From: Clostridia bacterium
GTDB lineage: Bacteria > Bacillota > Clostridia > Oscillospirales > Acutalibacteraceae
Assembly (NCBI GenBank): GCA_017380575.1
Contig: JAFODS010000067.1
Location: forward strand, 36,573 to 100,572
Direction: 5' to 3'
DNA length: 64,000 bases
Shown: piece after piece, positions 1 through 64,000 of the stretch
How positions within the stretch are numbered: position 1 is the stretch's first letter
How the letters are laid out: each line of letters begins with the position of its first letter
Made by a program: the position numbers and the translations under genes
Notes under the pieces: generated by a model
What the model was told of the DNA's origin: nothing
The model's input: only the letters and a program-made list of their open reading frames with translations
Databases searched by the model: none

Positions 1-1763
1 ACTGTAGCACCAAGCTGAACACAAGAAATTACTGTTGGTGCAAAGAAAGAAATCGGAGTTCCGAAAATAGTTGAAATTGATTCATTAATCCATATTGCAA
101 ACTCAATAGAAAGAATAAGTACAATCGGGATGGAATACGACTTGAACAAAATCGCTATAATTACAAAAATCGCAAGTATAGAAATAATGCTTGTTACAGT
201 AAAGTCAGTAACAGTTATATCAACAAGATCGCTGTACATTGCACCCTCGCCCGTAATGAATCCGTCAGGGTCGTACTCCTTAAGAATAGAGTACATTTCA
301 GCAACCTGTTCGTTAGAAGGTTCAGTTGCGGCTTCAAATTCGGAATTTACAAGCATAACCTGATATCCGCCTTGCTTGATTATATCAGTAATGCCGTCCG
401 GAATTACTGAATCAGGGATAGACGAACCGACAAACTGGTTATATGCAAGCATCGAAGTAATACCATCAAGGTCATTGATTCGATTTTCCATCTCAATAAG
501 CTTTTCTGCGGACACAGAATCGTTTACAACAATGAAATGAGTTGTTTTCATATTAAATTCATCTTTGAGAGTATCAAGAGCAACAACGGAATCAAGATCT
601 TCGGGTAATGTTGAAGTGATATTATAGTACTTCTTAACATTGGCAGAAAGTATAATTGCAGGAATCAGCAACACCGCAAAAGCAATTACGAAGGCTTTTC
701 GTTTTTTGATTGAAAAATCAATTATTTTTGAAAAATCAGGAGAGAAAACCTTGTGCTTTTTCTCGTTAATTTTTTTATCAAATATAAGAAGATATGCAGG
801 TAATATCGTTACAGCAGATATAACACCTATAACAACACCCTTAACCATAACTATTCCGATGTTAAAGCCGAGGGAAAGCTGCATGAAACACAATGCAACA
901 AAGCCAAACACCGTAGTGGTTGAGCTGCCCACAAGCGAAGTTGCTGATGCTTTTAAAGTTTTAGCCATCGCTTCTTCTTTTGTAGCAGACTTAAGTTTTT
1001 CTTCTTCAAATCTGTTAATAACAAAAATTGAATAATCCATTGTTACCGCGAGCTGAAGGATAACACCGACACATTGTGTAATATACGAAACTCCACCTAT
1101 TATCCAGTTTGTACCCATATTAAGAATTACGGCAATGCCAAGCACAAACATCATAACGAACGGAAGAATATATGATTCCATCGTTACAAACATTATAAGA
1201 AGAACAAAAATGATTGCCAAAGCAATATAAATCGGTAATTCTTTGTTTGTTATTTCTCTGATATCAGCATTAATCGGAGTAAGTCCGCTGAGCAAACACT
1301 GTTTTTGCGTCACTTTTTTAATTTGTGATACAGCTTCAATAACATCCTGAGATGAGCATTCAGGGTTAAATTGCACGAACATCATTGTATAATTTCCGTT
1401 CTGACTGTAAAAAACATTTCTGACTTCATCCGGAAGGATATCAAAAGGAATACTGGTATCAATCAAATCATCATACCATAAAACTGAAGCAACATTTTCA
1501 ACCTCAGCTATTTTCTCCTTTAATTCAACTACCCTCTTAGACTGCATATTTTCAACAATGACCATCGTTGTTGAATCAACATGATATGTTTCACTCAGGA
1601 CTTGCTGGCCTTTAACAGAATCAAGTCCATCCGGAAGATACGAAAGAAGATCATAGTTTACATCAGTAAATATATACCCTATCAAGCTGGGAATAAGAAG
1701 TATCAGCGAAATAATTACAACCAGCTTTGGTTTTTTTGAAATAAACGCAGATATTTTATCCAT
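1..1763 (-). CDS. RND/MMPL-family exporter (partial, C-terminus beyond window)
   Basis: Large membrane transporter of the RND superfamily, MMPL branch, a proton-driven exporter family often acting on lipids or drugs. About 587 codons are visible, reading continuously from an ATG at 1763 to the window edge. The N-terminus has one membrane span (about residues 13-32), then a soluble domain to about 175, then a cluster of spans (about 178-325) containing the motif TMDYSIFVINRFEEE at 241-255, typical of MMPL proteins. A basic loop with KKINEKK follows, then a second single span (about 357-375) and a second soluble domain, so the typical internal duplication is visible. It lies 12 bases after the metallophosphoesterase gene and is probably cotranscribed with it. 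The substrate cannot be read from sequence. The family call is firm; the end of the gene is not in the window. Confidence 0.9.
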   Translation of the reverse strand, partial: MDKISAFISKKPKLVVIISLILLIPSLIGYIFTDVNYDLLSYLPDGLDSVKGQQVLSETYHVDSTTMVIVENMQSKRVVELKEKIAEVENVASVLWYDDLIDTSIPFDILPDEVRNVFYSQNGNYTMMFVQFNPECSSQDVIEAVSQIKKVTQKQCLLSGLTPINADIREITNKELPIYIALAIIFVLLIMFVTMESYILPFVMMFVLGIAVILNMGTNWIIGGVSYITQCVGVILQLAVTMDYSIFVINRFEEEKLKSATKEEAMAKTLKASATSLVGSSTTTVFGFVALCFMQLSLGFNIGIVMVKGVVIGVISAVTILPAYLLIFDKKINEKKHKVFSPDFSKIIDFSIKKRKAFVIAFAVLLIPAIILSANVKKYYNITSTLPEDLDSVVALDTLKDEFNMKTTHFIVVNDSVSAEKLIEMENRINDLDGITSMLAYNQFVGSSIPDSVIPDGITDIIKQGGYQVMLVNSEFEAATEPSNEQVAEMYSILKEYDPDGFITGEGAMYSDLVDITVTDFTVTSIISILAIFVIIAILFKSYSIPIVLILSIEFAIWINESISTIFGTPISFFAPTVISCVQLGAT

Positions 1764-1775
1764 GTTATTCTCCTA

Positions 1776-2936
1776 TTAATATAAAAACCTTGTAAAAAGA
1801 TGGAATACAGAGCAGATATAGGTAACAAGGCTGATGCCGATCACAGCCGAAAGTGCAACAAGAACAGCCTTAATTTTTTCATACTCGTCTGCATTCATAA
1901 TATATCTCATAATCGATGAGAATTTCTTTCCGTAAAGATCAAAATAACTGATTGTGTACGTTTTGAATGTAGAGGTGTCGTTTTCATCAAGTTCGAAAAC
2001 ACGAACACCGCGAGACACCATATTTCCGTAGCTTCTGAACGAAGCACCCGGAGTCTGAACAATATTTACACCGTCAATTTCTGCTGTAAAACAGTTAATA
2101 TGATCATGTCCGAAAACAAGAGCACAAACATCACCACGTCTTCTGATTGCATCAAGCTGACCAAAATCTTCAGAAGTAGTTTCTGCATACTCAAAAGCAA
2201 AACCTGAAGCTTTGTCCGGATCAAGTTTATAAAACTTTCCTTCCCTACCCTTTACTGCAAGCTTGTCGTTTTCATCACACTGAACAAACAGTTCTTTTGT
2301 CTGAGGAACAGGAATGTGCTGAAACATAAGAGACATTACGGGAGAGCCGTTTTCTTTTTCAAGCTCTTTACTTTTATTTTCATACCATTCAATTGCTTCC
2401 GGTTTTACATATTCAAAACAGTTGTCACCGTTGTCATCAGCACCTGCAGAATCAATCATCCAGATGTTATATGCAAGCTTGTCCGAATCGGACGAGTAAA
2501 TCGGGACATTATATGTATCGCAATCAACTTTGTCATTTTCAAGGTTGAACGGAACGCAATAATCATAAGTGCCGTAAATTTCAGCCTGTTCTTTTTTCGT
2601 AACACAATTCCTGTCGTCATGATTTCCGTACACAAACGCGAAAGGAATCTTTCTTTTTTCAATGGGCTTCAGAAGATATCCGAGAGCCTTCTTCATCCTC
2701 TTAAGGGTTCCTTTTTTAGTTTTAACATTTTGTCTGTTGCCTATCGGAGCATCATTGATATGGTTGCCGAGAATGTTGTCACCTGTAAGAACAATTAAGT
2801 CAGGATTAATTTTGTCATAAAACTTATTGAGCATTTTAAACATACCACTTCTGGGTATGTGCATATCCTGTGCATCACTGACCTGAAGTATCACAAACTT
2901 ACCGTCAGAATTAAATTTCAATTTTTCTTTGTACAT
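1776..2936 (-). CDS. Calcineurin-like metallophosphoesterase with C-terminal membrane anchor
   Basis: Predicted metal-dependent phosphoesterase, 386 aa. The metal-binding motifs are in order: SDAQDMH near the N-terminus, LTGDN, YGNHDDRN, FQHIP and GHDHIN. This set defines the calcineurin-like fold. The last about 25 residues are hydrophobic (ALSAVIGISLVTYICSVFHL), suggesting a tail anchor in the membrane. I chose the ATG at 2936 rather than an in-frame GTG at 2948: the promoter just upstream would put the transcript start close to 2957, and an AGAAAG stretch precedes the ATG. The substrate is unknown; relatives cleave nucleotides, cyclic nucleotides or phospholipid head groups. It leads a two-gene unit with the MMPL exporter, so a role in the envelope is possible but only inferred. 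Confidence 0.88.
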   Translation of the reverse strand: MYKEKLKFNSDGKFVILQVSDAQDMHIPRSGMFKMLNKFYDKINPDLIVLTGDNILGNHINDAPIGNRQNVKTKKGTLKRMKKALGYLLKPIEKRKIPFAFVYGNHDDRNCVTKKEQAEIYGTYDYCVPFNLENDKVDCDTYNVPIYSSDSDKLAYNIWMIDSAGADDNGDNCFEYVKPEAIEWYENKSKELEKENGSPVMSLMFQHIPVPQTKELFVQCDENDKLAVKGREGKFYKLDPDKASGFAFEYAETTSEDFGQLDAIRRRGDVCALVFGHDHINCFTAEIDGVNIVQTPGASFRSYGNMVSRGVRVFELDENDTSTFKTYTISYFDLYGKKFSSIMRYIMNADEYEKIKAVLVALSAVIGISLVTYICSVFHLFTRFLY

Positions 2937-2964
2937 ACAAAAACCCACTTTCTATACAAAGATA

Positions 2965-2993
2965 ATTGTATCACAAACCAATACATATTGCAA
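2965..2993 (-). promoter_or_regulatory. Promoter of the metallophosphoesterase-MMPL unit
   Basis: On the minus strand, TTGCAA (2993-2988) and TACAAT (2970-2965) are separated by exactly 17 bases, a good housekeeping-sigma promoter. It lies between a terminator at 3008-3032 and the ATG at 2936, so it should start a short leader of about 20 bases. Confidence 0.7.
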
Positions 2994-3007
2994 GGAAAAG
3001 AGAATGG

Positions 3008-3032
3008 AAAAAACCGCCGAAGCGGTTTTTTA
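3008..3032 (-). terminator. Intrinsic terminator after the small ORFs
   Basis: An 8-bp stem, AAAACCGC paired with GCGGTTTT, with a 4-base loop, followed by T residues on the minus strand. It overlaps the stop codon of the 29-aa ORF and closes the rsgA-proximal transcript before the metallophosphoesterase promoter. Confidence 0.8.
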
Positions 3033-3119
3033 TGTAACATCATCCTGTTTTTTAATTTTGAAAATCAAGCGAAGAATTCCTTTTAAAAATTTAGGCGATT
3101 CAAACATTACAACCTTCAT
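3030..3119 (-). CDS. 29-aa basic amphipathic small protein
   Basis: Very short ORF, ATG at 3119, stop TAA at 3030-3032. The peptide begins MKVVMFESPKFLKGILRL and has a hydrophobic, lysine-rich middle consistent with an amphipathic helix lying on a membrane. A strong ribosome site (TGGGGGA) is 6-7 bases upstream of the ATG, which is the main reason to believe it. It follows the 50-aa ORF by 13 bases and ends inside a terminator. I do not recognise a named family. It could be a small spore or membrane protein; function unknown. Confidence 0.55.
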   Translation of the reverse strand: MKVVMFESPKFLKGILRLIFKIKKQDDVT

Positions 3120-3132
3120 AGCTATCCCCCAT

Positions 3133-3285
3133 TTATTTTGCTACGATGATTCCGAGAATAATAATAACCACTGACAGAATCGCAACCGTAAAAGTTTTCG
3201 GACACATTAACGATATAAGCATCCCGAGACCGAAAGCTGTGAAATACAATCCGATTCTGTTCTGACAGCATCTGTTTCTTCTCAT
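3133..3285 (-). CDS. 50-aa small membrane protein
   Basis: Short ORF with ATG at 3285 and TAA at 3133-3135. It begins with a polar, Arg/Cys-rich head (MRRNRCCQNR) followed by two hydrophobic stretches (about residues 11-27 and 32-48), consistent with a small hairpin membrane protein. A GGTGGTG ribosome site lies about 5-9 bases upstream, but it is inside the 3' arm of a strong hairpin that follows rsgA. Codon use and a clean hydrophobicity pattern support a real gene. No family is recognised with certainty; it is followed by the 29-aa ORF. Confidence 0.6.
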   Translation of the reverse strand: MRRNRCCQNRIGLYFTAFGLGMLISLMCPKTFTVAILSVVIIILGIIVAK

Positions 3286-3328
3286 AAAAACACCACCATA
3301 GCTTTTACTAACATACTATGGCGGTGTT
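3286..3328 (-). terminator. Terminator-like hairpin after rsgA that holds the next gene's ribosome site
   Basis: A 13-bp stem, positions 3289-3301 paired with 3316-3328, with one G-U wobble and a 14-base loop. On the minus strand it is followed by five T residues, so it looks like an intrinsic terminator for the long operon ending in rsgA. Its 3' arm contains the GGTGG ribosome site of the 50-aa ORF, whose ATG follows the T-run directly. Confidence 0.75.
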
Positions 3329-3337
3329 AAAATTTTG

Positions 3338-4216
3338 TTACAATTGCCAATCTTTTAAATCTTTGACTTCATTATACAGTGCTACATAACTTTCGTGTCT
3401 TGATTGGCAGATCTCACCTTTTTCAACAGCTTCTGCTATTTTGCAACCCTTATCATTGATATGTGAACACGAAGTAAATTTGCACAATCCGAGATAATCT
3501 GAAAATTCCGGGAAACATTCAGCAAGCTCATCTTTTCTGATAACATCGTTTGTTTCAAAATCAAGCGAAGAAAAACCCGGTGTATCCGCAATATATCCGT
3601 TTCCTACCTTAAAAAGTTCAACGTGACGTGTTGTATGACGTCCTCTGCCAAGTTTTTTACTGATTTCAGCTGTTTCTAATGAGAAACGCGGTTCAATACT
3701 GTTAAGTAAAGAAGATTTGCCCACACCTGAGTTTCCCGTAAAAACACTTATTGAGCCGTCCAAGAACTTAACAACTTCGTCAACGCCCTGATTTGTTGCA
3801 TTTGATACGACAAAAGTATCAATTCCGCTTTTTTTGTATTTATCGCAGTATTCTGATGCACTGCACAAATCATCTTTTGTAAAGACGATAATCGGTCTGA
3901 CACCTTTATGATACGCAACAGCTGTAAGCCTGTCAATTATCAGCAGATTCGGCTTAGGGTCACAGGTAGAAGAAACAATAACAAGATTATCTACATTAGC
4001 AATCGGCGGTCTGTTGAAAAAATTTCTGCGCTCGTTGATTGCATCAATTGAATTTTTTCCATGCTCATCAACGGTAATTTCCACGCTGTCGCCGACAAGA
4101 GGAATGATACGTTCTTTTCTGAAAACACCTCTTGCCTTACATTCATATATTTCACCGGCGGCCTCTACATAATAGAAGCCGCCAATTCCCTTAATTATAG
4201 TACCGTTTAATTTCAA
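3338..4216 (-). CDS. rsgA: Ribosome small-subunit-dependent GTPase RsgA
   Basis: GTPase that helps finish and check the 30S ribosomal subunit, 292 aa, the family's usual length. An OB-fold (about 1-65) is followed by a circularly permuted GTPase domain: G4 motif TKDD at 113-116 comes before the P-loop GNSGVGKS at 161-168, then the G2 region RHTTRH at 193-198 and G3 DTPGF at 211-215. A C-terminal zinc site is formed by Cys245, Cys250, His252 and Cys258. Its start overlaps the end of prkC by 4 bases (ATGA), so the two are translationally coupled. The order stp-prkC-rsgA is conserved across Firmicutes. Confidence 0.97.
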   Translation of the reverse strand: MKLNGTIIKGIGGFYYVEAAGEIYECKARGVFRKERIIPLVGDSVEITVDEHGKNSIDAINERRNFFNRPPIANVDNLVIVSSTCDPKPNLLIIDRLTAVAYHKGVRPIIVFTKDDLCSASEYCDKYKKSGIDTFVVSNATNQGVDEVVKFLDGSISVFTGNSGVGKSSLLNSIEPRFSLETAEISKKLGRGRHTTRHVELFKVGNGYIADTPGFSSLDFETNDVIRKDELAECFPEFSDYLGLCKFTSCSHINDKGCKIAEAVEKGEICQSRHESYVALYNEVKDLKDWQL

Positions 4217-6396
4217 TTCAACTCACCAAGATCAAGACTGATATTAATTCGTGCATTTGAAGAATATTGCAAACCTGCAGGCGGATACTGCTTAACAACC
4301 ACCGAACCTGTTGTTGACGGGTTGATGTATATCAGATCTTCATTAAAGCCTGCCGCAACGATTTTCTGGCGTGCATCTTCTGGAGTATCACCCAAAACAT
4401 CAGGCATCACAACTAATGTTTCAACAGTTGTTGTTTCTGTTGTTGTATCTTCTTCATAAGTATACAGTGAAATATTCTTGATTTCGCCGGGTACAGACAC
4501 AAAATCAATATCACATGTATAATAAACCTTACCGTTTATAAATAATTTAAGATTAGAATCAGATTTATAACCATCAACCTCAACACTGTATGAGGAGCCG
4601 TCAAGAGTAACAGTTTCAGAAGAAACCATAATCGAATCAAGACTTACGGTAACTGAGCCTAAAGATCCTGTGTTCGGTAAAGATACGTTGATTGAAACGT
4701 TCTGAACAACCTTCACACCAAGACTGACAGTAAGAGTAACTTCAGATCCCTTAGGAATTTTAGTATCCTTAGGAACAGAACCTTTTATTACATAGTCCTT
4801 CTTGATTGTATCGTCATAATCATACTGAATTGATACTACAAATCCGCTCGATCTGAGAAGCTGAGTTGCACCGTCATTAGTAAGTCCTGTAACATCCGGC
4901 ATAGGCACAAGCTCAACGTTATTTGAATTATAAGAAAGATATGTGACTGTTACAGTTGAATTGATATATACCTTTTCTCCAGAACCCGGAGTGATATCAA
5001 TAACTGTACCCGGTTCAACTCCGGAAGACTCATATTCAGAAGTATATGGTAATTCTTTGTCAATAACATTAAGCTTAAGATCAGACAAAGTGTTTCTGAC
5101 AGTAACATAATCCTTACCCTTCAGCTCAGAAGGAATAGTTACCATTTCTTTGCCGGTAGCAATAACTAATTCAATCACAGTCTTCTCAGGATTGATTTTT
5201 TCACCCTTGGCAGGTGTCTGTTCAAGGATTGTGTTAGGTGTCACAGCGGTATCAAGCTTTTCGGTTACTGTAAACACAAAATCAGAATATTCCTTTTCAA
5301 AAAGCTCTTCTGAATACTCTTTTCCGATAAAATCAGGAACCTTAACTGTTTTATCACCTAAACCGAGCACCAAAGATATACCTGCAACAAGTAAAATTAC
5401 CAAAGCTGCAATTACACCGATAAGAATAGGAATGGTCCGATTCTTTGTTTCAGGTTCATCATCTTCATCCACAGTATCATTAACCTCATACGCAGTTACA
5501 CTACCGGTAACATTAGGTATATACTTAGTAGGTTCGTTATTTGCATAACTGTAATCAAACTTAATTGAAGGATTTCTTCTGAATTCCTCAAGATCAAGAA
5601 GCATTTCAGCTGCAGACTGATAGCGATCATACGGGTTCTTCTGCATAGCCTTGATGATAATCTGCTCAACACCAATCGGTATCTGAGGATTAATTTCTCT
5701 TGGCATAACAGGATCCTTCTGCAGCTGCATAATGGCAACCGATACAGTGTTGTCTGATTCAAAAGGCAACTTACCTGTAAGCATTTCATAAAGCATAACG
5801 CCAACAGAATAAATGTCAGCTTTATCGTTGGTTACATCGCCTCTTGCCTGTTCAGGACTGATATAATGTACAGAACCGATTGCAGAATCTGTCATTGTTC
5901 GTGTTTCACTTGCAAAAAATCTTGCAATACCGAAATCAGTAACTTTAATGACACCGTTTTCAAGCAAAAGAATGTTCTGGGGTTTGATATCTCTGTGTAC
6001 AATTCCTTTGTCGTGTGCATGCTGTAACGCTCTGAGAACCTGCATAATAAAGAATACAGCTTCACGGTGATTAACAACACCCTGCTGCTGAATGTACTCT
6101 TTAAGAGTAATTCCCTCAACATATTCCATTACTATGTATTGTAAACGATCTCCGTAGCTGACATCAAAAACCTTGACAATGTTCATATGAGAGAGAACCG
6201 CAATAGCTTTTGATTCATTTTTGAATCTTCTGCGGAATTCTTCGTTTGCAAGAAATTCTTCCTTAAGAATCTTAACTGCAACTATTCTGTCATCGATATT
6301 ATCGTAGGCTTTGTAGACAACCGCCATTCCGCCGACACCGATTATTTCGCGGATTTCATAACGTCCGTCAAGTCTTTTTCCAACATAATTCTGCAT
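4213..6396 (-). CDS. prkC: PASTA-domain Ser/Thr protein kinase (PrkC/Stk1)
   Basis: Membrane Ser/Thr kinase that senses peptidoglycan fragments and controls growth, division and, in spore formers, germination. It has 727 aa. The cytoplasmic kinase has a glycine loop at 19-28, ATP-binding Lys42, catalytic HRD at 134-136, DFG at 154-156 and the SPEQ activation-loop end near 180. A single membrane span lies at about 323-345. Outside the cell there are three PASTA repeats (about 350-560), a beta-rich insert of about 100 residues, and a fourth PASTA repeat at the C-terminus (about 662-727). The beta-rich insert before the last repeat is not seen in the simplest family members. The partner phosphatase gene stp is directly upstream. 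Confidence 0.96.
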   Translation of the reverse strand: MQNYVGKRLDGRYEIREIIGVGGMAVVYKAYDNIDDRIVAVKILKEEFLANEEFRRRFKNESKAIAVLSHMNIVKVFDVSYGDRLQYIVMEYVEGITLKEYIQQQGVVNHREAVFFIMQVLRALQHAHDKGIVHRDIKPQNILLLENGVIKVTDFGIARFFASETRTMTDSAIGSVHYISPEQARGDVTNDKADIYSVGVMLYEMLTGKLPFESDNTVSVAIMQLQKDPVMPREINPQIPIGVEQIIIKAMQKNPYDRYQSAAEMLLDLEEFRRNPSIKFDYSYANNEPTKYIPNVTGSVTAYEVNDTVDEDDEPETKNRTIPILIGVIAALVILLVAGISLVLGLGDKTVKVPDFIGKEYSEELFEKEYSDFVFTVTEKLDTAVTPNTILEQTPAKGEKINPEKTVIELVIATGKEMVTIPSELKGKDYVTVRNTLSDLKLNVIDKELPYTSEYESSGVEPGTVIDITPGSGEKVYINSTVTVTYLSYNSNNVELVPMPDVTGLTNDGATQLLRSSGFVVSIQYDYDDTIKKDYVIKGSVPKDTKIPKGSEVTLTVSLGVKVVQNVSINVSLPNTGSLGSVTVSLDSIMVSSETVTLDGSSYSVEVDGYKSDSNLKLFINGKVYYTCDIDFVSVPGEIKNISLYTYEEDTTTETTTVETLVVMPDVLGDTPEDARQKIVAAGFNEDLIYINPSTTGSVVVKQYPPAGLQYSSNARINISLDLGELN

Positions 6397-6412
6397 ATTT
6401 CTACCTCCCCGT

Positions 6413-7144
6413 TTATCTGTCGGTAACAGTTACAACAGTTACGTTGTCACCGCCACCGTTGCGGTTAGCTTCATCAACAAGCTTATCCGCTAACGAATAA
6501 CTGTCATAGGTATTACACATTTCCTTTATTTTAGAATCATCAACAAAATTTGTAAGTCCGTCACTGCAAAGAAGAACAATATCCCCTTCGTTATAAACCT
6601 CCTGACTGTAGTCAATACGAATTGTATCATCAACACCGAGAGCACGGGTAATTACATTTTTCTGCGGATGATCCTTAGCTTCTTCTGCAGAAAGTTCACC
6701 TCTGTCAATCATAAGCTGAACAACCGAATGGTCATTTGTAAGCTGAGTGATGCTTTCGTTGGTCACAATGTAAATTCTCGAATCACCAACGTGTGCAATG
6801 TACAAAGCATCGTTTTTGATTATAGCCAAAACGACAGTGGTTCCCATTCCTTTTAAAGAATCATCATTTCTTGATTTTGAGAAAACAGTTGCATTGGCTG
6901 CTTCAATCGCAGACACAATAAGATGCTTGATTGAATTATCATTCATAGCCTGATGGTAGCCAAAATTAAGTTTATCGGCAATAGTTTTAGCAGCTGATTC
7001 ACTCGCTATATTACCACCGTTTGCTCCGCCCATTCCGTCACAGACAAGTGCCCAGGTTACTCCGTCGGAAAATTCACCGGAAAGACAAAAATCCTGATTA
7101 TTCTGTCTTACTGCACCTACATCTGATTTAGCAGAAATTTTCAC
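6413..7144 (-). CDS. stp: PP2C-type protein phosphatase, partner of PrkC
   Basis: Metal-dependent Ser/Thr phosphatase that reverses phosphorylation by the neighbouring kinase, 243 aa. PP2C metal and phosphate motifs are visible: SDVGAVRQNNQD at 7-18, CDGMGG at 35-40, GDSRIY near 120, SDGL near 195, and the terminal GGGDNVTVV. No membrane segment. It overlaps the 3' end of rlmN by 4 bases and precedes prkC by 16 bases, the standard order. Confidence 0.96.
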   Translation of the reverse strand: MKISAKSDVGAVRQNNQDFCLSGEFSDGVTWALVCDGMGGANGGNIASESAAKTIADKLNFGYHQAMNDNSIKHLIVSAIEAANATVFSKSRNDDSLKGMGTTVVLAIIKNDALYIAHVGDSRIYIVTNESITQLTNDHSVVQLMIDRGELSAEEAKDHPQKNVITRALGVDDTIRIDYSQEVYNEGDIVLLCSDGLTNFVDDSKIKEMCNTYDSYSLADKLVDEANRNGGGDNVTVVTVTDR

Positions 7145-8199
7145 TGTTCTCCCTCCTTTTCTTTTTTCTCACGAACATGCTTACTGCGAAGCTGTCCGCA
7201 TGAAGCATCAATATCAGAGCCAAGGCTTCTTCGTATGGTTGTATTGACACCTTTTGAATTTAATATATTCATAAAACGCTGTAAACGGTCGTTTGTACTG
7301 CGTTTATGTTCACTTTCATTGATTTCATTTGCAGGGATAAGATTGACGTGGCACAACATCCCTTTAAGCAAGGAAGCAAGCTCATAAGCACATTCATCTG
7401 AGTCGTTAACATCTCTTATCATCGCATATTCAAAAGATATTCGTCTTGAAGTTGAGTTGGTATAATCCTTGCAGGCCTTTATTAATTCTTTAACCGGATA
7501 TTTTTTATTAACCGGCATTACAGCTGAACGCATTGTATCATTCGGTGCATGCAATGAAATAGACAATGTAAGCTGAAGCTTTTCTTCAAGCAAATCATAA
7601 ATTTTAGGAACAATACCGCAAGTTGAAAGCGAAATGTTTCTCATAGAAAGATTAAGACCCTTTTCGTCACTTGCAAGCTTTAGAAAGCGGATTGTATTGT
7701 CGTAATTATCAAGCGGTTCACCCATACCCATCATAACTACGTGTGAAACACGGATATCCATATCTCGCTGTGTTGCATGAATCTGACCGAGTATTTCAGA
7801 GGGCATAAGACTTCTTACGCAACCGCTTTTTGTTGATGCACAAAATGTACATCCCATTTTGCAGCCGACCTGTGAAGACACGCATAAGGTGTATCCGTAT
7901 TTATACTTCATCAGAACAGATTCAACAAAATTACCGTCAAAAAGTTTAAACAGATACTTAACCGTAGAATCAATTTTTGAAACTTGTTTTAATTCAATCT
8001 CACAGCTTCTGACAGGATATTTTTCATTAAGTATATTACGCAAGGCTTTAGGCAAATTTGTCATCTCGTCATAACTCATTGCACCATATACCTGAAGCCA
8101 ATCAAATATCTGCTTCGCACGAAACTTAGGTTCATTCAACGAAGCAATGACATTTTCAATTTCAGATAAATTCATTGATTTTATGTCAAAGTCAGGCAA
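7141..8199 (-). CDS. rlmN: Dual-specificity rRNA/tRNA adenine-C2 methyltransferase RlmN
   Basis: Radical SAM enzyme that methylates C2 of an adenosine in 23S rRNA (A2503 in E. coli numbering) and in some tRNAs. It has 352 aa. The 4Fe-4S cluster cysteines are Cys113, Cys117 and Cys120 in CKMGCTFC. The methyl-carrying cysteine of the family is likely the one in DASCGQLR near the C-terminus. The neighbouring GEPL motif (MGMGEPLDN) is present. It follows rsmB by 2 bases. Confidence 0.96.
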   Translation of the reverse strand: MPDFDIKSMNLSEIENVIASLNEPKFRAKQIFDWLQVYGAMSYDEMTNLPKALRNILNEKYPVRSCEIELKQVSKIDSTVKYLFKLFDGNFVESVLMKYKYGYTLCVSSQVGCKMGCTFCASTKSGCVRSLMPSEILGQIHATQRDMDIRVSHVVMMGMGEPLDNYDNTIRFLKLASDEKGLNLSMRNISLSTCGIVPKIYDLLEEKLQLTLSISLHAPNDTMRSAVMPVNKKYPVKELIKACKDYTNSTSRRISFEYAMIRDVNDSDECAYELASLLKGMLCHVNLIPANEINESEHKRSTNDRLQRFMNILNSKGVNTTIRRSLGSDIDASCGQLRSKHVREKKEKEGEQ

Positions 8200-8201
8200 A
8201 T

Positions 8202-9509
8202 TTACACATCCTTAATTTTTCTGAGTCCCGCAACAAAAAAGCCATCACAGCCATGTAAATGTGGCATCAAAGTAACATAATCAGTTTTATCTGAGTATCT
8301 TTTAAGTTCGGGTAACACTGTAAATGTTTCAAAGTTACTGTGTTCTGATAAGAATTTTTCAACAACAAACTCATTTTCCGCCTTGTTCAAAGAACAAGTT
8401 GAGTAGATCAAAGTTCCGCCATTTTTAAGATACTTAGCAGAAATACAAAGAATAGAATACTGCAAATCCGGTAAATTGTCAACTTCAGCAAGGTTCTTGT
8501 ACCTTATTTCAGGCTTTTTCCGTATTACACCAAGACCTGCACAGGGCACATCACAAAGTATTTTATCAGCTTTCGGAAGCTGGATATTGAACTTCGCACC
8601 GTCATTTACAGTTGCTTCAATATTAGTAATTTCTAATCTTTCAGCACCGTTTTTTATAAGATTAATTCGCTGCGGATAAAGATCCATTGAATAAATCTTT
8701 CCGCTGTTGTTCATATTCTGTGCAAGGGTAAAGCTTTTTCCGCCCGGTGCGGCACAAATATCAAAAACGATATCATCTTCTTTGACACCGAGTGCACTGC
8801 AGCATAACTGGGAAGCAAGATCCTGAACATGGAACAAACCGTCCTGATAAGCTTTGGTTTTATGTAACGCTCCGCTTCCGCGAACAACTAAAGCGTTTTC
8901 AACAAGATCAGAAGCAACAGCTTCAAACCCTTCGTTTGCAAGAATATCTTTAAGTTTTTTTGTGTCAGTTTTTAAAGTATTAACTTTAACAGTAGTTTCA
9001 ACTGAACCGAATGTCGCTTCAAGAAGTTTTACAGCCGTTTCAGCACCATAATCTTTAATCCATAAATCACAAAGCCACTTCGGTGCTGAATATTTAACAG
9101 AGATATCGTCAGTTTCAGTAATACCGTTAGAACTGATTTTTCTTAAAACAGCATTTACAAGCCCTGAAGCAAACGAAGCACCGTTATTCTTTGTCAGCTT
9201 CACACTTTCATTAATTGCAGCTGATGCAGGCACCTTATCCATAAACAAAATCTGATATGCACCCATACGAAGAATCGTCAGAACCTGCGGTTTCAGTTTT
9301 TTCAAAGGCTGTTTAAGGTAACGTGACAGTTCATAATCAAGAGTTATCAGTCTTTCTATCACTCCGTAAACTAAGGCAGAAGCAAAAGACTTTTCGACTT
9401 GCGGCAATTCTGATTTATCAAGAAAAGAATCAAGCACAAGGTTTGAATATGAATTATCTTTTTGTATTCTGTTTAAAATTTCAAACGCCGTCTGTCTTGC
9501 TGTTTTCAT
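8202..9509 (-). CDS. rsmB: 16S rRNA m5C967 methyltransferase RsmB
   Basis: Methylates C5 of a cytosine in 16S rRNA, 435 aa. An N-terminal NusB-like helical domain (about 1-130) is joined to a SAM methyltransferase domain with CAAPGGK at 252-258, DVPC (320-323) and STCS (370-373). Cys323 and Cys372 are the two catalytic cysteines expected of m5C enzymes. It lies in the conserved order priA-def-fmt-(protease)-rsmB-rlmN-stp-prkC-rsgA. Confidence 0.96.
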   Translation of the reverse strand: MKTARQTAFEILNRIQKDNSYSNLVLDSFLDKSELPQVEKSFASALVYGVIERLITLDYELSRYLKQPLKKLKPQVLTILRMGAYQILFMDKVPASAAINESVKLTKNNGASFASGLVNAVLRKISSNGITETDDISVKYSAPKWLCDLWIKDYGAETAVKLLEATFGSVETTVKVNTLKTDTKKLKDILANEGFEAVASDLVENALVVRGSGALHKTKAYQDGLFHVQDLASQLCCSALGVKEDDIVFDICAAPGGKSFTLAQNMNNSGKIYSMDLYPQRINLIKNGAERLEITNIEATVNDGAKFNIQLPKADKILCDVPCAGLGVIRKKPEIRYKNLAEVDNLPDLQYSILCISAKYLKNGGTLIYSTCSLNKAENEFVVEKFLSEHSNFETFTVLPELKRYSDKTDYVTLMPHLHGCDGFFVAGLRKIKDV

Positions 9510-9517
9510 AAAAATCC

Positions 9518-10237
9518 TTATCTGCGTCTGTTGTTGCCAAGTAAACGCATAGCGTAATATAAAAGATTAACAACTGCCGTTGCAAGTGCCGCAACATATG
9601 TCATAGCTGCCGCTGTAAGAACACTCTTTGCACCGTTATGTTCTTCACCTGTAAGCATACCTGTTTCCTCAATTACCCGTAAAGCACGCTTACTTGCATT
9701 AAATTCAACAGGCAAAGTAACAAGCTGAAAAACAGCTACAAATCCGTAAAGTGCAAGACCTGCAATTATACAGTAAAAGCCAAAATCAGAATTGAATGAA
9801 CCGTATGCAAGGAAATAGCCGAGAAAAGCAATCAGAAGTCCGAAACGTGAACCGAAATTTGTAACCGGAACAAGAGCTGTACGTATTTTATTCGGAAGAT
9901 AGTTTTCAGCGTGCTGAGCTGCATGACCCGCTTCGTGACACGCTATGCCGACTGCAGCAATTGAAGCACCGCTATACACGTTCTGTGATAATCTGATGAC
10001 CTTCTCGTTCGGAGAATAGTGGTCAGAAAGCTTACCTGCACAAGCTACAATTCTAACATCAGTAATGCCGTAATGATTAAGAATCATCTGTGCCGCCATG
10101 GCACCCGTAATTCTGCGCGAGTTCGGTATTTTTGAGTATTTTTTATATGCACCGTTAACCTTAGCCTGCGCTAAAAGTGAAAGAATAAGAACAGGTGCGG
10201 CAAAAAGAAGATACGAAAAATAATTTCCAAAAAACAT
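9518..10237 (-). CDS. YugP-type membrane zinc metallopeptidase
   Basis: Predicted membrane zinc protease of the YugP/DUF2 family, 239 aa. An N-terminal membrane span (about 6-24) is followed by the zinc motif HEAGH at 101-105; downstream hydrophobic segments lie at about 128-175 and 208-230. Such proteins commonly sit between fmt and rsmB in clostridia. The substrate is not known. Family assignment is firm, physiological role is not. Confidence 0.9.
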   Translation of the reverse strand: MFFGNYFSYLLFAAPVLILSLLAQAKVNGAYKKYSKIPNSRRITGAMAAQMILNHYGITDVRIVACAGKLSDHYSPNEKVIRLSQNVYSGASIAAVGIACHEAGHAAQHAENYLPNKIRTALVPVTNFGSRFGLLIAFLGYFLAYGSFNSDFGFYCIIAGLALYGFVAVFQLVTLPVEFNASKRALRVIEETGMLTGEEHNGAKSVLTAAAMTYVAALATAVVNLLYYAMRLLGNNRRR

Positions 10238-10246
10238 TAAATCACC

Positions 10247-11173
10247 TTATTTCAGAATTATTCCCTTCTCAATCGGATTTCCTCTGAGAAAATCTGAAGC
10301 ATTCATTGCTTTTTTACCCTCAGTCTGCAAAACAATAATTTCAACAGACGTTGATTCACCGCAAGCAACAATAAGCTTTTTATCAGAAACAACCACCTCT
10401 CCGGATGTAGCATTGCATTTACCGGATACAGCAGTTTTATGAATTTTAATAGTTTTCTCTCCTAATTTTGCAGTGGCTACAGGCCAGGGAGAAAGACCTC
10501 TTACTTTATTGTGTACTTTCTGTGCACTCTCATTCCAATCAATAGGACACAAATCTTTGGAAAGCATAGGTGCATAATTTGATTCTGAATCATCTTGCTT
10601 TTCAGGTTTTAACTCGCCTTTTAATAACAAGTCAATAGTTTCAGACATAACATCCGCACCGAGTACAGAAAGTTTGTCGTGCAACTCACCTGCAGTTTCA
10701 TTTTCACCGATTTCAACAGTTTTTGTAAGAAGCATATCGCCTGTATCAAGGCCAACATCCATCTTCATTGCAGTAACACCGCTGATTTTTTCACCATTAA
10801 GTACACTCCACTGAATAGGCGCTGCACCTCTGTATCGAGGCAAAATTGAAGCGTGCATATTAATACAGCCATATTTAGGATAATCGAGAATTTCCTTCGG
10901 AAGGATTTTTCCATATGCAACAACAATAATCAATTCAGGTTTAAGACTTTCCAGAATCGAAATTGCTTCCCCGTCTTTCATTTTCAACGGCTGATAAACA
11001 GGTATACCTGCTTCAACAGCACACTCTTTAACAGGAGGAAACTGCATTTTATGTCCTCTGCCTTTCGGTTTGTCAGGCTGAGTAAAAACGCCCTTTACAT
11101 TATGACCGTCACTGATCAGTCGTTCAAGACAAGGAACAGCAAATTCAGGAGTTCCCATAAAAACTATATCCAT
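10247..11173 (-). CDS. fmt: Methionyl-tRNA formyltransferase
   Basis: Adds the formyl group from 10-formyl-tetrahydrofolate to initiator Met-tRNA. It has 308 aa, normal length. The catalytic set is visible: Asn105 and His107 in NMHASILPRYRGAAP, and Asp143 in GLDTGD. The C-terminal OB-like tRNA-binding domain starts near 205. It is 12 bases after def, so formylation and deformylation genes are cotranscribed. Confidence 0.97.
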   Translation of the reverse strand: MDIVFMGTPEFAVPCLERLISDGHNVKGVFTQPDKPKGRGHKMQFPPVKECAVEAGIPVYQPLKMKDGEAISILESLKPELIIVVAYGKILPKEILDYPKYGCINMHASILPRYRGAAPIQWSVLNGEKISGVTAMKMDVGLDTGDMLLTKTVEIGENETAGELHDKLSVLGADVMSETIDLLLKGELKPEKQDDSESNYAPMLSKDLCPIDWNESAQKVHNKVRGLSPWPVATAKLGEKTIKIHKTAVSGKCNATSGEVVVSDKKLIVACGESTSVEIIVLQTEGKKAMNASDFLRGNPIEKGIILK

Positions 11174-11185
11174 AGTGTTCCTCCG

Positions 11186-11644
11186 TTAATTACTCTCAAG
11201 CTCACCGATAACATGACTTGTGTAAAGAATACCGTCAAGATGGTCAATTTCATGACAGAAACAACGAGCTTTAAGACCTTCACCCTTATACAGGCACCAT
11301 TTACCTTCACGGTTCTGTGCTTTTACTATTACTGATTTAGGTCTTTCTGTAACACCGAATTTTCCGGGCAAAGAAAGACAACCTTCCGTTTCATGCTGAA
11401 CTTCTTCAGAACGTTCAACAATTTCAGGATTAACAAGCTCAAGGTATCCGTCACCACAGTCCATTACAACAACACGTCGTAAAATTCCGACTTGAACAGC
11501 AGCAAGACCTGCACCCTCAGCTTTATAAAGAGTGTCCTTCATATCATCTAAAATTGTAAAAAGCTTTTCGTCAAAATTTTCAACAGGTCTGCTTTTTTTA
11601 GATAAAATGGGATCACCTAATTTAACTATGTTTCTTATTGCCAT
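11186..11644 (-). CDS. def: Peptide deformylase
   Basis: Removes the N-formyl group from new proteins, 152 aa. The three family motifs are present: GAGLAAVQ at 44-51, EGCLS at 87-91 with metal ligand Cys89, and HEIDH at 131-135 with ligands His131 and His135 and catalytic Glu132. Located between priA and fmt in the usual order. Confidence 0.97.
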   Translation of the reverse strand: MAIRNIVKLGDPILSKKSRPVENFDEKLFTILDDMKDTLYKAEGAGLAAVQVGILRRVVVMDCGDGYLELVNPEIVERSEEVQHETEGCLSLPGKFGVTERPKSVIVKAQNREGKWCLYKGEGLKARCFCHEIDHLDGILYTSHVIGELESN

Positions 11645-11663
11645 TTTATTTCCCTTTCGTCTG

Positions 11664-14117
11664 TCAAATAATATTTTCAGGATTAATATCTATGTAAACC
11701 GACACCCGGTTTGATACCTCTGACAAAACTTCAGTTAAAACCTCAGACATCATCTTTCTGAAGTTTTTTGAATTTTTACATTTAATTATCAAACGATATC
11801 GGTATTTATTGCTTACTTTAGAAACTCTCGCAGTCATAGGACCAAGAATAATAACCTTTTCATCCTTATATTCATTACGAATTTTTTCGGTTATCTTCAA
11901 GAAAAATTTTGATGCAGCTGCATGAACATTTTCTTCCTTAATACCAAGAAAACCTACGAGTGCAATATCACAAAAAGGCGGATATATAAGCATTTTTCTC
12001 AATTTCATCTCAGTTTTATAGAAGTTTTCATAATCCTGCTGTGCAGCCATATTGATAACATCATTCTCAGGTGTCATAGTCTGAATAATCGCTTTACCCT
12101 TGAACGTACCTCTACCGGCACGACCTACCACCTGAGTAATCAGATCAAAAGTACGTTCCTGACTGCGGAAATCATCATTGTTAAGCTGTCCGTCAGCGTT
12201 TATAACGCCGACAAGTGTAACATTTTCAAAATCAAGCCCTTTCGCAACCATCTGAGTACCAAGAAGAATATCATATTCACCCTTAGCAAAAGCTGACAGT
12301 TTTTCTTCGTGGGCATGTCTGCTCATAGTACTGTCCGCATCCATACGAAGTATACGTGCAGACGGAAAAAGAGCGGTTAATTCATCTTCAATTTTTTGTG
12401 TGCCGACACCTGAATATCGCACATCAGTCGAATTGCATTCCGGACATAAGCTTGAAAAAGGCTGTGAATGTCCGCAATAATGACACATAAGCCGTCCGTT
12501 GGCTCTGTGGTATGTCATAGAAATACTGCACGAAGGACAGGTAAAAACATAACCGCAGGATTTGCAGGATGCAAAAGTATTGTAACCTCGACGGTTCATC
12601 AGAAGTATAGTCTGATGTCCTTTTTCAAGATTATCACTTATTGAATCAGCAAGTTCTTTACTGAAATACGAAGAATCGCTCAATGCATCAATACACATAT
12701 CAACGATCCTTACATCAGGAAGTTCAGCGGTTGAGTATCTCTTCGAAAGTTTATTGATAGTGTACCTTCCGCTTTTAGCTTTAGAATACGTTTCAAGGCT
12801 CGGAGTTGCACTTGCAAAAACAGTCACAGCTTTATGGTATGCTGACCTGAAAAGAGCGACCTCTTTAGCGCTGTATCTCGGACTCTTTTCAGATTTGTAA
12901 GTATGCTCCTGCTCCTCGTCTACAATAATAAGACCCAGATTATCCAAAGGAGCAAAAACAGCACTTCTTGTACCGACTACAATCTGTACTTCTCCGTTTT
13001 TGATGCGCTTCCATTCGTCCATTCTCTGCCCTGCTGAAAGTGCACTGTGTATAACTGCAGTTTTACCGCCATACCGTCTGCGGAAAATCTGAATTGTCTG
13101 CGGTGTAAGAGCAATTTCGGGAACCATAACAATTACCTGCTTACCCACAGAAACCATATAGTCAATCAGTTTAAGGTAGACCTGCGTTTTTCCGCTACCG
13201 GTAACACCGAACAAAAGCGAAGCTCCGCCTTCACCCTTATTATAAAGTTTCAGCAAGCTGTTATAAGCTTTTTTCTGTTCATCGTTAAGAACAATTTCAG
13301 GTGCTTCAAAAACATCCTGAATTTCGCCGCCGGGAATTCTGTAAACTTCATTATCAAAAATCTCAGCATATCCTTTTTTAGCCAGGGCATGTACAACAGC
13401 AGGCGTAAAGCCTGTAAAATAACATACTTCTTTAACGGATGCAGTGTCAATATCAGCAAGAAGTTCAAGGATTTCCCTTTGTTTCTTTGTGATTTTATCC
13501 GTAGATTCAAGTGCATTTAAGCCTGTTTCGGTAATCCTCACCATTTTAACAGTAAGATCTCCGGCTTTGCGTGCAGAATCGTAATTTCTGAAAAGCAAGC
13601 CGTCCTTTGTCATTCTTTCAAGAACAGACAAATCCTGCACAAATCCAAGAGTCTTCAGTACCTTTTCACCGTCAACATAGCCGTTTGCAGCTTTAATAAA
13701 CTCATAAATCTGCAAAGTGTCAGCATCAACACCAGATAAATCAACATCGCCTGCAGCTGCATAAGTCGTAACAACACGGTGACACATACCTGCAGGGAGA
13801 ATCGTCTTTGCAGCGTCAAATAACGTACAGAAAGTACGCTCTTTCAACCATTCAATCAGCTTAATCATTTCGTCTGAAAGAATCGGTTTTTCGTCAATAA
13901 CCTGCATAATACTTTTTAATTTATCAGTTGATTTATCAGAGTGAAAAACACTCATAACTATACCCTGACGGCATTTATTATCTTTTCCGAACGGAACAAG
14001 AACTCTGCAACCGGGTTTTAAAGCTGAATCTTTTTCATTAACAAGGTAGTCATATGCCATATCAAATGAATTGGTTGAATTTTCAATAGCAACCGATGCA
14101 ATTATGTACCCAGACAT
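11664..14117 (-). CDS. priA: Primosomal replication-restart helicase PriA
   Basis: Superfamily 2 DNA helicase that reloads the replisome at stalled forks, 817 aa. An N-terminal DNA-binding domain (about 1-270) precedes the helicase core with Walker A GVTGSGKT at 304-311 and the Walker B box DEEQ at 400-403 (family consensus DEEH, here Gln). Eight cysteines bind two zincs: 518, 521, 527, 530, 545, 548, 558 and 561. The C-terminal helicase lobe has VVGRAGRG. Start at the ATG preceded by AGGAGG. Confidence 0.96.
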   Translation of the reverse strand: MSGYIIASVAIENSTNSFDMAYDYLVNEKDSALKPGCRVLVPFGKDNKCRQGIVMSVFHSDKSTDKLKSIMQVIDEKPILSDEMIKLIEWLKERTFCTLFDAAKTILPAGMCHRVVTTYAAAGDVDLSGVDADTLQIYEFIKAANGYVDGEKVLKTLGFVQDLSVLERMTKDGLLFRNYDSARKAGDLTVKMVRITETGLNALESTDKITKKQREILELLADIDTASVKEVCYFTGFTPAVVHALAKKGYAEIFDNEVYRIPGGEIQDVFEAPEIVLNDEQKKAYNSLLKLYNKGEGGASLLFGVTGSGKTQVYLKLIDYMVSVGKQVIVMVPEIALTPQTIQIFRRRYGGKTAVIHSALSAGQRMDEWKRIKNGEVQIVVGTRSAVFAPLDNLGLIIVDEEQEHTYKSEKSPRYSAKEVALFRSAYHKAVTVFASATPSLETYSKAKSGRYTINKLSKRYSTAELPDVRIVDMCIDALSDSSYFSKELADSISDNLEKGHQTILLMNRRGYNTFASCKSCGYVFTCPSCSISMTYHRANGRLMCHYCGHSQPFSSLCPECNSTDVRYSGVGTQKIEDELTALFPSARILRMDADSTMSRHAHEEKLSAFAKGEYDILLGTQMVAKGLDFENVTLVGVINADGQLNNDDFRSQERTFDLITQVVGRAGRGTFKGKAIIQTMTPENDVINMAAQQDYENFYKTEMKLRKMLIYPPFCDIALVGFLGIKEENVHAAASKFFLKITEKIRNEYKDEKVIILGPMTARVSKVSNKYRYRLIIKCKNSKNFRKMMSEVLTEVLSEVSNRVSVYIDINPENII

Positions 14118-14143
14118 ATTCTACCTCCTGAAAAATTTAAAGA

Positions 14144-14377
14144 TTATAAATTCTTGATCTCGTCAGGTTCAACAATTTCGTATTTACCGTCAATGATTTC
14201 ATCAATAGCAATACTTACAGGCTTCTCGATAAGAATAATTCCGTCTTCTTCAGCCTCTTCTGAAATTTCACGAGCTCTCTTTGCAGTTGCTCTTACAAGT
14301 GAATAGCGGCTCATGTGATTCGAAAGCACAGAGCTGAGATCCGGATTGAATTTAAATTTTTTGTTCTGATCAAACAT
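14144..14377 (-). CDS. rpoZ: RNA polymerase omega subunit
   Basis: Small RNA polymerase subunit that helps assemble and stabilise the beta' subunit, 77 aa. It carries the typical start of the fold (LSSVLSNHMSRYSLVRATAKRAREI) with the conserved RY-LV-A-AKRAR pattern at about 24-40. The C-terminal tail is acidic. Its start overlaps the stop of gmk by one base, the classic gmk-rpoZ arrangement. Confidence 0.93.
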   Translation of the reverse strand: MFDQNKKFKFNPDLSSVLSNHMSRYSLVRATAKRAREISEEAEEDGIILIEKPVSIAIDEIIDGKYEIVEPDEIKNL

Positions 14378-14982
14378 TACTTATTTACCTCACTTAAAAT
14401 TTTATTTCTTCTGCTTACTTTGAGTTTTTCAGCAAAAATTATTGTTTTAACGTCTCTTACAGCATCCATAAGATCGTCATTAACTACAACGTAATCATAC
14501 TCACAGATTCTTTCAAGCTCACTGCATGCAATATCGAGTCTGCGTCTGACATCTTCGTCGTCCTCGCTACCTCTGTTGCGCAAACGCTCTTCAAGAACCT
14601 GCTTGTTCGGCGGTGTAAGGAAAATACTTACAGCATCAGGATAAAGCTTTCTGATATTACCAGCTCCCTGTACTTCGATTTTCAATACAACCACTTTGTT
14701 TTCATTAAGCCAATTATCGACCGGAGCCTTCGGCGTGCCGTAATAATTATTACCATACTTAGCATATTCGAGCATTTTTCCCTCTTCAATTGCTGAAACG
14801 AAACAATCCTCGTCAACAAAAAGGTAATCAACACCGTCTTTTTCGTTATCTCTCGGTTTTCTTGTGGTCATTGAAACTGACTGTACAAGACCAATATCAA
14901 GCTTAAATAACTCAGCGAGAACCGTGTCCTTGCCCGAACCTGAAGGACCTGAGAGAACAACAAGCAAGCCATCATTATGCAT
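14377..14982 (-). CDS. gmk: Guanylate kinase
   Basis: Phosphorylates GMP to GDP with ATP, 201 aa. Walker A GPSGSGKD is at 12-19, followed by the GMP-binding motif STTRKPR-like segment ([17 protein letters not shown]). I start it at the ATG at 14982: AGGAGG sits 9 bases upstream, and the ATG overlaps the stop codon of remA by 8 bases. An ATG 6 bases further upstream would be too close to the ribosome site, and longer forms would run through remA. Confidence 0.95.
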
Positions 14983-15241
14983 CTTCATCGTCCTCCTCAT
15001 AATCCTTTTCTTCATCAAGCCTGTTGGCAACAGTTTCAGCCTGAAGATACGTGAGAATAACCTGATCACAGTCAGTTATTATAACCGCACGTGTACGTCT
15101 ACCGTGTGTAGCATCAATAAGTGTGCCGTTTTCTTTGCACACCTGAACAATTCGCTTAATAGGTGCAGACTCAGGGCTTATTATTGCGATAATACGCTCA
15201 GCGTTGACCATATTACCAAAACCTATATTAATCAGTTTCAT
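14975..15241 (-). CDS. remA: RemA/DUF370 family DNA-binding regulator
   Basis: Small regulator of the RemA (DUF370) family, 88 aa; in Bacillus subtilis it activates matrix genes and osmoprotection genes. The conserved core is visible: [18 protein letters not shown] near the N-terminus and the [14 protein letters not shown] segment at about 44-57. The C-terminal tail is strongly acidic. It sits between yicC and gmk, the usual Firmicutes place. Confidence 0.93.
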
Positions 15242-15251
15242 AACAAACTCC

Positions 15252-16130
15252 TTACTCTATATTCTGAACCTGTTCACGAATTTTCTCGACTTCAGACTTG
15301 ATATCAAGCACACAGCGTGCAATTTCAACATCACAAGCCTTTGAACCGATTGTATTAGCTTCACGGTTAATTTCCTGAACAAGGAAATCCATTTTTCTGC
15401 CGATAGCTTCTTCAGACTCGAAAAATCCTTTAAGCTGTTCAAGATGGCTTCTGAGACGAACCGTTTCTTCCGCCACAGCAATTTTGTCAGCGTATATTGC
15501 AGCTTCAGTAAGAATTCGTGCTTCATCAACATTAACACCTGAAAGCACATCATTCATTCTTGCAAGAAGCTTTTGTGTATATTCCTTAACCGTTTCAGGT
15601 GAACGTGATTCAACATATTCAACCTTTTCAAGGATATTGTCAGCACGCGAACAGATGTCATCGCGAAGCTTTTCACCCTCAACCTTACGCATTGAAATAA
15701 ACTTATCTACTGCAGTTTCTGCAACAGATTTAACCGCACTCCAGATTTTCTCTTCATCTGCTTCTTCCTTACGGATAAGCAATACATCATTAAATCGAGC
15801 AAGAATTCCCGCATTGAGATTATTATCTATACCATACGATTCAGAAAGCGACTTGAAAGCTTCAACATAACCTTTAGCAAGAGAGTGATTAATTTCAACA
15901 ACTACACTGTCATCCTCAAGGTTGTCCACCTGAACATAGCACTCAATCTTACCACGTGCAACTTTTGACTGCACAAAGCTTTTAAGCTTCTCATCAAGAA
16001 AGCCGTAAATCCTCGGAGTCCTTGATGAAAAGTCAAAATATCTGTGATTAACACTTTTAATTTCAACAGTTATGTTCATCGAATCAATTGTTTCCTGATG
16101 ACGACCATAACCTGTCATACTTCTTACCAT
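15252..16130 (-). CDS. yicC: YicC family endoribonuclease
   Basis: YicC/YloC family protein, 292 aa; E. coli YicC is an endoribonuclease acting on small RNAs. The family ends are diagnostic: N-terminal [10 protein letters not shown] and C-terminal [21 protein letters not shown]. The middle is a long helical region. Order yicC-remA-gmk-rpoZ-priA is conserved. Role in this organism is inferred from the family. Confidence 0.94.
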
Positions 16131-16141
16131 ATTAATACCTC

Positions 16142-16510
16142 TTATTTTCCTTTACAACAACTTCCTTGTAACAACGTCGGAATGTCTCCCGAAAGAACAC
16201 CGTTATTATCTTCAAATCCTAAAGCAACCGCAACTTCAACACCTTTGTCAGCTTTGTACTCTGCCATATAAACATTGCGGTTTCCGCCATAATTAAGTGC
16301 ACTTCTTATAAGACCTTCAATAGTTTCAGGATCGTTGTCATATGAATCAACATACAGTATTTCCATTGAATAACCGTTGAGTCGGAACACGCATTTACCA
16401 CACTCTCTGTTGTCATCCGAAAGGTCGTAACCAATATAACCCGCAAGAGTATTATCTTCACGAAAAGGTAAGCCTAACTCATTGTAATTCAACGGTACAA
16501 ATTTAAGCAT
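16142..16510 (-). CDS. Hypothetical protein, possible degenerate GNAT fold
   Basis: Protein of 122 aa that I do not recognise. The ATG at 16510 has a GGAG ribosome site 7 bases upstream; a TTG two codons earlier lies too close to it. It is mixed alpha/beta, with a strand pair CVFRLNGYSMEILYVD, a helix (PETIEGLIRSALNYGG) and another strand with VYMAEYK. This pattern recalls a shortened acetyltransferase fold, but no acetyl-CoA motif is clear. It ends GSCCKGK, a cysteine pair that could bind metal. It lies between rluB and yicC with very short gaps, so it is cotranscribed with them. Confidence 0.6.
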   Translation of the reverse strand: MLKFVPLNYNELGLPFREDNTLAGYIGYDLSDDNRECGKCVFRLNGYSMEILYVDSYDNDPETIEGLIRSALNYGGNRNVYMAEYKADKGVEVAVALGFEDNNGVLSGDIPTLLQGSCCKGK

Positions 16511-16520
16511 AAACAAGCTC

Positions 16521-17264
16521 CTAAAATTTATTTACACGCATACCTGAAGAAACCTTAAGACGGTGAACCTCATCTTCGGTAAGATTACGCCACTTTCCCT
16601 GAGGAAGCATACCAAGCTTCAGAGAACCGATATGGGTACGCTTAAGACGAGCCACTTCAAGACCGAGAGCCTCGCACATACGGCGTATCTGACGGTTTCT
16701 GCCTTCATGCAAAATCACTTCAAGTACAACTCTGTTATCGCTTTTTTCAATAATGTGAGCATCAGCCGGTGCAGTTTTTCTGCCGTCAATTTCAATACCT
16801 TCATTGAAAGCAACAAGCTGATCCTCTGTAACATCGGGACGTACGGTTACTCTGTATGTTTTAGGCACATGCTTTGACGGATGGGTAAGATAATTGGCAA
16901 ACTCACCGTCATTTGTCATAATAAGCAGACCCTCAGAATCTCTGTCAAGTCTTCCGACAGGATAAACTCGCGCACCAACATCTTTAACAAGCTCAGCAAC
17001 ACATTTTCTTCCGAGCTCATCTTCCATTGTAGTAATAAAGCCTCTCGGCTTATGAAGCATAATATAATAATGCTTTTTAGAAGACACTATCTTCTTTCCG
17101 CTAACAGTAACCGTATCACGCTTGGGATTAACCTTGTCGCCAAGTCCCGCCACCTTACCGTTAACCTTAACCTTGCCCGAAGCAATAAGTTCTTCGGATT
17201 TTCTGCGAGAAGCTACCGCACACTGCGATAAATACTTCTGAAGCCTGATTCTATCATCAGTCAT
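16521..17264 (-). CDS. rluB: 23S rRNA pseudouridine synthase, RluB type
   Basis: Converts a uridine in 23S rRNA to pseudouridine, 247 aa. An N-terminal S4 RNA-binding domain (about 5-60) precedes the RsuA/RluB/E/F catalytic domain with GRLDRDSEGL at 104-113; Asp107 is the catalytic residue. Motif GRNRQIRRMCEALG near 195 is also typical. Common neighbour of scpAB and dacF in clostridia. Confidence 0.93.
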   Translation of the reverse strand: MTDDRIRLQKYLSQCAVASRRKSEELIASGKVKVNGKVAGLGDKVNPKRDTVTVSGKKIVSSKKHYYIMLHKPRGFITTMEDELGRKCVAELVKDVGARVYPVGRLDRDSEGLLIMTNDGEFANYLTHPSKHVPKTYRVTVRPDVTEDQLVAFNEGIEIDGRKTAPADAHIIEKSDNRVVLEVILHEGRNRQIRRMCEALGLEVARLKRTHIGSLKLGMLPQGKWRNLTEDEVHRLKVSSGMRVNKF

Positions 17265-17288
17265 TTTATTTCTCCTTTAATCTGTTAA

Positions 17289-18344
17289 CTACATTCTCTG
17301 TACACTTTCATTCACTACAATCGGTTGTGTTTCTACAACAGCACCGTTAAGATAATACTCACAATATCCTACAACTGTCCCGGATGTAATCGGAGCATAA
17401 ACAAACTTATCAAGAAACAGTCTGTAATAACTATTCTGAGAATCCAAATAAGAGTAAACAAATGGTTTAACGTTTATGCTGACCGAATTTTCTACTCCAC
17501 CTACAACAGAAATTTTCGACGGTAGAGCAGGCCTTACAACACATTCTTTTAATCTTAAAAAGCCATAATCAAGCATTTTGATATGGTCATTCCAATCGTC
17601 AGGTGCATTTAACGTAACCGCAACCAGTTCGGCTGAATCTTTTTTCGCATAGGACACCAGACACCTTCCGCTTTTTTTCGTGAATCCTGTTTTTATTCCC
17701 AAGGCACCATCGTAAAGATTAAGCAACTTATTGTGATTATACAGCTTTCTCCGGTACGGTGGATTACCGAATGTTACAGAAACACTCTCAGAAGAGCACA
17801 CCGAAACAAACTTCGGGTTCTTAACTGCTGCTGCCCCTAAAAGTGCCATATCATAAGCAGTAGAAAAATGTTCATCCGCGTCAAGACCCGAAGGCGTTAC
17901 AAAAGAAGTGTTTTTCATCCCTATTTCAGTGGCACGATTATTCATCATCGATGCAAAATTTTCAATACTGTCACCAAGAAAGAACGCTGTAACATTTGCT
18001 GTATCATTTCCCGAAGACAACATCATACCGTAAACTAGCTCATTTAAAGAAACACTGTCACCGTCAACAAGACCCATTGATGTACCTTCAACCTTCAGCA
18101 TATCGTCCGAAACAACAATCTCACTCTGCAGTTTACCTGACTCTACCGCAAGCAAAGCAGTCATAATTTTTGTTGTACTTGCCATTGAATGCCTCATATC
18201 AGCATTTTTAGAGAACAAAACCTCACCTGTTTGCACATTAAGAACAACAGCACACTCAGCCGAAAGTGATCTGTCATTTAAGGCAGAAACTCTCAGCACG
18301 CAAATCGAAAGTATTACACAAAATGATATTAACTTTTTAATCAT
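17289..18344 (-). CDS. dacF: D-alanyl-D-alanine carboxypeptidase (DacF type)
   Basis: Serine-type carboxypeptidase trimming peptidoglycan stem peptides outside the membrane, 351 aa. I start at the ATG at 18344, which has an AGGTGG ribosome site 5 bases upstream and gives a clean signal peptide (about 1-21); a longer form adds a charged extension with no purpose. Active-site motifs: STTK at 55-58, SGN at 111-113 and KTG at 218-220. A C-terminal beta domain follows from about 265. Located directly after the gerW sporulation gene; in spore formers DacF acts on the forespore wall. A TGCCCG/CGGGCA hairpin just before the start (18354-18374) may limit access to the ribosome site. Confidence 0.93.
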   Translation of the reverse strand: MIKKLISFCVILSICVLRVSALNDRSLSAECAVVLNVQTGEVLFSKNADMRHSMASTTKIMTALLAVESGKLQSEIVVSDDMLKVEGTSMGLVDGDSVSLNELVYGMMLSSGNDTANVTAFFLGDSIENFASMMNNRATEIGMKNTSFVTPSGLDADEHFSTAYDMALLGAAAVKNPKFVSVCSSESVSVTFGNPPYRRKLYNHNKLLNLYDGALGIKTGFTKKSGRCLVSYAKKDSAELVAVTLNAPDDWNDHIKMLDYGFLRLKECVVRPALPSKISVVGGVENSVSINVKPFVYSYLDSQNSYYRLFLDKFVYAPITSGTVVGYCEYYLNGAVVETQPIVVNESVQRM

Positions 18345-18399
18345 ACAACCACCTGCCCGTAAATTATATGCGGGCAAAGGCAGTTTTATTTAATATGAA

Positions 18400-18819
18400 T
18401 TATTCGATATCTTCAAAAACAGAATCAACAACATCAGTTGTCTTGTCTGACTTGAACTTTGTAACAACGTCAGTTACCTTGTTAACAACATCGGGAACCA
18501 TGCTGATGATTCTTTCTGCTGAATTTTCTGCACCCTCCGATACGTACTTAACGCTTACGTCACCGTCCTTGATAACAAGGAAAGCTACGGGAGAGATTGT
18601 TACACCGGCACCGCCGCCGCCGCCAAAGAGTTCCTTTGATGTTTTTGTCGGGAAATCAGAACCGCCTGAAGCAAAACCATATGTAACTTTTGAAATCGGA
18701 ATAATTCTAATACCCTCACCTGCATCGATTGTATCACCGATAATTGTCTGGCAATCAACCATTTCCTTAATTCTGTCAATAGCTGTTGCTAAAATTCCTG
18801 ATGCTGACTGATCTTTCAT
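18400..18819 (-). CDS. ytfJ: GerW/YtfJ family sporulation protein
   Basis: Spore protein family YtfJ (GerW), 139 aa; in B. subtilis it is needed for normal germination. The family shows an N-terminal helical part (IKEMVDCQTIIGDTI) and a glycine run, here FGGGGGAGVTISPVAFLVI at about 65-83, both present. It overlaps the DUF2953 gene by 4 bases, the conserved ytfI-ytfJ pair. Confidence 0.93.
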   Translation of the reverse strand: MKDQSASGILATAIDRIKEMVDCQTIIGDTIDAGEGIRIIPISKVTYGFASGGSDFPTKTSKELFGGGGGAGVTISPVAFLVIKDGDVSVKYVSEGAENSAERIISMVPDVVNKVTDVVTKFKSDKTTDVVDSVFEDIE

Positions 18820-19526
18820 TGTTCTTGTCCGCCTTTCAAATTATTGTTTTTCTTTTTAGCTTTTAAATATACAAGTAATGCTTTTACAAGCCTTACCACA
18901 AGTCGGAATACAAACGCAATTCCGGCATTGATTACACTTCTCGGGATAAGTGCAACTTTCGTTTCAAACTCACCCTTCGTTTTATCTCCGCAATATTCTG
19001 CCCAAATATTCACATCGTAATCTTTAACGTGACATGATGAACAAATGAAGCCCAGCGGAGGATAAATCATCTGACAAAACTTACCGTACTTAATCGCAGT
19101 CTGTGCTGCATCACCCTCGGTAACCCATATTCTTATCCTGAGCTTTTTTATATAAATACTTTTAAGAAAACCTTTGGAAAACTTTCCGAGATATGATGCA
19201 ACGTTATTTATAAGTTCTACTATACCGAGCACACCCTGATCTTCGTAAAAAATCTTAATCGGGTTTTCTTTTTTAGCTGTATTGGCAACAGGCGTTTCAG
19301 CGGGTGCAGTTTCAGCCTGTGTTTTTTCCTGTTTCGGCTTTTTTTCTTTTTTCGGTTTCTTTTTGCTTTCATCTTTAGGAAGAATGTTAAATTTAACAAA
19401 CAACCATGACACTCTGAGCTTAAAAACATCGCCATATTCCATATCAAGAACAACAGGAATGCTCAGTACTGCAATAAAAAACAAAACTACGCCGAGAATT
19501 ATGTACAGGGCTGTCATAAACAACAC
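18816..19526 (-). CDS. DUF2953 membrane protein (YtfI-like)
   Basis: DUF2953 protein, 236 aa, the usual partner of YtfJ in sporulation clusters. A membrane span at the N-terminus (about 4-24) is followed by a short beta segment and a long lysine/glutamate-rich linker (about 52-75), then a conserved region with KSIYIKKLRIRIWVTEGDAAQTAIKYG. A hydrophobic, Arg/Lys-rich segment lies near the C-terminus. Function unknown; association with sporulation is from gene context. Confidence 0.88.
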   Translation of the reverse strand: MLFMTALYIILGVVLFFIAVLSIPVVLDMEYGDVFKLRVSWLFVKFNILPKDESKKKPKKEKKPKQEKTQAETAPAETPVANTAKKENPIKIFYEDQGVLGIVELINNVASYLGKFSKGFLKSIYIKKLRIRIWVTEGDAAQTAIKYGKFCQMIYPPLGFICSSCHVKDYDVNIWAEYCGDKTKGEFETKVALIPRSVINAGIAFVFRLVVRLVKALLVYLKAKKKNNNLKGGQEQ

Positions 19527-19529
19527 CTC

Positions 19530-20159
19530 CTATTCAACATCTTCAACTGCCTGGATTTCTCCTGTGATTGCTGTGTTTTCAATTATCTGACCGTCATCAA
19601 GATTAATTTCAAGCTGATTGGGAAGTTCATCGTTCTTAGGCATATCCTCGTGATCAGGTAATTCAGGGAGTTCTGAAAGGTTATTAACACAGAAACATTT
19701 CAGAAACTCCGGTGTTGTACCGTAAATAAGCGGTCTGCCCGGCAAATCAAGTCTTCCTCGTTCTTCAACAAGCCCTTTAAGGATCAAAGTCTGAATTACA
19801 CCTGAGCAATCAACGCCTCTCACCTGCTCAATAAAAGCTTTTGTAACAGGCTGGTTATATGCAATAACTGCAAGCACTTCAAAAGCTGCGTTAGAAAGCG
19901 GTGCATTCTTTTTAATTTCAAGAACAGCTCTTACTTCATCAGCATACTTCTGACGTGTGCAAAGCTGATAAAGGTCATCCATTCTCACAAGACATATTCC
20001 ACTCTCATTTTCGTCAAGAGCTCTACCAAGTTCTATCAGAACAGATTCAACCATTTCTTTTTCTATTTCAAGCGCTTCAGCAATTCTTTCAAGTTCAAGC
20101 GGCTCACCTGCCGCAAAAAGAATAGCTTCAACAGCAGCCTGCAAATCATTCATTTTCAT
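19530..20159 (-). CDS. scpB: Segregation and condensation protein ScpB
   Basis: Winged-helix subunit that with ScpA and SMC forms the bacterial condensin, 209 aa. Core features: LQAAVEAILFAAGEPL near the N-terminus, the AVIAYNQPVTKAFIEQVRGVD segment and GRPLIYGTT. The C-terminal tail is acidic. Two ATGs are 6 bases apart (20159 and 20153); I use the first because it is nearer the GGAGG ribosome site. The start overlaps the end of scpA. Confidence 0.95.
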   Translation of the reverse strand: MKMNDLQAAVEAILFAAGEPLELERIAEALEIEKEMVESVLIELGRALDENESGICLVRMDDLYQLCTRQKYADEVRAVLEIKKNAPLSNAAFEVLAVIAYNQPVTKAFIEQVRGVDCSGVIQTLILKGLVEERGRLDLPGRPLIYGTTPEFLKCFCVNNLSELPELPDHEDMPKNDELPNQLEINLDDGQIIENTAITGEIQAVEDVE

Positions 20160-20898
20160 CCGCGTAGTGTTCCTCCACATCAAAGTTAATATCCGAATCG
20201 ACCATTTCTACTTCAAGATCTCCCTCAACATCATTAAGAACAATTTTCTTATCTTTTGTAAGTGAAAGTAAAGCAAGGAAGGTTGCAACCATCTCCGAAC
20301 GTGATTCAGCTTTTTCGAAGAATGTTTTAAATCGTTGCTTTTTTCTTTTAAAAAGCTTGTCCATAATAAAACCGACACGCTCTTTAATCGGCACAATCTT
20401 ATGTGCGACAATACCTGAAAAAGCTTCAATCGGTGGCGGAAGATTTCTTTTTCCCCTTACGACAGCCGCAAGATAAGCTTTAATAAGTTCAAACGGTTCA
20501 TGAAGTCTTGTATATGTCATATCCGGTGCAAATTTTTCCGGTTTACGTGAGTGGTAATCAAAACCGTCCGCAATTTCAGAAAGCTTCTGTGCCATAAGCT
20601 TACAGTCTTTATATTCAGAAAGTTCACCCTGCAATTCAGTTTTAAGAGCATCCGCTTCTTCCTCATGCACAGGTAATAAAGAAACCGTCTTTATATATAC
20701 AAGTCTCGCAGCCATCTCAAGGAACTCACTTGCAACTTCCATATCCTCTTCCTGCATTTGACGGACATAGTCAAGATACTGTTCAACAAGAAGAAGAATC
20801 GGAATATCGTTAATATCAATTTTATGTTTACTTATGAGATGCAGCAAAAGATCCATCGGACCTTCAAACACATCCAATTTATAGGAAATTGTTTCCAT
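20146..20898 (-). CDS. scpA: Segregation and condensation protein ScpA
   Basis: Kleisin subunit of the SMC-ScpAB condensin, 250 aa. The N-terminal kleisin motif YKLDVFEGPMDLLLHLI (about 5-21) and the helical region with LVEQYLDYVRQM are diagnostic; the C-terminal winged helix contains FLALLSLTKDKKIVL. Followed by scpB with overlapping ends, the standard operon. Confidence 0.96.
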   Translation of the reverse strand: METISYKLDVFEGPMDLLLHLISKHKIDINDIPILLLVEQYLDYVRQMQEEDMEVASEFLEMAARLVYIKTVSLLPVHEEEADALKTELQGELSEYKDCKLMAQKLSEIADGFDYHSRKPEKFAPDMTYTRLHEPFELIKAYLAAVVRGKRNLPPPIEAFSGIVAHKIVPIKERVGFIMDKLFKRKKQRFKTFFEKAESRSEMVATFLALLSLTKDKKIVLNDVEGDLEVEMVDSDINFDVEEHYADENE

Positions 20899-20908
20899 AA
20901 ACTACTCC

Positions 20909-21589
20909 TTAGAAAATGAGTTCAAAAAACATACAGAACAAATTAAAAACAAGATTTGAAAGCTGCACAAGCGGTGTAGTTAAAATACCCGTGAACAGTA
21001 ACAACATTATCCCGAGAGAAATATACCTTTCATACTTCATTACGGAAAAATAATACTTTGTCGGTAAAAACACAAATAAAATTCGTGAACCGTCAAGCGG
21101 TGGAACCGGAAGCAAATTAAATACTGCGAGATTGATATTTATCGACGTAACAAAATAAAGAAAATAATACGCAGACGATACAAAAATGTGATCATTCGCT
21201 CCAAAAAACTTCTGAACCACAAACATAAAGAACAAAGAAATAAATGCCATTATCAGGTTTGAAATCGGACCAGCGACAGCAATAAGAGCCATTGCAACCT
21301 TTTTGTTTTTCAATTTAGTGTTTCTGACATTGACAGGAACAGGTTCAGCGTAACCGAAACCTACAAGAAAAATCATCAAAGCGCCTATCCAGTTGATGTG
21401 TGCAAACGGATTGATTGTAAGTCTGCCCTTGAGTCTTGCTGTATGATCACCAAGCTTATATGCAATAAAAGCGTGTGCAAATTCATGAATCGGTGTTGTA
21501 CAGAAAACAACAAACGCACTTGCAGAAAGGCGTATTATTAAATTAACGATGTCAAAATCGCCAAAATTGCGAAGCAAACTTAAAAGCAT
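20909..21589 (-). CDS. Site-2-protease-type membrane metalloprotease (M50)
   Basis: Intramembrane zinc protease of the M50/SpoIVFB-like group, 226 aa. The zinc motif HEFAH is at 35-39 and the second metal-binding motif is PPLDG near 165, each inside a hydrophobic segment. About five membrane spans are visible. It is a common neighbour upstream of scpAB in Firmicutes. The substrate is not known. Confidence 0.92.
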   Translation of the reverse strand: MLLSLLRNFGDFDIVNLIIRLSASAFVVFCTTPIHEFAHAFIAYKLGDHTARLKGRLTINPFAHINWIGALMIFLVGFGYAEPVPVNVRNTKLKNKKVAMALIAVAGPISNLIMAFISLFFMFVVQKFFGANDHIFVSSAYYFLYFVTSININLAVFNLLPVPPLDGSRILFVFLPTKYYFSVMKYERYISLGIMLLLFTGILTTPLVQLSNLVFNLFCMFFELIF

Positions 21590-21601
21590 ATCTTTCTCCC
21601 T

Positions 21602-22453
21602 TTACTTATAGGCAGTTACAATACGTTGTAACCCATTAAAATCATAAATTATTTCGTTTTTTTCGGAATACTCAGAAAAAAGTTCCGATATATAGTCACC
21701 CTGATCTTCGGCACATTCAACCATTACAGCACCGTTTTTATCAAGAAACTCGTTAAGCCAATACGAAGAAAGGAATCGGTAAAAATCATAACCGTCCTCA
21801 CCGCCGTCAAGTGCGGTCACGGGCTCACATTTCACTTCATCAGAAAGTGTTTCGATATCAGCTTTTCGGATATACGGAGGGTTTGAAACAATAAGGTCGG
21901 CAGAAACATCACGCAACAATTCTTTGTCAAAAAGATCACCCTGTACAGCGACAACGTTATTAACTTCATTGAGTGAAATGTTTTTTGTAAGATAACAAAA
22001 AGCATCGTCATATTTTTCAACCGCATATACAGTCGCGTCCGGAATCAGTTTTGCTATACTTATTGCAATACAACCCGAGCCGGAGCACAAATCCACTACA
22101 ACGGGTTTTTCGATATCTGTTAAATATTCTTTCGCAAGTTCAACAAGTTTCTCAGTTTCAGGTCTTGGGATAAGAACACCTTTTCCGACACAGAACTCGT
22201 TACTCATAAACTCCCATTTACCAAGAATATACTGTAGCGGTTCACCGTTCATTCTTCGATTAATCAATGTAAAATAATATTCAGCTTTCTTAACATCAAT
22301 TAATTCAGAACGTGATATAAAGAACCGTGTCGGGTCAATATCTAAAGCGAATTCAAGCAAGCATCTTGCATCAAATTCAGCATCAGTTAACCGGTTGCTT
22401 TTGAGCATATCGATGCCTGAACGGTAAGCCTCATTAATCGTCATTGTTTTCAA
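21602..22453 (-). CDS. prmC: Release-factor glutamine methyltransferase PrmC
   Basis: Methylates the glutamine of the GGQ motif in peptide chain release factors, 283 aa. SAM-binding motif DLCSGSGCIAI at 121-131 and catalytic NPPY at 191-194 are present, and the N-terminal helical release-factor-binding domain covers about 1-90. It follows the DUF1385 gene with a 20-base overlap; the prfA gene is not in the window. Confidence 0.95.
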   Translation of the reverse strand: MKTMTINEAYRSGIDMLKSNRLTDAEFDARCLLEFALDIDPTRFFISRSELIDVKKAEYYFTLINRRMNGEPLQYILGKWEFMSNEFCVGKGVLIPRPETEKLVELAKEYLTDIEKPVVVDLCSGSGCIAISIAKLIPDATVYAVEKYDDAFCYLTKNISLNEVNNVVAVQGDLFDKELLRDVSADLIVSNPPYIRKADIETLSDEVKCEPVTALDGGEDGYDFYRFLSSYWLNEFLDKNGAVMVECAEDQGDYISELFSEYSEKNEIIYDFNGLQRIVTAYK

Positions 22454-23429
22454 CTTCTGCTTCTTTTTTCAATTCGTTAATATTTTCTTTTTCCATACCA
22501 AGAGCAACCTTCAAAGACAAAATACCAACTTCAATTATATCGTCTGTAGGCTCTTTTGTAGTAATTCTCTGCATCAGAGTACCCGGAGCAGAGATTATAC
22601 GGGTAAGAATATTGTCGTGCTTACCTGCAAGGCGAATCAATTCATAACCAACACTCATAATAAGCGGAAGCAAAAGAACCTTAATTCCCATCCACAGCAT
22701 TCGCATTTCTTCGTTTCTTAATTGTGGCCAGATCACAACAACAGTTGTTGAAATCGCAATACTTACAATCAAAGAAAGGAAGATAAAGCTGGTACCACAA
22801 CGAGGATGGAATCTTTTCTGTTTTTTTACATTTTCAACTGTGAGCTCCAAGCCTTTTTCGTAACAGAAAATGGATTTATGCTCCGCTCCGTGATACATAA
22901 ACAATCGCTTGATATCCTTCATAAGCGAAGTAAGATACATATAAGTTATGAAAATAATAATTCTCATAACGCCTTCAATAGCCGGTTTCCAGGTATTCAT
23001 ACCCTCTCCGAGAATAAGGTCTGCCACAAAAGAAGGCAACCACATAAACAGGAAGAAGCCTATGACCATTGCAATAACCATTGATATTACACCGATAACA
23101 GCCATCATCTTCGGACCGAAATGATCTGTAAGCCATTTATCAAGTTTAGACATATCCTCGCCGTCGTCTTCCATAACAGTTGTCTTTTCAGCAGATTCCA
23201 TCAGACACTTATAACCGAAAATCATCTGTTCAACAAAGTTTACGGGACCTCTGATAAACGGAATCCTGAAAAATTTATATTTATCTCTGAGAAGAGTAAC
23301 CTTCTTCAGCTGAGTTTCAATTTTACCGTCAGGTAATCTTAATGCCATCGCAGTTCCTTCCGGGCCCTGCATCATAACGCCTTCCATCAAGGCCTGACCG
23401 CCAACACTGTGTTTCTTATTATCAGGCAT
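22434..23429 (-). CDS. DUF1385 integral membrane protein
   Basis: DUF1385 family membrane protein, 331 aa. I place the start at ATG 23429: GGAGG lies 8 bases upstream and the protein then begins MPDNKKHSVGGQALMEGVMMQGP, the family's typical N-terminus. The longer reading would add 61 residues from inside the kinase gene. Conserved features include GGQALMEGVMM, YHGAEHKSIFCYEKG and HPRCGTSFIFL, plus four to five membrane spans. Commonly next to prmC and prfA; the function is unknown. Confidence 0.92.
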   Translation of the reverse strand: MPDNKKHSVGGQALMEGVMMQGPEGTAMALRLPDGKIETQLKKVTLLRDKYKFFRIPFIRGPVNFVEQMIFGYKCLMESAEKTTVMEDDGEDMSKLDKWLTDHFGPKMMAVIGVISMVIAMVIGFFLFMWLPSFVADLILGEGMNTWKPAIEGVMRIIIFITYMYLTSLMKDIKRLFMYHGAEHKSIFCYEKGLELTVENVKKQKRFHPRCGTSFIFLSLIVSIAISTTVVVIWPQLRNEEMRMLWMGIKVLLLPLIMSVGYELIRLAGKHDNILTRIISAPGTLMQRITTKEPTDDIIEVGILSLKVALGMEKENINELKKEAEVENNDD

Positions 23430-24948
23430 TTTCTTCTTCCTCCATAGTACGCTTTTCATTCTCTTTGGCAATCGCTTCATCAATATCCCATGCATCCTCA
23501 ATTTCAACATGATCAATATCAAAACAAATAGTAACAGTTGTGCCCTTACCGAGAATGCTGTCAACATCAAATGTACCGTTATGCATACGAATAATTTCAT
23601 CAACGACTGCAAGTCCGATTCCCGAACCGTGAACAGTCATATTTGTTTTATAAAATTTCTCTTTAACGTGCGGTAAATCCTCTTCTGAAATTCCACATCC
23701 TGTATCAGAAACAGTAATTTTAATCCTGTCATCCGAAATATCTGCAATTGTAAGTATTTTGCCGCCTTGTTTAGTGTACTTCAAAGCATTATCAAGCACA
23801 TTTACAAAAACCTGCTTGATTCTGTCCGGGTCACCGTCCATCGGTGCGGGAAGATTCGGAGCAGTATAAACAAGCTCTTTACCCTCGCGCATTGCTCTGT
23901 CCTTGAATGCAAATACCGTTTCGTCAAGTTCAGCAAGTACATCCATCTTTTCAATTTTCAAAGACATTCTTCCGCTTTGCATCCTGGAAAAATCAAGAAG
24001 TTCTTCAACAATTCCGTTGAGTCTGGCAGATTCACTGATAATAACACCCATACCACGTTCGGTAAGTGACGGATCAGTGTCGGCAATCTGCAACAAGGTT
24101 TCGCCCCAGCCTTTGATTGCCGTAAGCGGAGTACGCAACTCGTGCGATACTGTTGAAATAAAATCGTTCTTGATTTTGTCAGACACCTTGATTTTTTCCG
24201 CCATATTATTAATAGTATCACACAACTCACCAACCTCATCTTTATAAAGATAGTGGTCGATACGAGCATCATAATTACCTTCAGCAATCATTCTGGCTGT
24301 GTCGTTGATATCACGAATTGATTTAACAATTGAATTTATAAAAATTACACCGGAAATCAACAAGACAAGGACAAGTAACAAGAAAACAAGAAAAATTATT
24401 GCATACCAGGTATTGATCTGTGCATCGATTTCTTCCAAGGAAACAAGATACCTTACTGCACCGATAATCTCACTTTTTGAATTTAAAACCGGTTTTGTTA
24501 AAGATGAAACTTTTTCACCCGAATCAAGTTCACCCGTCCACCTTGCAATATTATTAAGATCTGTTACCGCCGCTTCATATTCAGGAACCGCAGTAGAGCT
24601 ATTGATTGGAAAACCGCTTGAAGAAATTATTACATTACCGTATTTATCAATAACCCAAACTTCAACAGTTGCCTTGTCCTTAAAATCATAAACAAAACTA
24701 CGTGCACCTTTTTCAAAAGTTGCATCATCACTTGAAAAGCTTTCAAAGTATGTGTCAACCGCACTGTTTGAATAATTTAACATTCTGCGTTCAACTGAAT
24801 CGTAGTAATAGGAATGTACAATATACGCACCGACAACACAGATGACAAGTAAAAAAGCAATAACAATAATTGTTGTCTGAATAAACCAACGTTTAGTAAG
24901 ACCGTTAAATCCGTTAATTGTTTTCGCAATCTTCTTTTCTGCTGACAA
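23422..24948 (-). CDS. Membrane sensor histidine kinase
   Basis: Two-component sensor kinase, 508 aa from the start chosen. Two membrane spans (about 26-48 and 183-206, counted from an upstream GTG) enclose an extracellular sensor domain. A HAMP linker follows (about 207-260), then HisKA with SHELRTPLTA (phospho-His about 269) and a C-terminal HATPase domain with DNALKYTKQGG, DTGCGIS and GSGIGLAVV. The start is a TTG at 24948: AGGAGG lies exactly 8 bases upstream, while the GTG three codons earlier overlaps the ribosome site itself. The response regulator gene is directly upstream. It resembles WalK/PhoR-type kinases, but the signal is unknown. Confidence 0.93.
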   Translation of the reverse strand: MSAEKKIAKTINGFNGLTKRWFIQTTIIVIAFLLVICVVGAYIVHSYYYDSVERRMLNYSNSAVDTYFESFSSDDATFEKGARSFVYDFKDKATVEVWVIDKYGNVIISSSGFPINSSTAVPEYEAAVTDLNNIARWTGELDSGEKVSSLTKPVLNSKSEIIGAVRYLVSLEEIDAQINTWYAIIFLVFLLLVLVLLISGVIFINSIVKSIRDINDTARMIAEGNYDARIDHYLYKDEVGELCDTINNMAEKIKVSDKIKNDFISTVSHELRTPLTAIKGWGETLLQIADTDPSLTERGMGVIISESARLNGIVEELLDFSRMQSGRMSLKIEKMDVLAELDETVFAFKDRAMREGKELVYTAPNLPAPMDGDPDRIKQVFVNVLDNALKYTKQGGKILTIADISDDRIKITVSDTGCGISEEDLPHVKEKFYKTNMTVHGSGIGLAVVDEIIRMHNGTFDVDSILGKGTTVTICFDIDHVEIEDAWDIDEAIAKENEKRTMEEEENA

Positions 24949-24980
24949 TGCGTACACCTCCTCTTACAATAATAATTCAA

Positions 24981-25682
24981 TCAAACCCACTTGTAACCCA
25001 AACCCCATATTGTAAGCAAATGCTTCGGATTTGAGGGATCTTCTTCTATCTTCTTTCTTACTCTACGTATATTTACGTCAACTATCTTCTCTTCTCCATA
25101 ATAATCAGCTCCCCAGACATAATTGAGAATATCGGTTCTGCTTAATGCTGTTCCCTGATTCTTGAAGAAATACTCAAGTATCTGAAACTCTACCTGAGTA
25201 ATATCAATATAGACATCATTCTTCGTTAACGAACGGCTCTTACAGTCAAGTCTGAACGGACCGGAAACGATAACGTTATCGTCGTTATCAGCAGCATTTC
25301 TTACCGCTGAAACACGGCGTGCCAGTGCATCAACTCGTGCAGTAAACTCAGATGGCGAAAAAGGCTTTGTAATGTAATCGTCTGCACCGAGCAATAGACC
25401 TGTAACCTTATCCATCTCCTGTGTTTTTGCAGTTAACATCACAATTCCGATGTTATTATTCATACTTCTGAGTTTTTTGCAAAGCTCAAGACCATCCATT
25501 CGTGGCATCATAATATCCAGAACTGCGATTTTAATCGAATCGCCTTCCTGAATATATTTTTCATAAGCGTCCTGACCGTCAAAAGCTTCAATAACTTCAT
25601 ATCCTGATCGATTCAGGTTTATAACAATAAATTCGCGGATCGGAGCTTCGTCTTCAGCAACTAAAATTTTCACTTTATTCAT
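24981..25682 (-). CDS. OmpR/PhoB-family response regulator
   Basis: DNA-binding response regulator, 233 aa. The receiver domain has the acidic pair DE (11-12), phospho-acceptor Asp56 and Lys107. The C-terminal winged helix (about 135-233) ends with the usual ILTIWGLGYKW-like pattern (LLTIWGLGYKWV). It overlaps the lipoprotein gene by 4 bases and precedes the sensor kinase by 32 bases, so the three form one signalling unit. Confidence 0.95.
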   Translation of the reverse strand: MNKVKILVAEDEAPIREFIVINLNRSGYEVIEAFDGQDAYEKYIQEGDSIKIAVLDIMMPRMDGLELCKKLRSMNNNIGIVMLTAKTQEMDKVTGLLLGADDYITKPFSPSEFTARVDALARRVSAVRNAADNDDNVIVSGPFRLDCKSRSLTKNDVYIDITQVEFQILEYFFKNQGTALSRTDILNYVWGADYYGEEKIVDVNIRRVRKKIEEDPSNPKHLLTIWGLGYKWV

Positions 25683-27073
25683 CGTAATCCCCCAAAATCA
25701 GTTAAAATAAAGCTTTTTACAAGCCATTCATCGTTTATTCCGAAGTTTTTACCTTCATCAGTAATTCTGTAAACATAAGTCTTTGCAGATGTTGTTTTAA
25801 TAATTTCATATCCGTTGAACTTTTTTGCCTCTTGCTCGTCAGCATTATTGTACGTATATACACTGAACAATAAATCGCCGATTTCACCTTTTGTTGCATT
25901 CCATCGGTAGTAGTCCCATTGGCCGTCAGTACCGCAGACAGTAATCCTGCCCACCCAAGAACTTTTAACATTCAGCATATAACCCAACTGCTTGTTGACA
26001 ATCGAATACTGGACAGGAACAAGCTTACCGTTTCTGTACTTAACCCATTTTGTAAAATACATTTTAGTGGCCGGATTATTGTCAGAAGTTACCGCTGACG
26101 ACGAATTCAGGATATCAGATGTTGTTACATTCGAACCCGGCATTTCAACGCTTGTCGGAATTTCAAGGAATTTATCTGAGTCAACATCATAAACAGAAAG
26201 ATTTATGTTTCTCCACGTAAGAATCGTTGACTGTGAAGCTATATCAAACAGCGGTGAAACAAGTTGGTTTTTCTTAGCATCCCAATAAATAACTTCCGTA
26301 ATAGATTCACTGAGACCCTTTGCTGACTCAACATAAATATAGTTTGTGTTGTTAACCGTTTCCATTGTTACTGATGAATATGCTGAAATATTACCGTCCA
26401 TTGCAGTTTCACCGTACAACGAAAGTGTCTTGTTGTTTTGATCTAGATTATACACTCTTGCCGTAGCTGTAAGTTTATCCTGAACCGAAGCGTCTACCGT
26501 AAGAGTCAGAACATCACGGCAGCCATCACCGTTTACGTCAACCACATCAAAATGAGTATAAGGATACGATGCTATCTGATTAAAAGAATCCTGATTGACA
26601 GAATATTCTGAAAATGCTCTGTTATTCTTACTTGAGAACAAGTACCAACCGATAAGAACTTCTGATTTATTATCATTATCAAGATCCGAAACAATTACCT
26701 TATCGACTGTATTGCCGGGACCGTCCTGAGTTGCAACATATTTCCATTCATCTTCAAAATATCTGAAAAAAGAAACTTTCGCAATTTCAGGTGTGTCTGC
26801 AAGTACGTAAAAGACAAAAGCCTCTTCCGATCCGTCCTTATCAATATCAACAATAACAAAGGATGACTGGTGATCACCATTTTCAGGTGTCAGCAAAGAA
26901 ACCTTTTCCTTTATTGCATTTTCGAACGCATCCTGAAGTCCCTGATATTTTCCTATAAGCTTCGGAGGTCGCATTAAATTGTCAAAGCTCGTAAATCGGA
27001 ACGAACAGCCCGAAAAAGAAGTAATTATTGCAAACACCATAACGATAGCAATAACAGCTCTCAGCTTTTTCAA
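25679..27073 (-). CDS. Lipoprotein with repeat-type beta domain, upstream of the two-component pair
   Basis: Secreted lipoprotein of 464 aa starting at a TTG (27073) with a GGGGG ribosome site 7 bases before it. A signal peptide ends in the lipobox SFSGC with lipidated Cys23. The mature protein has stretches such as VDIDKDGSEEAFVFY, VSDLDNDNKSEVLIGWY, VDVNGDGCRDVLTLT and VYDVDSDKFLEIP, which look like FG-GAP/VCBS beta-propeller blades with Asp-rich calcium loops. It overlaps the response regulator gene by 4 bases. An extracellular accessory to the sensor kinase is a natural guess but is inference. Confidence 0.85.
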   Translation of the reverse strand: MKKLRAVIAIVMVFAIITSFSGCSFRFTSFDNLMRPPKLIGKYQGLQDAFENAIKEKVSLLTPENGDHQSSFVIVDIDKDGSEEAFVFYVLADTPEIAKVSFFRYFEDEWKYVATQDGPGNTVDKVIVSDLDNDNKSEVLIGWYLFSSKNNRAFSEYSVNQDSFNQIASYPYTHFDVVDVNGDGCRDVLTLTVDASVQDKLTATARVYNLDQNNKTLSLYGETAMDGNISAYSSVTMETVNNTNYIYVESAKGLSESITEVIYWDAKKNQLVSPLFDIASQSTILTWRNINLSVYDVDSDKFLEIPTSVEMPGSNVTTSDILNSSSAVTSDNNPATKMYFTKWVKYRNGKLVPVQYSIVNKQLGYMLNVKSSWVGRITVCGTDGQWDYYRWNATKGEIGDLLFSVYTYNNADEQEAKKFNGYEIIKTTSAKTYVYRITDEGKNFGINDEWLVKSFILTDFGGLR

Positions 27074-27119
27074 TCAGACACCCCCTAAACATACAATTAT
27101 CCATAATATTTTTCATATT

Positions 27120-27149
27120 ATTATAACACAAACCAAAATAATTTTACAA
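27120..27149 (-). promoter_or_regulatory. Promoter of the lipoprotein/two-component operon
   Basis: On the minus strand, TATAAT at 27125-27120 is preceded by TTGTAA at 27149-27144 with an 18-base spacer. It lies in an AT-rich gap of 160 bases and should start the long run ending in rsgA. The -35 is weak, so moderate confidence. Confidence 0.55.
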
Positions 27150-27201
27150 CACAAAATATTAAAATATTTGTTAAAAAATTAATAATTATTTTATAAAAAC
27201 A

Positions 27202-27230
27202 AAGTAAGAGAAGAAAACCTTCTCTTACTT
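27202..27230 (-). terminator. Intrinsic terminator after cdaR
   Basis: A perfect 12-bp stem (27202-27213 with 27219-27230) and 5-base loop, followed on the minus strand by a T-rich run. It closes the ftsK-to-cdaR operon just before the lipoprotein promoter. Confidence 0.9.
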
Positions 27231-27235
27231 AAAAC

Positions 27236-28531
27236 TCATTTAATTTTAACTGTTGCATAATATGTACCGGATACCCAACTGTTTTCTGAAGACATAACAG
27301 TAAATCTTATCGGCACACGCTGTTCTGTACTGTTAACTTCAATATCCGTAAGATTAATCACACCGTGAATATCCTCAGGTTTTATATCCTGAATTTCAGC
27401 AGAACCTGCACACACATTAACAATTCCCGAGCCTTCAAACTGAATATCGTATATTGAATCAGCATCCGCACCTTCAACAACAATGTTGTCCTTCAAAACA
27501 TTTACTTTGGCAGTAGCGATACCTTCAGGCAGTTGTAAAGTAACGTCGATTTTTTTGGTATTATCAAGAATTTTTACATTCTTAATATCCGAAGAATCAA
27601 AAGAAAAGACGTGTTTCACCGGAGTTATCATTGAAAAATCGATTTCTCCGATAACAAGTTCAGAAATTTCCTCTGTTCCCTCCTGAAGAACAGCAGCATA
27701 AACCGTTTCAGGACTTGAATCAAACTTAAGCGGCGTATCCAGATACGCTTTCGGTGCATGTGTGAACGAAACAGTTACCGGTAATTTCTGTAACTTGTAA
27801 ATCGGAATAGTAGCTGTCAATTTAACGTTTTCAGCCTTTTCTCCGTTAACGCTAAGATACTTGACTTCATCGACCGTACCGGTTTCAAAAACAATTGCTC
27901 CTTCAACAGCCTTGCTCATCGTTAAAGGTTCCGCAAGATTGATTTCAAGAAAAGCTTCCTGAATTTTATCAATTTCGGTTTTAGGACCTGTTACACTTAT
28001 GGTCTTTTCAACACTTACTTCTTCTTCATAGAAAACAAAACCTTCAGCAGCCACATTACCGGAATCAGATGTTATCTTTGGTGTTAAACTGATTTCCTTT
28101 GTGACCTCTCTGTCAAAAAACACATTGACATAATCCGAAGATAAATCAACTATTTCATACTCAACATTCGATTTGACCGGGGTTGCTTTAATAGCAAGAG
28201 CCTTCTCACCTGCAGAATCAACATAAGCAGTTTCAGCTTCTACTATAAAATCCTCAGCTGTTACTTTTTTTCCGCCGACATCGTATCTCTTGCCCTCAAC
28301 AGTAATATTTACAGTAAGGTTCTCACCTCCAAAAGGTTTAAGACCAAGCCTTTCAGGAGGTGTATCGGTCATATCAATAACTATCGGAACATCTTCAATC
28401 ACGCTCTGAACAATTGGTGTATACTCAATTGCAACAACAACCCAGAAAATAAAAGCAAGAACTATTGAGAAAACTACAAGAAATTTTGTGTTCGAAAAAA
28501 GACCGCGTAAATTTAATAAATGTTTACTCAT
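27236..28531 (-). CDS. cdaR: CdaR/YbbR family regulator of diadenylate cyclase
   Basis: Membrane-anchored regulator of the c-di-AMP synthase CdaA, 431 aa. One N-terminal membrane span (about 15-34) is followed by YbbR repeats (beta domains of about 85 residues) to the C-terminus; repeat edges such as VTGPKTEIDKI are visible. It overlaps cdaA by 4 bases. In relatives cdaA-cdaR is followed by glmM, which is missing here; the operon ends with a terminator. Confidence 0.93.
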   Translation of the reverse strand: MSKHLLNLRGLFSNTKFLVVFSIVLAFIFWVVVAIEYTPIVQSVIEDVPIVIDMTDTPPERLGLKPFGGENLTVNITVEGKRYDVGGKKVTAEDFIVEAETAYVDSAGEKALAIKATPVKSNVEYEIVDLSSDYVNVFFDREVTKEISLTPKITSDSGNVAAEGFVFYEEEVSVEKTISVTGPKTEIDKIQEAFLEINLAEPLTMSKAVEGAIVFETGTVDEVKYLSVNGEKAENVKLTATIPIYKLQKLPVTVSFTHAPKAYLDTPLKFDSSPETVYAAVLQEGTEEISELVIGEIDFSMITPVKHVFSFDSSDIKNVKILDNTKKIDVTLQLPEGIATAKVNVLKDNIVVEGADADSIYDIQFEGSGIVNVCAGSAEIQDIKPEDIHGVINLTDIEVNSTEQRVPIRFTVMSSENSWVSGTYYATVKIK

Positions 28532-29430
28532 TTCTTGTTTTCTCCTTTGATTTTCTTAATTATCTTGCTGATTTTTGAGCTGATAATTCCTTTTGCTGCG
28601 TTATCATGCTGCGGTAAAACATAACTGAACAGTTTTTCCATAAGTACACCGTCCGAAACCCCTCGATGCAAAGTGCCTGCATGAGCAACAGAAATTTTGC
28701 CGGTTTCCTCAGAAACAACAACAGCAACAGCATCACTTTTTTCCGTAATACCCAAAGCCGCTCTGTGCCTTGTACCAAGATGAGTTGCAAGCATATCCTT
28801 ATCTGTAAGCGGTAAAATACAACCTGCAGCATAAGCTCTTCCATCCCTGATAACAAGTCCGCCGTCATGCAACGGTGAATTCGGGAAGAAAATACTTTCA
28901 ATATGATCACGGTTAACCTTTGCATCTATAACCGTACCAGTCTTAATGACGTCACCGACCATGGTTTCTCTCTCAAAAACAATGAGTGCACCAATCTTTT
29001 TATCGCTCATTTCAGTACAAGCTTTACAAACTTCGAGCACTGCAGCCTTTTTTCGTTCATACATCGAGTCACCCTGCTGAGCACCAAAAAAATTAAAGAA
29101 TGCAAAGTTTCTTCTGCCCATTGTTTCAAGTGCATGCCTGATCTCGGGAGAAAACAAAATAATAAGTACAATAATGAAATCAGAAAGAATTGTCTTGAAC
29201 AAGAACGAGCTTGCATGCATATCCAGCAAATTGATCACAAAATATAATGCACCGACAACTAATAAACCTTTTACAATCTGAATTCCTCTTGTTTCCTTTA
29301 ACATTTTAATAGCACTGAAAATTACAAAAGCTACAAGTGCAATATCCACAAGGTCAGTAAGAGTGAAAACTGAGAATACCGACAAAAGTCTGTCCCAGAA
29401 TAATTTTATATTTTCAAACTTTTCAGCCAT
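28528..29430 (-). CDS. cdaA: Diadenylate cyclase CdaA
   Basis: Makes the second messenger c-di-AMP from two ATP, 300 aa. I start at the ATG at 29430, which leaves a proper gap after the GGGTGA ribosome site; the ATG 6 bases upstream touches it. Three membrane spans (about 20-100) precede the DAC domain. The RHR motif (GTRHRAALG) is intact. The other active-site motif reads HDGG instead of the usual DGA, a small change at a normally constant alanine. Potassium and wall homeostasis are the usual targets of c-di-AMP. Confidence 0.94.
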   Translation of the reverse strand: MAEKFENIKLFWDRLLSVFSVFTLTDLVDIALVAFVIFSAIKMLKETRGIQIVKGLLVVGALYFVINLLDMHASSFLFKTILSDFIIVLIILFSPEIRHALETMGRRNFAFFNFFGAQQGDSMYERKKAAVLEVCKACTEMSDKKIGALIVFERETMVGDVIKTGTVIDAKVNRDHIESIFFPNSPLHDGGLVIRDGRAYAAGCILPLTDKDMLATHLGTRHRAALGITEKSDAVAVVVSEETGKISVAHAGTLHRGVSDGVLMEKLFSYVLPQHDNAAKGIISSKISKIIKKIKGENKK

Positions 29431-29485
29431 AAGCATTCACCCAATCGTTATTATTCTTTCGTTTTATTGCTTTTAAGAGAATTAA

Positions 29486-29953
29486 TTAATCAATCAAACA
29501 CACGCAGTGTGCCGAAATACCTTCACAGCTACCCGTAAAGCCTAATTTTTCCTCAGTTGTAGCTTTGACATTGACACACGAAACATCTATATCAAGAGTT
29601 CTGGCAATATTCTCACGCATAGTGTCAATATACGGTCGCATTTTCGGTTTCTGAGCAATTATTGTAGCATCAATATTTATCGGCTTAAATCCTGATTTAT
29701 TGAGTCTCAACACAACCTGTCTTAATAAAACTAAACTGTCTGCATCTTTAAAAGCAGGATCTGTGTCCGGAAACATAGCGCCTATATCACCCATAGCTGC
29801 AGCTCCGAGCAATGAATCACTGATTGCATGAAGCAGCACATCAGCATCCGAATGTCCGAGCAATCCCAATTCATGAGGAATTTCTACTCCGCCGATTATA
29901 AGCTTACGACCCTCACAAAGTCTGTGTACATCGTATCCGTGTCCTATTCTCAT
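29486..29953 (-). CDS. ispF: 2-C-methyl-D-erythritol 2,4-cyclodiphosphate synthase
   Basis: Enzyme of the MEP isoprenoid pathway, 155 aa. Zinc ligands Asp8, His10 and His42 are present in GHGYDVHRL and the [18 protein letters not shown] region. Overlaps rnmV by 4 bases. Other MEP genes are not in the window. A 49-base gap separates it from cdaA and shows no clear signal. Confidence 0.96.
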
Positions 29954-30549
29954 AACTCAACCTCCCTGCTCTTTTCAACAGCAAATTTATACTCGTCATA
30001 TGTCATAAGAGTGTTAATAATTTCAACAAGCCCCTTTGTGCTTAACCTTTGCGGTAAATCAAGATATTTCAGAAGCTTCAGCCTGTTAATCTTACTATCA
30101 GCTGTACCGTTAAGACCGTCATCGTATAAATCAATGTTTGTCACAATTTTTCTGTCTTTATTTTCTGTATAAACACAACCTACGCCAACATTTTCCAACG
30201 CTTTCACGATAATTTCGGAAGAAACTCCCTCTACACCAAGCTTACCTTCTTTTGACGCAGACTCCTTACGCTTCTCTTTTCCGAAAATATCAGGAATATA
30301 TGCATTGGTTATATATTCATTCGGAACAATAGAAGTAATAAAATTTCTTATTACAAAGCCCGCTGAATCACTGTCCGTAAGAATAAGCAAACCTTTTTTC
30401 TCCGCAAGTTTCCTAAGTAGTCTTTGCTTTTCTTTGTTCTTGAAAATACCGAAACCGTCCGTTTCGATTATAACACCGTCAATTATTGAAGAAAGCTTGA
30501 TTCTGTCGTACTTACCTTCAACTACAATAATTTTATCAACTTTTATCAT
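29950..30549 (-). CDS. rnmV: Toprim-domain ribonuclease M5-like protein
   Basis: Toprim nuclease similar to RNase M5, which matures 5S rRNA, 199 aa. The toprim catalytic residues are visible: Glu11 in VVEGKYD and the DSD pair at Asp59/Asp61 in LTDSDSAGF. The C-terminal half is lysine-rich and would bind RNA. RNase M5 is usually next to rsmA; here it sits between holA and ispF, so the assignment relies on sequence alone. A related toprim primase-like protein is the alternative. Confidence 0.8.
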
Positions 30550-31592
30550 ATCTTTTCACCGTTAGACACCAGCAACAACCTTGTAATTGTCTGCTCAAGT
30601 ATAAGTCTTGAATTGACAGAAGTTGATTTTAACATATTATCAGCTTCAAAAAGCACCTCAAGAAAACTTCTCAACTGTTTTACAGAATACTTCGAAGCAC
30701 TTTTTGCAGCATTTGTAAGCCTGAATTCCTTGTTTTTATAATTAAAATCCTTAGCAGCATCTTCCGCACGCAAACCGCCTGAAAGATAAACCTTTGCTCT
30801 GTACATATCCATATACGGGGTAATAATTGCACCGAGTATACTTATTGGCTCTTCTTTCATTGAGATCAGTGTATCAAGAATAGACATAGCTGTGTCGCAA
30901 TTATTCGCAACAAGTGCCTTGGCAAGATCAAACGCACGTGCCTGCATACTTTTTACAATAACAGCATCAATATCCTCTTTGGTAATGACACCGCTTTTTT
31001 TGTATGCACAGATTTTTTCAAGCTCATTAAGAACTACGGTCATATCGTCTCCTACTGAGGAAATCAAATAATTCGCCTCAGAAAATCCGAAGGTACAACC
31101 TCTGTCCTTTGCACCTTTCTCAATAAGCTTTATAAGTTTCTGTAAAGTGAAATGAGAAAATTCAATAACACTTCCGTTTTTGGTAAAAGCGTCCGTAAGC
31201 TTTCTGCACTTAGTGCTTTTTAGATTAACATTAAGAGTAGGTAACGAAATAATTATAACAGTTGTTTCAGGAATGTCGCTGATAATAGCTTCAAGCTTCT
31301 GACTGTCTTCAGCATTAAGACTGTCAACCGGCAGATCTTTAATCAAAATGCAAGCATACTCACTCATCATAGGAAGTGCTTCAACCGCAACAGCAACATC
31401 ATCAAGATCAACATTTTTACCGTCATAAATATGTAAGTTGAAGTCTGCAAAAGCAGGATCAACAACCTTTTTTTCAAGAAGATTTGTATAATGCTTAACA
31501 AGATACTTTTCTTCACCGTAAATTAAATATAAATTAGCGAACTGAGATGCTTTGATCTGCATTTTAAGTTCGTCTTCTTTTAAAACAGGCAT
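30546..31592 (-). CDS. holA: DNA polymerase III delta subunit
   Basis: Clamp-loader delta subunit, 348 aa. It shows the family pattern: N-terminal LYLIYGEEKYLVKHYTNLL (about 18-36), central VIVISLPTLNVNLK-like strand, and a C-terminal helical collar with LLFLE-type helices. It lacks a functional P-loop, as expected for delta. Directly after comEC, a conserved pairing in Firmicutes. Confidence 0.94.
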   Translation of the reverse strand: MPVLKEDELKMQIKASQFANLYLIYGEEKYLVKHYTNLLEKKVVDPAFADFNLHIYDGKNVDLDDVAVAVEALPMMSEYACILIKDLPVDSLNAEDSQKLEAIISDIPETTVIIISLPTLNVNLKSTKCRKLTDAFTKNGSVIEFSHFTLQKLIKLIEKGAKDRGCTFGFSEANYLISSVGDDMTVVLNELEKICAYKKSGVITKEDIDAVIVKSMQARAFDLAKALVANNCDTAMSILDTLISMKEEPISILGAIITPYMDMYRAKVYLSGGLRAEDAAKDFNYKNKEFRLTNAAKSASKYSVKQLRSFLEVLFEADNMLKSTSVNSRLILEQTITRLLLVSNGEKI

Positions 31593-31594
31593 TC

Positions 31595-33817
31595 TCAGTC
31601 CTCCGATACAACAATTTTATGTGAATCATCACGAATATTAATTAAAACTGATTCACAATCATCCATAGGCAACACATTGCCTCCGCTTGAGGTAACATAC
31701 TCAACAACCGACTGTGCAGTTTTACCGTCACCACAGACAATTACATTTTTATATATTTGCGGTGAAATACAATACGGAATAAAACCTCTGCAGACTAGAA
31801 TATCCGCATCAAGATATTCCTCAGGTATCTCTGCTTTCTTATATGAATCAAACAAGAAGAGCACAGATATATCATTAAAATTACATAATGCAAGTGAATA
31901 ACTTTCACAAGTGATATACCTTACATTATCACCATCAAAGACCTCTATTGATGCACGAGGTTCAACAAAGAGCTTGTCATCATCAACAAAATTTTCAATT
32001 GATTGATTTGAATAAGGTGTAACTATACGGTTAAAAACACAGGATGATATAATCTGAAAATTCGCCGGATCATTCAAAGCATTTTTATCTGCTAACAGTA
32101 GCAAATCTGCTCGTTTTTGATTGTAATATTCCAAATTTTCTATAATACGATAACGTTTGGAATAGCTGTCAGCTTCACCCGTAAGGACAATTTTATCTCC
32201 ACCGTAATATGCAACAACAGATATTCCCTCACCAACATTCAGAATACGAATCTGGGTGAGGCCGTCATAATAAAAATATGAAACAAGCGAGAAAACCAGT
32301 ATATTGGCAGACATTGCAATACAGATGCATCTGAAAATGTTTTTTCCGGAGAAATTAGCGACTGCAAAAATCGGTATAGCTATAGCAACTAAAGCACCGA
32401 TTTTCCAGAACATATTCTCCGTGCTGATGAGTGTAATCGGAAAATCACATAAAACATCGACCGCTTTCAACAATATACCAGAGAGCAAACCTGCCACGGA
32501 AAACAGAACATCAGAAATCAACGGAATTCCGTTCATTAAAGACGCAAAACCTCCGACAACCATACATACCGTTGCAACATAACTAAGCAACAGGTTAGAC
32601 AGAACCGCAAGAACGGAAACCTGACCTATCATAAGTATTGTAAACGGTAAAACCGCAATACTTGCAGAAACACTGACTGCAATCGGTGCAAGTATACTTT
32701 TAAGAGTACTGCCAAACCAGCTTTCAGCAAACTGAGAAAATATATACTTTTCACATAACGGTACAAGTGTTACTATTCCGAATGTAGCTGAAAAAGAAAG
32801 TAAAAATCCGGTATCGACAGCTATATACGGGTTCAGCGTACACAACATAAAGGCTACTAAACCGAGCGAATTAACAGAATCAGCTTTACGGTAGAAAACA
32901 TTTCCTATAAGAAGCAGGATCATCATTATTCCTGATCTGCATACAGAAGGAGTAAGACCCGTAAGAATCATAAAGAAAACCGTAAACAAAATCGAAATAA
33001 TCGAATTTACTCTTCTCTTTACACCAAAACTTTTAAGTAAATCAAATAATCCAAGTACCCAGATAGAAAGATGTAAACCCGAAACTGCAAAAATCGGTGC
33101 TATTCCGGCTTCTCTGAAACTTTCGTTACGTTCATCAGAAAGGTCAGATTTGTCACCGAGAAGCATCGCTGTTACAGTAGCACCCTTTTCACCCGGAAGA
33201 TTATCCGATATGTTACCTACGATAAGATTTTTAAGCTTCAGAATACTCTTTGCGATTCTGTGAGAATCATCTTTCTCCACCCGAATTACAGTATCCTCGG
33301 AATTATACGAGTAAGCACCAAGGAAAACGCCTTTTGAATAGTAATAAAGTTTAACATCCCGACTATCGGATGATATTTCATAAATATTTACGTCCAACGA
33401 AATATCATCAAAAACTTCAACGTCAAGCTCATTAGGCAAAGACAATCTGATTTTTGAATTTACTGATTTCCCGTCAATTTCCTTAAGATCCAAAATATAA
33501 TAATAGCGGTAATTTGAATATGTAGGACTATCAGTTACCTCACCGCTTATGTTCACAGTTTTTCCTATAAACTGTTCTGCATATTTAACATCAGTTGAAG
33601 CGGCATAATACACAAGGCCTGAAAACAACACCGAACCTGCAATATACAACGGAACAAGACGTTCGCGGATACTTCTGAACAAAAGTGCAACGATTGACGC
33701 AAAAGCTCCTGTACATAAAAATATCGGTGCGAACTTTTCGCTGACAAAAATTATCAGAAACAACGTCAGCAGAACTGTAATTCCTATAGCTGCAAAAGGT
33801 CTGTACTTAAGATTCAT
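31595..33817 (-). CDS. comEC: ComEC/Rec2 DNA-uptake channel with degenerate beta-lactamase domain
   Basis: Membrane channel for DNA uptake, 740 aa. An N-terminal pair of spans and an OB-like domain (about 65-180) precede the competence domain with many membrane helices (about 200-505), including FAVSGLHLSIW and LTGLTPSVCRSGIMM. The C-terminal part (about 515-740) has the shape of the usual metallo-beta-lactamase domain, beginning IRILNVGEGISVVAYYGG, but the HxHxDH metal motif is absent; the matching segment reads LLLLADKNALNDP. A separate protein with an intact version of this domain is encoded 3.6 kb upstream (37383-38252). Cotranscribed with holA. Natural competence of the host is not shown by this gene alone. 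Confidence 0.9.
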   Translation of the reverse strand: MNLKYRPFAAIGITVLLTLFLIIFVSEKFAPIFLCTGAFASIVALLFRSIRERLVPLYIAGSVLFSGLVYYAASTDVKYAEQFIGKTVNISGEVTDSPTYSNYRYYYILDLKEIDGKSVNSKIRLSLPNELDVEVFDDISLDVNIYEISSDSRDVKLYYYSKGVFLGAYSYNSEDTVIRVEKDDSHRIAKSILKLKNLIVGNISDNLPGEKGATVTAMLLGDKSDLSDERNESFREAGIAPIFAVSGLHLSIWVLGLFDLLKSFGVKRRVNSIISILFTVFFMILTGLTPSVCRSGIMMILLLIGNVFYRKADSVNSLGLVAFMLCTLNPYIAVDTGFLLSFSATFGIVTLVPLCEKYIFSQFAESWFGSTLKSILAPIAVSVSASIAVLPFTILMIGQVSVLAVLSNLLLSYVATVCMVVGGFASLMNGIPLISDVLFSVAGLLSGILLKAVDVLCDFPITLISTENMFWKIGALVAIAIPIFAVANFSGKNIFRCICIAMSANILVFSLVSYFYYDGLTQIRILNVGEGISVVAYYGGDKIVLTGEADSYSKRYRIIENLEYYNQKRADLLLLADKNALNDPANFQIISSCVFNRIVTPYSNQSIENFVDDDKLFVEPRASIEVFDGDNVRYITCESYSLALCNFNDISVLFLFDSYKKAEIPEEYLDADILVCRGFIPYCISPQIYKNVIVCGDGKTAQSVVEYVTSSGGNVLPMDDCESVLINIRDDSHKIVVSED

Positions 33818-34353
33818 CTTTCAAAAAGCGGTAGTTTTTCAAGGAAGACAATGTCATCTCTGTCTGCAGCGTCACCTTCAGCAAGAACTGCAGCCTTGGC
33901 AACAACGTTGACGTCAAACTTTTCAACGAGCTTTTCAACAGCAGCAAGTGATTCGCCTGTTGAAATAACATCATCAACTATAATAACGCGCTTATTACGG
34001 ATTTTTTCACCCTCAGCACCATCAAGTATCAGAACCTGCTCCGAGTCAGTTGTGATTGACCTCACACTGACCGACACAGGATTCTGCATATAGAGTTTTG
34101 CTTTTTTACGCACAACAAAATACGGCTTACCGCTCTGTCGTGACATTTCATAAGCAAGAGGAATACTCTTCGCTTCAGGTGTGATTATATAATCAAACTC
34201 AGGGCATTTTTTTAACAATTCAGCAGAAGCAGCAACAGTAAGCTCAACATCTCCGAAAATAATAAATGCACCGATTGATAAATTTTCATTAATGGGACAA
34301 AGTGGAAGTTCTCGTTCAAGACCTGCAATGATCATTTTATAAACTTCTGACAT
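33814..34353 (-). CDS. Phosphoribosyltransferase (type I, APRT-like)
   Basis: Type I phosphoribosyltransferase, 179 aa. The PRPP-binding motif RVIIVDDVISTGES is at 122-135. The protein contains the short base-binding hood before the fold. The base cannot be fixed from sequence; it resembles adenine or xanthine phosphoribosyltransferases. Overlaps comEC by 4 bases. Confidence 0.82.
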   Translation of the reverse strand: MSEVYKMIIAGLERELPLCPINENLSIGAFIIFGDVELTVAASAELLKKCPEFDYIITPEAKSIPLAYEMSRQSGKPYFVVRKKAKLYMQNPVSVSVRSITTDSEQVLILDGAEGEKIRNKRVIIVDDVISTGESLAAVEKLVEKFDVNVVAKAAVLAEGDAADRDDIVFLEKLPLFER

Positions 34354-34368
34354 TTCGTTACCTCCCCA

Positions 34369-34707
34369 TCAGCCCGCAGGCCAGGTGAATTCTCTGCCAC
34401 CCATAAGGTGGAAATGAAGGTGCTTAACGGTCTGACCTGCACTGTCACCGCAGTTGTTTACAATTCTGTAACCGTCAGTTAAGCCTTCGTCCTCAGCAAT
34501 TTTTGCTGCCACTTCAAAAATGTGAGCAACAACCGCACTGTTTTCAGGAGTAATTTCAGCAGCAGATTTAATATGCTGCTTCGGAATTATAAGAATATGA
34601 ACCGGAGCCTGAGGCTCAATATCGCGGAACGCGAAAACAGTTTCATCTTCATAAACCTTTGCTGACGGAATATCACCGTTTATAATTTTACAAAACAAAC
34701 AATCCAT
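34369..34707 (-). CDS. HIT-family nucleotide-binding protein
   Basis: HIT (histidine triad) protein of the Hint branch, 112 aa. The defining triad HLHFH is at 96-100, and the N-terminal CLFCKIINGDIPS matches family members. Hint proteins hydrolyse AMP-lysine and related phosphoramidates. Located between alaS and the phosphoribosyltransferase. Confidence 0.94.
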   Translation of the reverse strand: MDCLFCKIINGDIPSAKVYEDETVFAFRDIEPQAPVHILIIPKQHIKSAAEITPENSAVVAHIFEVAAKIAEDEGLTDGYRIVNNCGDSAGQTVKHLHFHLMGGREFTWPAG

Positions 34708-34718
34708 AGCTATTCTCC

Positions 34719-37358
34719 TTATTTAATAAGTGAAGATACGATTTCTGTAACAGCAGAAATTGCATCGTTTACTTTGTCAACTTCCTTTGCACCTGCCATT
34801 GCAAAATCAGGCTTACCGCCACCGTTGCCGCCTGCTTTCTGAGCAACTGCACGAACTACATCGCCAGCTTTAACTCCTTTTGCAACAGCTTCTTTACCGC
34901 AAGATGCAGCAAAATTAAGAGAACCTTTCTCTTTGTTCACAGCAGCAAGCACACAAACAATATCGTCACCCATTGCTTTTGCTTTGTCTGAAAGCTGACG
35001 AAGTTCATCGGGTGTTACCTCGCCTGCAACTGCAGAAATAACACGAAGTCCACCGATTTCTTCAACATTGTCAAACAAACTGCCTGAACGAAGGTTTGTA
35101 AGTTCTGATGTAAGAGAACTGATTTCTCTGTCTTTATCTTTGAGTTCTGCAGCAACAGCAACAGCCTTCTTTTCAAGGTCAGCAGGGTTTGCAACCTTCA
35201 ACGCCTTTGCCGCACCGATAATTGCATTGTTGAGAGAATCGATATATTCGAGCACACCTTCGCCCGTTACACCTTCAATTCTTCTTACACCTGCAGCAAC
35301 AGAAGACTCAGAAACAATCTTAAACAAACCAAGGTTACCTGTATTTGAAACGTGTGTACCGCCACAGAGTTCAGTTGAGTAATCTCCTGCTTTAACAACA
35401 CGTACAACATCACCGTATTTCTCACCGAAGAGTGCCATAGCACCTGATTTTTTAGCTTCTTCAATCGGCATTTCCGTCATTGAAACAGGTGCTGCAGAAA
35501 GAATGATTTCATTAACCTTTTTCTCAACAGTTGCAATCTCTTCTGCTGTCATAGCAGAGAAATGTGAAAAGTCAAATCTGACAGCATTCTCATTTACAAG
35601 CTGACCTGCCTGTTCAACGTGAGAACCGAGAGTTTCTCTGAGTGCAGCCTGAAGAATATGAGCAGCAGTATGATTTCTTGCGATAGAGCCTCTTCTCTTA
35701 GCATCAACAACAGTCTTAACACCGTCACCGAGCTTGAGCTCAACACCTTCAACTACCTTACCGTAGTGAAGGAAGACACCGTCATTTGTTTTTGAAGTAT
35801 TCTCAACCTCAAACTTAAATGACTCGCCAAGAATATAACCTGTATCGCCTACCTGACCGCCGCTTTCAGCGTAGAATGCTGTTTCGTTTGTAACAACTGC
35901 TGCGTAAACGTCATTTTCGAGCGATTCAACGCGTTCACCGTCAAGAATAATTGCAATAACCTTACCCTCAGCTTCAGTTGCTTCATAGCCTTTAAATACA
36001 GTTGCATCAATACCCTTTGAAACAACACCGGTATCGTTCCAGCCTTCAGCACCTGCACCCTTATGAGCGTCACGTGAACGTTTTCTCTGCTCAAGAAGAA
36101 GCTCCTTGAACTTTTCTTCGTCAACTGTCATTCCCTTTTCTTCGAGAATTTCTCTTGTAAGATCAATCGGGAATCCAAAAGTATCCTGAAGTTTGAATGC
36201 ATCAGCAGCATCAAGCTCTTTACCTTCAGAATTTTCAATCATCTCATTGAGAACTTCAAGACCCGAGTCAATTGTTCTGTTAAAGCTTTCTTCTTCAGTT
36301 TTAAGAACATTTATAATAAAATCTTTCTTTTCAACAAGATTCGGGTATGCATTTTTATTTTCTTCAATTACAGTTTCACATACTTCAGCAAGGAAAGGAC
36401 GGTTAATGCCGAGCAATCTTCCGTGTCTTGCAGCTCTTCTGAGAAGACGGCGAAGAACATATCCACGTCCGCTGTTTGAAGGCATAACACCGTCACCGAT
36501 CATAAATGTTGTTGAACGGATATGGTCAGTAATAACACGAAGTGAAACGTCAGCCTTATCATCAGCGTGATATTCAACACCTGCAATCTTGATGATATGC
36601 TTCATAATATTCTGAACTGTATCAACTTCAAAGAGATTGTCTACGTCCTGAGCAATGCAAGCAAGTCTCTCAAGACCCATACCTGTATCAATATTAGGTC
36701 TTGCAAGCGGAGTATAGTTATTGTTACCGTCATTTTCAAACTGTGTGAAAACAAGGTTCCAGAACTCAATGTAACGGTCACACTCGCAACCTACCTTACA
36801 GTCAGGTGAACCGCAACCGTATTTTTCGCCTCTGTCGTAATAAATTTCAGAGCAAGGACCGCAAGGACCTGCACCGTGCTCCCAGAAGTTATCAGCCTTG
36901 CCGAATCTTACCATATGCGACTCATCAACACCGATTTCCTTTGTCCAGATATCGTATGCTTCATCATCTTCAAGGTAAACACTGATATAAAGTCTTTCGG
37001 GATCCATTTCCATAACCTTGGTACAGAATTCCCATCCCCATGCAATTGCCTCTCTCTTGAAATAATCACCGAAAGAGAAATTACCGAGCATTTCAAAATA
37101 TGTGCCGTGACGTGCAGTCTTACCTACATTTTCAATGTCAGGTGTACGGATACACTTCTGGCATGTTGTAACTCTGTTTGACGGGGGTGTGATTTCGCCC
37201 GTAAAGTATTTCTTCATCGGTGACATACCTGCATTAATAAGAAGAAGGCTCTTGTCACCCTGAGGAATAAGTGAAAAGCTCGGAAGTCTGAGATGCTCCT
37301 TGCTTTCGTAGAAAGAAAGAAATTTTTCTCTTAATTCATTAAGTCCTGTCCATTTCAT
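34719..37358 (-). CDS. alaS: Alanyl-tRNA synthetase
   Basis: Charges tRNA-Ala, 879 aa. The class II catalytic domain begins FLSFYESKEHLRLPSFSL. The editing domain has the zinc motif HTAAH (RNHTAAHILQ) and CGGTHV. The C-terminal part is the coiled-coil and C-Ala domain ending with GGNGGGKPDFAMAGA. No T-box or other leader is seen; the gap to the upstream gene is only 24 bases, so it depends on the ftsK operon promoter. Confidence 0.97.
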   Translation of the reverse strand: MKWTGLNELREKFLSFYESKEHLRLPSFSLIPQGDKSLLLINAGMSPMKKYFTGEITPPSNRVTTCQKCIRTPDIENVGKTARHGTYFEMLGNFSFGDYFKREAIAWGWEFCTKVMEMDPERLYISVYLEDDEAYDIWTKEIGVDESHMVRFGKADNFWEHGAGPCGPCSEIYYDRGEKYGCGSPDCKVGCECDRYIEFWNLVFTQFENDGNNNYTPLARPNIDTGMGLERLACIAQDVDNLFEVDTVQNIMKHIIKIAGVEYHADDKADVSLRVITDHIRSTTFMIGDGVMPSNSGRGYVLRRLLRRAARHGRLLGINRPFLAEVCETVIEENKNAYPNLVEKKDFIINVLKTEEESFNRTIDSGLEVLNEMIENSEGKELDAADAFKLQDTFGFPIDLTREILEEKGMTVDEEKFKELLLEQRKRSRDAHKGAGAEGWNDTGVVSKGIDATVFKGYEATEAEGKVIAIILDGERVESLENDVYAAVVTNETAFYAESGGQVGDTGYILGESFKFEVENTSKTNDGVFLHYGKVVEGVELKLGDGVKTVVDAKRRGSIARNHTAAHILQAALRETLGSHVEQAGQLVNENAVRFDFSHFSAMTAEEIATVEKKVNEIILSAAPVSMTEMPIEEAKKSGAMALFGEKYGDVVRVVKAGDYSTELCGGTHVSNTGNLGLFKIVSESSVAAGVRRIEGVTGEGVLEYIDSLNNAIIGAAKALKVANPADLEKKAVAVAAELKDKDREISSLTSELTNLRSGSLFDNVEEIGGLRVISAVAGEVTPDELRQLSDKAKAMGDDIVCVLAAVNKEKGSLNFAASCGKEAVAKGVKAGDVVRAVAQKAGGNGGGKPDFAMAGAKEVDKVNDAISAVTEIVSSLIK

Positions 37359-37382
37359 AATTTATCTGCTCCTAAAAATAAT

Positions 37383-38252
37383 TTATTTAATCAATGTAAT
37401 TTCATTTCCGTCAGATTTGAATAATATATGGCCTTCCAAATCCGTACGGTAATATTCTACACCAAAATTTTCAAGTCTGTTTACAATGCTTTTATGCGGA
37501 TGACCGTAATCATTGTCAAGACCGCAGGATACAACCGCAAACTGCGGATTAACAGCTTTAAGCCATTTTTCACTCGTGGAGGTTTTACTTCCGTGATGTC
37601 CGACCTTCAGAATATCAGCCGAATAATCAACATTTCTTTTCTTAAGCATATCTGTTTCAGCAGGAGTCTCGGTATCACCCGTAAGCATAACAGAAGTATT
37701 CCCGAAGCTAACCTTAGAAACCAACGACATATGGTTAAGATCATCGTATTCCTTAACCGGTCCGAGTACATCAATATTCAGACTGCCAAAGTCGAAGTCA
37801 TCTCCGGCACCGGCAGGAATTATATTTTTTACATTCTCGAGTCCGTCAAGAAATTTTTCATATGTTGACGTAGTAGGAATCAGCTCATCAGGAATATCGG
37901 GCAAAAGAACCGTATCAACGCTGAATTCTTCAAAAATTCTGTATAATGCACCGATATGGTCAGAATGCGGATGAGTTGCAATACAGCAATCAATATTTTT
38001 TATTCCCTTTTCTTTGAGATAACTGACCACGGTGTCAGCAGTACCCGCTTCACCGGCATCAACAAGTATAACTGCATCTGCAGTTCTTATTAATGTACAG
38101 TCTCCCTGCCCTACATCAACAAAATCAATAAACATTTCGCCGACAGTTACGTGATCCACATTTGCATTTTCCGTAATCATCGCAACGGCAGCAACTATAA
38201 CAGCAAGAACTACAGAAAATAATATTCTTAAGCCCTTTTTACCTTTTAACAT
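37383..38252 (-). CDS. Stand-alone ComEC-type metallo-beta-lactamase-fold protein
   Basis: Secreted or membrane-anchored protein of 289 aa. An N-terminal hydrophobic segment (about 8-26) precedes a complete metallo-beta-lactamase fold: FVDVGQGDC at 44-52, metal motif HPHSDH at 94-99, Asp193 in TGDT, and GHHGS at 218-222. It is of the kind normally fused to the C-terminus of ComEC, thought to degrade the non-transported DNA strand. The local ComEC has lost these residues, so this protein may serve in its place. Its start overlaps the end of the upstream YgiQ gene by 14 bases. Confidence 0.9.
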   Translation of the reverse strand: MLKGKKGLRILFSVVLAVIVAAVAMITENANVDHVTVGEMFIDFVDVGQGDCTLIRTADAVILVDAGEAGTADTVVSYLKEKGIKNIDCCIATHPHSDHIGALYRIFEEFSVDTVLLPDIPDELIPTTSTYEKFLDGLENVKNIIPAGAGDDFDFGSLNIDVLGPVKEYDDLNHMSLVSKVSFGNTSVMLTGDTETPAETDMLKKRNVDYSADILKVGHHGSKTSTSEKWLKAVNPQFAVVSCGLDNDYGHPHKSIVNRLENFGVEYYRTDLEGHILFKSDGNEITLIK

Positions 38253-40071
38253 TTCTCTTGCCGCCTTTCTTTTGCGGAGTTTTGTTATAAAGAGGCTTGA
38301 TCAGGCACTTTTCGGATGTACCTATAAGGTCAGCACGTCCGACTTTACGAAGTGCTTCTTCAACAAGAGCTCTGTTTTTAGGGTCGTAATACTGCAGTAA
38401 TGCTCTTTGCAGTGCTTTATCGTGCGGAGTTTTGGCTACATATACCTCCTGCATTGTGTAAGGATCAAGTCCCGTGTAAAACATACAAGTCGAAATCGTT
38501 CCCGGTGTCGGATAAAAATCCTGCACCTGTTCAGGACGAATATGTCTTTTCTTAAGGAAAACAGCCAACTCAACAGCTTCCTTTAAAGTAGAACCGGGAT
38601 GGGAAGACATAAGATACGGTACAAGATACTGTTCTTTACCCGCACTGTCACTGAGTTCAAAATATTTTTTTGAAAACTCAATATATGCATCAATGTGAGG
38701 TTTTCCCATTTTATCAAGTACAACAGCCGAACAATGCTCAGGAGCAACCTTGAGCTGACCGCTGACGTGATACTTAACAAGTTCTGTAAAAAATGTATCA
38801 TCTTTATCCTTGAGCATATAGTCATATCGTATACCTGAACGGATAAAAACCTTTTTCACTTTAGGTAACTCACGGAGAGTTCTTAATATATCAAGATATT
38901 CACTGTGATCAACAGTAAGAGCCTTACACGGTGAAGGAGCAAGGCATTTCTTGCCCTTGCACAAACCGTTTTCAAGCTGTTTCAGACAGCTCGAACGTCT
39001 GAAATTTGCTGTCGGTCCGCCGACATCGTGAATATAACCTTTGAAATTTTTCTTTTGTGTAAGAAACTCAGCTTCCTTTATTACAGACTGCTTGCTTCTT
39101 GTAGTAATTGAGCGTCCCTGATGAAAAGCAATTGAACAGAAATTACACGCACCAAAGCAACCTCTGTTATGAGTTATTGAAAACTCAACTTCTTCAATAG
39201 CAGGAACTCCGCCTAGCTCTTCATAAGACGGATGATATGCTCGTTCATAATCAAGAGAATAAACCCAATCCATTTCCTCCTGAGTAAGCGGAGGCATCGG
39301 CGGATTCTGCACAAGCATTTTATTACCGTGGCGTTGCTTGATGAGTTTACCTCTTACATGGTCCTGTTCGTCCTGCTGTATTCTGCAGGAAACAGCATAC
39401 TCTTTTTTACTTTTAACAACATTTTCGTACGAAGGACATTCCTTGCCGGTTAACGGTGTTTCTGTTACATCGCACGCGTAACAAGTTCCGAGAACATCGG
39501 TAATTGTTGAAATATCCTCACCGTTAGAAAGACGTCGGCAGATTTCAATAGTCTGATTTTCACCCATACCGTATGAAATCAGATCTGCCTGAGAATCAAA
39601 AAGAATACTTCTTCTGATTTTATCATCCCAGTAATCATAATGTGCAAAACGTCTCAGTGAAGCTTCAAGTCCTCCGATAATAATCGGAACATTACCGTAA
39701 ACTTCACGGATTTTATTACAGTAAACAATAACTGCCCTGTCCGGACGTAAACCCATCTGTTTACCCGGAGAGTAAGCATCGTGACTTCTGTGTTTTTTGG
39801 CGGCAGTATAATGTGCAACCATTGAATCAATATTTCCTGATGAAACAAGAAATCCGAGCTTAGGTCTGCCAAAACGCATAAAATCTTCAGTAGTATTCCA
39901 TCTGGGCTGAGCAAGAACAGCAACCCTGTATCCCTCAGCTTCAAGTACTCTTGTAATTATAGCCGCACCGAAGCTGGGGTGGTCAACATAGGCATCTCCT
40001 GTCACGTAGACAAAATCAACCTGATCCCATCCTCTTTCTTTAACTTCATTTGCGGTTACGGGTAAAAACAT
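38239..40071 (-). CDS. YgiQ-family radical SAM protein
   Basis: Radical SAM enzyme of the YgiQ/UPF0313 family, 610 aa. The cluster cysteines Cys305, Cys309 and Cys312 are in RGCFGACNFC. Other family marks are FLPVTANEVKERGW at the N-terminus, QVQDFYPTPGT near 520 and the C-terminal PQKKGGKRNVKR tail. The reaction is unknown. Lies between ftsK and the beta-lactamase-fold gene with a 12-base gap to ftsK. Confidence 0.93.
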   Translation of the reverse strand: MFLPVTANEVKERGWDQVDFVYVTGDAYVDHPSFGAAIITRVLEAEGYRVAVLAQPRWNTTEDFMRFGRPKLGFLVSSGNIDSMVAHYTAAKKHRSHDAYSPGKQMGLRPDRAVIVYCNKIREVYGNVPIIIGGLEASLRRFAHYDYWDDKIRRSILFDSQADLISYGMGENQTIEICRRLSNGEDISTITDVLGTCYACDVTETPLTGKECPSYENVVKSKKEYAVSCRIQQDEQDHVRGKLIKQRHGNKMLVQNPPMPPLTQEEMDWVYSLDYERAYHPSYEELGGVPAIEEVEFSITHNRGCFGACNFCSIAFHQGRSITTRSKQSVIKEAEFLTQKKNFKGYIHDVGGPTANFRRSSCLKQLENGLCKGKKCLAPSPCKALTVDHSEYLDILRTLRELPKVKKVFIRSGIRYDYMLKDKDDTFFTELVKYHVSGQLKVAPEHCSAVVLDKMGKPHIDAYIEFSKKYFELSDSAGKEQYLVPYLMSSHPGSTLKEAVELAVFLKKRHIRPEQVQDFYPTPGTISTCMFYTGLDPYTMQEVYVAKTPHDKALQRALLQYYDPKNRALVEEALRKVGRADLIGTSEKCLIKPLYNKTPQKKGGKRNVKR

Positions 40072-40083
40072 CAGAATACCTCT

Positions 40084-42657
40084 TTATTCGTCATCATATT
40101 CATCGGTTTCGATCGGATTTTCAATCGGAGCAGATGAGTTTGCAAGTGCATTCATTTCCATCCACTGCTGTTTGGAAATAAGAACTTTTCGCGGTTTTGC
40201 ACCCTCAAACGGGCCAACAATTCCTCTTTGTTCGAGTTCATCAACAATTCGTGCTGCACGAGCATAACCAAGCTTAAGCTTTCTTTGAAGCAAAGTCGTT
40301 GATGCCATCTGAGCTTCAACAACAACTTCAATAGCCTTCGGCATCATCTCGTCACCTGAAGAATCATCATTATCAGATGAAGCTGCAGCAGAACTCTTTT
40401 TGTTCGTTTCCATAGCAGCCTGTCTTTCGATTTCCTGCATAACGTCTTCGTCATATTTCTTTTCGTCGCTCTGACTCTTGATAAACTTTACAACAGTTTC
40501 AACTTCTTCGTCAGAAAGGAAACATCCCTGTACACGTACGGGCTTGGAAATTCCGACAGGACTGAATAACATATCACCGTTACCGAGCAATTTTTCGGCT
40601 CCGGCAGCATCAAGAATAGTTCTTGAGTCAATCTGTGAAGATACTGAAAGAGCAATTCTTGAAGGAATATTTGCTTTAATAACACCTGTAATAACATTAA
40701 CCGAAGGTCGCTGTGTAGCAATAACAAGGTGCATACCTGCGGCACGTGCCATCTGTGCAAGACGGCAGATTGAATCTTCAACCTCGTTGGGGGCTGCCAT
40801 CATAAGGTCAGAAAGCTCATCAATGAAGATAACAATATGCGGCATCGGTGTTATTGTGTTATCGGTTTCAGCGAGCTTATTGTAGCCCTTGATATCTCTG
40901 ACGCTCTTTTCAGAAAACATCTTATATCTCTGAAGCATTTCTGTTACCGCCCAACCAAGAGCACCCGCAGCCTTTCTCGGGTCAGAAACAACCGGAACAA
41001 GAAGGTGCGGAATTCCGTTGTAAACAGTAAACTCAACCTGCTTCGGGTCAATCATAACAAGTTTGACCTCATCAGGTGTAGCATTAAACAAAATGCTGAC
41101 AATCATTGAGTTAAGGCAAACAGATTTACCTGAACCTGTTGTACCCGCAATAAGCAAGTGAGGCATTTTTGCAACGTCTGCACATATTACATTACCGGTA
41201 ATATCCTTACCCAAAGCAACATTCAGCTTACTTTTAGCGTTTTTATAAATCGGAGTTTCAATGATTTCACGTAATGAAACCATAGATTTGTTCTTGTTCG
41301 GTACCTCAATACCGACAGCTGATTTATTCGGAATCGGCGCTTCGATTCTTACTCCTGCAGATGCAAGAGCAAGTGCAAGGTCGTCAGCAAGACCGGTAAT
41401 CTTACTGATTTTAACACCCGGAGCAGGCTGAAGTTCATATCGCGTTACAGAGGGACCTCTGCAGATATCAACAATCTTTGTGGCAACACCAAAGCTGTTA
41501 AGTGTATCCACAAGCTTTGTTGCATTATGCTTTAATTCATCCTCATAATTACCTGACGAGCTGTTTGTTGCATAATTAAGGCAATCAACTCCGGGCTTCT
41601 GATAAACCTTAAATACAGGGGTAATCTCATTTTTTTCTTCCTGTTTTGTTTCAGCAGCCTTATCCTCTTTAGCTATTTTAACCTTAATACCTTCACGTTT
41701 AGGTTCATCGTTTTTCTTCTGAACCTTTTTATCATTAACTTTTTTGATTATTTCATCAAGAGGTGCAGGATTATTTTCGATAACCTCACCCGTTGAAATA
41801 TCAATAAAAGGCTTCGGTTCTTTCTTGTTAGGTCCAAGATCTCTTTTCCTTGCATTACCCACAAGCTCTTCGATATACATCGGCTCGTTATTATCTGAGA
41901 ATTCAGGTCCCATATCCACGGGAACAAATTTCTTTTCTTTTCTTTGAAATCTGTTTGAATTTTCTGTAGTAACATCTTCCGGCTCTCTCTTAATTTTAAT
42001 ATCGCGAGCCTTGCTTATAGAATCTTTTATAAAAACATAGATGCCGAGAAGCGTTGTACCAGTTACAATCATAAATACAACAAGCATCAGAACCATTACA
42101 ACAATAAGTGCAGCAGCTTTACCGAACAAAAGCTTGGGTAAGCCACCGAAAATCACACCGGAAATACCACCGCTTGCAAGCGTTATTTCTTCTCGCATAG
42201 CCCAGACAGTTTTAAACTGTTCACCAATTTCCGCAGTTCCTGCAGTACCCGAAACAAGATGAACAAAACCTGATAACAAAAGAACAAACAACGATGCACC
42301 GATAATATTCGATCTTGCTGAAATCATTGAACGGTCAGATGCAATCACAACAGTTACATAAAGCAACATAAGTGGCCACGCAAAAGATGTTATGCCGAAC
42401 ATACCGAAAATAAAGTTATGTAACCCTAACCAGATATGCTCACCCTTTATGAGCGTTGCAGCTAAGAACAGAATAGCAATACCACCAAGGATGATTGCAG
42501 TTTTCTGTCTGTTCTCTTCAATCCAACTTTTCTTTTTTTCAGTTTGCTTATCAGAAGTTTTTTTATTACCGCCTCTGTCAGCAACTTTATAATTGCTCTT
42601 TTTCGCATTTTTCGGAGGCGATTTTTTATTTTTTACCGTATTTTTTTTAGCAGCCAT
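40084..42657 (-). CDS. ftsK: FtsK/SpoIIIE DNA translocase
   Basis: Septal DNA pump that moves chromosomes through the closing division or sporulation septum, 857 aa. A basic N-terminal tail (1-45) precedes four to five membrane spans (about 52-210), a charged linker (about 215-345), and the motor domain with Walker A GTTGSGKS at 505-512 and Walker B region IVIFIDELSDLM. The C-terminal gamma winged helix (about 785-845) recognises polarity sequences. It leads a 12-gene run ending in cdaR. Which of FtsK or SpoIIIE it functionally matches cannot be decided from one copy. Confidence 0.95.
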   Translation of the reverse strand: MAAKKNTVKNKKSPPKNAKKSNYKVADRGGNKKTSDKQTEKKKSWIEENRQKTAIILGGIAILFLAATLIKGEHIWLGLHNFIFGMFGITSFAWPLMLLYVTVVIASDRSMISARSNIIGASLFVLLLSGFVHLVSGTAGTAEIGEQFKTVWAMREEITLASGGISGVIFGGLPKLLFGKAAALIVVMVLMLVVFMIVTGTTLLGIYVFIKDSISKARDIKIKREPEDVTTENSNRFQRKEKKFVPVDMGPEFSDNNEPMYIEELVGNARKRDLGPNKKEPKPFIDISTGEVIENNPAPLDEIIKKVNDKKVQKKNDEPKREGIKVKIAKEDKAAETKQEEKNEITPVFKVYQKPGVDCLNYATNSSSGNYEDELKHNATKLVDTLNSFGVATKIVDICRGPSVTRYELQPAPGVKISKITGLADDLALALASAGVRIEAPIPNKSAVGIEVPNKNKSMVSLREIIETPIYKNAKSKLNVALGKDITGNVICADVAKMPHLLIAGTTGSGKSVCLNSMIVSILFNATPDEVKLVMIDPKQVEFTVYNGIPHLLVPVVSDPRKAAGALGWAVTEMLQRYKMFSEKSVRDIKGYNKLAETDNTITPMPHIVIFIDELSDLMMAAPNEVEDSICRLAQMARAAGMHLVIATQRPSVNVITGVIKANIPSRIALSVSSQIDSRTILDAAGAEKLLGNGDMLFSPVGISKPVRVQGCFLSDEEVETVVKFIKSQSDEKKYDEDVMQEIERQAAMETNKKSSAAASSDNDDSSGDEMMPKAIEVVVEAQMASTTLLQRKLKLGYARAARIVDELEQRGIVGPFEGAKPRKVLISKQQWMEMNALANSSAPIENPIETDEYDDE

Positions 42658-42758
42658 AGTTTACCTCCAGGCAAAAAACATAAAAATATATACTTACTCA
42701 CAATAACCCAATATATTGTATATAATAACATTTTAATCTACAAATATCAATATCTTTA

Positions 42759-42787
42759 TTGATTTTTTTTATGATATTGTTTATAAT
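42759..42787 (+). promoter_or_regulatory. Promoter of the aldose epimerase-like gene
   Basis: TTGATT (42759-42764) and a perfect TATAAT (42782-42787) are separated by 17 bases. The gene's ATG is 30 bases downstream. The 150-base gap between this gene and ftsK must also hold the ftsK promoter on the other strand; I did not find a convincing one there. Confidence 0.7.
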
Positions 42788-42817
42788 GTTCTCAAATAAA
42801 TTTTAGGAGTGCTTTTT

Positions 42818-43672
42818 ATGATTTTTAAAGCTGAAAATGAGTTTATTTCAATTGAAGTAAAAAAATACGGTGCAGAATTATCTTCCTTTAAATCAAAGGA
42901 AACCGGAATTGAATATCTCTGGCAAGGCAACCCCGATGTATGGTATGGCCAGTCACCCATCCTTTTCCCTATCGTAGGACAGATTCTTGATAACAAATTC
43001 AGAGTCAACGGTCAGGAATACGAAATGGCTAAACACGGTATAGCAAGAAAACGTGATTTTGAGCTTAAAGAATCAGGTGAAGGATATTTGATACTTACAC
43101 AGAAGTGGAACGAAGAAACACTTAAACAGTATCCTTACAAATACGTTCTTGACATCGAGTTCAGACTTGACGGAAAAAGCCTTACAGTTAACCATATCGT
43201 TCGAAACGAAGATGATAAAACAATCTATTTTTCAATTGGTGCTCATCCGGGATTCAACTGCAAAATCGGAGACTACCTTGAATTCGAAGAAAACGAAACA
43301 CTTGTATGTGAAAAAATCAACCCAGATTCAATCCTTGACGGTATCCACTATCCGACACTGAATAATGAAAAAATCTTTACAATAACAGCAGATGTATTTG
43401 ATAAAGATGCACACGTGCTTTCAGGTATGAAATCAGACACACTTTACCTCAAGAGTGATGTCAGAAAAGAAGTAATCAAATTCAACTTCGGCAAAGCACC
43501 ATATCTCGGTCTTTGGGCTAAACCCGGTGCTGAATATGTATGCATCGAACCATGGTACGGAATTAACGATTCCTACGATAAAAAAGCTGATATTTCAGAA
43601 AAACGAGCTATACAGAATGTTGAAGTCGGTTCAGAATTCAGCTTCTCCTGGACAGCAGATATAATCGAATAA
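42818..43672 (+). CDS. Aldose 1-epimerase family protein (LacX-like)
   Basis: Sugar mutarotase-like protein of the aldose 1-epimerase family, LacX branch, 284 aa. Conserved features include AKHGIARKRDF with His73 and YFSIGAHPGFNC with a second histidine near 148. Start at ATG 42818, with GGAG nine bases upstream; an in-frame GTG at 42809 overlaps the ribosome site. It is a single-gene unit with its own promoter and terminator. Substrate unknown. Confidence 0.87.
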   Translation: MIFKAENEFISIEVKKYGAELSSFKSKETGIEYLWQGNPDVWYGQSPILFPIVGQILDNKFRVNGQEYEMAKHGIARKRDFELKESGEGYLILTQKWNEETLKQYPYKYVLDIEFRLDGKSLTVNHIVRNEDDKTIYFSIGAHPGFNCKIGDYLEFEENETLVCEKINPDSILDGIHYPTLNNEKIFTITADVFDKDAHVLSGMKSDTLYLKSDVRKEVIKFNFGKAPYLGLWAKPGAEYVCIEPWYGINDSYDKKADISEKRAIQNVEVGSEFSFSWTADIIE

Positions 43673-43675
43673 AAA

Positions 43676-43715
43676 AACAAGACGGATTTCGCTATGAAAT
43701 CCGTCTTGTTTTTTA
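43676..43715. terminator. Bidirectional intrinsic terminator
   Basis: A perfect 15-bp stem (43676-43690 with 43696-43710) with 5-base loop, T-run on the plus side and A-run (T on the minus strand) on the other. It ends both the epimerase gene and the convergent LRR gene. Confidence 0.93.
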
Positions 43716-44699
43716 TAAGCTGTCAACTAATTTTAAATTGAAATTGTGTCTTCTTGCAAAAGTTGAAGCAAAAGAGCCTTCAGTTGTAATAATTGTAATC
43801 TTTTTTGCCGGATCAGTATTTACTGCTGAATTCTCATCATCCTTGCCCTGAAGCTTGTCAACGATATTAATCTCAGATCCGTCTTTAATAAATGCAAAAT
43901 CATCAATTTTAACAACGCTGTCAGGAATTGTAACTGTCTCAATTCCACTTCCTGCAAGCACAACCGTTGCAATTGATGTAACGGTATCAGGCAACACAAG
44001 TTCAGTTAATCCTGAACACTGAATGAAACATCCCTCAGGAATTGTCGTGATTCCTGAATTAAGCTTGAGTGTCTTAAGCTCTTTCTGCATATAGAATGCA
44101 TAAGGACGTAATTCAACAACTGTTTCAGGAAGAACATAATCTGTCAAATCAGCCGAGATCAATGATTCATAAATAACTGAATAATCAGAGCTGTAAAGTA
44201 TACCTTTATCAAAAATAAAGTTCTTATTGCCGTTAAGGTCAACATTTATATTATTTTCAATATTTCCCCAGACCATGTGGCCAAATTCCTTAAGAACAGG
44301 CGAAAACTTTACTTCAGTCAATTTAGGACAGTTTGCAAAAGCCATATTACCCAATCTCTCGACAGATATACCCATATCAATCTTCTGAAGATTTTCACAG
44401 TCCTGGAAAGCATTATTACCGACCGATTTAACATTCTCACCTATTGTTACGGATTTAATGTTATCAATTCCCTGAAAAGCCGAATTATCAATCGAAACAA
44501 CTTTCTTACCTCTGAGGCTCTTCGGAATAACAACATCTTCGTTATTTCCGAGATAGTTAGTGATAATTACCGTTCCTTTTTCAGAACCGGCTGAAACCTC
44601 AAACTCGCCTATATCCCATGTGAAATAAATGTAACAAGAAGATACTCCTATCACAACAACCGCAAGAACGAAACAAATTACTTTAATCGCATTTTTCAT
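43713..44699 (-). CDS. BspA-type leucine-rich repeat protein with membrane anchor
   Basis: Surface or secreted protein of 328 aa. An uncleaved signal anchor (about 5-25) is followed by BspA-like leucine-rich repeats: repeated patterns such as IDNSAFQGIDNIKSVTIGENV, VGNNAFQDCENLQKIDMG, LGNMAFANCPKLTEVKF and ELVLPDTVTSIATVVLAGSGI. Such repeats mediate binding to other proteins. It follows the glucosidase gene by 15 bases. Binding partner unknown. Confidence 0.88.
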   Translation of the reverse strand: MKNAIKVICFVLAVVVIGVSSCYIYFTWDIGEFEVSAGSEKGTVIITNYLGNNEDVVIPKSLRGKKVVSIDNSAFQGIDNIKSVTIGENVKSVGNNAFQDCENLQKIDMGISVERLGNMAFANCPKLTEVKFSPVLKEFGHMVWGNIENNINVDLNGNKNFIFDKGILYSSDYSVIYESLISADLTDYVLPETVVELRPYAFYMQKELKTLKLNSGITTIPEGCFIQCSGLTELVLPDTVTSIATVVLAGSGIETVTIPDSVVKIDDFAFIKDGSEINIVDKLQGKDDENSAVNTDPAKKITIITTEGSFASTFARRHNFNLKLVDSL

Positions 44700-44714
44700 T
44701 TTAAACTACACCTA

Positions 44715-46385
44715 TCAGAATTTGTAAACACGAACCTCGTACGGCTTTGTCACAAATCCGTTATTTACAATCTTATTATCATTATAATTGTTGAAAATCA
44801 GTTCGCCCTTGGACAAATCATAGCCTGCAGGAGCCTTAAACTTAACTGAATTTTCTTTGAATGAGCAAATAACAAGAAGTTTCTCATTGTTAAGAACTCT
44901 TTCGTAAACATAAAGACTTGAGCTATTGGGATAATATTCTTTATATTTACCGTAAATCGCAACCTTATTTTCTTTCTTGAACTTGATAAGCTTACGATAG
45001 AAATGAAGAATTGAATCAGGATCATTTTCTGCAGCTTCAACATTTACTTCTTTGTAGTTGTCGCAGATATTGAACCACGGTTTGCCGGTTGTGAAACCTG
45101 CGTTTTCTTCAGCATTCCACTGTACCGGAGAACGAGCAGTTTCACGGCTTACCTTGTTTGCGTGATTAACAAACTTTTCTTCATTGTATCCGAGCTTTTT
45201 GAAAAGATTGTGATTGTTGAATGTAAGTACATCCTTGAATTCATCAAGTCGTGTAAGGTTGACGTTTGTCATACCGATTTCCTGACCCTGATAAATAAAC
45301 GGCGTACCGCACTGAAGCATATACATAGCTGCAAGCATCTTACCGCTTTCTACGCGATAATCAAGGCTACCATAGCGGTTTATGATACGCGGATGGTCAT
45401 GGTTTTCGATGTAAAGAGCGTTCCAACCCTTGTTGTGAAGCTTATACTGCCACTTTGAAAATGCGCCCTTCATCTTTTTAAGGCTGAACGGTACTTTTAC
45501 CCAGTCAGTAACCATACAGTCAGCTTCCATATGCTGGAAATGGAACATCATATCAAGTGTCTTGTTCGGACCTTCTGTGATATAAGGAAGAGCAAAGCTC
45601 GTTGTCATCATAGGACCTTCAGCAACAACGAAGCAGTCATACTTGTCGATAACATCTTCTCTGAATTCCTTGAGATATTCATCAAGATGCGGACCCTTCT
45701 TATAATGCTCAATACCTGTTGCAGCCGGAAGCGGGAAACCGTTCGGCAAACCTTCAGCTTTTGAAATGAATGTAATAACGTCTTCACGGAAACCGTCAAC
45801 ACCCATATCAAGCCAGAAACGCATGATATCCTTAACCTCTTCACGAACCTTCGGATTATCCATATTAAGGTCAGGCTGCTTCTTTGCAAAAACATGAAGA
45901 TAATACTTATCCAAATCCTCATTGTATTCCCAAGCTCCGCCTTCAAAAGTGGAGAGCCAGTTGTTGGGCGGCTTTTTATCCTTACCTTTACGCCAGAAAT
46001 AATAGTCGTGATACGGGTTGTCCTCACCCTTGAGGCTCTCTTTGAACCATTCGTGCTCGTCTGATGTGTGGTTAACAACAAGGTCCATAATAACCTTCAT
46101 TCCACGCTCGTGTGCACCTTCAAGTACCATCTTGAAATCATCAAGAGTACCGTACTCAGGGTTAATATTTCTGTAGTCAGCAATATCATAACCATAGTCT
46201 GCATTAGGAGTGGGATACAATGGAGAAAACCAGATTGCATTAACACCAAGATCCTTAAGATAATCAAGCTTAGAATAAATACCTTTAAGGTCACCTATTC
46301 CATCACCGTCACTGTCGCAAAAACTACGCGGCCAGATTTGATAAACAACAAGTTCTTTGTACCAGTCTTTTTTTACTTCTGACAT
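44715..46385 (-). CDS. GH13 alpha-glucosidase / oligo-1,6-glucosidase
   Basis: Cytoplasmic glycoside hydrolase of family GH13 (subfamily 31-like), 556 aa, no signal peptide. Catalytic residues: nucleophile Asp202 in GFREDV, acid/base Glu256 in VAEG, and transition-state Asp330 in ENHD. The N-terminal DLVVNH and QIWPRSFCDSDGDGIGDL motifs are typical of enzymes cleaving alpha-1,6 or alpha-1,4 bonds in short oligosaccharides. Exact specificity is not determined. Start at ATG with GGAGG seven bases upstream. Confidence 0.92.
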   Translation of the reverse strand: MSEVKKDWYKELVVYQIWPRSFCDSDGDGIGDLKGIYSKLDYLKDLGVNAIWFSPLYPTPNADYGYDIADYRNINPEYGTLDDFKMVLEGAHERGMKVIMDLVVNHTSDEHEWFKESLKGEDNPYHDYYFWRKGKDKKPPNNWLSTFEGGAWEYNEDLDKYYLHVFAKKQPDLNMDNPKVREEVKDIMRFWLDMGVDGFREDVITFISKAEGLPNGFPLPAATGIEHYKKGPHLDEYLKEFREDVIDKYDCFVVAEGPMMTTSFALPYITEGPNKTLDMMFHFQHMEADCMVTDWVKVPFSLKKMKGAFSKWQYKLHNKGWNALYIENHDHPRIINRYGSLDYRVESGKMLAAMYMLQCGTPFIYQGQEIGMTNVNLTRLDEFKDVLTFNNHNLFKKLGYNEEKFVNHANKVSRETARSPVQWNAEENAGFTTGKPWFNICDNYKEVNVEAAENDPDSILHFYRKLIKFKKENKVAIYGKYKEYYPNSSSLYVYERVLNNEKLLVICSFKENSVKFKAPAGYDLSKGELIFNNYNDNKIVNNGFVTKPYEVRVYKF

Positions 46386-46411
46386 AATTTATCCTCCGTT
46401 CAAAATATAAA

Positions 46412-46729
46412 TTATTCTGATTTTTCATTAAGGTATTCTGTTAAATCCATAGGAACTTCAAGCTTTGCAGAATCAACAGAAACAGATGTAAAATCCGTTT
46501 GCTTGGGCGGTTTATAAAACCACAAATTAATCCAACTGTGAATTTTAAGACCTTTCACCCAGTGGCGTGGAAAACCTCCGCACTGTTCACATTGAAACAT
46601 CTGTTTAGACATAACAACGTAGCGGTGACGGATCCTCACCTTGCAACGTCTGCTTAACTCATCAATTGTTATTCGTTCGTTATTAAGGTTCGCTTTTTTA
46701 ATTTCTCTGTAAACCAAAAAAGGACTCAT
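46412..46729 (-). CDS. Hypothetical small protein with one CxxC zinc motif
   Basis: Protein of 105 aa that I do not recognise. Start at ATG 46729, with GGGGTGG directly upstream; an in-frame upstream ATG lies before the ribosome site and is not used. An N-terminal helix contains a HTH-like sequence (RITIDELSRRCKVRIRHRYV), then a lone CEQCGG motif with HW after it, which could bind metal with the nearby histidines. It is the first gene of the glucosidase-LRR unit, so a regulatory role is possible but inferred. Confidence 0.6.
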   Translation of the reverse strand: MSPFLVYREIKKANLNNERITIDELSRRCKVRIRHRYVVMSKQMFQCEQCGGFPRHWVKGLKIHSWINLWFYKPPKQTDFTSVSVDSAKLEVPMDLTEYLNEKSE

Positions 46730-46752
46730 TTTTCCACCCCATTTATGTGAAA

Positions 46753-46781
46753 ATTTTATCATTATATTGATCTAAAGTCAA
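46753..46781 (-). promoter_or_regulatory. Promoter of the zinc-ribbon/glucosidase/LRR unit
   Basis: On the minus strand, TTGACT (46781-46776) and TAAAAT (46758-46753) are separated by exactly 17 bases, 24 bases before the ATG of the first gene. Confidence 0.75.
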
Positions 46782-46821
46782 GAAAATTTAACTATAACTT
46801 ACAATAAATATTATTTTATAC

Positions 46822-46850
46822 TTCACAAATCAAAAATAAAATAGTATAAT
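46822..46850 (+). promoter_or_regulatory. Promoter of the hydroxyacid dehydrogenase gene
   Basis: TTCACA (46822-46827) and perfect TATAAT (46845-46850) with a 17-base spacer; the ATG is 27 bases downstream. It is divergent from the promoter at 46753-46781. Confidence 0.75.
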
Positions 46851-46877
46851 CATATCAGCAATTATGGAGGTATAAAA

Positions 46878-47837
46878 ATGAAAATAGTTATTTTAGACGG
46901 TTACACGACAAATCCGGGTGATCTTTCCTGGGAAAAGTTTTCTGAATTCGGTGAGGTTACTGCCTATGATTATACTCCCACTGAACTTGTTGTTGAAAGA
47001 TGTAAGGATGCAGAAATAATTATCGACAACAAAGTAGTATTCACAAAAGAAACACTTGACCAGCTTCCAAAACTCAGATATATCGGATTACTCAGCACGG
47101 GATTTAACGTAATCGACATTGAAGCAGCAAAAAATAACGGCATAACCGTTTGTAATGTACCCACCTATTCAACTGCAGCTGTAGCACAGTTAACATTTGC
47201 ACTTATTCTTGAAATGTACAACCAAGTAAGCATTCACAGTGAAGCTGTACATAACGGAGAGTGGACAAACTGCAGGGATTTCTGTTTTCAAAAAACACCC
47301 CTTTTAGAGCTTAACAACAAAACAATCGGTCTTATCGGATACGGTAAAATCGGTTCAGAGGTTGCTAAAATCGCCGATGCTTTTTCAATGAATATTCTCT
47401 GCTATGTACCCAGTAAAAAACCTCAGCCTGATTTTAAAAACTTCCGTTTCGTGTCTTTGGATGAATTAGCTGAAAAATCTGATATAGTTTCTCTTCATTG
47501 CCCTTTAACTCCCGAAACAACAAAAATAATTAACAGTAACTTTATCTCAAAAATGAAGAAGAATGCAATCATCATCAACACATCAAGAGGGCCCTCAATT
47601 GATGAGCGAGCACTTGCAGATGCTTTGAATTCAGACAGAATTGCAGGTGCTGGAGTTGATGTTCTCTCAACTGAACCTCCCAAGGCGGACAATCCCCTTC
47701 TCTCCTGTAAAAACTGTTTTATAACACCTCATATAGCCTGGGCAGGTTACGAAACAAGAGAACGACTTGTAGGTGTAGTTCTTAATAACCTTAAATCATA
47801 TCTTGACGGCAATCCCGTAAATGTTGTTAATAAATAA
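46878..47837 (+). CDS. D-2-hydroxyacid dehydrogenase (glycerate-dehydrogenase-like)
   Basis: NAD(P)-dependent reductase/dehydrogenase of D-2-hydroxyacids, 319 aa. Rossmann loop GYGKIG at 154-159; catalytic Arg237, Glu266 and His285 are all in place (NTSRGP, STEPP, HIAWAG). Closest by pattern to glycerate or hydroxypyruvate dehydrogenases; the substrate is not certain. Single-gene unit with GGAGG ribosome site and its own terminator. Confidence 0.92.
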   Translation: MKIVILDGYTTNPGDLSWEKFSEFGEVTAYDYTPTELVVERCKDAEIIIDNKVVFTKETLDQLPKLRYIGLLSTGFNVIDIEAAKNNGITVCNVPTYSTAAVAQLTFALILEMYNQVSIHSEAVHNGEWTNCRDFCFQKTPLLELNNKTIGLIGYGKIGSEVAKIADAFSMNILCYVPSKKPQPDFKNFRFVSLDELAEKSDIVSLHCPLTPETTKIINSNFISKMKKNAIIINTSRGPSIDERALADALNSDRIAGAGVDVLSTEPPKADNPLLSCKNCFITPHIAWAGYETRERLVGVVLNNLKSYLDGNPVNVVNK

Positions 47838-47841
47838 TACT

Positions 47842-47870
47842 GAGGAGCTGAAACCAGCTCCTCTTTTTTT
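47842..47870 (+). terminator. Intrinsic terminator after the hydroxyacid dehydrogenase
   Basis: Perfect 9-bp stem GAGGAGCTG/CAGCTCCTC with AAAC loop, followed by seven T residues on the plus strand. The end of spoIVA converges just after it. Confidence 0.93.
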
Positions 47871-49353
47871 ACAGTATAATGCAGATTAAACCACTGCAGC
47901 CTTCGTTAATAACTTTTTCAAGCGTTTCCTGAATTTTCATCCGTGCATCACCCGGCATCCTGAAAAGTTTATTATGTAAGCCCTCATTAACAAGCTCATG
48001 CAATGATTTTCCGAAAATGTTTGATTGCCATATCTGAGTCGGATTTTCTTCAAATTCTTTCAGAAGATACATTACAAGATCCTCTGACTGCGATTCACTG
48101 CCTACAAGCGGTGCAACCTCCGTGTTTATTGTTGCTTTCATCATATGAATTGACGGAGCACTTGCCTTAAGTCGCACTCCGTATTTACCGCCCTGACGCA
48201 TAATTTCAGGTTCTTCAAGACTCAATTCATCCATAGTCGGCATAACAATTCCGTAACCTGTAGCCTCAACCTCGTCAAGCGCATCTTTAATTCTGTCATA
48301 AGTCTTTTTTGTTTGCGCAAGCTCAGTTAAAGACGCCATCAAATCTTCCTGTGAATTAACATTCAATCCTGTTTTTTCTGAAAGAATTTTATAAAACATA
48401 TCATTTTCGACAATTGCATAAAGTGTAGCACTTCCGTTAGCAAGAGAAACATCTTTTGTTTCAATCTTGTTGATATATCTGCAACTGTTAAGATTATCTG
48501 CGAAATCAGTAATATCCCTTACCCTTTCGATTTTTTCAGCCTTTGATGAAATCGCATCAAAAATCTCACTTCTGAGCCAGTGCTTGTTTTCAAGTCCTGC
48601 AACCCATCCCGGAATCTCAATACGTACTTCTTTTAAAGGAAACTCAAATAAAACACTTGAAAGGATTTCTTTTATCATATTTTCTTCAAGAGAAAGACAA
48701 TCAGCCGGTATAACAGGCACATTATATTTTGCTGTAAGTTCATGTGAGAGTGACATTGTCTTTTCACTGCGAGGTTCTGTACTGTTCAACAGCACAACAA
48801 AAGGCTTACCTAGCTCTTTCAATTCGTTAACTACGCGTTCTTCTGCTTCGGCATATTCCGCTCTCGGAATCTCACTTATTGTTCCGTCAGTAGTAACAAC
48901 AAGACCAATTGTCGAATGTTCATTAATTACCTTCTGAGTGCCTATCTCTGCTGCCATATTAAAGGGTATCTCTTCATCGAACCAAGGAGTTTTAACCATT
49001 CGAGGTTGATTGTTTTCAATATAACCCAACGAACTTGGCACAATATAACCCACACAGTCAATCATACGTACATTGAAACGAGCATTTGACGGTAAATTCA
49101 CCTCAACAGCTTCTTCCGGAATAAATTTAGGTTCAGTTGTCATGATAGTTCTTCCCGAAGCTGATTGTGGAAGCTCATCTTTAGCTCTTTCACGCTTGGA
49201 ATCCTCACTGATATTCGGAATCACAAGCGTATCCATAAAACGTTTTATAAATGTAGATTTGCCCGACCGTACGGGACCCACTACACCGATGTAAATATCT
49301 CCGCCTGTTCTTGTGCGGATATCCTGATAAATATCTGTTTTTGTTGCAATCAT
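47869..49353 (-). CDS. spoIVA: Stage IV sporulation protein A (spore coat ATPase)
   Basis: Spore morphogenetic ATPase that polymerises around the forespore as the base of the coat, 494 aa. Starts MIATKTDIYQDI as in the family, with Walker A GPVRSGKS at 26-33; the TRAFAC-like GTPase fold has switched to ATP. The C-terminus ends CSGLICIIL. It strongly indicates that this organism makes spores. Single-gene unit preceded by a possible sigma-E promoter and a GGAGG ribosome site. Confidence 0.97.
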   Translation of the reverse strand: MIATKTDIYQDIRTRTGGDIYIGVVGPVRSGKSTFIKRFMDTLVIPNISEDSKRERAKDELPQSASGRTIMTTEPKFIPEEAVEVNLPSNARFNVRMIDCVGYIVPSSLGYIENNQPRMVKTPWFDEEIPFNMAAEIGTQKVINEHSTIGLVVTTDGTISEIPRAEYAEAEERVVNELKELGKPFVVLLNSTEPRSEKTMSLSHELTAKYNVPVIPADCLSLEENMIKEILSSVLFEFPLKEVRIEIPGWVAGLENKHWLRSEIFDAISSKAEKIERVRDITDFADNLNSCRYINKIETKDVSLANGSATLYAIVENDMFYKILSEKTGLNVNSQEDLMASLTELAQTKKTYDRIKDALDEVEATGYGIVMPTMDELSLEEPEIMRQGGKYGVRLKASAPSIHMMKATINTEVAPLVGSESQSEDLVMYLLKEFEENPTQIWQSNIFGKSLHELVNEGLHNKLFRMPGDARMKIQETLEKVINEGCSGLICIIL

Positions 49354-49410
49354 AAAACATTCCTCCTGTTGCGGTGCGATGCAGGCACCACACCTTACAT
49401 CGTTTTGTTA

Positions 49411-49441
49411 ATTGATATGTCATCAGGACGAGATTTATGAC
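49411..49441 (-). promoter_or_regulatory. Possible sigma-E promoter of spoIVA
   Basis: On the minus strand, GTCATAAA (about 49441-49434) and CATATCAAT (49419-49411) resemble the sporulation sigma-E boxes (ATA and CATACAnT, 16-base gap), but the -10 has one extra base. The family of regulons makes this likely; the match itself is only fair. Confidence 0.4.
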
Positions 49442-49445
49442 ACAA

Positions 49446-49473
49446 AAAAACGCAGGGTTTTCCCTGCGTTTTT
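49446..49473 (-). terminator. Intrinsic terminator after the HTH-cupin-ligase gene
   Basis: Perfect 12-bp stem AAAAACGCAGGG/CCCTGCGTTTTT with 4-base loop, ending in T residues on the minus strand, 5 bases past the ligase stop codon. Confidence 0.9.
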
Positions 49474-49478
49474 CAACA

Positions 49479-51755
49479 TTAAAGCTTATTTCTGATAATC
49501 TTTCCGCTTGTTGTTTTCGGAAGTTCATCCTTGAACACAACAATTCGCGGATATTTGTACGGAGCTGTATGCTCTTTAACGTACTTCTGAATTTCCTTCT
49601 TAAGTTCTTCAGTAGGTTCGGTTCCCTTTGTAAGAACGATACTTGCCTTAACAACCTGACCTCTTACCTCATCGGGAGCAGCAGAAACGCCACACTCAAG
49701 AACATAGGGAAGCTCCATAATAACATTTTCAATTTCAAACGGTCCGATACGGTAACCTGAAGACTTGATAACGTCATCAATTCTGCCGACATACCAATAG
49801 AAGCCGTCTTCGTCGCGCCATGCAACGTCACCTGTGTGATAAAGGCCATCATACCAGCATTCTGATGTTTTATCTTCAGAGCCGTAGTAACCCTTGAACA
49901 AACCGCAGGGAATTGTATCACCTGTTCTGATAACAATTTCGCCTTCTTCACCGACAGCAACACTGTTACCTTCAGCATCAACAAGGTCAACATCAAACGA
50001 CGGAACAGGTTTACCCATTGAACCGAGGCGATGGTCTGAACCAAAGAGATTACCGATAACAAGAGTTGTTTCGCTCTGTCCGAAACCTTCCATAACCTTA
50101 AGACCTGTAAGCTTGTTAAGCTGACGGAATACTTCGGGGTTAAGTGCCTCGCCTGCAATTGTTGCATGCTCAACCGAGCTGAGATCATACTTTGTAAGAT
50201 CTTCCTTAATCATCATTCGGTACATTGTCGGCGGTGCACAGAAAGTTGTAATATTATACTTTCTGAACATCGGAAGAATATCCGCCGCATTAAAACGGTC
50301 AAAGTCGTAAACAAATATTCCGCCCTCGCAAAGCCACTGACCGTAAAGCTTACCCCAGAGTGCCTTTGCCCAGCCCGTATCCGAAATTGTAAGATGGAGG
50401 CCGTCAGGATTTACACAATGCCAATAGTTAGCTGTAACAAAATGACCCAACGGATATTTATAGTTGTGTGTTGCAATTTTCGGATAACCTGTTGTACCTG
50501 AAGTGAAGAACATAAGCATTTCATCACTACCGCAAGCAGAATCTTCTGTTCTTTCAAACACATTGTTGAAGAGCTTGTATTCTTCATTGAAATTGTGCCA
50601 ACCTTCGCGAGCTTCGCCAACAATAATCTTGGTCTTAACTGAAGGAGCTTTCTCGGTCGCAAGGTCAACCTGATGTGCTGTATCACCGTCTGAAGTACAT
50701 ACAATTGCACTTACTTCAGCTGCATTGAATCTGTACTCAAGGTCATGCTCCTGAAGAAGATATGTTGCAGGAATTGCAACTGCACCAAGCTTATGAAGAG
50801 CAATAAGTGAGAACCAGAACTGATAATGTCTTTTAAGGATAAGCATTACCTTGTCGCCCTTTTTGATTCCGAGTGACTTGAAGTAGTTAGCTGTCTGTGA
50901 AGAATACTCCATCATTTCACGGAAAGTGAAACGACGTTCATTCTTATTCACATCAACGTGAAGCATAGCTGTTTTGTCCGGACACTTTTTGCCAAGACCG
51001 TCAACTATATCAAAAGCAAAGTTAAACTTTTCTTCATTTTCATATGTGAGTGAAATAAGTGCACCCGACTCATCTTCCTTAGGATGAATAAAGTTATGAT
51101 AAATTCTTTTACCCGTTCCTGTTCTTTTGGGAGATTCGTCATCAAATTTAGTATCACGTTCAGCAATATCACCGGATGTACTCAACGGGATAGCATAGAA
51201 AAATGCCGGTTCCGAGCTTGATGAAATCATACCGTGAGGTGTTGAACTGTCAAAATATACAGTATCACCTGCATTAAGAATTTCAATATGCTTACCAATC
51301 TGGAATTTAATAGAACCGCTGAGAACGATATCAAGCTCCTGACCTTCGTGCGTTGTAAGAGCGATATCTGATGCATCCGGTGCAGGATCACACTTAACAA
51401 ACAACGGTTCACAAATCTTATTTTTGAATGATGCTGCAAGGTTGTAGTATTCCATTCCGTGTGCGGAACTTACCTTCTGACCTTCACCGCGTCTTGTAAC
51501 AGTATATGTTGCAAGCTTCGGGCTCTTACCTTCAATAATATCCGTAACATCAACATTGAAAGCCATTGCACATCTGTAAAGGAAGGCAAAGTTGAGGTCA
51601 ACATTACCACGCTCACATTCAATGTATTCTTCGATGCTTACGCCTGTTTTTTCCGCCATTTCAGCAGGAGTAAATCCGACAATTTCACGAAGCTCCTTAA
51701 TTCTGTTCGCCATTTCGTTGATGCGAAAATCAAGTCCTGTAATTTCTTTAGCCAT
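49479..51755 (-). CDS. HTH-cupin-AMP-dependent acyl-CoA ligase fusion
   Basis: Three-part protein of 758 aa. Residues about 14-76 form an XRE-type helix-turn-helix (EMAEKTGVSIEEYIECERG). Residues about 110-190 form a cupin with THEGQELDIVLSG and PHGM, carrying possible metal histidines 136 and 174. Residues about 240-758 are an AMP-forming acyl-CoA synthetase of the MACS/acetate-type group, with phosphate loop TSGTTGYPK at 418-426 and catalytic Lys752 in TTSGK. The start at ATG 51755 follows an AAGGTGA ribosome site. A T-box leader controls it, so it answers to uncharged tRNA. An acyl-CoA ligase feeding amino acid synthesis is suggested. The regulator part may sense the acid or acyl-CoA; that is inference. 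Confidence 0.88.
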   Translation of the reverse strand: MAKEITGLDFRINEMANRIKELREIVGFTPAEMAEKTGVSIEEYIECERGNVDLNFAFLYRCAMAFNVDVTDIIEGKSPKLATYTVTRRGEGQKVSSAHGMEYYNLAASFKNKICEPLFVKCDPAPDASDIALTTHEGQELDIVLSGSIKFQIGKHIEILNAGDTVYFDSSTPHGMISSSSEPAFFYAIPLSTSGDIAERDTKFDDESPKRTGTGKRIYHNFIHPKEDESGALISLTYENEEKFNFAFDIVDGLGKKCPDKTAMLHVDVNKNERRFTFREMMEYSSQTANYFKSLGIKKGDKVMLILKRHYQFWFSLIALHKLGAVAIPATYLLQEHDLEYRFNAAEVSAIVCTSDGDTAHQVDLATEKAPSVKTKIIVGEAREGWHNFNEEYKLFNNVFERTEDSACGSDEMLMFFTSGTTGYPKIATHNYKYPLGHFVTANYWHCVNPDGLHLTISDTGWAKALWGKLYGQWLCEGGIFVYDFDRFNAADILPMFRKYNITTFCAPPTMYRMMIKEDLTKYDLSSVEHATIAGEALNPEVFRQLNKLTGLKVMEGFGQSETTLVIGNLFGSDHRLGSMGKPVPSFDVDLVDAEGNSVAVGEEGEIVIRTGDTIPCGLFKGYYGSEDKTSECWYDGLYHTGDVAWRDEDGFYWYVGRIDDVIKSSGYRIGPFEIENVIMELPYVLECGVSAAPDEVRGQVVKASIVLTKGTEPTEELKKEIQKYVKEHTAPYKYPRIVVFKDELPKTTSGKIIRNKL

Positions 51756-51780
51756 AAAATCACCTTTCTTCAGGGACATA

Positions 51781-52045
51781 AAAAAACCCGTCCCAAAGAT
51801 TTTCACTTTGAGACGAGCTGTAATAACCCGCGGTACCACTCAAATTGCACTGAAAGTGCCCCTTCAGACTCCGATAAGTCCTATGCTTTTACGCAGCAAT
51901 ACGAGAGGGTTCTACTGACATTATGCTTTCTTCCCTCCGACTCAGAAGCTACAGACTCAAGGTAATTATCTGTCGGTTTACACCAACCACCGACTCTCTG
52001 AAACAAACTACAATGAGCACTCTTCGTCATAGTCTTTACATATTT
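51781..52045 (-). promoter_or_regulatory. T-box riboswitch leader of the acyl-CoA ligase gene
   Basis: About 265-base leader on the minus strand. It contains the T-box sequence AGTGGTACCGCGG (51840-51828), the Stem I signature with AGAGAG and GGTTGGTGTAAACC (about 51995-51970), and a terminator stem GTCTCAAAG/CTTTGGGAC (51814-51790) with a T-run just before the gene. In the specifier loop (about 51956-51949), the triplet before the expected purine reads GTA, a valine codon; I derived this by hand from pairing of GAAG with CTTC and CTCA with TGAG. The class is firm, the codon reading is tentative. Confidence 0.9.
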
Positions 52046-52051
52046 TGAAAA

Positions 52052-52080
52052 ATATTATCATAATATTGCACTTTTGTCAA
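52052..52080 (-). promoter_or_regulatory. Promoter of the T-box/ligase transcript
   Basis: On the minus strand, a perfect TTGACA (52080-52075) and TAATAT (52057-52052) with a 17-base spacer, at the right distance before the T-box leader. Confidence 0.85.
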
Positions 52081-52085
52081 TACCT

Positions 52086-52847
52086 TTAAGCATTTCGAGC
52101 TGCGATTTTTTTCAGGTTTTCAAAGCTGATTTTTGCAGATTCAAACAAATCAATATCACAGCTGTCCTGTTCAATAATTATGTATTCAACACCGCTTTCA
52201 ACGCACGCTCTGTAGCACTCATCAAGATTGAGATTGCCTGTTCCGATTTCAGCAAATTTTCTTTCATTGTTTTCAATCTTATAATCCTTAAAATGGCAAA
52301 CACTCATTCTGCCCTTGACTTTTCTGATATAGTCAGGAGGATAAACGCCGCCCGTCTGGAGCCAATGTGTGTCAAGAATGAAATTGAACAAATCCGGATC
52401 AGTGTCCTCAATCATAATATCAAGCTGAGTTCTGCCATCATAGCGTTCCAATTCAAAATGATGGTTATGGTACGCATATTGCAAGCCTGCTTCTTTGAAT
52501 TTTTTTGCAGCAGGGGTAAAATCAGCAATATACTTTTTCATTCCTTCAACAGAACGATACTCTTCGGGACTCCAACCAAGACCTACAGTTTTACAACCAA
52601 GTGCTTTATGTTCATCAATAAGTGCATCGGTATCATTAAGAATTCTTTCCATCGGTACGTGAGTAAGACAGACTTCCATATTGTATTTCTTGCAGTATTC
52701 AGCTACCTTATAGTTATCCAACTTTCCTATACCGGAAACCTGAACTACCTCAACTCCCATTTCCGAAAGCTTTGAAAGAACATTGTCAAGATCTTCAAAA
52801 GTGTCAATGATGCTGTGAAAATTAAAAAGTGTGATTCCAAGTTTCAT
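52086..52847 (-). CDS. Sugar phosphate isomerase/epimerase family protein (TIM barrel)
   Basis: Xylose isomerase-like TIM-barrel protein, 253 aa. Start at ATG 52847 with GGAGG eight bases upstream. Residues that bind a divalent metal are visible: Glu in CLTHVP region, AYHNHHFEL, LDTHWLQTGG, CHFKDYK and the C-terminal IIIEQDS. The group includes isomerases and epimerases of sugars and inositols; substrate unknown. It follows the ABC-F gene by 17 bases, and the T-box promoter lies directly after its stop codon with no clear terminator between. Confidence 0.88.
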   Translation of the reverse strand: MKLGITLFNFHSIIDTFEDLDNVLSKLSEMGVEVVQVSGIGKLDNYKVAEYCKKYNMEVCLTHVPMERILNDTDALIDEHKALGCKTVGLGWSPEEYRSVEGMKKYIADFTPAAKKFKEAGLQYAYHNHHFELERYDGRTQLDIMIEDTDPDLFNFILDTHWLQTGGVYPPDYIRKVKGRMSVCHFKDYKIENNERKFAEIGTGNLNLDECYRACVESGVEYIIIEQDSCDIDLFESAKISFENLKKIAARNA

Positions 52848-52864
52848 AATAATACCTCCACAAA

Positions 52865-54769
52865 TTAATCTATAATTTTTCCTTGCAATTCTTCCCAAAG
52901 AAGATATTTCTCATCAAGCTCTTCATTTTTTGACTTAAGCTTTTCGGTAAATTCAATAAGCTTTTCGTAATCAGTCTGAACCTCAGTTGAATTGAGCATC
53001 TTTTCGATTTCAGTAATCTCAGCTTCAAGCAGAGAGATCGCTTCTTCAGTTTTGTTCAACTGTGTTTTAAGCTTTCTTTGTTCGGCCGCAAGTTCTTTTT
53101 TGAGTTTATAGTCATTTACCTTATTTTCAGGCTTTTCTTTTACGGTAACAGTTACAGGAGAGCCTGATTTTCTTTCAAGATAGTAATCATAATTCCCAAG
53201 ATGCTCAGTTATACCGTTTTCATTCAACTCAAGAATGCGTGAACTGAGTTTGTTGATAAAATATCGGTCATGAGAAACAATTAACATTGTTCCGCTATAA
53301 TCAAGCAAAGTGTTTTCAAGCTCTTCTCTTGAAAAAGCATCGAGATGGTTTGTAGGCTCGTCCAGAAGCAAAAGATTGAATCCGCCGAGCATCAATTTAA
53401 GTAAAGCAATTCTTGCTCTTTCGCCACCGCTTAACTCACGCATTAATTTAAAGACATCGTCGCCCTTGAACAAAAATGCCGCAAGAGCGTTTCTTATTGC
53501 TGTCTGCATCATCTGCGGATAAGCTGACCATATTTCTTCGATCGCAGTTTTATTAAGATCAAGCTTTGCCTGAACCTGATCGAAATAACCCCTTGAAACA
53601 TTTTCGCCAAAGATAAACTTACCGTCATCCGGCTTATATTCACCCATCAGAGTTTTCAGAAGCGTTGTCTTACCGCAACCGTTATCGCCCAGTAAAAAGA
53701 CTTTTTCTCCTCGGGTAATATGCAGATCGATATTTTTAAATATGCATTTATTACCGAAAGACTTGGTCAAGCCGTTTGCAATTATAACATCGTTTCCGCT
53801 GACATATTTCGGCTCAAAAGAAACACGTATACGTTCAACTTTACTGTCAGGAACAACCAACTGCTCTTTGATTCGTTCAATCTGCTTTAATTTACTCTCC
53901 GCAGTCTTAATATTCTTTTCTCGGTTCCATTGACGTTGCTGTGCAACAATACCTTCAATGCGTTCGATTTCTTTAATGTCGTTTTCATATTTTTCTTCAA
54001 TAGCCTTCTGTTCAGCTTTTTTCTTTTTGATGAAATCAGAATAATTGCCCTTATAGCATCTTACTTTATTTCCTTCAAGTTCAACTGTTTTATCAGTTAT
54101 TTTATCAAGAAAATATCTGTCGTGAGATATAACAAAAACTGCTCCTGAATAATTTTTCAAAAAAGATTCAAGCCACTCAACAGATTTGATGTCAAGATGA
54201 TTAGTAGGCTCATCAAGCAAAAGAAGATTGCTTTTTGAAAGAAGCAGCTTTGCAAGTGCGATTTTAGAACGTTGTCCGCCACTCAGTTTATCGGTAGTCA
54301 TCGAAAAATCCGACTCATCAAACCCAAGCCCTGTCAATGCACTGCGTGCTCGGTTTTTGTAGGTAAGTCCGCCTTCATTCTGAAATCTGAGGGTAAGCTC
54401 ATCCTGCAGCTTAATATTTTCATCAGCATCTCCGATACCGTTAAGAAGCTTATAATTAACACTTTCAAGCTCAGCTTCCATATCAGAAAGATAATCAAAT
54501 ACGCTTAAAATCTCATCAATAAGAGTGCGACCTTTCTCGGAGCAGGTATGCTGTTCCATATAGCCAACTCTTACATCCTTTGACTTGACAACAACGCCCT
54601 CGTCAGGCTCAAGTTCACCCCTGATAAGATTAAACAATGTAGTTTTACCGACACCGTTAGCACCGATAAAACCAACCTTTTCTTTATCATTGATATCAAA
54701 ATTAACTTTAGAAAATAATTCCCGTTCACCGAAGGAAAACGACAAATTCTGAACATTTAATACTGTCAT
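52865..54769 (-). CDS. ABC-F family ATPase
   Basis: Soluble ABC-F protein with two ATP-binding domains, 634 aa. Walker A GANGVGKTT and GDNGCGKTT, signatures LSGGQRSKIALAKLLL and LSGGERARIALLKLML, and Walker B LLLLDEPTNHLD in both halves. A charged linker of about 80 residues joins them, and a C-terminal coiled coil (about 540-634) follows. ABC-F proteins act on the ribosome; some protect it from antibiotics, others act in normal translation (EttA/Uup type). The C-terminal coiled coil is Uup-like. The short leader (under 30 bases) does not look like an antibiotic-inducible attenuator, so a housekeeping role is more likely. Confidence 0.92.
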   Translation of the reverse strand: MTVLNVQNLSFSFGERELFSKVNFDINDKEKVGFIGANGVGKTTLFNLIRGELEPDEGVVVKSKDVRVGYMEQHTCSEKGRTLIDEILSVFDYLSDMEAELESVNYKLLNGIGDADENIKLQDELTLRFQNEGGLTYKNRARSALTGLGFDESDFSMTTDKLSGGQRSKIALAKLLLSKSNLLLLDEPTNHLDIKSVEWLESFLKNYSGAVFVISHDRYFLDKITDKTVELEGNKVRCYKGNYSDFIKKKKAEQKAIEEKYENDIKEIERIEGIVAQQRQWNREKNIKTAESKLKQIERIKEQLVVPDSKVERIRVSFEPKYVSGNDVIIANGLTKSFGNKCIFKNIDLHITRGEKVFLLGDNGCGKTTLLKTLMGEYKPDDGKFIFGENVSRGYFDQVQAKLDLNKTAIEEIWSAYPQMMQTAIRNALAAFLFKGDDVFKLMRELSGGERARIALLKLMLGGFNLLLLDEPTNHLDAFSREELENTLLDYSGTMLIVSHDRYFINKLSSRILELNENGITEHLGNYDYYLERKSGSPVTVTVKEKPENKVNDYKLKKELAAEQRKLKTQLNKTEEAISLLEAEITEIEKMLNSTEVQTDYEKLIEFTEKLKSKNEELDEKYLLWEELQGKIID

Positions 54770-54796
54770 AAAAAACTCCGAAATCTTAATGATTAG

Positions 54797-54825
54797 ATTT
54801 TACAACAAACTAATCAATAAAACAA
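54797..54825 (-). promoter_or_regulatory. Promoter of the ABC-F gene
   Basis: On the minus strand, TTGTTT (54825-54820) and TAAAAT (54802-54797) with a 17-base spacer, about 28 bases before the start codon. Confidence 0.6.
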
Positions 54826-54836
54826 GTATAAATTTA

Positions 54837-54863
54837 AAAGCTCTCCGCTTAGCAGAGAGCTTT
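54837..54863 (-). terminator. Intrinsic terminator after the LCP gene
   Basis: 9-bp stem AAAGCTCTC/GAGAGCTTT with a 9-base loop, between the LCP stop codon and the ABC-F promoter. Confidence 0.8.
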
Positions 54864-54872
54864 ATTGCCTGA

Positions 54873-56615
54873 TTATTCAGCTTCTTCACCTGACGGTGTT
54901 TCATTTTCAGCATCATTATCCGGTTTAACAGAGTCTGTCGATTCTGTGTTGCCTTCAGTCGGTCGCGTGGGAAGCGACGGTAACAAATCACTGATATTGG
55001 GGAATCTGTTAGATGTACTTGTTTCTGTCGTTCCTGAAACATCATTCTGTGTACCGTTATTTCCTGACGGATCATAATCGTTATCCGATGACGAACCTGA
55101 GCCGCCCGATGAACCGTTACCGCTGTCTGAGTTGCCGCTTCCTGAGTTGTTTACCGTTCCCGAATTTTCAGAACTGCTGGGTTTACGGTTATTAGTTACA
55201 AGATCAAGAACACTCTTTCTGTCAGGAGAAAGAATTATGTTGGTTTCACCATAGAGAGCTTTCTGCAATCTCTGTGCACAATCAGCATAATCGGCTACCC
55301 ATGCCCAGTGACCGTCAATTTTAGTAGACACTCTGTCAACATAATCTTCGCCCGGCAAAACAATTTCAACAAGCTTATAATCCATCCAACCGTTTGAATA
55401 AGCCTGAGCTATCAGCGTTGCAACCTCAGACTGTGTATAGCCTGTTCTGAGGAACGGAGAAACCTGTTTGAAGGCGTTAAGAAGCTGACCGTTAGTTGCA
55501 GACTTAGCACTGTCAAGAAGACCCTTGATAACTGAACGCTGTCTTCTTGTTCTGCTTATATCACTATCAGCATCACACTTACGGATTCGGCTGTAAATAA
55601 GAGCCTGTGAACCGTTCAGAGTAGCTTTTCCTGACGGAAAGTTCTTATGTGAAGAGGTACGTCTGATGTACTTTGATTCATAGTCCTGAACTTCCACAGT
55701 AACACCACCCAAAGCGTCAATAAGCTTCGGGAAAGACTTGAAATCGACTGCAATAAACTGATCAATTTCAATTTTGAAGTTATTTTCAACGGTGTTAAGA
55801 AGTGTTGCCGGACCGCCGTAAATATAAACTGAATTAAGCTTGAAATAATAATCGTAATACGTACCGTTTGATCTCGGCAAAGACATATATGTCCAGCTGT
55901 CACGCAAGAGAGAAACAAGCGTTATGGTTTCTGTTTTCTTGTTGATAGAAACCAACATCATAATATCAGATCTGCCTGAATCAGCCTTACCTGTTTCACT
56001 GTCAACACCGCAAAGAAGAACATTTATAACGTTCTTGCTGAACATCTTCTCTCCGCCGTTGTTAGCCCACGAATAAAGAAATCCGTTGAGAGAATTTGCA
56101 TCAACATCGCCCATAGCCTGCCAGTTATGATCTTCTTCATAAATAACCTGTCCGGTAAACGGCTCGTTAAAATCAAGACCACTGTCGCCGTAGCTTCCGT
56201 CTGAAAAATAATAGAGATAAAAATAACCGAGTCCGCCACCACATCCTAAAAGAATAACAATCACAAGCAGTAAAGCTATTATCTTAAGATTCTTTTTCTT
56301 TTTTCCGGTGTGAAAATTACCTTTTTTATTCTTTTTATTCTTAACTTCCATGTTGTTTTCAGGTGTTATAAAACTATTGATATTTTCGAAATTTTCATCA
56401 GCACGCGGATTCATATAGAAATCAGCATTACCTTCTGAATACGATGAGATATCAATGTACTCATCATTACTGTCCGCAAAATCAACTTCTATATCAGCAG
56501 CAGGCGTTTCGTAAGATTTAACATCTTCATCTTCTGTTGAAAGATAATGTTCGTACTTCTTATTGAACTCATAAAGATCATTCAATTCATCATTTATCTT
56601 CTTATCTTTATCCAT
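54873..56615 (-). CDS. LytR-CpsA-Psr (LCP) family cell-wall glycopolymer ligase
   Basis: Membrane enzyme that attaches wall teichoic acids or capsule to peptidoglycan, 580 aa. The acidic cytoplasmic tail (1-108) is unusually long; a membrane span lies at about 110-138. The LCP domain follows (about 190-430) with LLCGVD, SGRSDIMML and LLRDSW. The C-terminal region (about 470-580) is a low-complexity Ser/Gly/Asn/Thr tail, likely a flexible segment in the wall. Single-gene unit with a terminator; I did not find a clear promoter in its upstream gap. Confidence 0.92.
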   Translation of the reverse strand: MDKDKKINDELNDLYEFNKKYEHYLSTEDEDVKSYETPAADIEVDFADSNDEYIDISSYSEGNADFYMNPRADENFENINSFITPENNMEVKNKKNKKGNFHTGKKKKNLKIIALLLVIVILLGCGGGLGYFYLYYFSDGSYGDSGLDFNEPFTGQVIYEEDHNWQAMGDVDANSLNGFLYSWANNGGEKMFSKNVINVLLCGVDSETGKADSGRSDIMMLVSINKKTETITLVSLLRDSWTYMSLPRSNGTYYDYYFKLNSVYIYGGPATLLNTVENNFKIEIDQFIAVDFKSFPKLIDALGGVTVEVQDYESKYIRRTSSHKNFPSGKATLNGSQALIYSRIRKCDADSDISRTRRQRSVIKGLLDSAKSATNGQLLNAFKQVSPFLRTGYTQSEVATLIAQAYSNGWMDYKLVEIVLPGEDYVDRVSTKIDGHWAWVADYADCAQRLQKALYGETNIILSPDRKSVLDLVTNNRKPSSSENSGTVNNSGSGNSDSGNGSSGGSGSSSDNDYDPSGNNGTQNDVSGTTETSTSNRFPNISDLLPSLPTRPTEGNTESTDSVKPDNDAENETPSGEEAE

Positions 56616-56672
56616 CTTACCATATCACTCCATTCAACAATGTAAAGTGTGAAAGTGTGTTTTAAAAGTCCA

Positions 56673-56703
56673 GAAGCGAACAATTTAATCTATTGTTCGC
56701 TTC
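56673..56703 (-). terminator. Terminator after jag
   Basis: Perfect 11-bp stem (GAAGCGAACAA with TTGTTCGCTTC) closing the rpmH-jag operon. The following T-run is short and interrupted, so it may be inefficient. Confidence 0.7.
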
Positions 56704-56722
56704 AGATTCAAAAATATTCCTC

Positions 56723-57673
56723 TTAGTTTTTAGGCTCAATCTTTCCGTAAAGATTTGTACCTGCGGAATCTGAACGCGGAGCACGTGTCGGCTGAGATGC
56801 AACTGAAGATTTCGCATTGTTTCTGCTTCTGTAATCGTTTCTGCGTCCGCCTCTCTGGCTCGGATTTGTAGCAGTAAATCCTTCCGCAAGAGTGATTACA
56901 ACTCTTCTGTCACTTTCAGAACCAACTGAATGTGAATCAACACCCTCAATTTCCTGAATTGTTGTATGAATAATTCGTCTTTCATACGGGTTCATCGGAT
57001 CAAGCGAAACATTACGTCCGTACTTTTTGACCCTTGCCGCATTTTTCTTTGCAAGCTCACGAAGAGTTTCTTCTCTCTTTTCTCTATAATTGCCTGCATT
57101 GATTGAAACTCTCTTATAACCGTCATTACCCTTGTTAATAACAAGTCTTGTAAGATACTGAATAGCATCAAGAGTTTCGCCTCTTCTGCCGATTATATAA
57201 CCGTAGTCATTACCGCAATCGAGCTGAGCAACAACACCCTCATCGTCCTCAGAAACTGAAATAGAAATATCACCGACGCCCATTCCTTCAAGAATAGATC
57301 TGATGTACTTTTCAGCCTTCTTTGAAGCTTCGCCAACAAACATTTCCTTTTCAGGGGCAGCCGTAGCTTCAACAGCCTCTTCAACTTTTTTAAGTTCAGG
57401 TTTCTTTTCTTCAGGCTTCTTACCAGCCTTCTGCTGAGGTTTAGCTTTTGCTTCCTTAACCTGCTTTTTAGGAGCCTGTTTGATTTCATCGGGAATTTCA
57501 TAATATGCTCTTGCTTCAGCAAGAGAACCACCAAAAAGACCTAATGTCTTTTTCTTTGCCATTTTTATAAGCTCAACCTGAACATCCGCATCCCACGGAG
57601 CGTTAAGTTCATTCTTGGCAGCTTCTATAGCTTCTTCATTAGTAGCACCTTTACCGAATGCTTCCTTTATCAA
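56723..57673 (-). CDS. jag: Jag/SpoIIIJ-associated RNA-binding protein
   Basis: RNA-binding partner of the SpoIIIJ/YidC insertase, 316 aa from the start chosen. I start at a TTG at 57673 because AGGTGG lies 8 bases before it and the resulting N-terminus (MIKEAFGKGATNEEAIEAAKNEL) matches the Jag_N domain; the ATG 24 bases upstream has no ribosome site. Domains in order: Jag_N (about 1-55), a Lys/Glu/Ala-rich linker (about 60-115), KH with GYIIGRRGETL (about 165-175), R3H with NPYERRIIH, and an Arg-rich tail. Confidence 0.9.
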   Translation of the reverse strand: MIKEAFGKGATNEEAIEAAKNELNAPWDADVQVELIKMAKKKTLGLFGGSLAEARAYYEIPDEIKQAPKKQVKEAKAKPQQKAGKKPEEKKPELKKVEEAVEATAAPEKEMFVGEASKKAEKYIRSILEGMGVGDISISVSEDDEGVVAQLDCGNDYGYIIGRRGETLDAIQYLTRLVINKGNDGYKRVSINAGNYREKREETLRELAKKNAARVKKYGRNVSLDPMNPYERRIIHTTIQEIEGVDSHSVGSESDRRVVITLAEGFTATNPSQRGGRRNDYRSRNNAKSSVASQPTRAPRSDSAGTNLYGKIEPKN

Positions 57674-57738
57674 TGGGTTCACCACCTGTAAATACATTAA
57701 AATTTAAAATTATACACTAAATAGTGTCAGTTTTCTGA

Positions 57739-58722
57739 TTATTTGTTAATTCGCTTTACGCTGTCTTCTCTTGAGCGTCTTTCAATTGTTTCCTTAACCA
57801 TATCTTTAGCAACATTCTTCTGCGGTGAATAAATTTTCTTCATAACAACAGACTGAATCATAGCAAAAAGATTAGAAACAATCCAATAAACACCGATACC
57901 TGTCGGGAACATCGTTGTAAACCAAACAGACATTGCGGGCATCATAAGCATAGTACAGCCGGCACCCGGTGCATTTGCTGTTGGGTTTGCTTTTTTCTGC
58001 TGTAACTGAGTAATATAAGCACTTGCAAGAGAAGTAAGACCGGACAAAACAGGAATAGCCACATATTTTGATTTGAAATCAGGCTTAACGCCAAGCTCAA
58101 ATCCAAAGAAAATAAATCTGTCGTTAGCTACGAAAGTTTCAACTTTCTGCAATGCAGCCGCAGAAACGCCCTCAACACCTGCGCTGAAATACTCAGTGAA
58201 TTTATCAAAATGCTGAAGAAGATAAAGCGGATAGTACATTTCTGATTTGCCGATATCAAGTCCTGTGTCGCCTGCCATTTTAACAAAAGCATCGACAAGA
58301 AGGTCTGTCGTGCCCTTATCAAGACCGATAGCGTAACGCAACGGATTGTAAAGAACACCAAAAAGACCGATAATAAACGGAAACTGGATAAGAAGAGGAA
58401 CGCAACCTGCTGACATAGGATTATAACCCTCACGTGCATAAAGATTCTGTGTTTCTTCCTGAATCTTCTGCTGGTTACCCGCATACTTTTCCTGAATACG
58501 TCTTAATTTCGGAGCAAGACGCTGTTGCTTAGCCATTCCCTTCTGCTGATTAATTGTCGTAGGAAGCATAACCATACGAGCAAAAATAGTAAAGAGAATA
58601 ATTGCAAAGCCATAACTTGCGTTAAGTCCGTCAACAATACTGTAGAAAAACAGCATTATATATCCGAATATAGGACTTATAACGTCATATAAAAATTCAT
58701 AGATACCTGCCACAGCATTCAA
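57739..58722 (-). CDS. yidC: YidC/OxaA membrane protein insertase (SpoIIIJ type)
   Basis: Inserts proteins into the membrane, 327 aa. Five membrane spans with the conserved region YGFAIILFTIFARMVMLP near the N-terminus and TGIGVYWIVSNLFAMIQ near the C-terminus. The hydrophilic loop carries a conserved Arg in the groove (ARMVMLP). Between yidD and jag, the standard order. Lacks the lipoprotein signal of the B. subtilis protein; the N-terminus begins directly with a span. Confidence 0.93.
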   Translation of the reverse strand: MNAVAGIYEFLYDVISPIFGYIMLFFYSIVDGLNASYGFAIILFTIFARMVMLPTTINQQKGMAKQQRLAPKLRRIQEKYAGNQQKIQEETQNLYAREGYNPMSAGCVPLLIQFPFIIGLFGVLYNPLRYAIGLDKGTTDLLVDAFVKMAGDTGLDIGKSEMYYPLYLLQHFDKFTEYFSAGVEGVSAAALQKVETFVANDRFIFFGFELGVKPDFKSKYVAIPVLSGLTSLASAYITQLQQKKANPTANAPGAGCTMLMMPAMSVWFTTMFPTGIGVYWIVSNLFAMIQSVVMKKIYSPQKNVAKDMVKETIERRSREDSVKRINK

Positions 58723-58728
58723 ACTCCT

Positions 58729-58965
58729 TTAATGTTTATGACCCTTTTCTTTTTTAGGCGGAACAGGGTCATAACCACCCTTGAACAATTGGTTGCATCT
58801 GAGCAACCTTCCTAAAGTCAAAATCGAGCCTTTAAAAGCTCCGTGCACCTGAATTGCTTCAACCGCATAATGTGAACAAGTAGGATAATATCTGCACATA
58901 GGCGGCAAATGCGGCGAAATATGCCGTTGATAAAACTCAATGACACTGATAAGGCACTTTTTCAT
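58729..58965 (-). CDS. yidD: Membrane protein insertion efficiency factor YidD
   Basis: Small YidD protein, 78 aa. The family sequence [23 protein letters not shown] and the GGYDPVPP end are present. Overlaps rnpA by 4 bases and precedes yidC by 6 bases. Confidence 0.95.
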
Positions 58966-59300
58966 TGTTCTATCACGCCTGCCTTTTTCAAATGCTGAAG
59001 CATGATCTTTTTTATATCGGTGCTTTTCTTTTTAATAGTTCTTGTACGAGCTACAAAAACAAAATCATACCCTCCGTTCAACATCGGAGAGATTTCACGA
59101 AACGCCGCACGAATTATTCTGCGGCAGCGGTTACGTTCAACCGCATTTCCAATTTTCTTGCTTGTAGTTATACCCATACGGCAAATTCCCGCGCGGTTAT
59201 TTTTTAAAACATAAGTAACCAACGCAGGATCCGAGTATGATTTTCCTCTGCCGTAAGCCCTTCGGAAATCGCTATTTTGCTTTAATACATTAAACTTCAT
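58962..59300 (-). CDS. rnpA: Ribonuclease P protein component
   Basis: Protein subunit of RNase P, which matures tRNA 5' ends, 112 aa. Start at ATG 59300 gives [21 protein letters not shown], the usual N-terminus; a TTG 18 bases upstream would add nothing typical, and no strong ribosome site is visible for either. The RNR-type motif ([17 protein letters not shown]) is present. Confidence 0.95.
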
Positions 59301-59354
59301 ATCGGGCAAAAATATCAAATCCGTTCAACGGTGGGTACAACCCTGAAAATTAGA

Positions 59355-59489
59355 TTAGTAAGTCAACTGCTTTCTGCCCTTAGCTCTTCTGCGAGCAAGA
59401 ACCTTGCGGCCGTTTCTGTCAGCCATTCTTTTGCGGAAACCGTGTTCCATCTTTCTGTGACGCTTCTTGGGCTGATATGTTCTTTTCAT
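59355..59489 (-). CDS. rpmH: Ribosomal protein L34
   Basis: 44-aa ribosomal protein, [12 protein letters not shown] at the start and the terminal [13 protein letters not shown] lies nine bases upstream of the ATG at 59489. First gene of the rpmH-rnpA-yidD-yidC-jag operon. Confidence 0.97.
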
Positions 59490-59581
59490 TTTTCTAACCT
59501 CCGTTTCAAAACGTGAAAATTTTCGGATTATCCGATTAATTACACTATACTGCCTTATCCGCATAGTGCCTACAGAATAGT

Positions 59582-59610
59582 ATTATATATCAACATCATC
59601 AATATGTCAA
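59582..59610 (-). promoter_or_regulatory. Promoter of the rpmH operon
   Basis: On the minus strand, perfect TTGACA (59610-59605) and TATAAT (59587-59582) with a 17-base spacer. The leader of about 85 bases contains a CACTAT/ATAGTG hairpin (59543-59568) and a CGGAT/ATCCG palindrome just after it; their role is unknown. Confidence 0.9.
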
Positions 59611-59651
59611 TGATTATTTTTCTATATATTGATGTTTTTTACATAAACACT

Positions 59652-59675
59652 AAAGGAGTGCCTGAGCACCCCTTT
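59652..59675 (-). terminator. Terminator after the cation ATPase gene
   Basis: Stem AAAGG-A-GTGC with GCAC-C-CCTTT (one mismatch) and 4-base loop, 12 bases after the stop codon. Confidence 0.75.
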
Positions 59676-59687
59676 AATTGAAAATTT

Positions 59688-62324
59688 TTACTTTTTCTTT
59701 GCGATGAGTCGCTGGAAGAATTTCACAATTTCAACAAGCGGAATAATTGAAAGTCCGAGGCTGAAAGCGATTGCATATTCTTCCCAACCGATAGAAACGA
59801 ACTCAAAAGCTTTAGCAAGGAACGGAATTTCAATAACCACAGTTGTAAGAACAAGGGCCAGAGCTGCTGCACCGAGAAGCCATTTGTTATTTTTCTTCAG
59901 CATAAACAAGCTTCCACGCTGCGAACGCATATTGAAGCTCTGGAAGATTTCTGCAAGGCTCATTGTAAGGAAAGCCATTGTCATACCGTCTGCACTTTCA
60001 ACTCCGAATGCCCATGTTTTTGTTTCGATGAAGTGACCGATAAAATATGATGCAATTGTAAGAATTGCAACCAAAATGCCCTGATATGCAACATCAAAAC
60101 CTACACCGCCCGCAAAGATACCCGCTTTCGGATCACGCGGAGCTTTTTTCATTGAATCTGCTTCGCCGTGTTCCATACCGAGTGCAAGAGCAGGAAGGCT
60201 GTCTGTAATAAGGTTAATCCAGAGCATATGAACCGGCTTAAGGATTGTAAATCCGAGAAGTGTTGCAACAAAAACACTCACAACTTCTGCAAGGTTTGAA
60301 GAAAGAAGGAACTGAATTGCTTTTCTGATGTTTGCGTAAATCTTTCTGCCCTCACCTACCGCCGCAACGATTGTAGCGAAGTTATCGTCAGCAAGAATCA
60401 TATCTGCAACATTCTTTGTAACATCAGTACCTGTAATACCCATTCCGATACCAATATCGGCCGACTTGATGCTCGGTGCGTCATTGACACCGTCGCCTGT
60501 CATTGCAGTTACCTTGCCTCTGTGTTTCCAAGCATTAACAATACGAACTTTATGCTCCGGCTGAACACGTGCATATACGCTGTACTTATCAATAACCTTA
60601 TCAAGTTCTTCGTCGCTCAACTTGTCAAGTTCCTGACCCATAATAGCCTGTGACGGATCATCAAGGATACCAAGCTCAGCAGCGATTGCTACAGCTGTAT
60701 CAATATGGTCACCCGTAATCATAATTGCACGGATACCTGCACCCTTACACTCTTCGACAGCGAGTTTAACTTCGGGTCTTACAGGGTCGATCATACCCGA
60801 AAGACCGATAAAAATCATATCTTCTTCAAGAGAAGCAGGTTCAAAAGATTCAGGCTTAGATGAATATTCTCTATAAGCACCTGCAAGAACGCGGAGTGCC
60901 TTATCTGCCATACCCTTGTTCGTCTTTCTGATTTCTTCTCTGTGAGCATCAGTCATAGGCACTACGCCGTTTTCAGTGAGAACAGATGTACATCTCTTGA
61001 GGATTTCATCCGGTGCACCCTTGGTATACTGAACAAGCTTACCGTTTTCAGAATGAACCGTACTCATCATCTTTCTCATTGAATCGAACGGTGCCTCACC
61101 AACACGAGGAGCAACCTTTTTCAATTCATTCTTGTTGAGATTAATTTTATAAGCATAGTTTACAAGTGCAGCCTCTGTAGGTTCGCCGACTGCTTCACCG
61201 ATATCTTCATCAACCTCTGCATCTGTGCAAAGGCACATAGCTTTTGCAAGCAGTTTATCATCTTTTGTATGGTTTTCAACAACAGTCATCTTGTTCTGTG
61301 TAAGAGTACCTGTTTTATCTGAACAGATAATCTGTGCACATCCAAGAGTCTCAACCGCTGTAAGCTTTCGGATAACAGCATTTCTCTTTGCCATCTTTGT
61401 TACACCGATTGAAAGAACAATCGTAACAACAGCAGCAAGACCCTCCGGAATAGCTGCAACAGCAAGACTGACAGCAACCATAAATGTATCGATAATTACT
61501 TCAGGAGTAAACTCGCCTGCCTTGATAACACCGACAGCGAACATAACCACACAGATTCCGAGAACAAGCCATGTAAGGATTTTACTGAGACCTGCAAGCT
61601 TTTTCTGAAGCGGAGTCTGTTCATCCTGAGCAAGAGTAAGAGCATCTGCAATCTTACCCATTTCAGTATTCATACCTGTTCCGCAAACAACAACTGTTCC
61701 TCGACCGTAAACAACAGTACTTCCCATATAAACCATATTTTTACGGTCGCCGAGAGGAACTTCCTTTTCGTTTGAAAGTGTATCTGCCTTTTTAACAACA
61801 GGAACAGATTCACCCGTAAGAGCACTTTCTTCAACCTTCATTGAAGCACACTCAAGAATTCGTGCATCGGCAGGAACAGCATCTCCTGCTTCAAGAAGAA
61901 CAATATCACCCGGCACAAGGTCTTCACTGTGAACAACCATAAGCTTACCATCACGGAGAACCTTAGAGTTTGCTGCTGTCATTGTCTTAAGCGCTTCAAT
62001 AGCTTCCTCAGCCTTACTCTCCTGAATAACACCAAGGACTGCATTAAGTATAACAACAAACAAAATAATAAATACATCTGCGAAAGATTCGCCTTCCCAG
62101 ACTGCTGTAACACCAGAAAGCGCTGCAGCAACAAGAAGAACAATGATCATCGGATCAGCCATTTGCTTAAAGAACTTGACAATCATGCTCTCTTTTTTGC
62201 CTTCCTGAAGCTTGTTCTTACCATGTTCAGCAAGTCTTTTTTCAGCTTCAGCTGTTGTCAGACCTTCTTTGACAGCTTTAAGTTCATTAAGAACCGAATT
62301 GCTGTCCATTGAATAAAACTTCAT
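59688..62324 (-). CDS. P-type cation-transporting ATPase (Ca2+/Mn2+ type)
   Basis: P2-type ATPase moving divalent cations out of the cell, 878 aa. An N-terminal cation-ATPase domain; actuator domain with ESALTGESVPV at 166-176; PEGL at 293-296 in span 4; phosphorylation site DKTGTLT with Asp336; GDGVNDAPS hinge; and C-terminal spans with WINLITDSLPALALG. The family is usually called calcium-translocating. The leader resembles a manganese riboswitch, so Mn2+ may be the real substrate, as seen for some relatives (inference). ATG preceded by GGGAG. Confidence 0.93.
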   Translation of the reverse strand: MKFYSMDSNSVLNELKAVKEGLTTAEAEKRLAEHGKNKLQEGKKESMIVKFFKQMADPMIIVLLVAAALSGVTAVWEGESFADVFIILFVVILNAVLGVIQESKAEEAIEALKTMTAANSKVLRDGKLMVVHSEDLVPGDIVLLEAGDAVPADARILECASMKVEESALTGESVPVVKKADTLSNEKEVPLGDRKNMVYMGSTVVYGRGTVVVCGTGMNTEMGKIADALTLAQDEQTPLQKKLAGLSKILTWLVLGICVVMFAVGVIKAGEFTPEVIIDTFMVAVSLAVAAIPEGLAAVVTIVLSIGVTKMAKRNAVIRKLTAVETLGCAQIICSDKTGTLTQNKMTVVENHTKDDKLLAKAMCLCTDAEVDEDIGEAVGEPTEAALVNYAYKINLNKNELKKVAPRVGEAPFDSMRKMMSTVHSENGKLVQYTKGAPDEILKRCTSVLTENGVVPMTDAHREEIRKTNKGMADKALRVLAGAYREYSSKPESFEPASLEEDMIFIGLSGMIDPVRPEVKLAVEECKGAGIRAIMITGDHIDTAVAIAAELGILDDPSQAIMGQELDKLSDEELDKVIDKYSVYARVQPEHKVRIVNAWKHRGKVTAMTGDGVNDAPSIKSADIGIGMGITGTDVTKNVADMILADDNFATIVAAVGEGRKIYANIRKAIQFLLSSNLAEVVSVFVATLLGFTILKPVHMLWINLITDSLPALALGMEHGEADSMKKAPRDPKAGIFAGGVGFDVAYQGILVAILTIASYFIGHFIETKTWAFGVESADGMTMAFLTMSLAEIFQSFNMRSQRGSLFMLKKNNKWLLGAAALALVLTTVVIEIPFLAKAFEFVSIGWEEYAIAFSLGLSIIPLVEIVKFFQRLIAKKK

Positions 62325-62358
62325 TTGAATTCTCCCTTCAGAATTAAATATAAATTAA

Positions 62359-62392
62359 AAGACCAAGAAACAGCTGACTGTAACTTGGTCTT
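62359..62392 (-). terminator. Riboswitch-controlled terminator before the cation ATPase
   Basis: On the minus strand a 9-bp stem AAGACCAAG/CTTGGTCTT (62392-62384 with 62367-62359) is followed by TTAATTTAT, just before the ATPase ribosome site. It lies right after the aptamer, so it is the likely expression platform. Confidence 0.75.
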
Positions 62393-62425
62393 AAATCACA
62401 TAAAACTCCGCACAGCACTGCTGCA

Positions 62426-62511
62426 CATGAGTCTCGTTTATAAGGATATGCCAGGCCGAAGCCGTGTACTTGTTGACATATCCACACTATCGTGTAAACT
62501 ACTCCCTCATG
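62426..62511 (-). promoter_or_regulatory. Probable yybP-ykoY (manganese) riboswitch aptamer
   Basis: On the minus strand, CATGAG (62511-62506) pairs with CTCATG (62431-62426) to form P1. Inside, GGGAGTAG follows the 5' arm and CGAGAC precedes the 3' arm, and a GGATATG/CATATCC helix encloses TCAACAAG and GGCCTGG, the pattern of the Mn2+-sensing yybP-ykoY class. The gene it controls (a cation ATPase) is a typical target. It should be scored with a covariance model. Confidence 0.7.
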
Positions 62512-62528
62512 GGTGGTCAATTTATCAT

Positions 62529-62557
62529 ATTTTAACAAAAATCAGCAGATATGTCAA
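62529..62557 (-). promoter_or_regulatory. Promoter of the riboswitch/ATPase transcript
   Basis: On the minus strand, TTGACA (62557-62552) and TAAAAT (62534-62529) with exactly 17 bases between them, shortly before the aptamer. Confidence 0.85.
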
Positions 62558-62591
62558 CTGCTCGTTGTTAAGCAGTTGTAAACATATCCTG
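62546..62591. repeat. Imperfect inverted repeat over the ATPase promoter -35
   Basis: CAGATATGTCAACTGC (62546-62561) and GCAGTTGTAAACATATCCTG (62572-62591) are nearly complementary, separated by 10 bases. The left arm contains the -35 box. It could be an operator or a hairpin; unassigned. Confidence 0.5.
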
Positions 62592-62639
62592 AACAAATAA
62601 TAAATTTTTAAAGCGATAATCTATCCGTTTGTTTAACCT

Positions 62640-62810
62640 TTGTGTTATGAATACTCACTGTGTACAAGTGGCGAGACTCACATTCCCGCCTTCAGCGAAC
62701 CGACACGAGATAGACGATTGAGTTCGAGTCTATATCAAAAAAGCAAAAAAATAATAGCCACCGAAACTGTCGTTTCTGTGACTATTATGGTGCGGATGTT
62801 CATAACACAA
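62640..62810. repeat. 171-bp segment bounded by perfect 12-bp inverted repeats
   Basis: TTGTGTTATGAA (62640-62651) and its exact reverse complement (62799-62810) flank 147 bases, which hold a GTTCGAGTCTAT-type hairpin (62710-62733) and a larger hairpin (62751-62788). No ORF with a ribosome site is inside. It may be a small non-coding mobile element or a structured RNA; no target-site duplication is visible at the ends. Confidence 0.55.
62745..62788 (-). terminator. Terminator-like hairpin facing left, upstream of the ATPase promoter
   Basis: ATAATAG pairs with CTATTAT, CAC with GTG and GAAAC with GTTTC, with single mismatches between. On the minus strand it is followed by a run of seven T residues and then GCTTTTTT. 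Nothing is transcribed leftward into it as far as I can see; it may insulate the ATPase promoter. Confidence 0.6.
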
Positions 62811-62881
62811 GTAGTTCTCCGGCAGAACATATTCTATCTTTCGTACTCTGATATATTTCCTCATATATGGAGGAATACATA

Positions 62882-63160
62882 ATGTTAAATATCATTGAAG
62901 ATTTCTATTACGGCAACATCGAGCCACAAGAGCTCAATTCCGAATTAACACCTAAACTCAAGAAGAAACTGAGTAATCTTGCAGAGAAAGAAGAACAGCT
63001 TACTGCAAGGCTGACCGGTGAAGATAAGGAGCTGTTTCAAAACTATGTAAGTGCTTACATTGAATTTTCAACAACAAGTAATGCAGACAGCTTTATATCA
63101 GGCTTCAGGCTCGGAGCAAGATTTACATACGACACATTTTTTAAGAATGCGAAAGGATGA
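62882..63160 (+). CDS. DUF6809-like small protein of mobile elements
   Basis: Small protein of 92 aa, MLNIIEDFYYGNIEPQEL at the start. The length, the DFYYGNI head, the central LTGEDKELFQNYVSAY helix and the FISGFRLGAR end match the DUF6809 family, which accompanies conjugative and transposon genes in clostridia. Start at ATG 62882 with GGAGG eight bases upstream. It is followed by TnpV seven bases later. Function unknown. Confidence 0.75.
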   Translation: MLNIIEDFYYGNIEPQELNSELTPKLKKKLSNLAEKEEQLTARLTGEDKELFQNYVSAYIEFSTTSNADSFISGFRLGARFTYDTFFKNAKG

Positions 63161-63167
63161 TGCGATT

Positions 63168-63524
63168 ATGAAAAATATTACATACAGACAGGTTGGAGAT
63201 TTCAACATACCTAACCTTATCTTACCTCCTGAAGAAGCAAAGATTATTCTCGGAAAATGGGGTATGTTACACAAGGACTATCTTCTCAAACACAAGAAAG
63301 CGTTATTTGCAACCCTACTCGCAGAAGGTAAGCTGTATCAGCACTGTGCTGAAATAGAAAATCAGGCTCGTGAGATGTTTGATACACTTGTTGAACAGAT
63401 GAAAGAACGTGAATGTGTAATTGAACAATTGAAAGAAGAAAATCAGTTGGAATGGGTATGCCGTATGCAAAACATTGAAGCGAGAGTTAGAGAAATTATT
63501 AACCAAGAAATAATATACAGATAA
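63168..63524 (+). CDS. tnpV: TnpV family transposon-encoded protein
   Basis: TnpV family protein, 118 aa, found on Tn4451-type and related clostridial mobile elements. It starts MKNITYRQVGDFNIPNLILP and ends LEWVCRMQNIEARVREIINQ, both family landmarks; the middle contains a coiled-coil-like helix EMFDTLVEQMKERECV. An AAAGGATG ribosome site lies a few bases upstream of ATG 63168. No transposase or resolvase is visible next to it. Function unproven. Confidence 0.85.
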   Translation: MKNITYRQVGDFNIPNLILPPEEAKIILGKWGMLHKDYLLKHKKALFATLLAEGKLYQHCAEIENQAREMFDTLVEQMKERECVIEQLKEENQLEWVCRMQNIEARVREIINQEIIYR

Positions 63525-63529
63525 ATTTA

Positions 63530-63570
63530 TTGGTGTGGCAGTTTTGAATATTGCCACACTAATTATTTTT
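63530..63570 (+). terminator. Terminator after tnpV
   Basis: TTGGTGTGGCA pairs with TGCCACACTAA (11 bp, one wobble) around an 11-base loop, followed by TTATTTTTATAA on the plus strand. Confidence 0.8.
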
Positions 63571-63667
63571 ATAATATATTTTTTCTGTTTTACATTATAG
63601 TTAATTGTTTTTCTTGTATCCGTTCAAAGCAAAAGAAATTTTAAATTGTCAATAAGGAGGCTTAATT

Positions 63668-64000
63668 ATGGAGAAATTTATATACGATGAAAACAACGGC
63701 CTTTGGTACGAATTGCAAGGCGACTATTACCTCCCTTGTCTAAAATTACCGGAGGAAGAACAGAAAGAAATCGGCGTTTGGGGTATGCGGCATTTGGAAT
63801 ATCTTAAACATCACCGCAAATTCACGTACAACCGACTTCAAACGGAATGTAAACTAAATTCCCATCTTTGCGATATAAATTCGAAATGTTTGATACACTA
63901 ATCAAGCAATTAAAAGAGTCCGAAGGCATTACCGAACAACTTAAAGCAGAAAATCAAATGGAGTGGGTTGCTCGGATGAACAACATCCGCAACAGAGCCA
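63668..64000 (+). pseudogene. Second TnpV copy, frameshifted and cut by the window edge
   Basis: Starts with AAGGAGG before ATG 63668 and reads MEKFIYDENNGLWYELQGDYYLPCLKLPEE, with WGMRHLEYLKHHRKF like its neighbour WGMLHKDYLLKHKKA. The first frame stops near 63901 after HLCDINSKCLIH, but another frame from about 63883 continues EMFDTLIKQLKESEGI and MEWVARMNNIRNRA, the normal TnpV C-terminal half. A small deletion (about 4-5 bases by comparison) explains this. The end is outside the window. Confidence 0.75.

Follow-up and report, generated by a model that had tools for sequence, protein, structure and literature searches.

The window analysed here, a 64,000-nucleotide stretch of DNA, carries on its reverse strand a gene for an AMP-forming acyl-CoA ligase with an N-terminal helix-turn-helix (HTH) and cupin part, preceded by a leader RNA with its own promoter and terminator. 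The features of the locus are the following.

52052..52080 (-): promoter, TTGACA-17 nt-TAATAT with TG ahead of the second hexamer
51806..52039 (-): T-box leader, RF00230 positions 1-219, 91.4 bits, E 9e-21
51950..51952 (-): specifier codon GUA (valine), in the register common to the valS leader
51828..51840 (-): T-box sequence AGTGGTACCGCGG, whose UGGU fits the tRNA-Val ACCA end
51785..51819 (-): intrinsic terminator, 14 pairs and a T run, overlapping the antiterminator
51761..51767 (-): ribosome-binding site AAAGGTG, read directly in the sequence
49479..51755 (-): HTH-cupin-AMP-forming acyl-CoA ligase, 758 residues, Val type, ATG at 51755
51525..51707 (-): helix-turn-helix domain (HTH_19), residues 17-77
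51189..51380 (-): cupin domain (Cupin_2), residues 126-189
49884..50990 (-): AMP-binding domain, residues 256-624, from a domain search
49500..49736 (-): AMP-binding_C domain, residues 674-752, from a domain search
50367..50369 (-): Ala463 codon; the Val type has Ala at this residue and the Ile type Gly, and its counterpart in E. coli Acs is Val310

An earlier sequence-only reading had described the locus as a single gene for an HTH-cupin-AMP-forming ligase behind a T-box leader with promoter and terminator, and in each of these respects it holds: HTH, Cupin_2, AMP-binding and AMP-binding_C were all matched in the 758-residue open reading frame, the RF00230 match is full-length and is flanked by the promoter at 52080-52052 and the terminator at 51819-51785, and, for the window, the next gene begins 125 bases on, at 49353. 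This downstream neighbour is the sporulation gene spoIVA (47869-49353, minus strand). A PDB search with the HTH-cupin part returned only four weak HTH matches; our guess is that this part is probably a second regulatory layer.

The leader is a T-box. It has the Stem I specifier loop, the AGAGA and GGUUGGUG elements, the T-box sequence and the terminator of RF00230, and by this likeness would sense uncharged tRNA, but it differs in what it controls, which is an acid-activating ligase and not a synthetase, an ordinary biosynthesis gene or a transporter. The covariance match, which spans positions 1-219 of the model, lies 1.6 bits under the Rfam gathering score of 93, and for this reason a default Rfam scan of the window at that score reported no T-box. 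The valS leader of the same genome is likewise under the gathering score (92.3 bits), and 8 of the 14 T-boxes in the genome score below 93, so surveys using that score may undercount T-boxes in this group. Folding the window leader alone lent weak support (z -2.12, with 5 of 200 shuffles as stable), and shuffled sequences averaged 0.8 promoter-like and 0.3 terminator-like sites. Covariation was tested for Stem I, in two alignments that had been fitted to the covariance model; 97.2 and 97.0% of cells were paired, with both-sided (compensatory) changes at 11 and 12 of the 13 pairs, a level reached by none of 500 shuffles.

The 8-base specifier loop, just 5' of the helix CUUC, reads GUCU-GUA-G, which gives the codon GUA for valine; GUA-G-CUUC stands in the identical register in this genome's valS leader. 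The covariance-model match places GUA at 51952-51950, and the codon agrees with a tentative hand reading of GTA. We applied the same rule to nine further leaders of this genome whose genes are of other, recognisable kinds, and in eight of them it gave the gene's own amino acid (pheS UUC, tyrS UAC, O-acetylhomoserine sulfhydrylase AUG, trpB UGG, valS GUA, cysE UGC, thrS ACC and ileS AUC, the last being a cut gene piece named as best hit with a score under its cut-off); in the ninth, before aspS, no specifier was readable by the rule. The eight readable control leaders share alignment columns in a plain MAFFT alignment. At the other end of the leader, UGGU is complementary to the ACCA end of a tRNA-Val(UAC) present in the genome, so that specifier and UGGU both match one and the same tRNA. 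With tRNA ends taken from 30 of the 45 tRNA loci of the genome, tRNA-Ile not among them, the variable base of UGGN fits the cognate tRNA in all eight control leaders whose tRNA was read, being UGGA for Cys and Thr, UGGC for Trp and Asp, and UGGU for Phe, Tyr, Met and Val.

The agreement between specifier and ligase type extends well beyond this genome. Relatives were collected as 80 loci from titled genomes (best matches to the query and so not sampled at random) and 29 from a search of 60 genomes, a set that includes the window's own, for a total of 109; by their titles the former are mostly Clostridia metagenome assemblies, many from herbivore rumen, rectum or caecum. A purpose-built Stem I covariance model found 158 leaders in the 109 loci. 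With ligase type set by best BLASTP hit, Val-type ligase leaders carry a valine codon in 83 of 83 cases (GUA 76, GUC 6, GUG 1), Ile-type leaders AUC in 60 of 60, and leaders of LeuA-like genes a leucine codon in 13 of 13 (CUC 12, CUG 1); a comparison of leaders among homologues had been proposed in the sequence-only reading. The swaps among GUA, GUC and GUG are synonymous, and so the amino acid is kept. The Stem I model was trained on 45 rows, namely 36 ligase leaders, of which 35 had been chosen for reading GUA, GUC or AUC and the other is the window's, and nine non-ligase leaders of the window's own genome put in to counter that bias; 34 training rows are among the 143 ligase leaders counted, and without them the codon match is 64 of 64 for the Val type and 45 of 45 for the Ile type. 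GUG and CUG, although absent from the training set, were still read by the model.

It is conceivable that the specifier frame is misread and that the leader answers to another tRNA, since the overlapping triplets UCU, CUG and UGU are also present in the loop. We consider this extremely improbable: the register is common to valS and seven other leaders of known genes, UGGU mismatches the tRNA-Cys (UCCA) and the two Ser tRNAs (GCCA) read in the genome, and the 83 Val-type leaders show valine codons only.

Reading specifiers by regular expression had left 21 of 143 T-box-motif leaders unread or misread, and was given up for the Stem I model. One hit of that model, in L063, was dropped as spurious (24.8 bits, GGA, no gene), and one Leu leader (L110) has no gene, being cut off by the contig end. 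Among 155 ligase starts, 141 are paired with a leader, three have less than 330 bases upstream, and in 11 with at least 330 bases upstream the model found no T-box; two further ligase leaders among those counted are unpaired to any ligase start. Three loci (L083, L095 and L098) have both ligases and no leader that was found. On a FastTree tree of 156 ligases the Val and Ile labels of 144 rows need one change, and 11 changes when the 12 unlabelled rows are taken as a third state. Of the 80 titled loci, 41 contain labelled ligases of both arms. Among the 59 loci that reach 4.5 kb past the Val ligase, 42 have a gene for VorB, a subunit of the 2-oxoacid:ferredoxin oxidoreductase VOR, within 5.5 kb on its downstream side, and in the other 17 none was found over that distance. 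A common arrangement runs T-box(Ile)-ligase, T-box(Val)-ligase, ATPase, ferredoxin, VOR.

In the window's own genome, four of the 14 T-boxes precede HTH-cupin-ligase paralogues, with GUA at the window copy and AUC (isoleucine) at the other three, whose ligases are 53-62% identical to that of the window; one of the three runs off its contig. One of the AUC operons, at L015, continues from the ligase into genes for a P-loop ATPase, a ferredoxin-like protein and three VOR subunits, with intergenic gaps of at most 14 bases or overlapping genes. Upstream on the same contig stands a CUC (leucine) T-box, followed by a LeuA-like gene and a TIM-barrel-ligase fusion. The relevant genes of L015 are as follows.

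L015:15352-16785 (-): LeuA-like protein under the Leu T-box, LeuA_dimer domain kept
L015:12842-15349 (-): AMP-forming ligase fused to a xylose-isomerase-like TIM barrel, downstream of the LeuA-like gene with a two-base gap
L015:9495-10157 (-): P-loop ATPase of the VOR operon, between the ligase and the ferredoxin-like gene
L015:8199-9266: VorB (PRK07119), 545.7 bits against a curated cut-off of 399

The VOR beta and gamma subunits adjoin VorB; they exceed the cut-offs of Pfam TPP_enzyme_C and POR and score under the NCBIfam cut-offs listed. By eye, the 68-residue ferredoxin-like protein has two CxxCxxCxxxC motifs. The P-loop ATPase holds the same place, in the interval between ligase and ferredoxin-like gene, in the VOR clusters of relatives. 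The sequence-only reading had suggested looking for such an oxidoreductase under the same codon elsewhere in the genome; VOR does share a T-box operon with a ligase, but the codon is that of isoleucine and not of valine.

In this gut bacterium the usual biosynthesis of valine, isoleucine and leucine has apparently been lost. In its draft genome we found no match to ilvC or ilvD and no intact leuA, the only LeuA matches being two parts of the degenerate LeuA-like gene, while a branched-chain aminotransferase is present above its cut-off. The sole acetolactate-synthase-like match is IolD, and was rejected as IlvB. This search covered ilvB, ilvC, ilvD, leuA and the aminotransferase, and as the draft is 88.8% complete, absences from it are not proof. 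Across 60 genomes, its own included and relatedness uncorrected, ilvC occurs in 15 of 44 with any ligase (ligases without the HTH-cupin part included) versus 11 of the 16 without a ligase (Fisher p 0.021). With the Val type judged from the best locus per genome, ilvC occurs in 2 of 12 Val-type genomes versus 24 of 48 others (p 0.052), and the same 2 of 12 set against the 16 ligase-less genomes give p 0.009. Genomes G002 and G005 hold a Val-type ligase together with ilvC and ilvD, which shows that one route does not exclude the other.

We consider it highly probable that the window encodes the valine arm of a pathway under T-box control, one that converts branched volatile acids to branched-chain amino acids by reductive carboxylation. 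Antitermination by uncharged tRNA is the known mechanism of T-boxes, whose specifier and pairing partners are recognised in the window leader by sequence. GUA in Stem I would pair with the anticodon of uncharged tRNA-Val(UAC), and UGGU with the ACCA end of that tRNA, whose binding would stabilise the antiterminator and let transcription reach the ligase. The ligase, judged by family, pocket residue and regulation, would then convert isobutyrate and ATP to isobutyryl-CoA, which VOR, encoded in the Ile T-box operon elsewhere in the genome, would carboxylate with CO2 and reduced ferredoxin to 2-oxoisovalerate; a branched-chain aminotransferase would complete the route to valine. By the same steps the AUC paralogues would lead from 2-methylbutyrate to isoleucine, each arm being induced by its own uncharged tRNA, with isovalerate perhaps included. 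The leaders, codons, gene order and draft-genome gene absences behind this scheme are read from the sequences themselves, and from these we infer the substrates, the direction of VOR and the roles of the ATPase, the HTH-cupin part and the LeuA-like proteins. An earlier idea of a branched-chain amino acid route is supported by the valine specifier, the 83 of 83 homologue leaders, the ligase-VOR operon and the de novo genes not found in the draft genome.

VOR enzymes can work in either direction, and some anaerobes use them to ferment amino acids, which would allow ligase and VOR to act in the breakdown of branched-chain amino acids, VOR oxidising 2-oxoacids. Such a role appears very unlikely here, given that T-boxes switch genes on when an amino acid runs short, whereas breakdown would call for the reverse, that AMP-forming ligases run towards the CoA ester, and that the search of the draft genome turned up no de novo biosynthesis genes.

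The nearest solved structure to the window ligase is MacsMa of Methanosarcina acetivorans (3ETC, E 3.2e-181), for which 2-methylbutyrate is reported as the preferred acid (PMC10455477). The match is to the ligase part only (window residues 242-755), MacsMa lacking the HTH-cupin part, and within it the Trp and Gly of the Macs acyl pocket are conserved: G559 of the window ligase aligns with E. coli Acs Trp414, and W467 with the alternate tryptophan (Macs Trp259, its place in 3ETC counted from the YHTGD motif). Val and Ile types are separated by ten positions nearly fixed for different residues, two of which lie in the ligase domain. At one of these, residue 463, Ala stands in 82 of the 83 Val-type rows (the remaining row did not fit the search pattern) and Gly in all 62 Ile-type rows; MacsMa, unlike the Val type, has Gly at the matching position. 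The aligned residue of E. coli Acs, Val310, we take to be an acetate-pocket residue; a progression from Val (acetate) through Ala (isobutyrate) to Gly (2-methylbutyrate) would be in line with residue size. The difference between the types falls on one tree branch and so counts as one event, not as independent proof. Family, pocket residue and regulation together point to isobutyrate as the probable substrate of the window ligase. The other eight separating positions lie in the N-terminal HTH-cupin part (residues 1-190), though it is the shorter, a hint that what is sensed or bound differs between the two types.

Among curated families the best match is MbcS (NF047394), like the window ligase an AMP-forming ligase; at 434.6 bits against a cut-off of 850, about half, the window protein was rejected as a member of this equivalog, and it differs further by its extra HTH-cupin part and its T-box control. 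MbcS of S. aureus has been characterised as activating isobutyrate and 2-methylbutyrate for fatty acids (PMC10026030), and by analogy the ligases could feed branched-chain fatty acid synthesis, with the T-box coupling this to amino acid supply. Despite MbcS being the best curated match, we think such a function unlikely: the cut-off is missed, VOR and ferredoxin-like genes lie within the same operon as a ligase, the draft genome showed no genes for de novo synthesis of these amino acids, and lipid supply would give little reason for paralogues to carry separate Val- and Ile-specific T-boxes. In contrast to MbcS, the window ligase is proposed to supply VOR and, through it, amino acids.

The chemistry is old rumen knowledge. 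From the 1960s on, Allison and co-workers, as cited in PMC7356843, described rumen bacteria in which isovalerate is turned into leucine, isobutyrate into valine and 2-methylbutyrate into isoleucine; the chemistry proposed here is identical, but as cited there it is physiology, linked neither to a set of genes nor to T-boxes. For the genes and their T-box control our literature search gave no match, in that no report of T-box control of such ligases appeared among the titles and abstract starts listed. The main text of one T-box survey (PMC2494555) does not contain acyl-CoA, CoA ligase, oxidoreductase or isobutyr, and neither branched-chain nor ferredoxin is mentioned in the portion searched of another (PMC3766115). 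The specifier codons would name candidate genes, predict substrates ahead of any assay and say when each arm switches on, so that an old piece of rumen physiology becomes directly testable. They may also help to predict which gut bacteria depend on others for isoacids, compounds that are used as a ruminant feed additive (PMC12272956), and acid salvage would be added to the functions under T-box control.

The finding is larger than the valine arm, as it takes in isoleucine and leucine arms and a codon-matched set of ligases, often beside one carboxylating enzyme, in gut Clostridia among which ilvC is missing from many. In the leucine arm, the metal-binding HxH is absent from 18 of 18 LeuA-like proteins (that of this genome and 17 relatives, proteins of 350 residues or fewer left out) and TLRDGxQ from 16 of the 18, that is from all that cover that part; both motifs are intact in 16 of 16 comparison proteins. 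Ordinary chain elongation by a 2-isopropylmalate synthase was rejected for this gene on account of the lost catalytic motifs. A Leu T-box was found for 11 of the 17 relatives and not for six. We suggest that the LeuA-like protein is a dead enzyme kept as a leucine sensor, and that the TIM-barrel-ligase fusion may serve isovalerate. The window has a TIM barrel of its own upstream of the leader, which showed no similarity to the barrel of the fusion below E 0.18. It is tempting to speculate on a full three-arm system, in which ligases for isobutyrate, 2-methylbutyrate and isovalerate under matching T-boxes share one VOR, the dead LeuA exerts leucine-binding feedback on the isovalerate arm, and the ligases, by their HTH-cupin domains, themselves act as regulators that sense the acid or its CoA ester; in this complete form we hold the proposal to be possible but on balance doubtful.

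Two of the AUC T-box ligases, on the short contigs L016 and L017, are near-identical, perhaps through strain variation in the assembly or a recent duplication. After the third ligase lies a gene for a protein with an ACT domain and a metallo-beta-lactamase-like part (L016:1-1152, minus strand), cut at the contig end.
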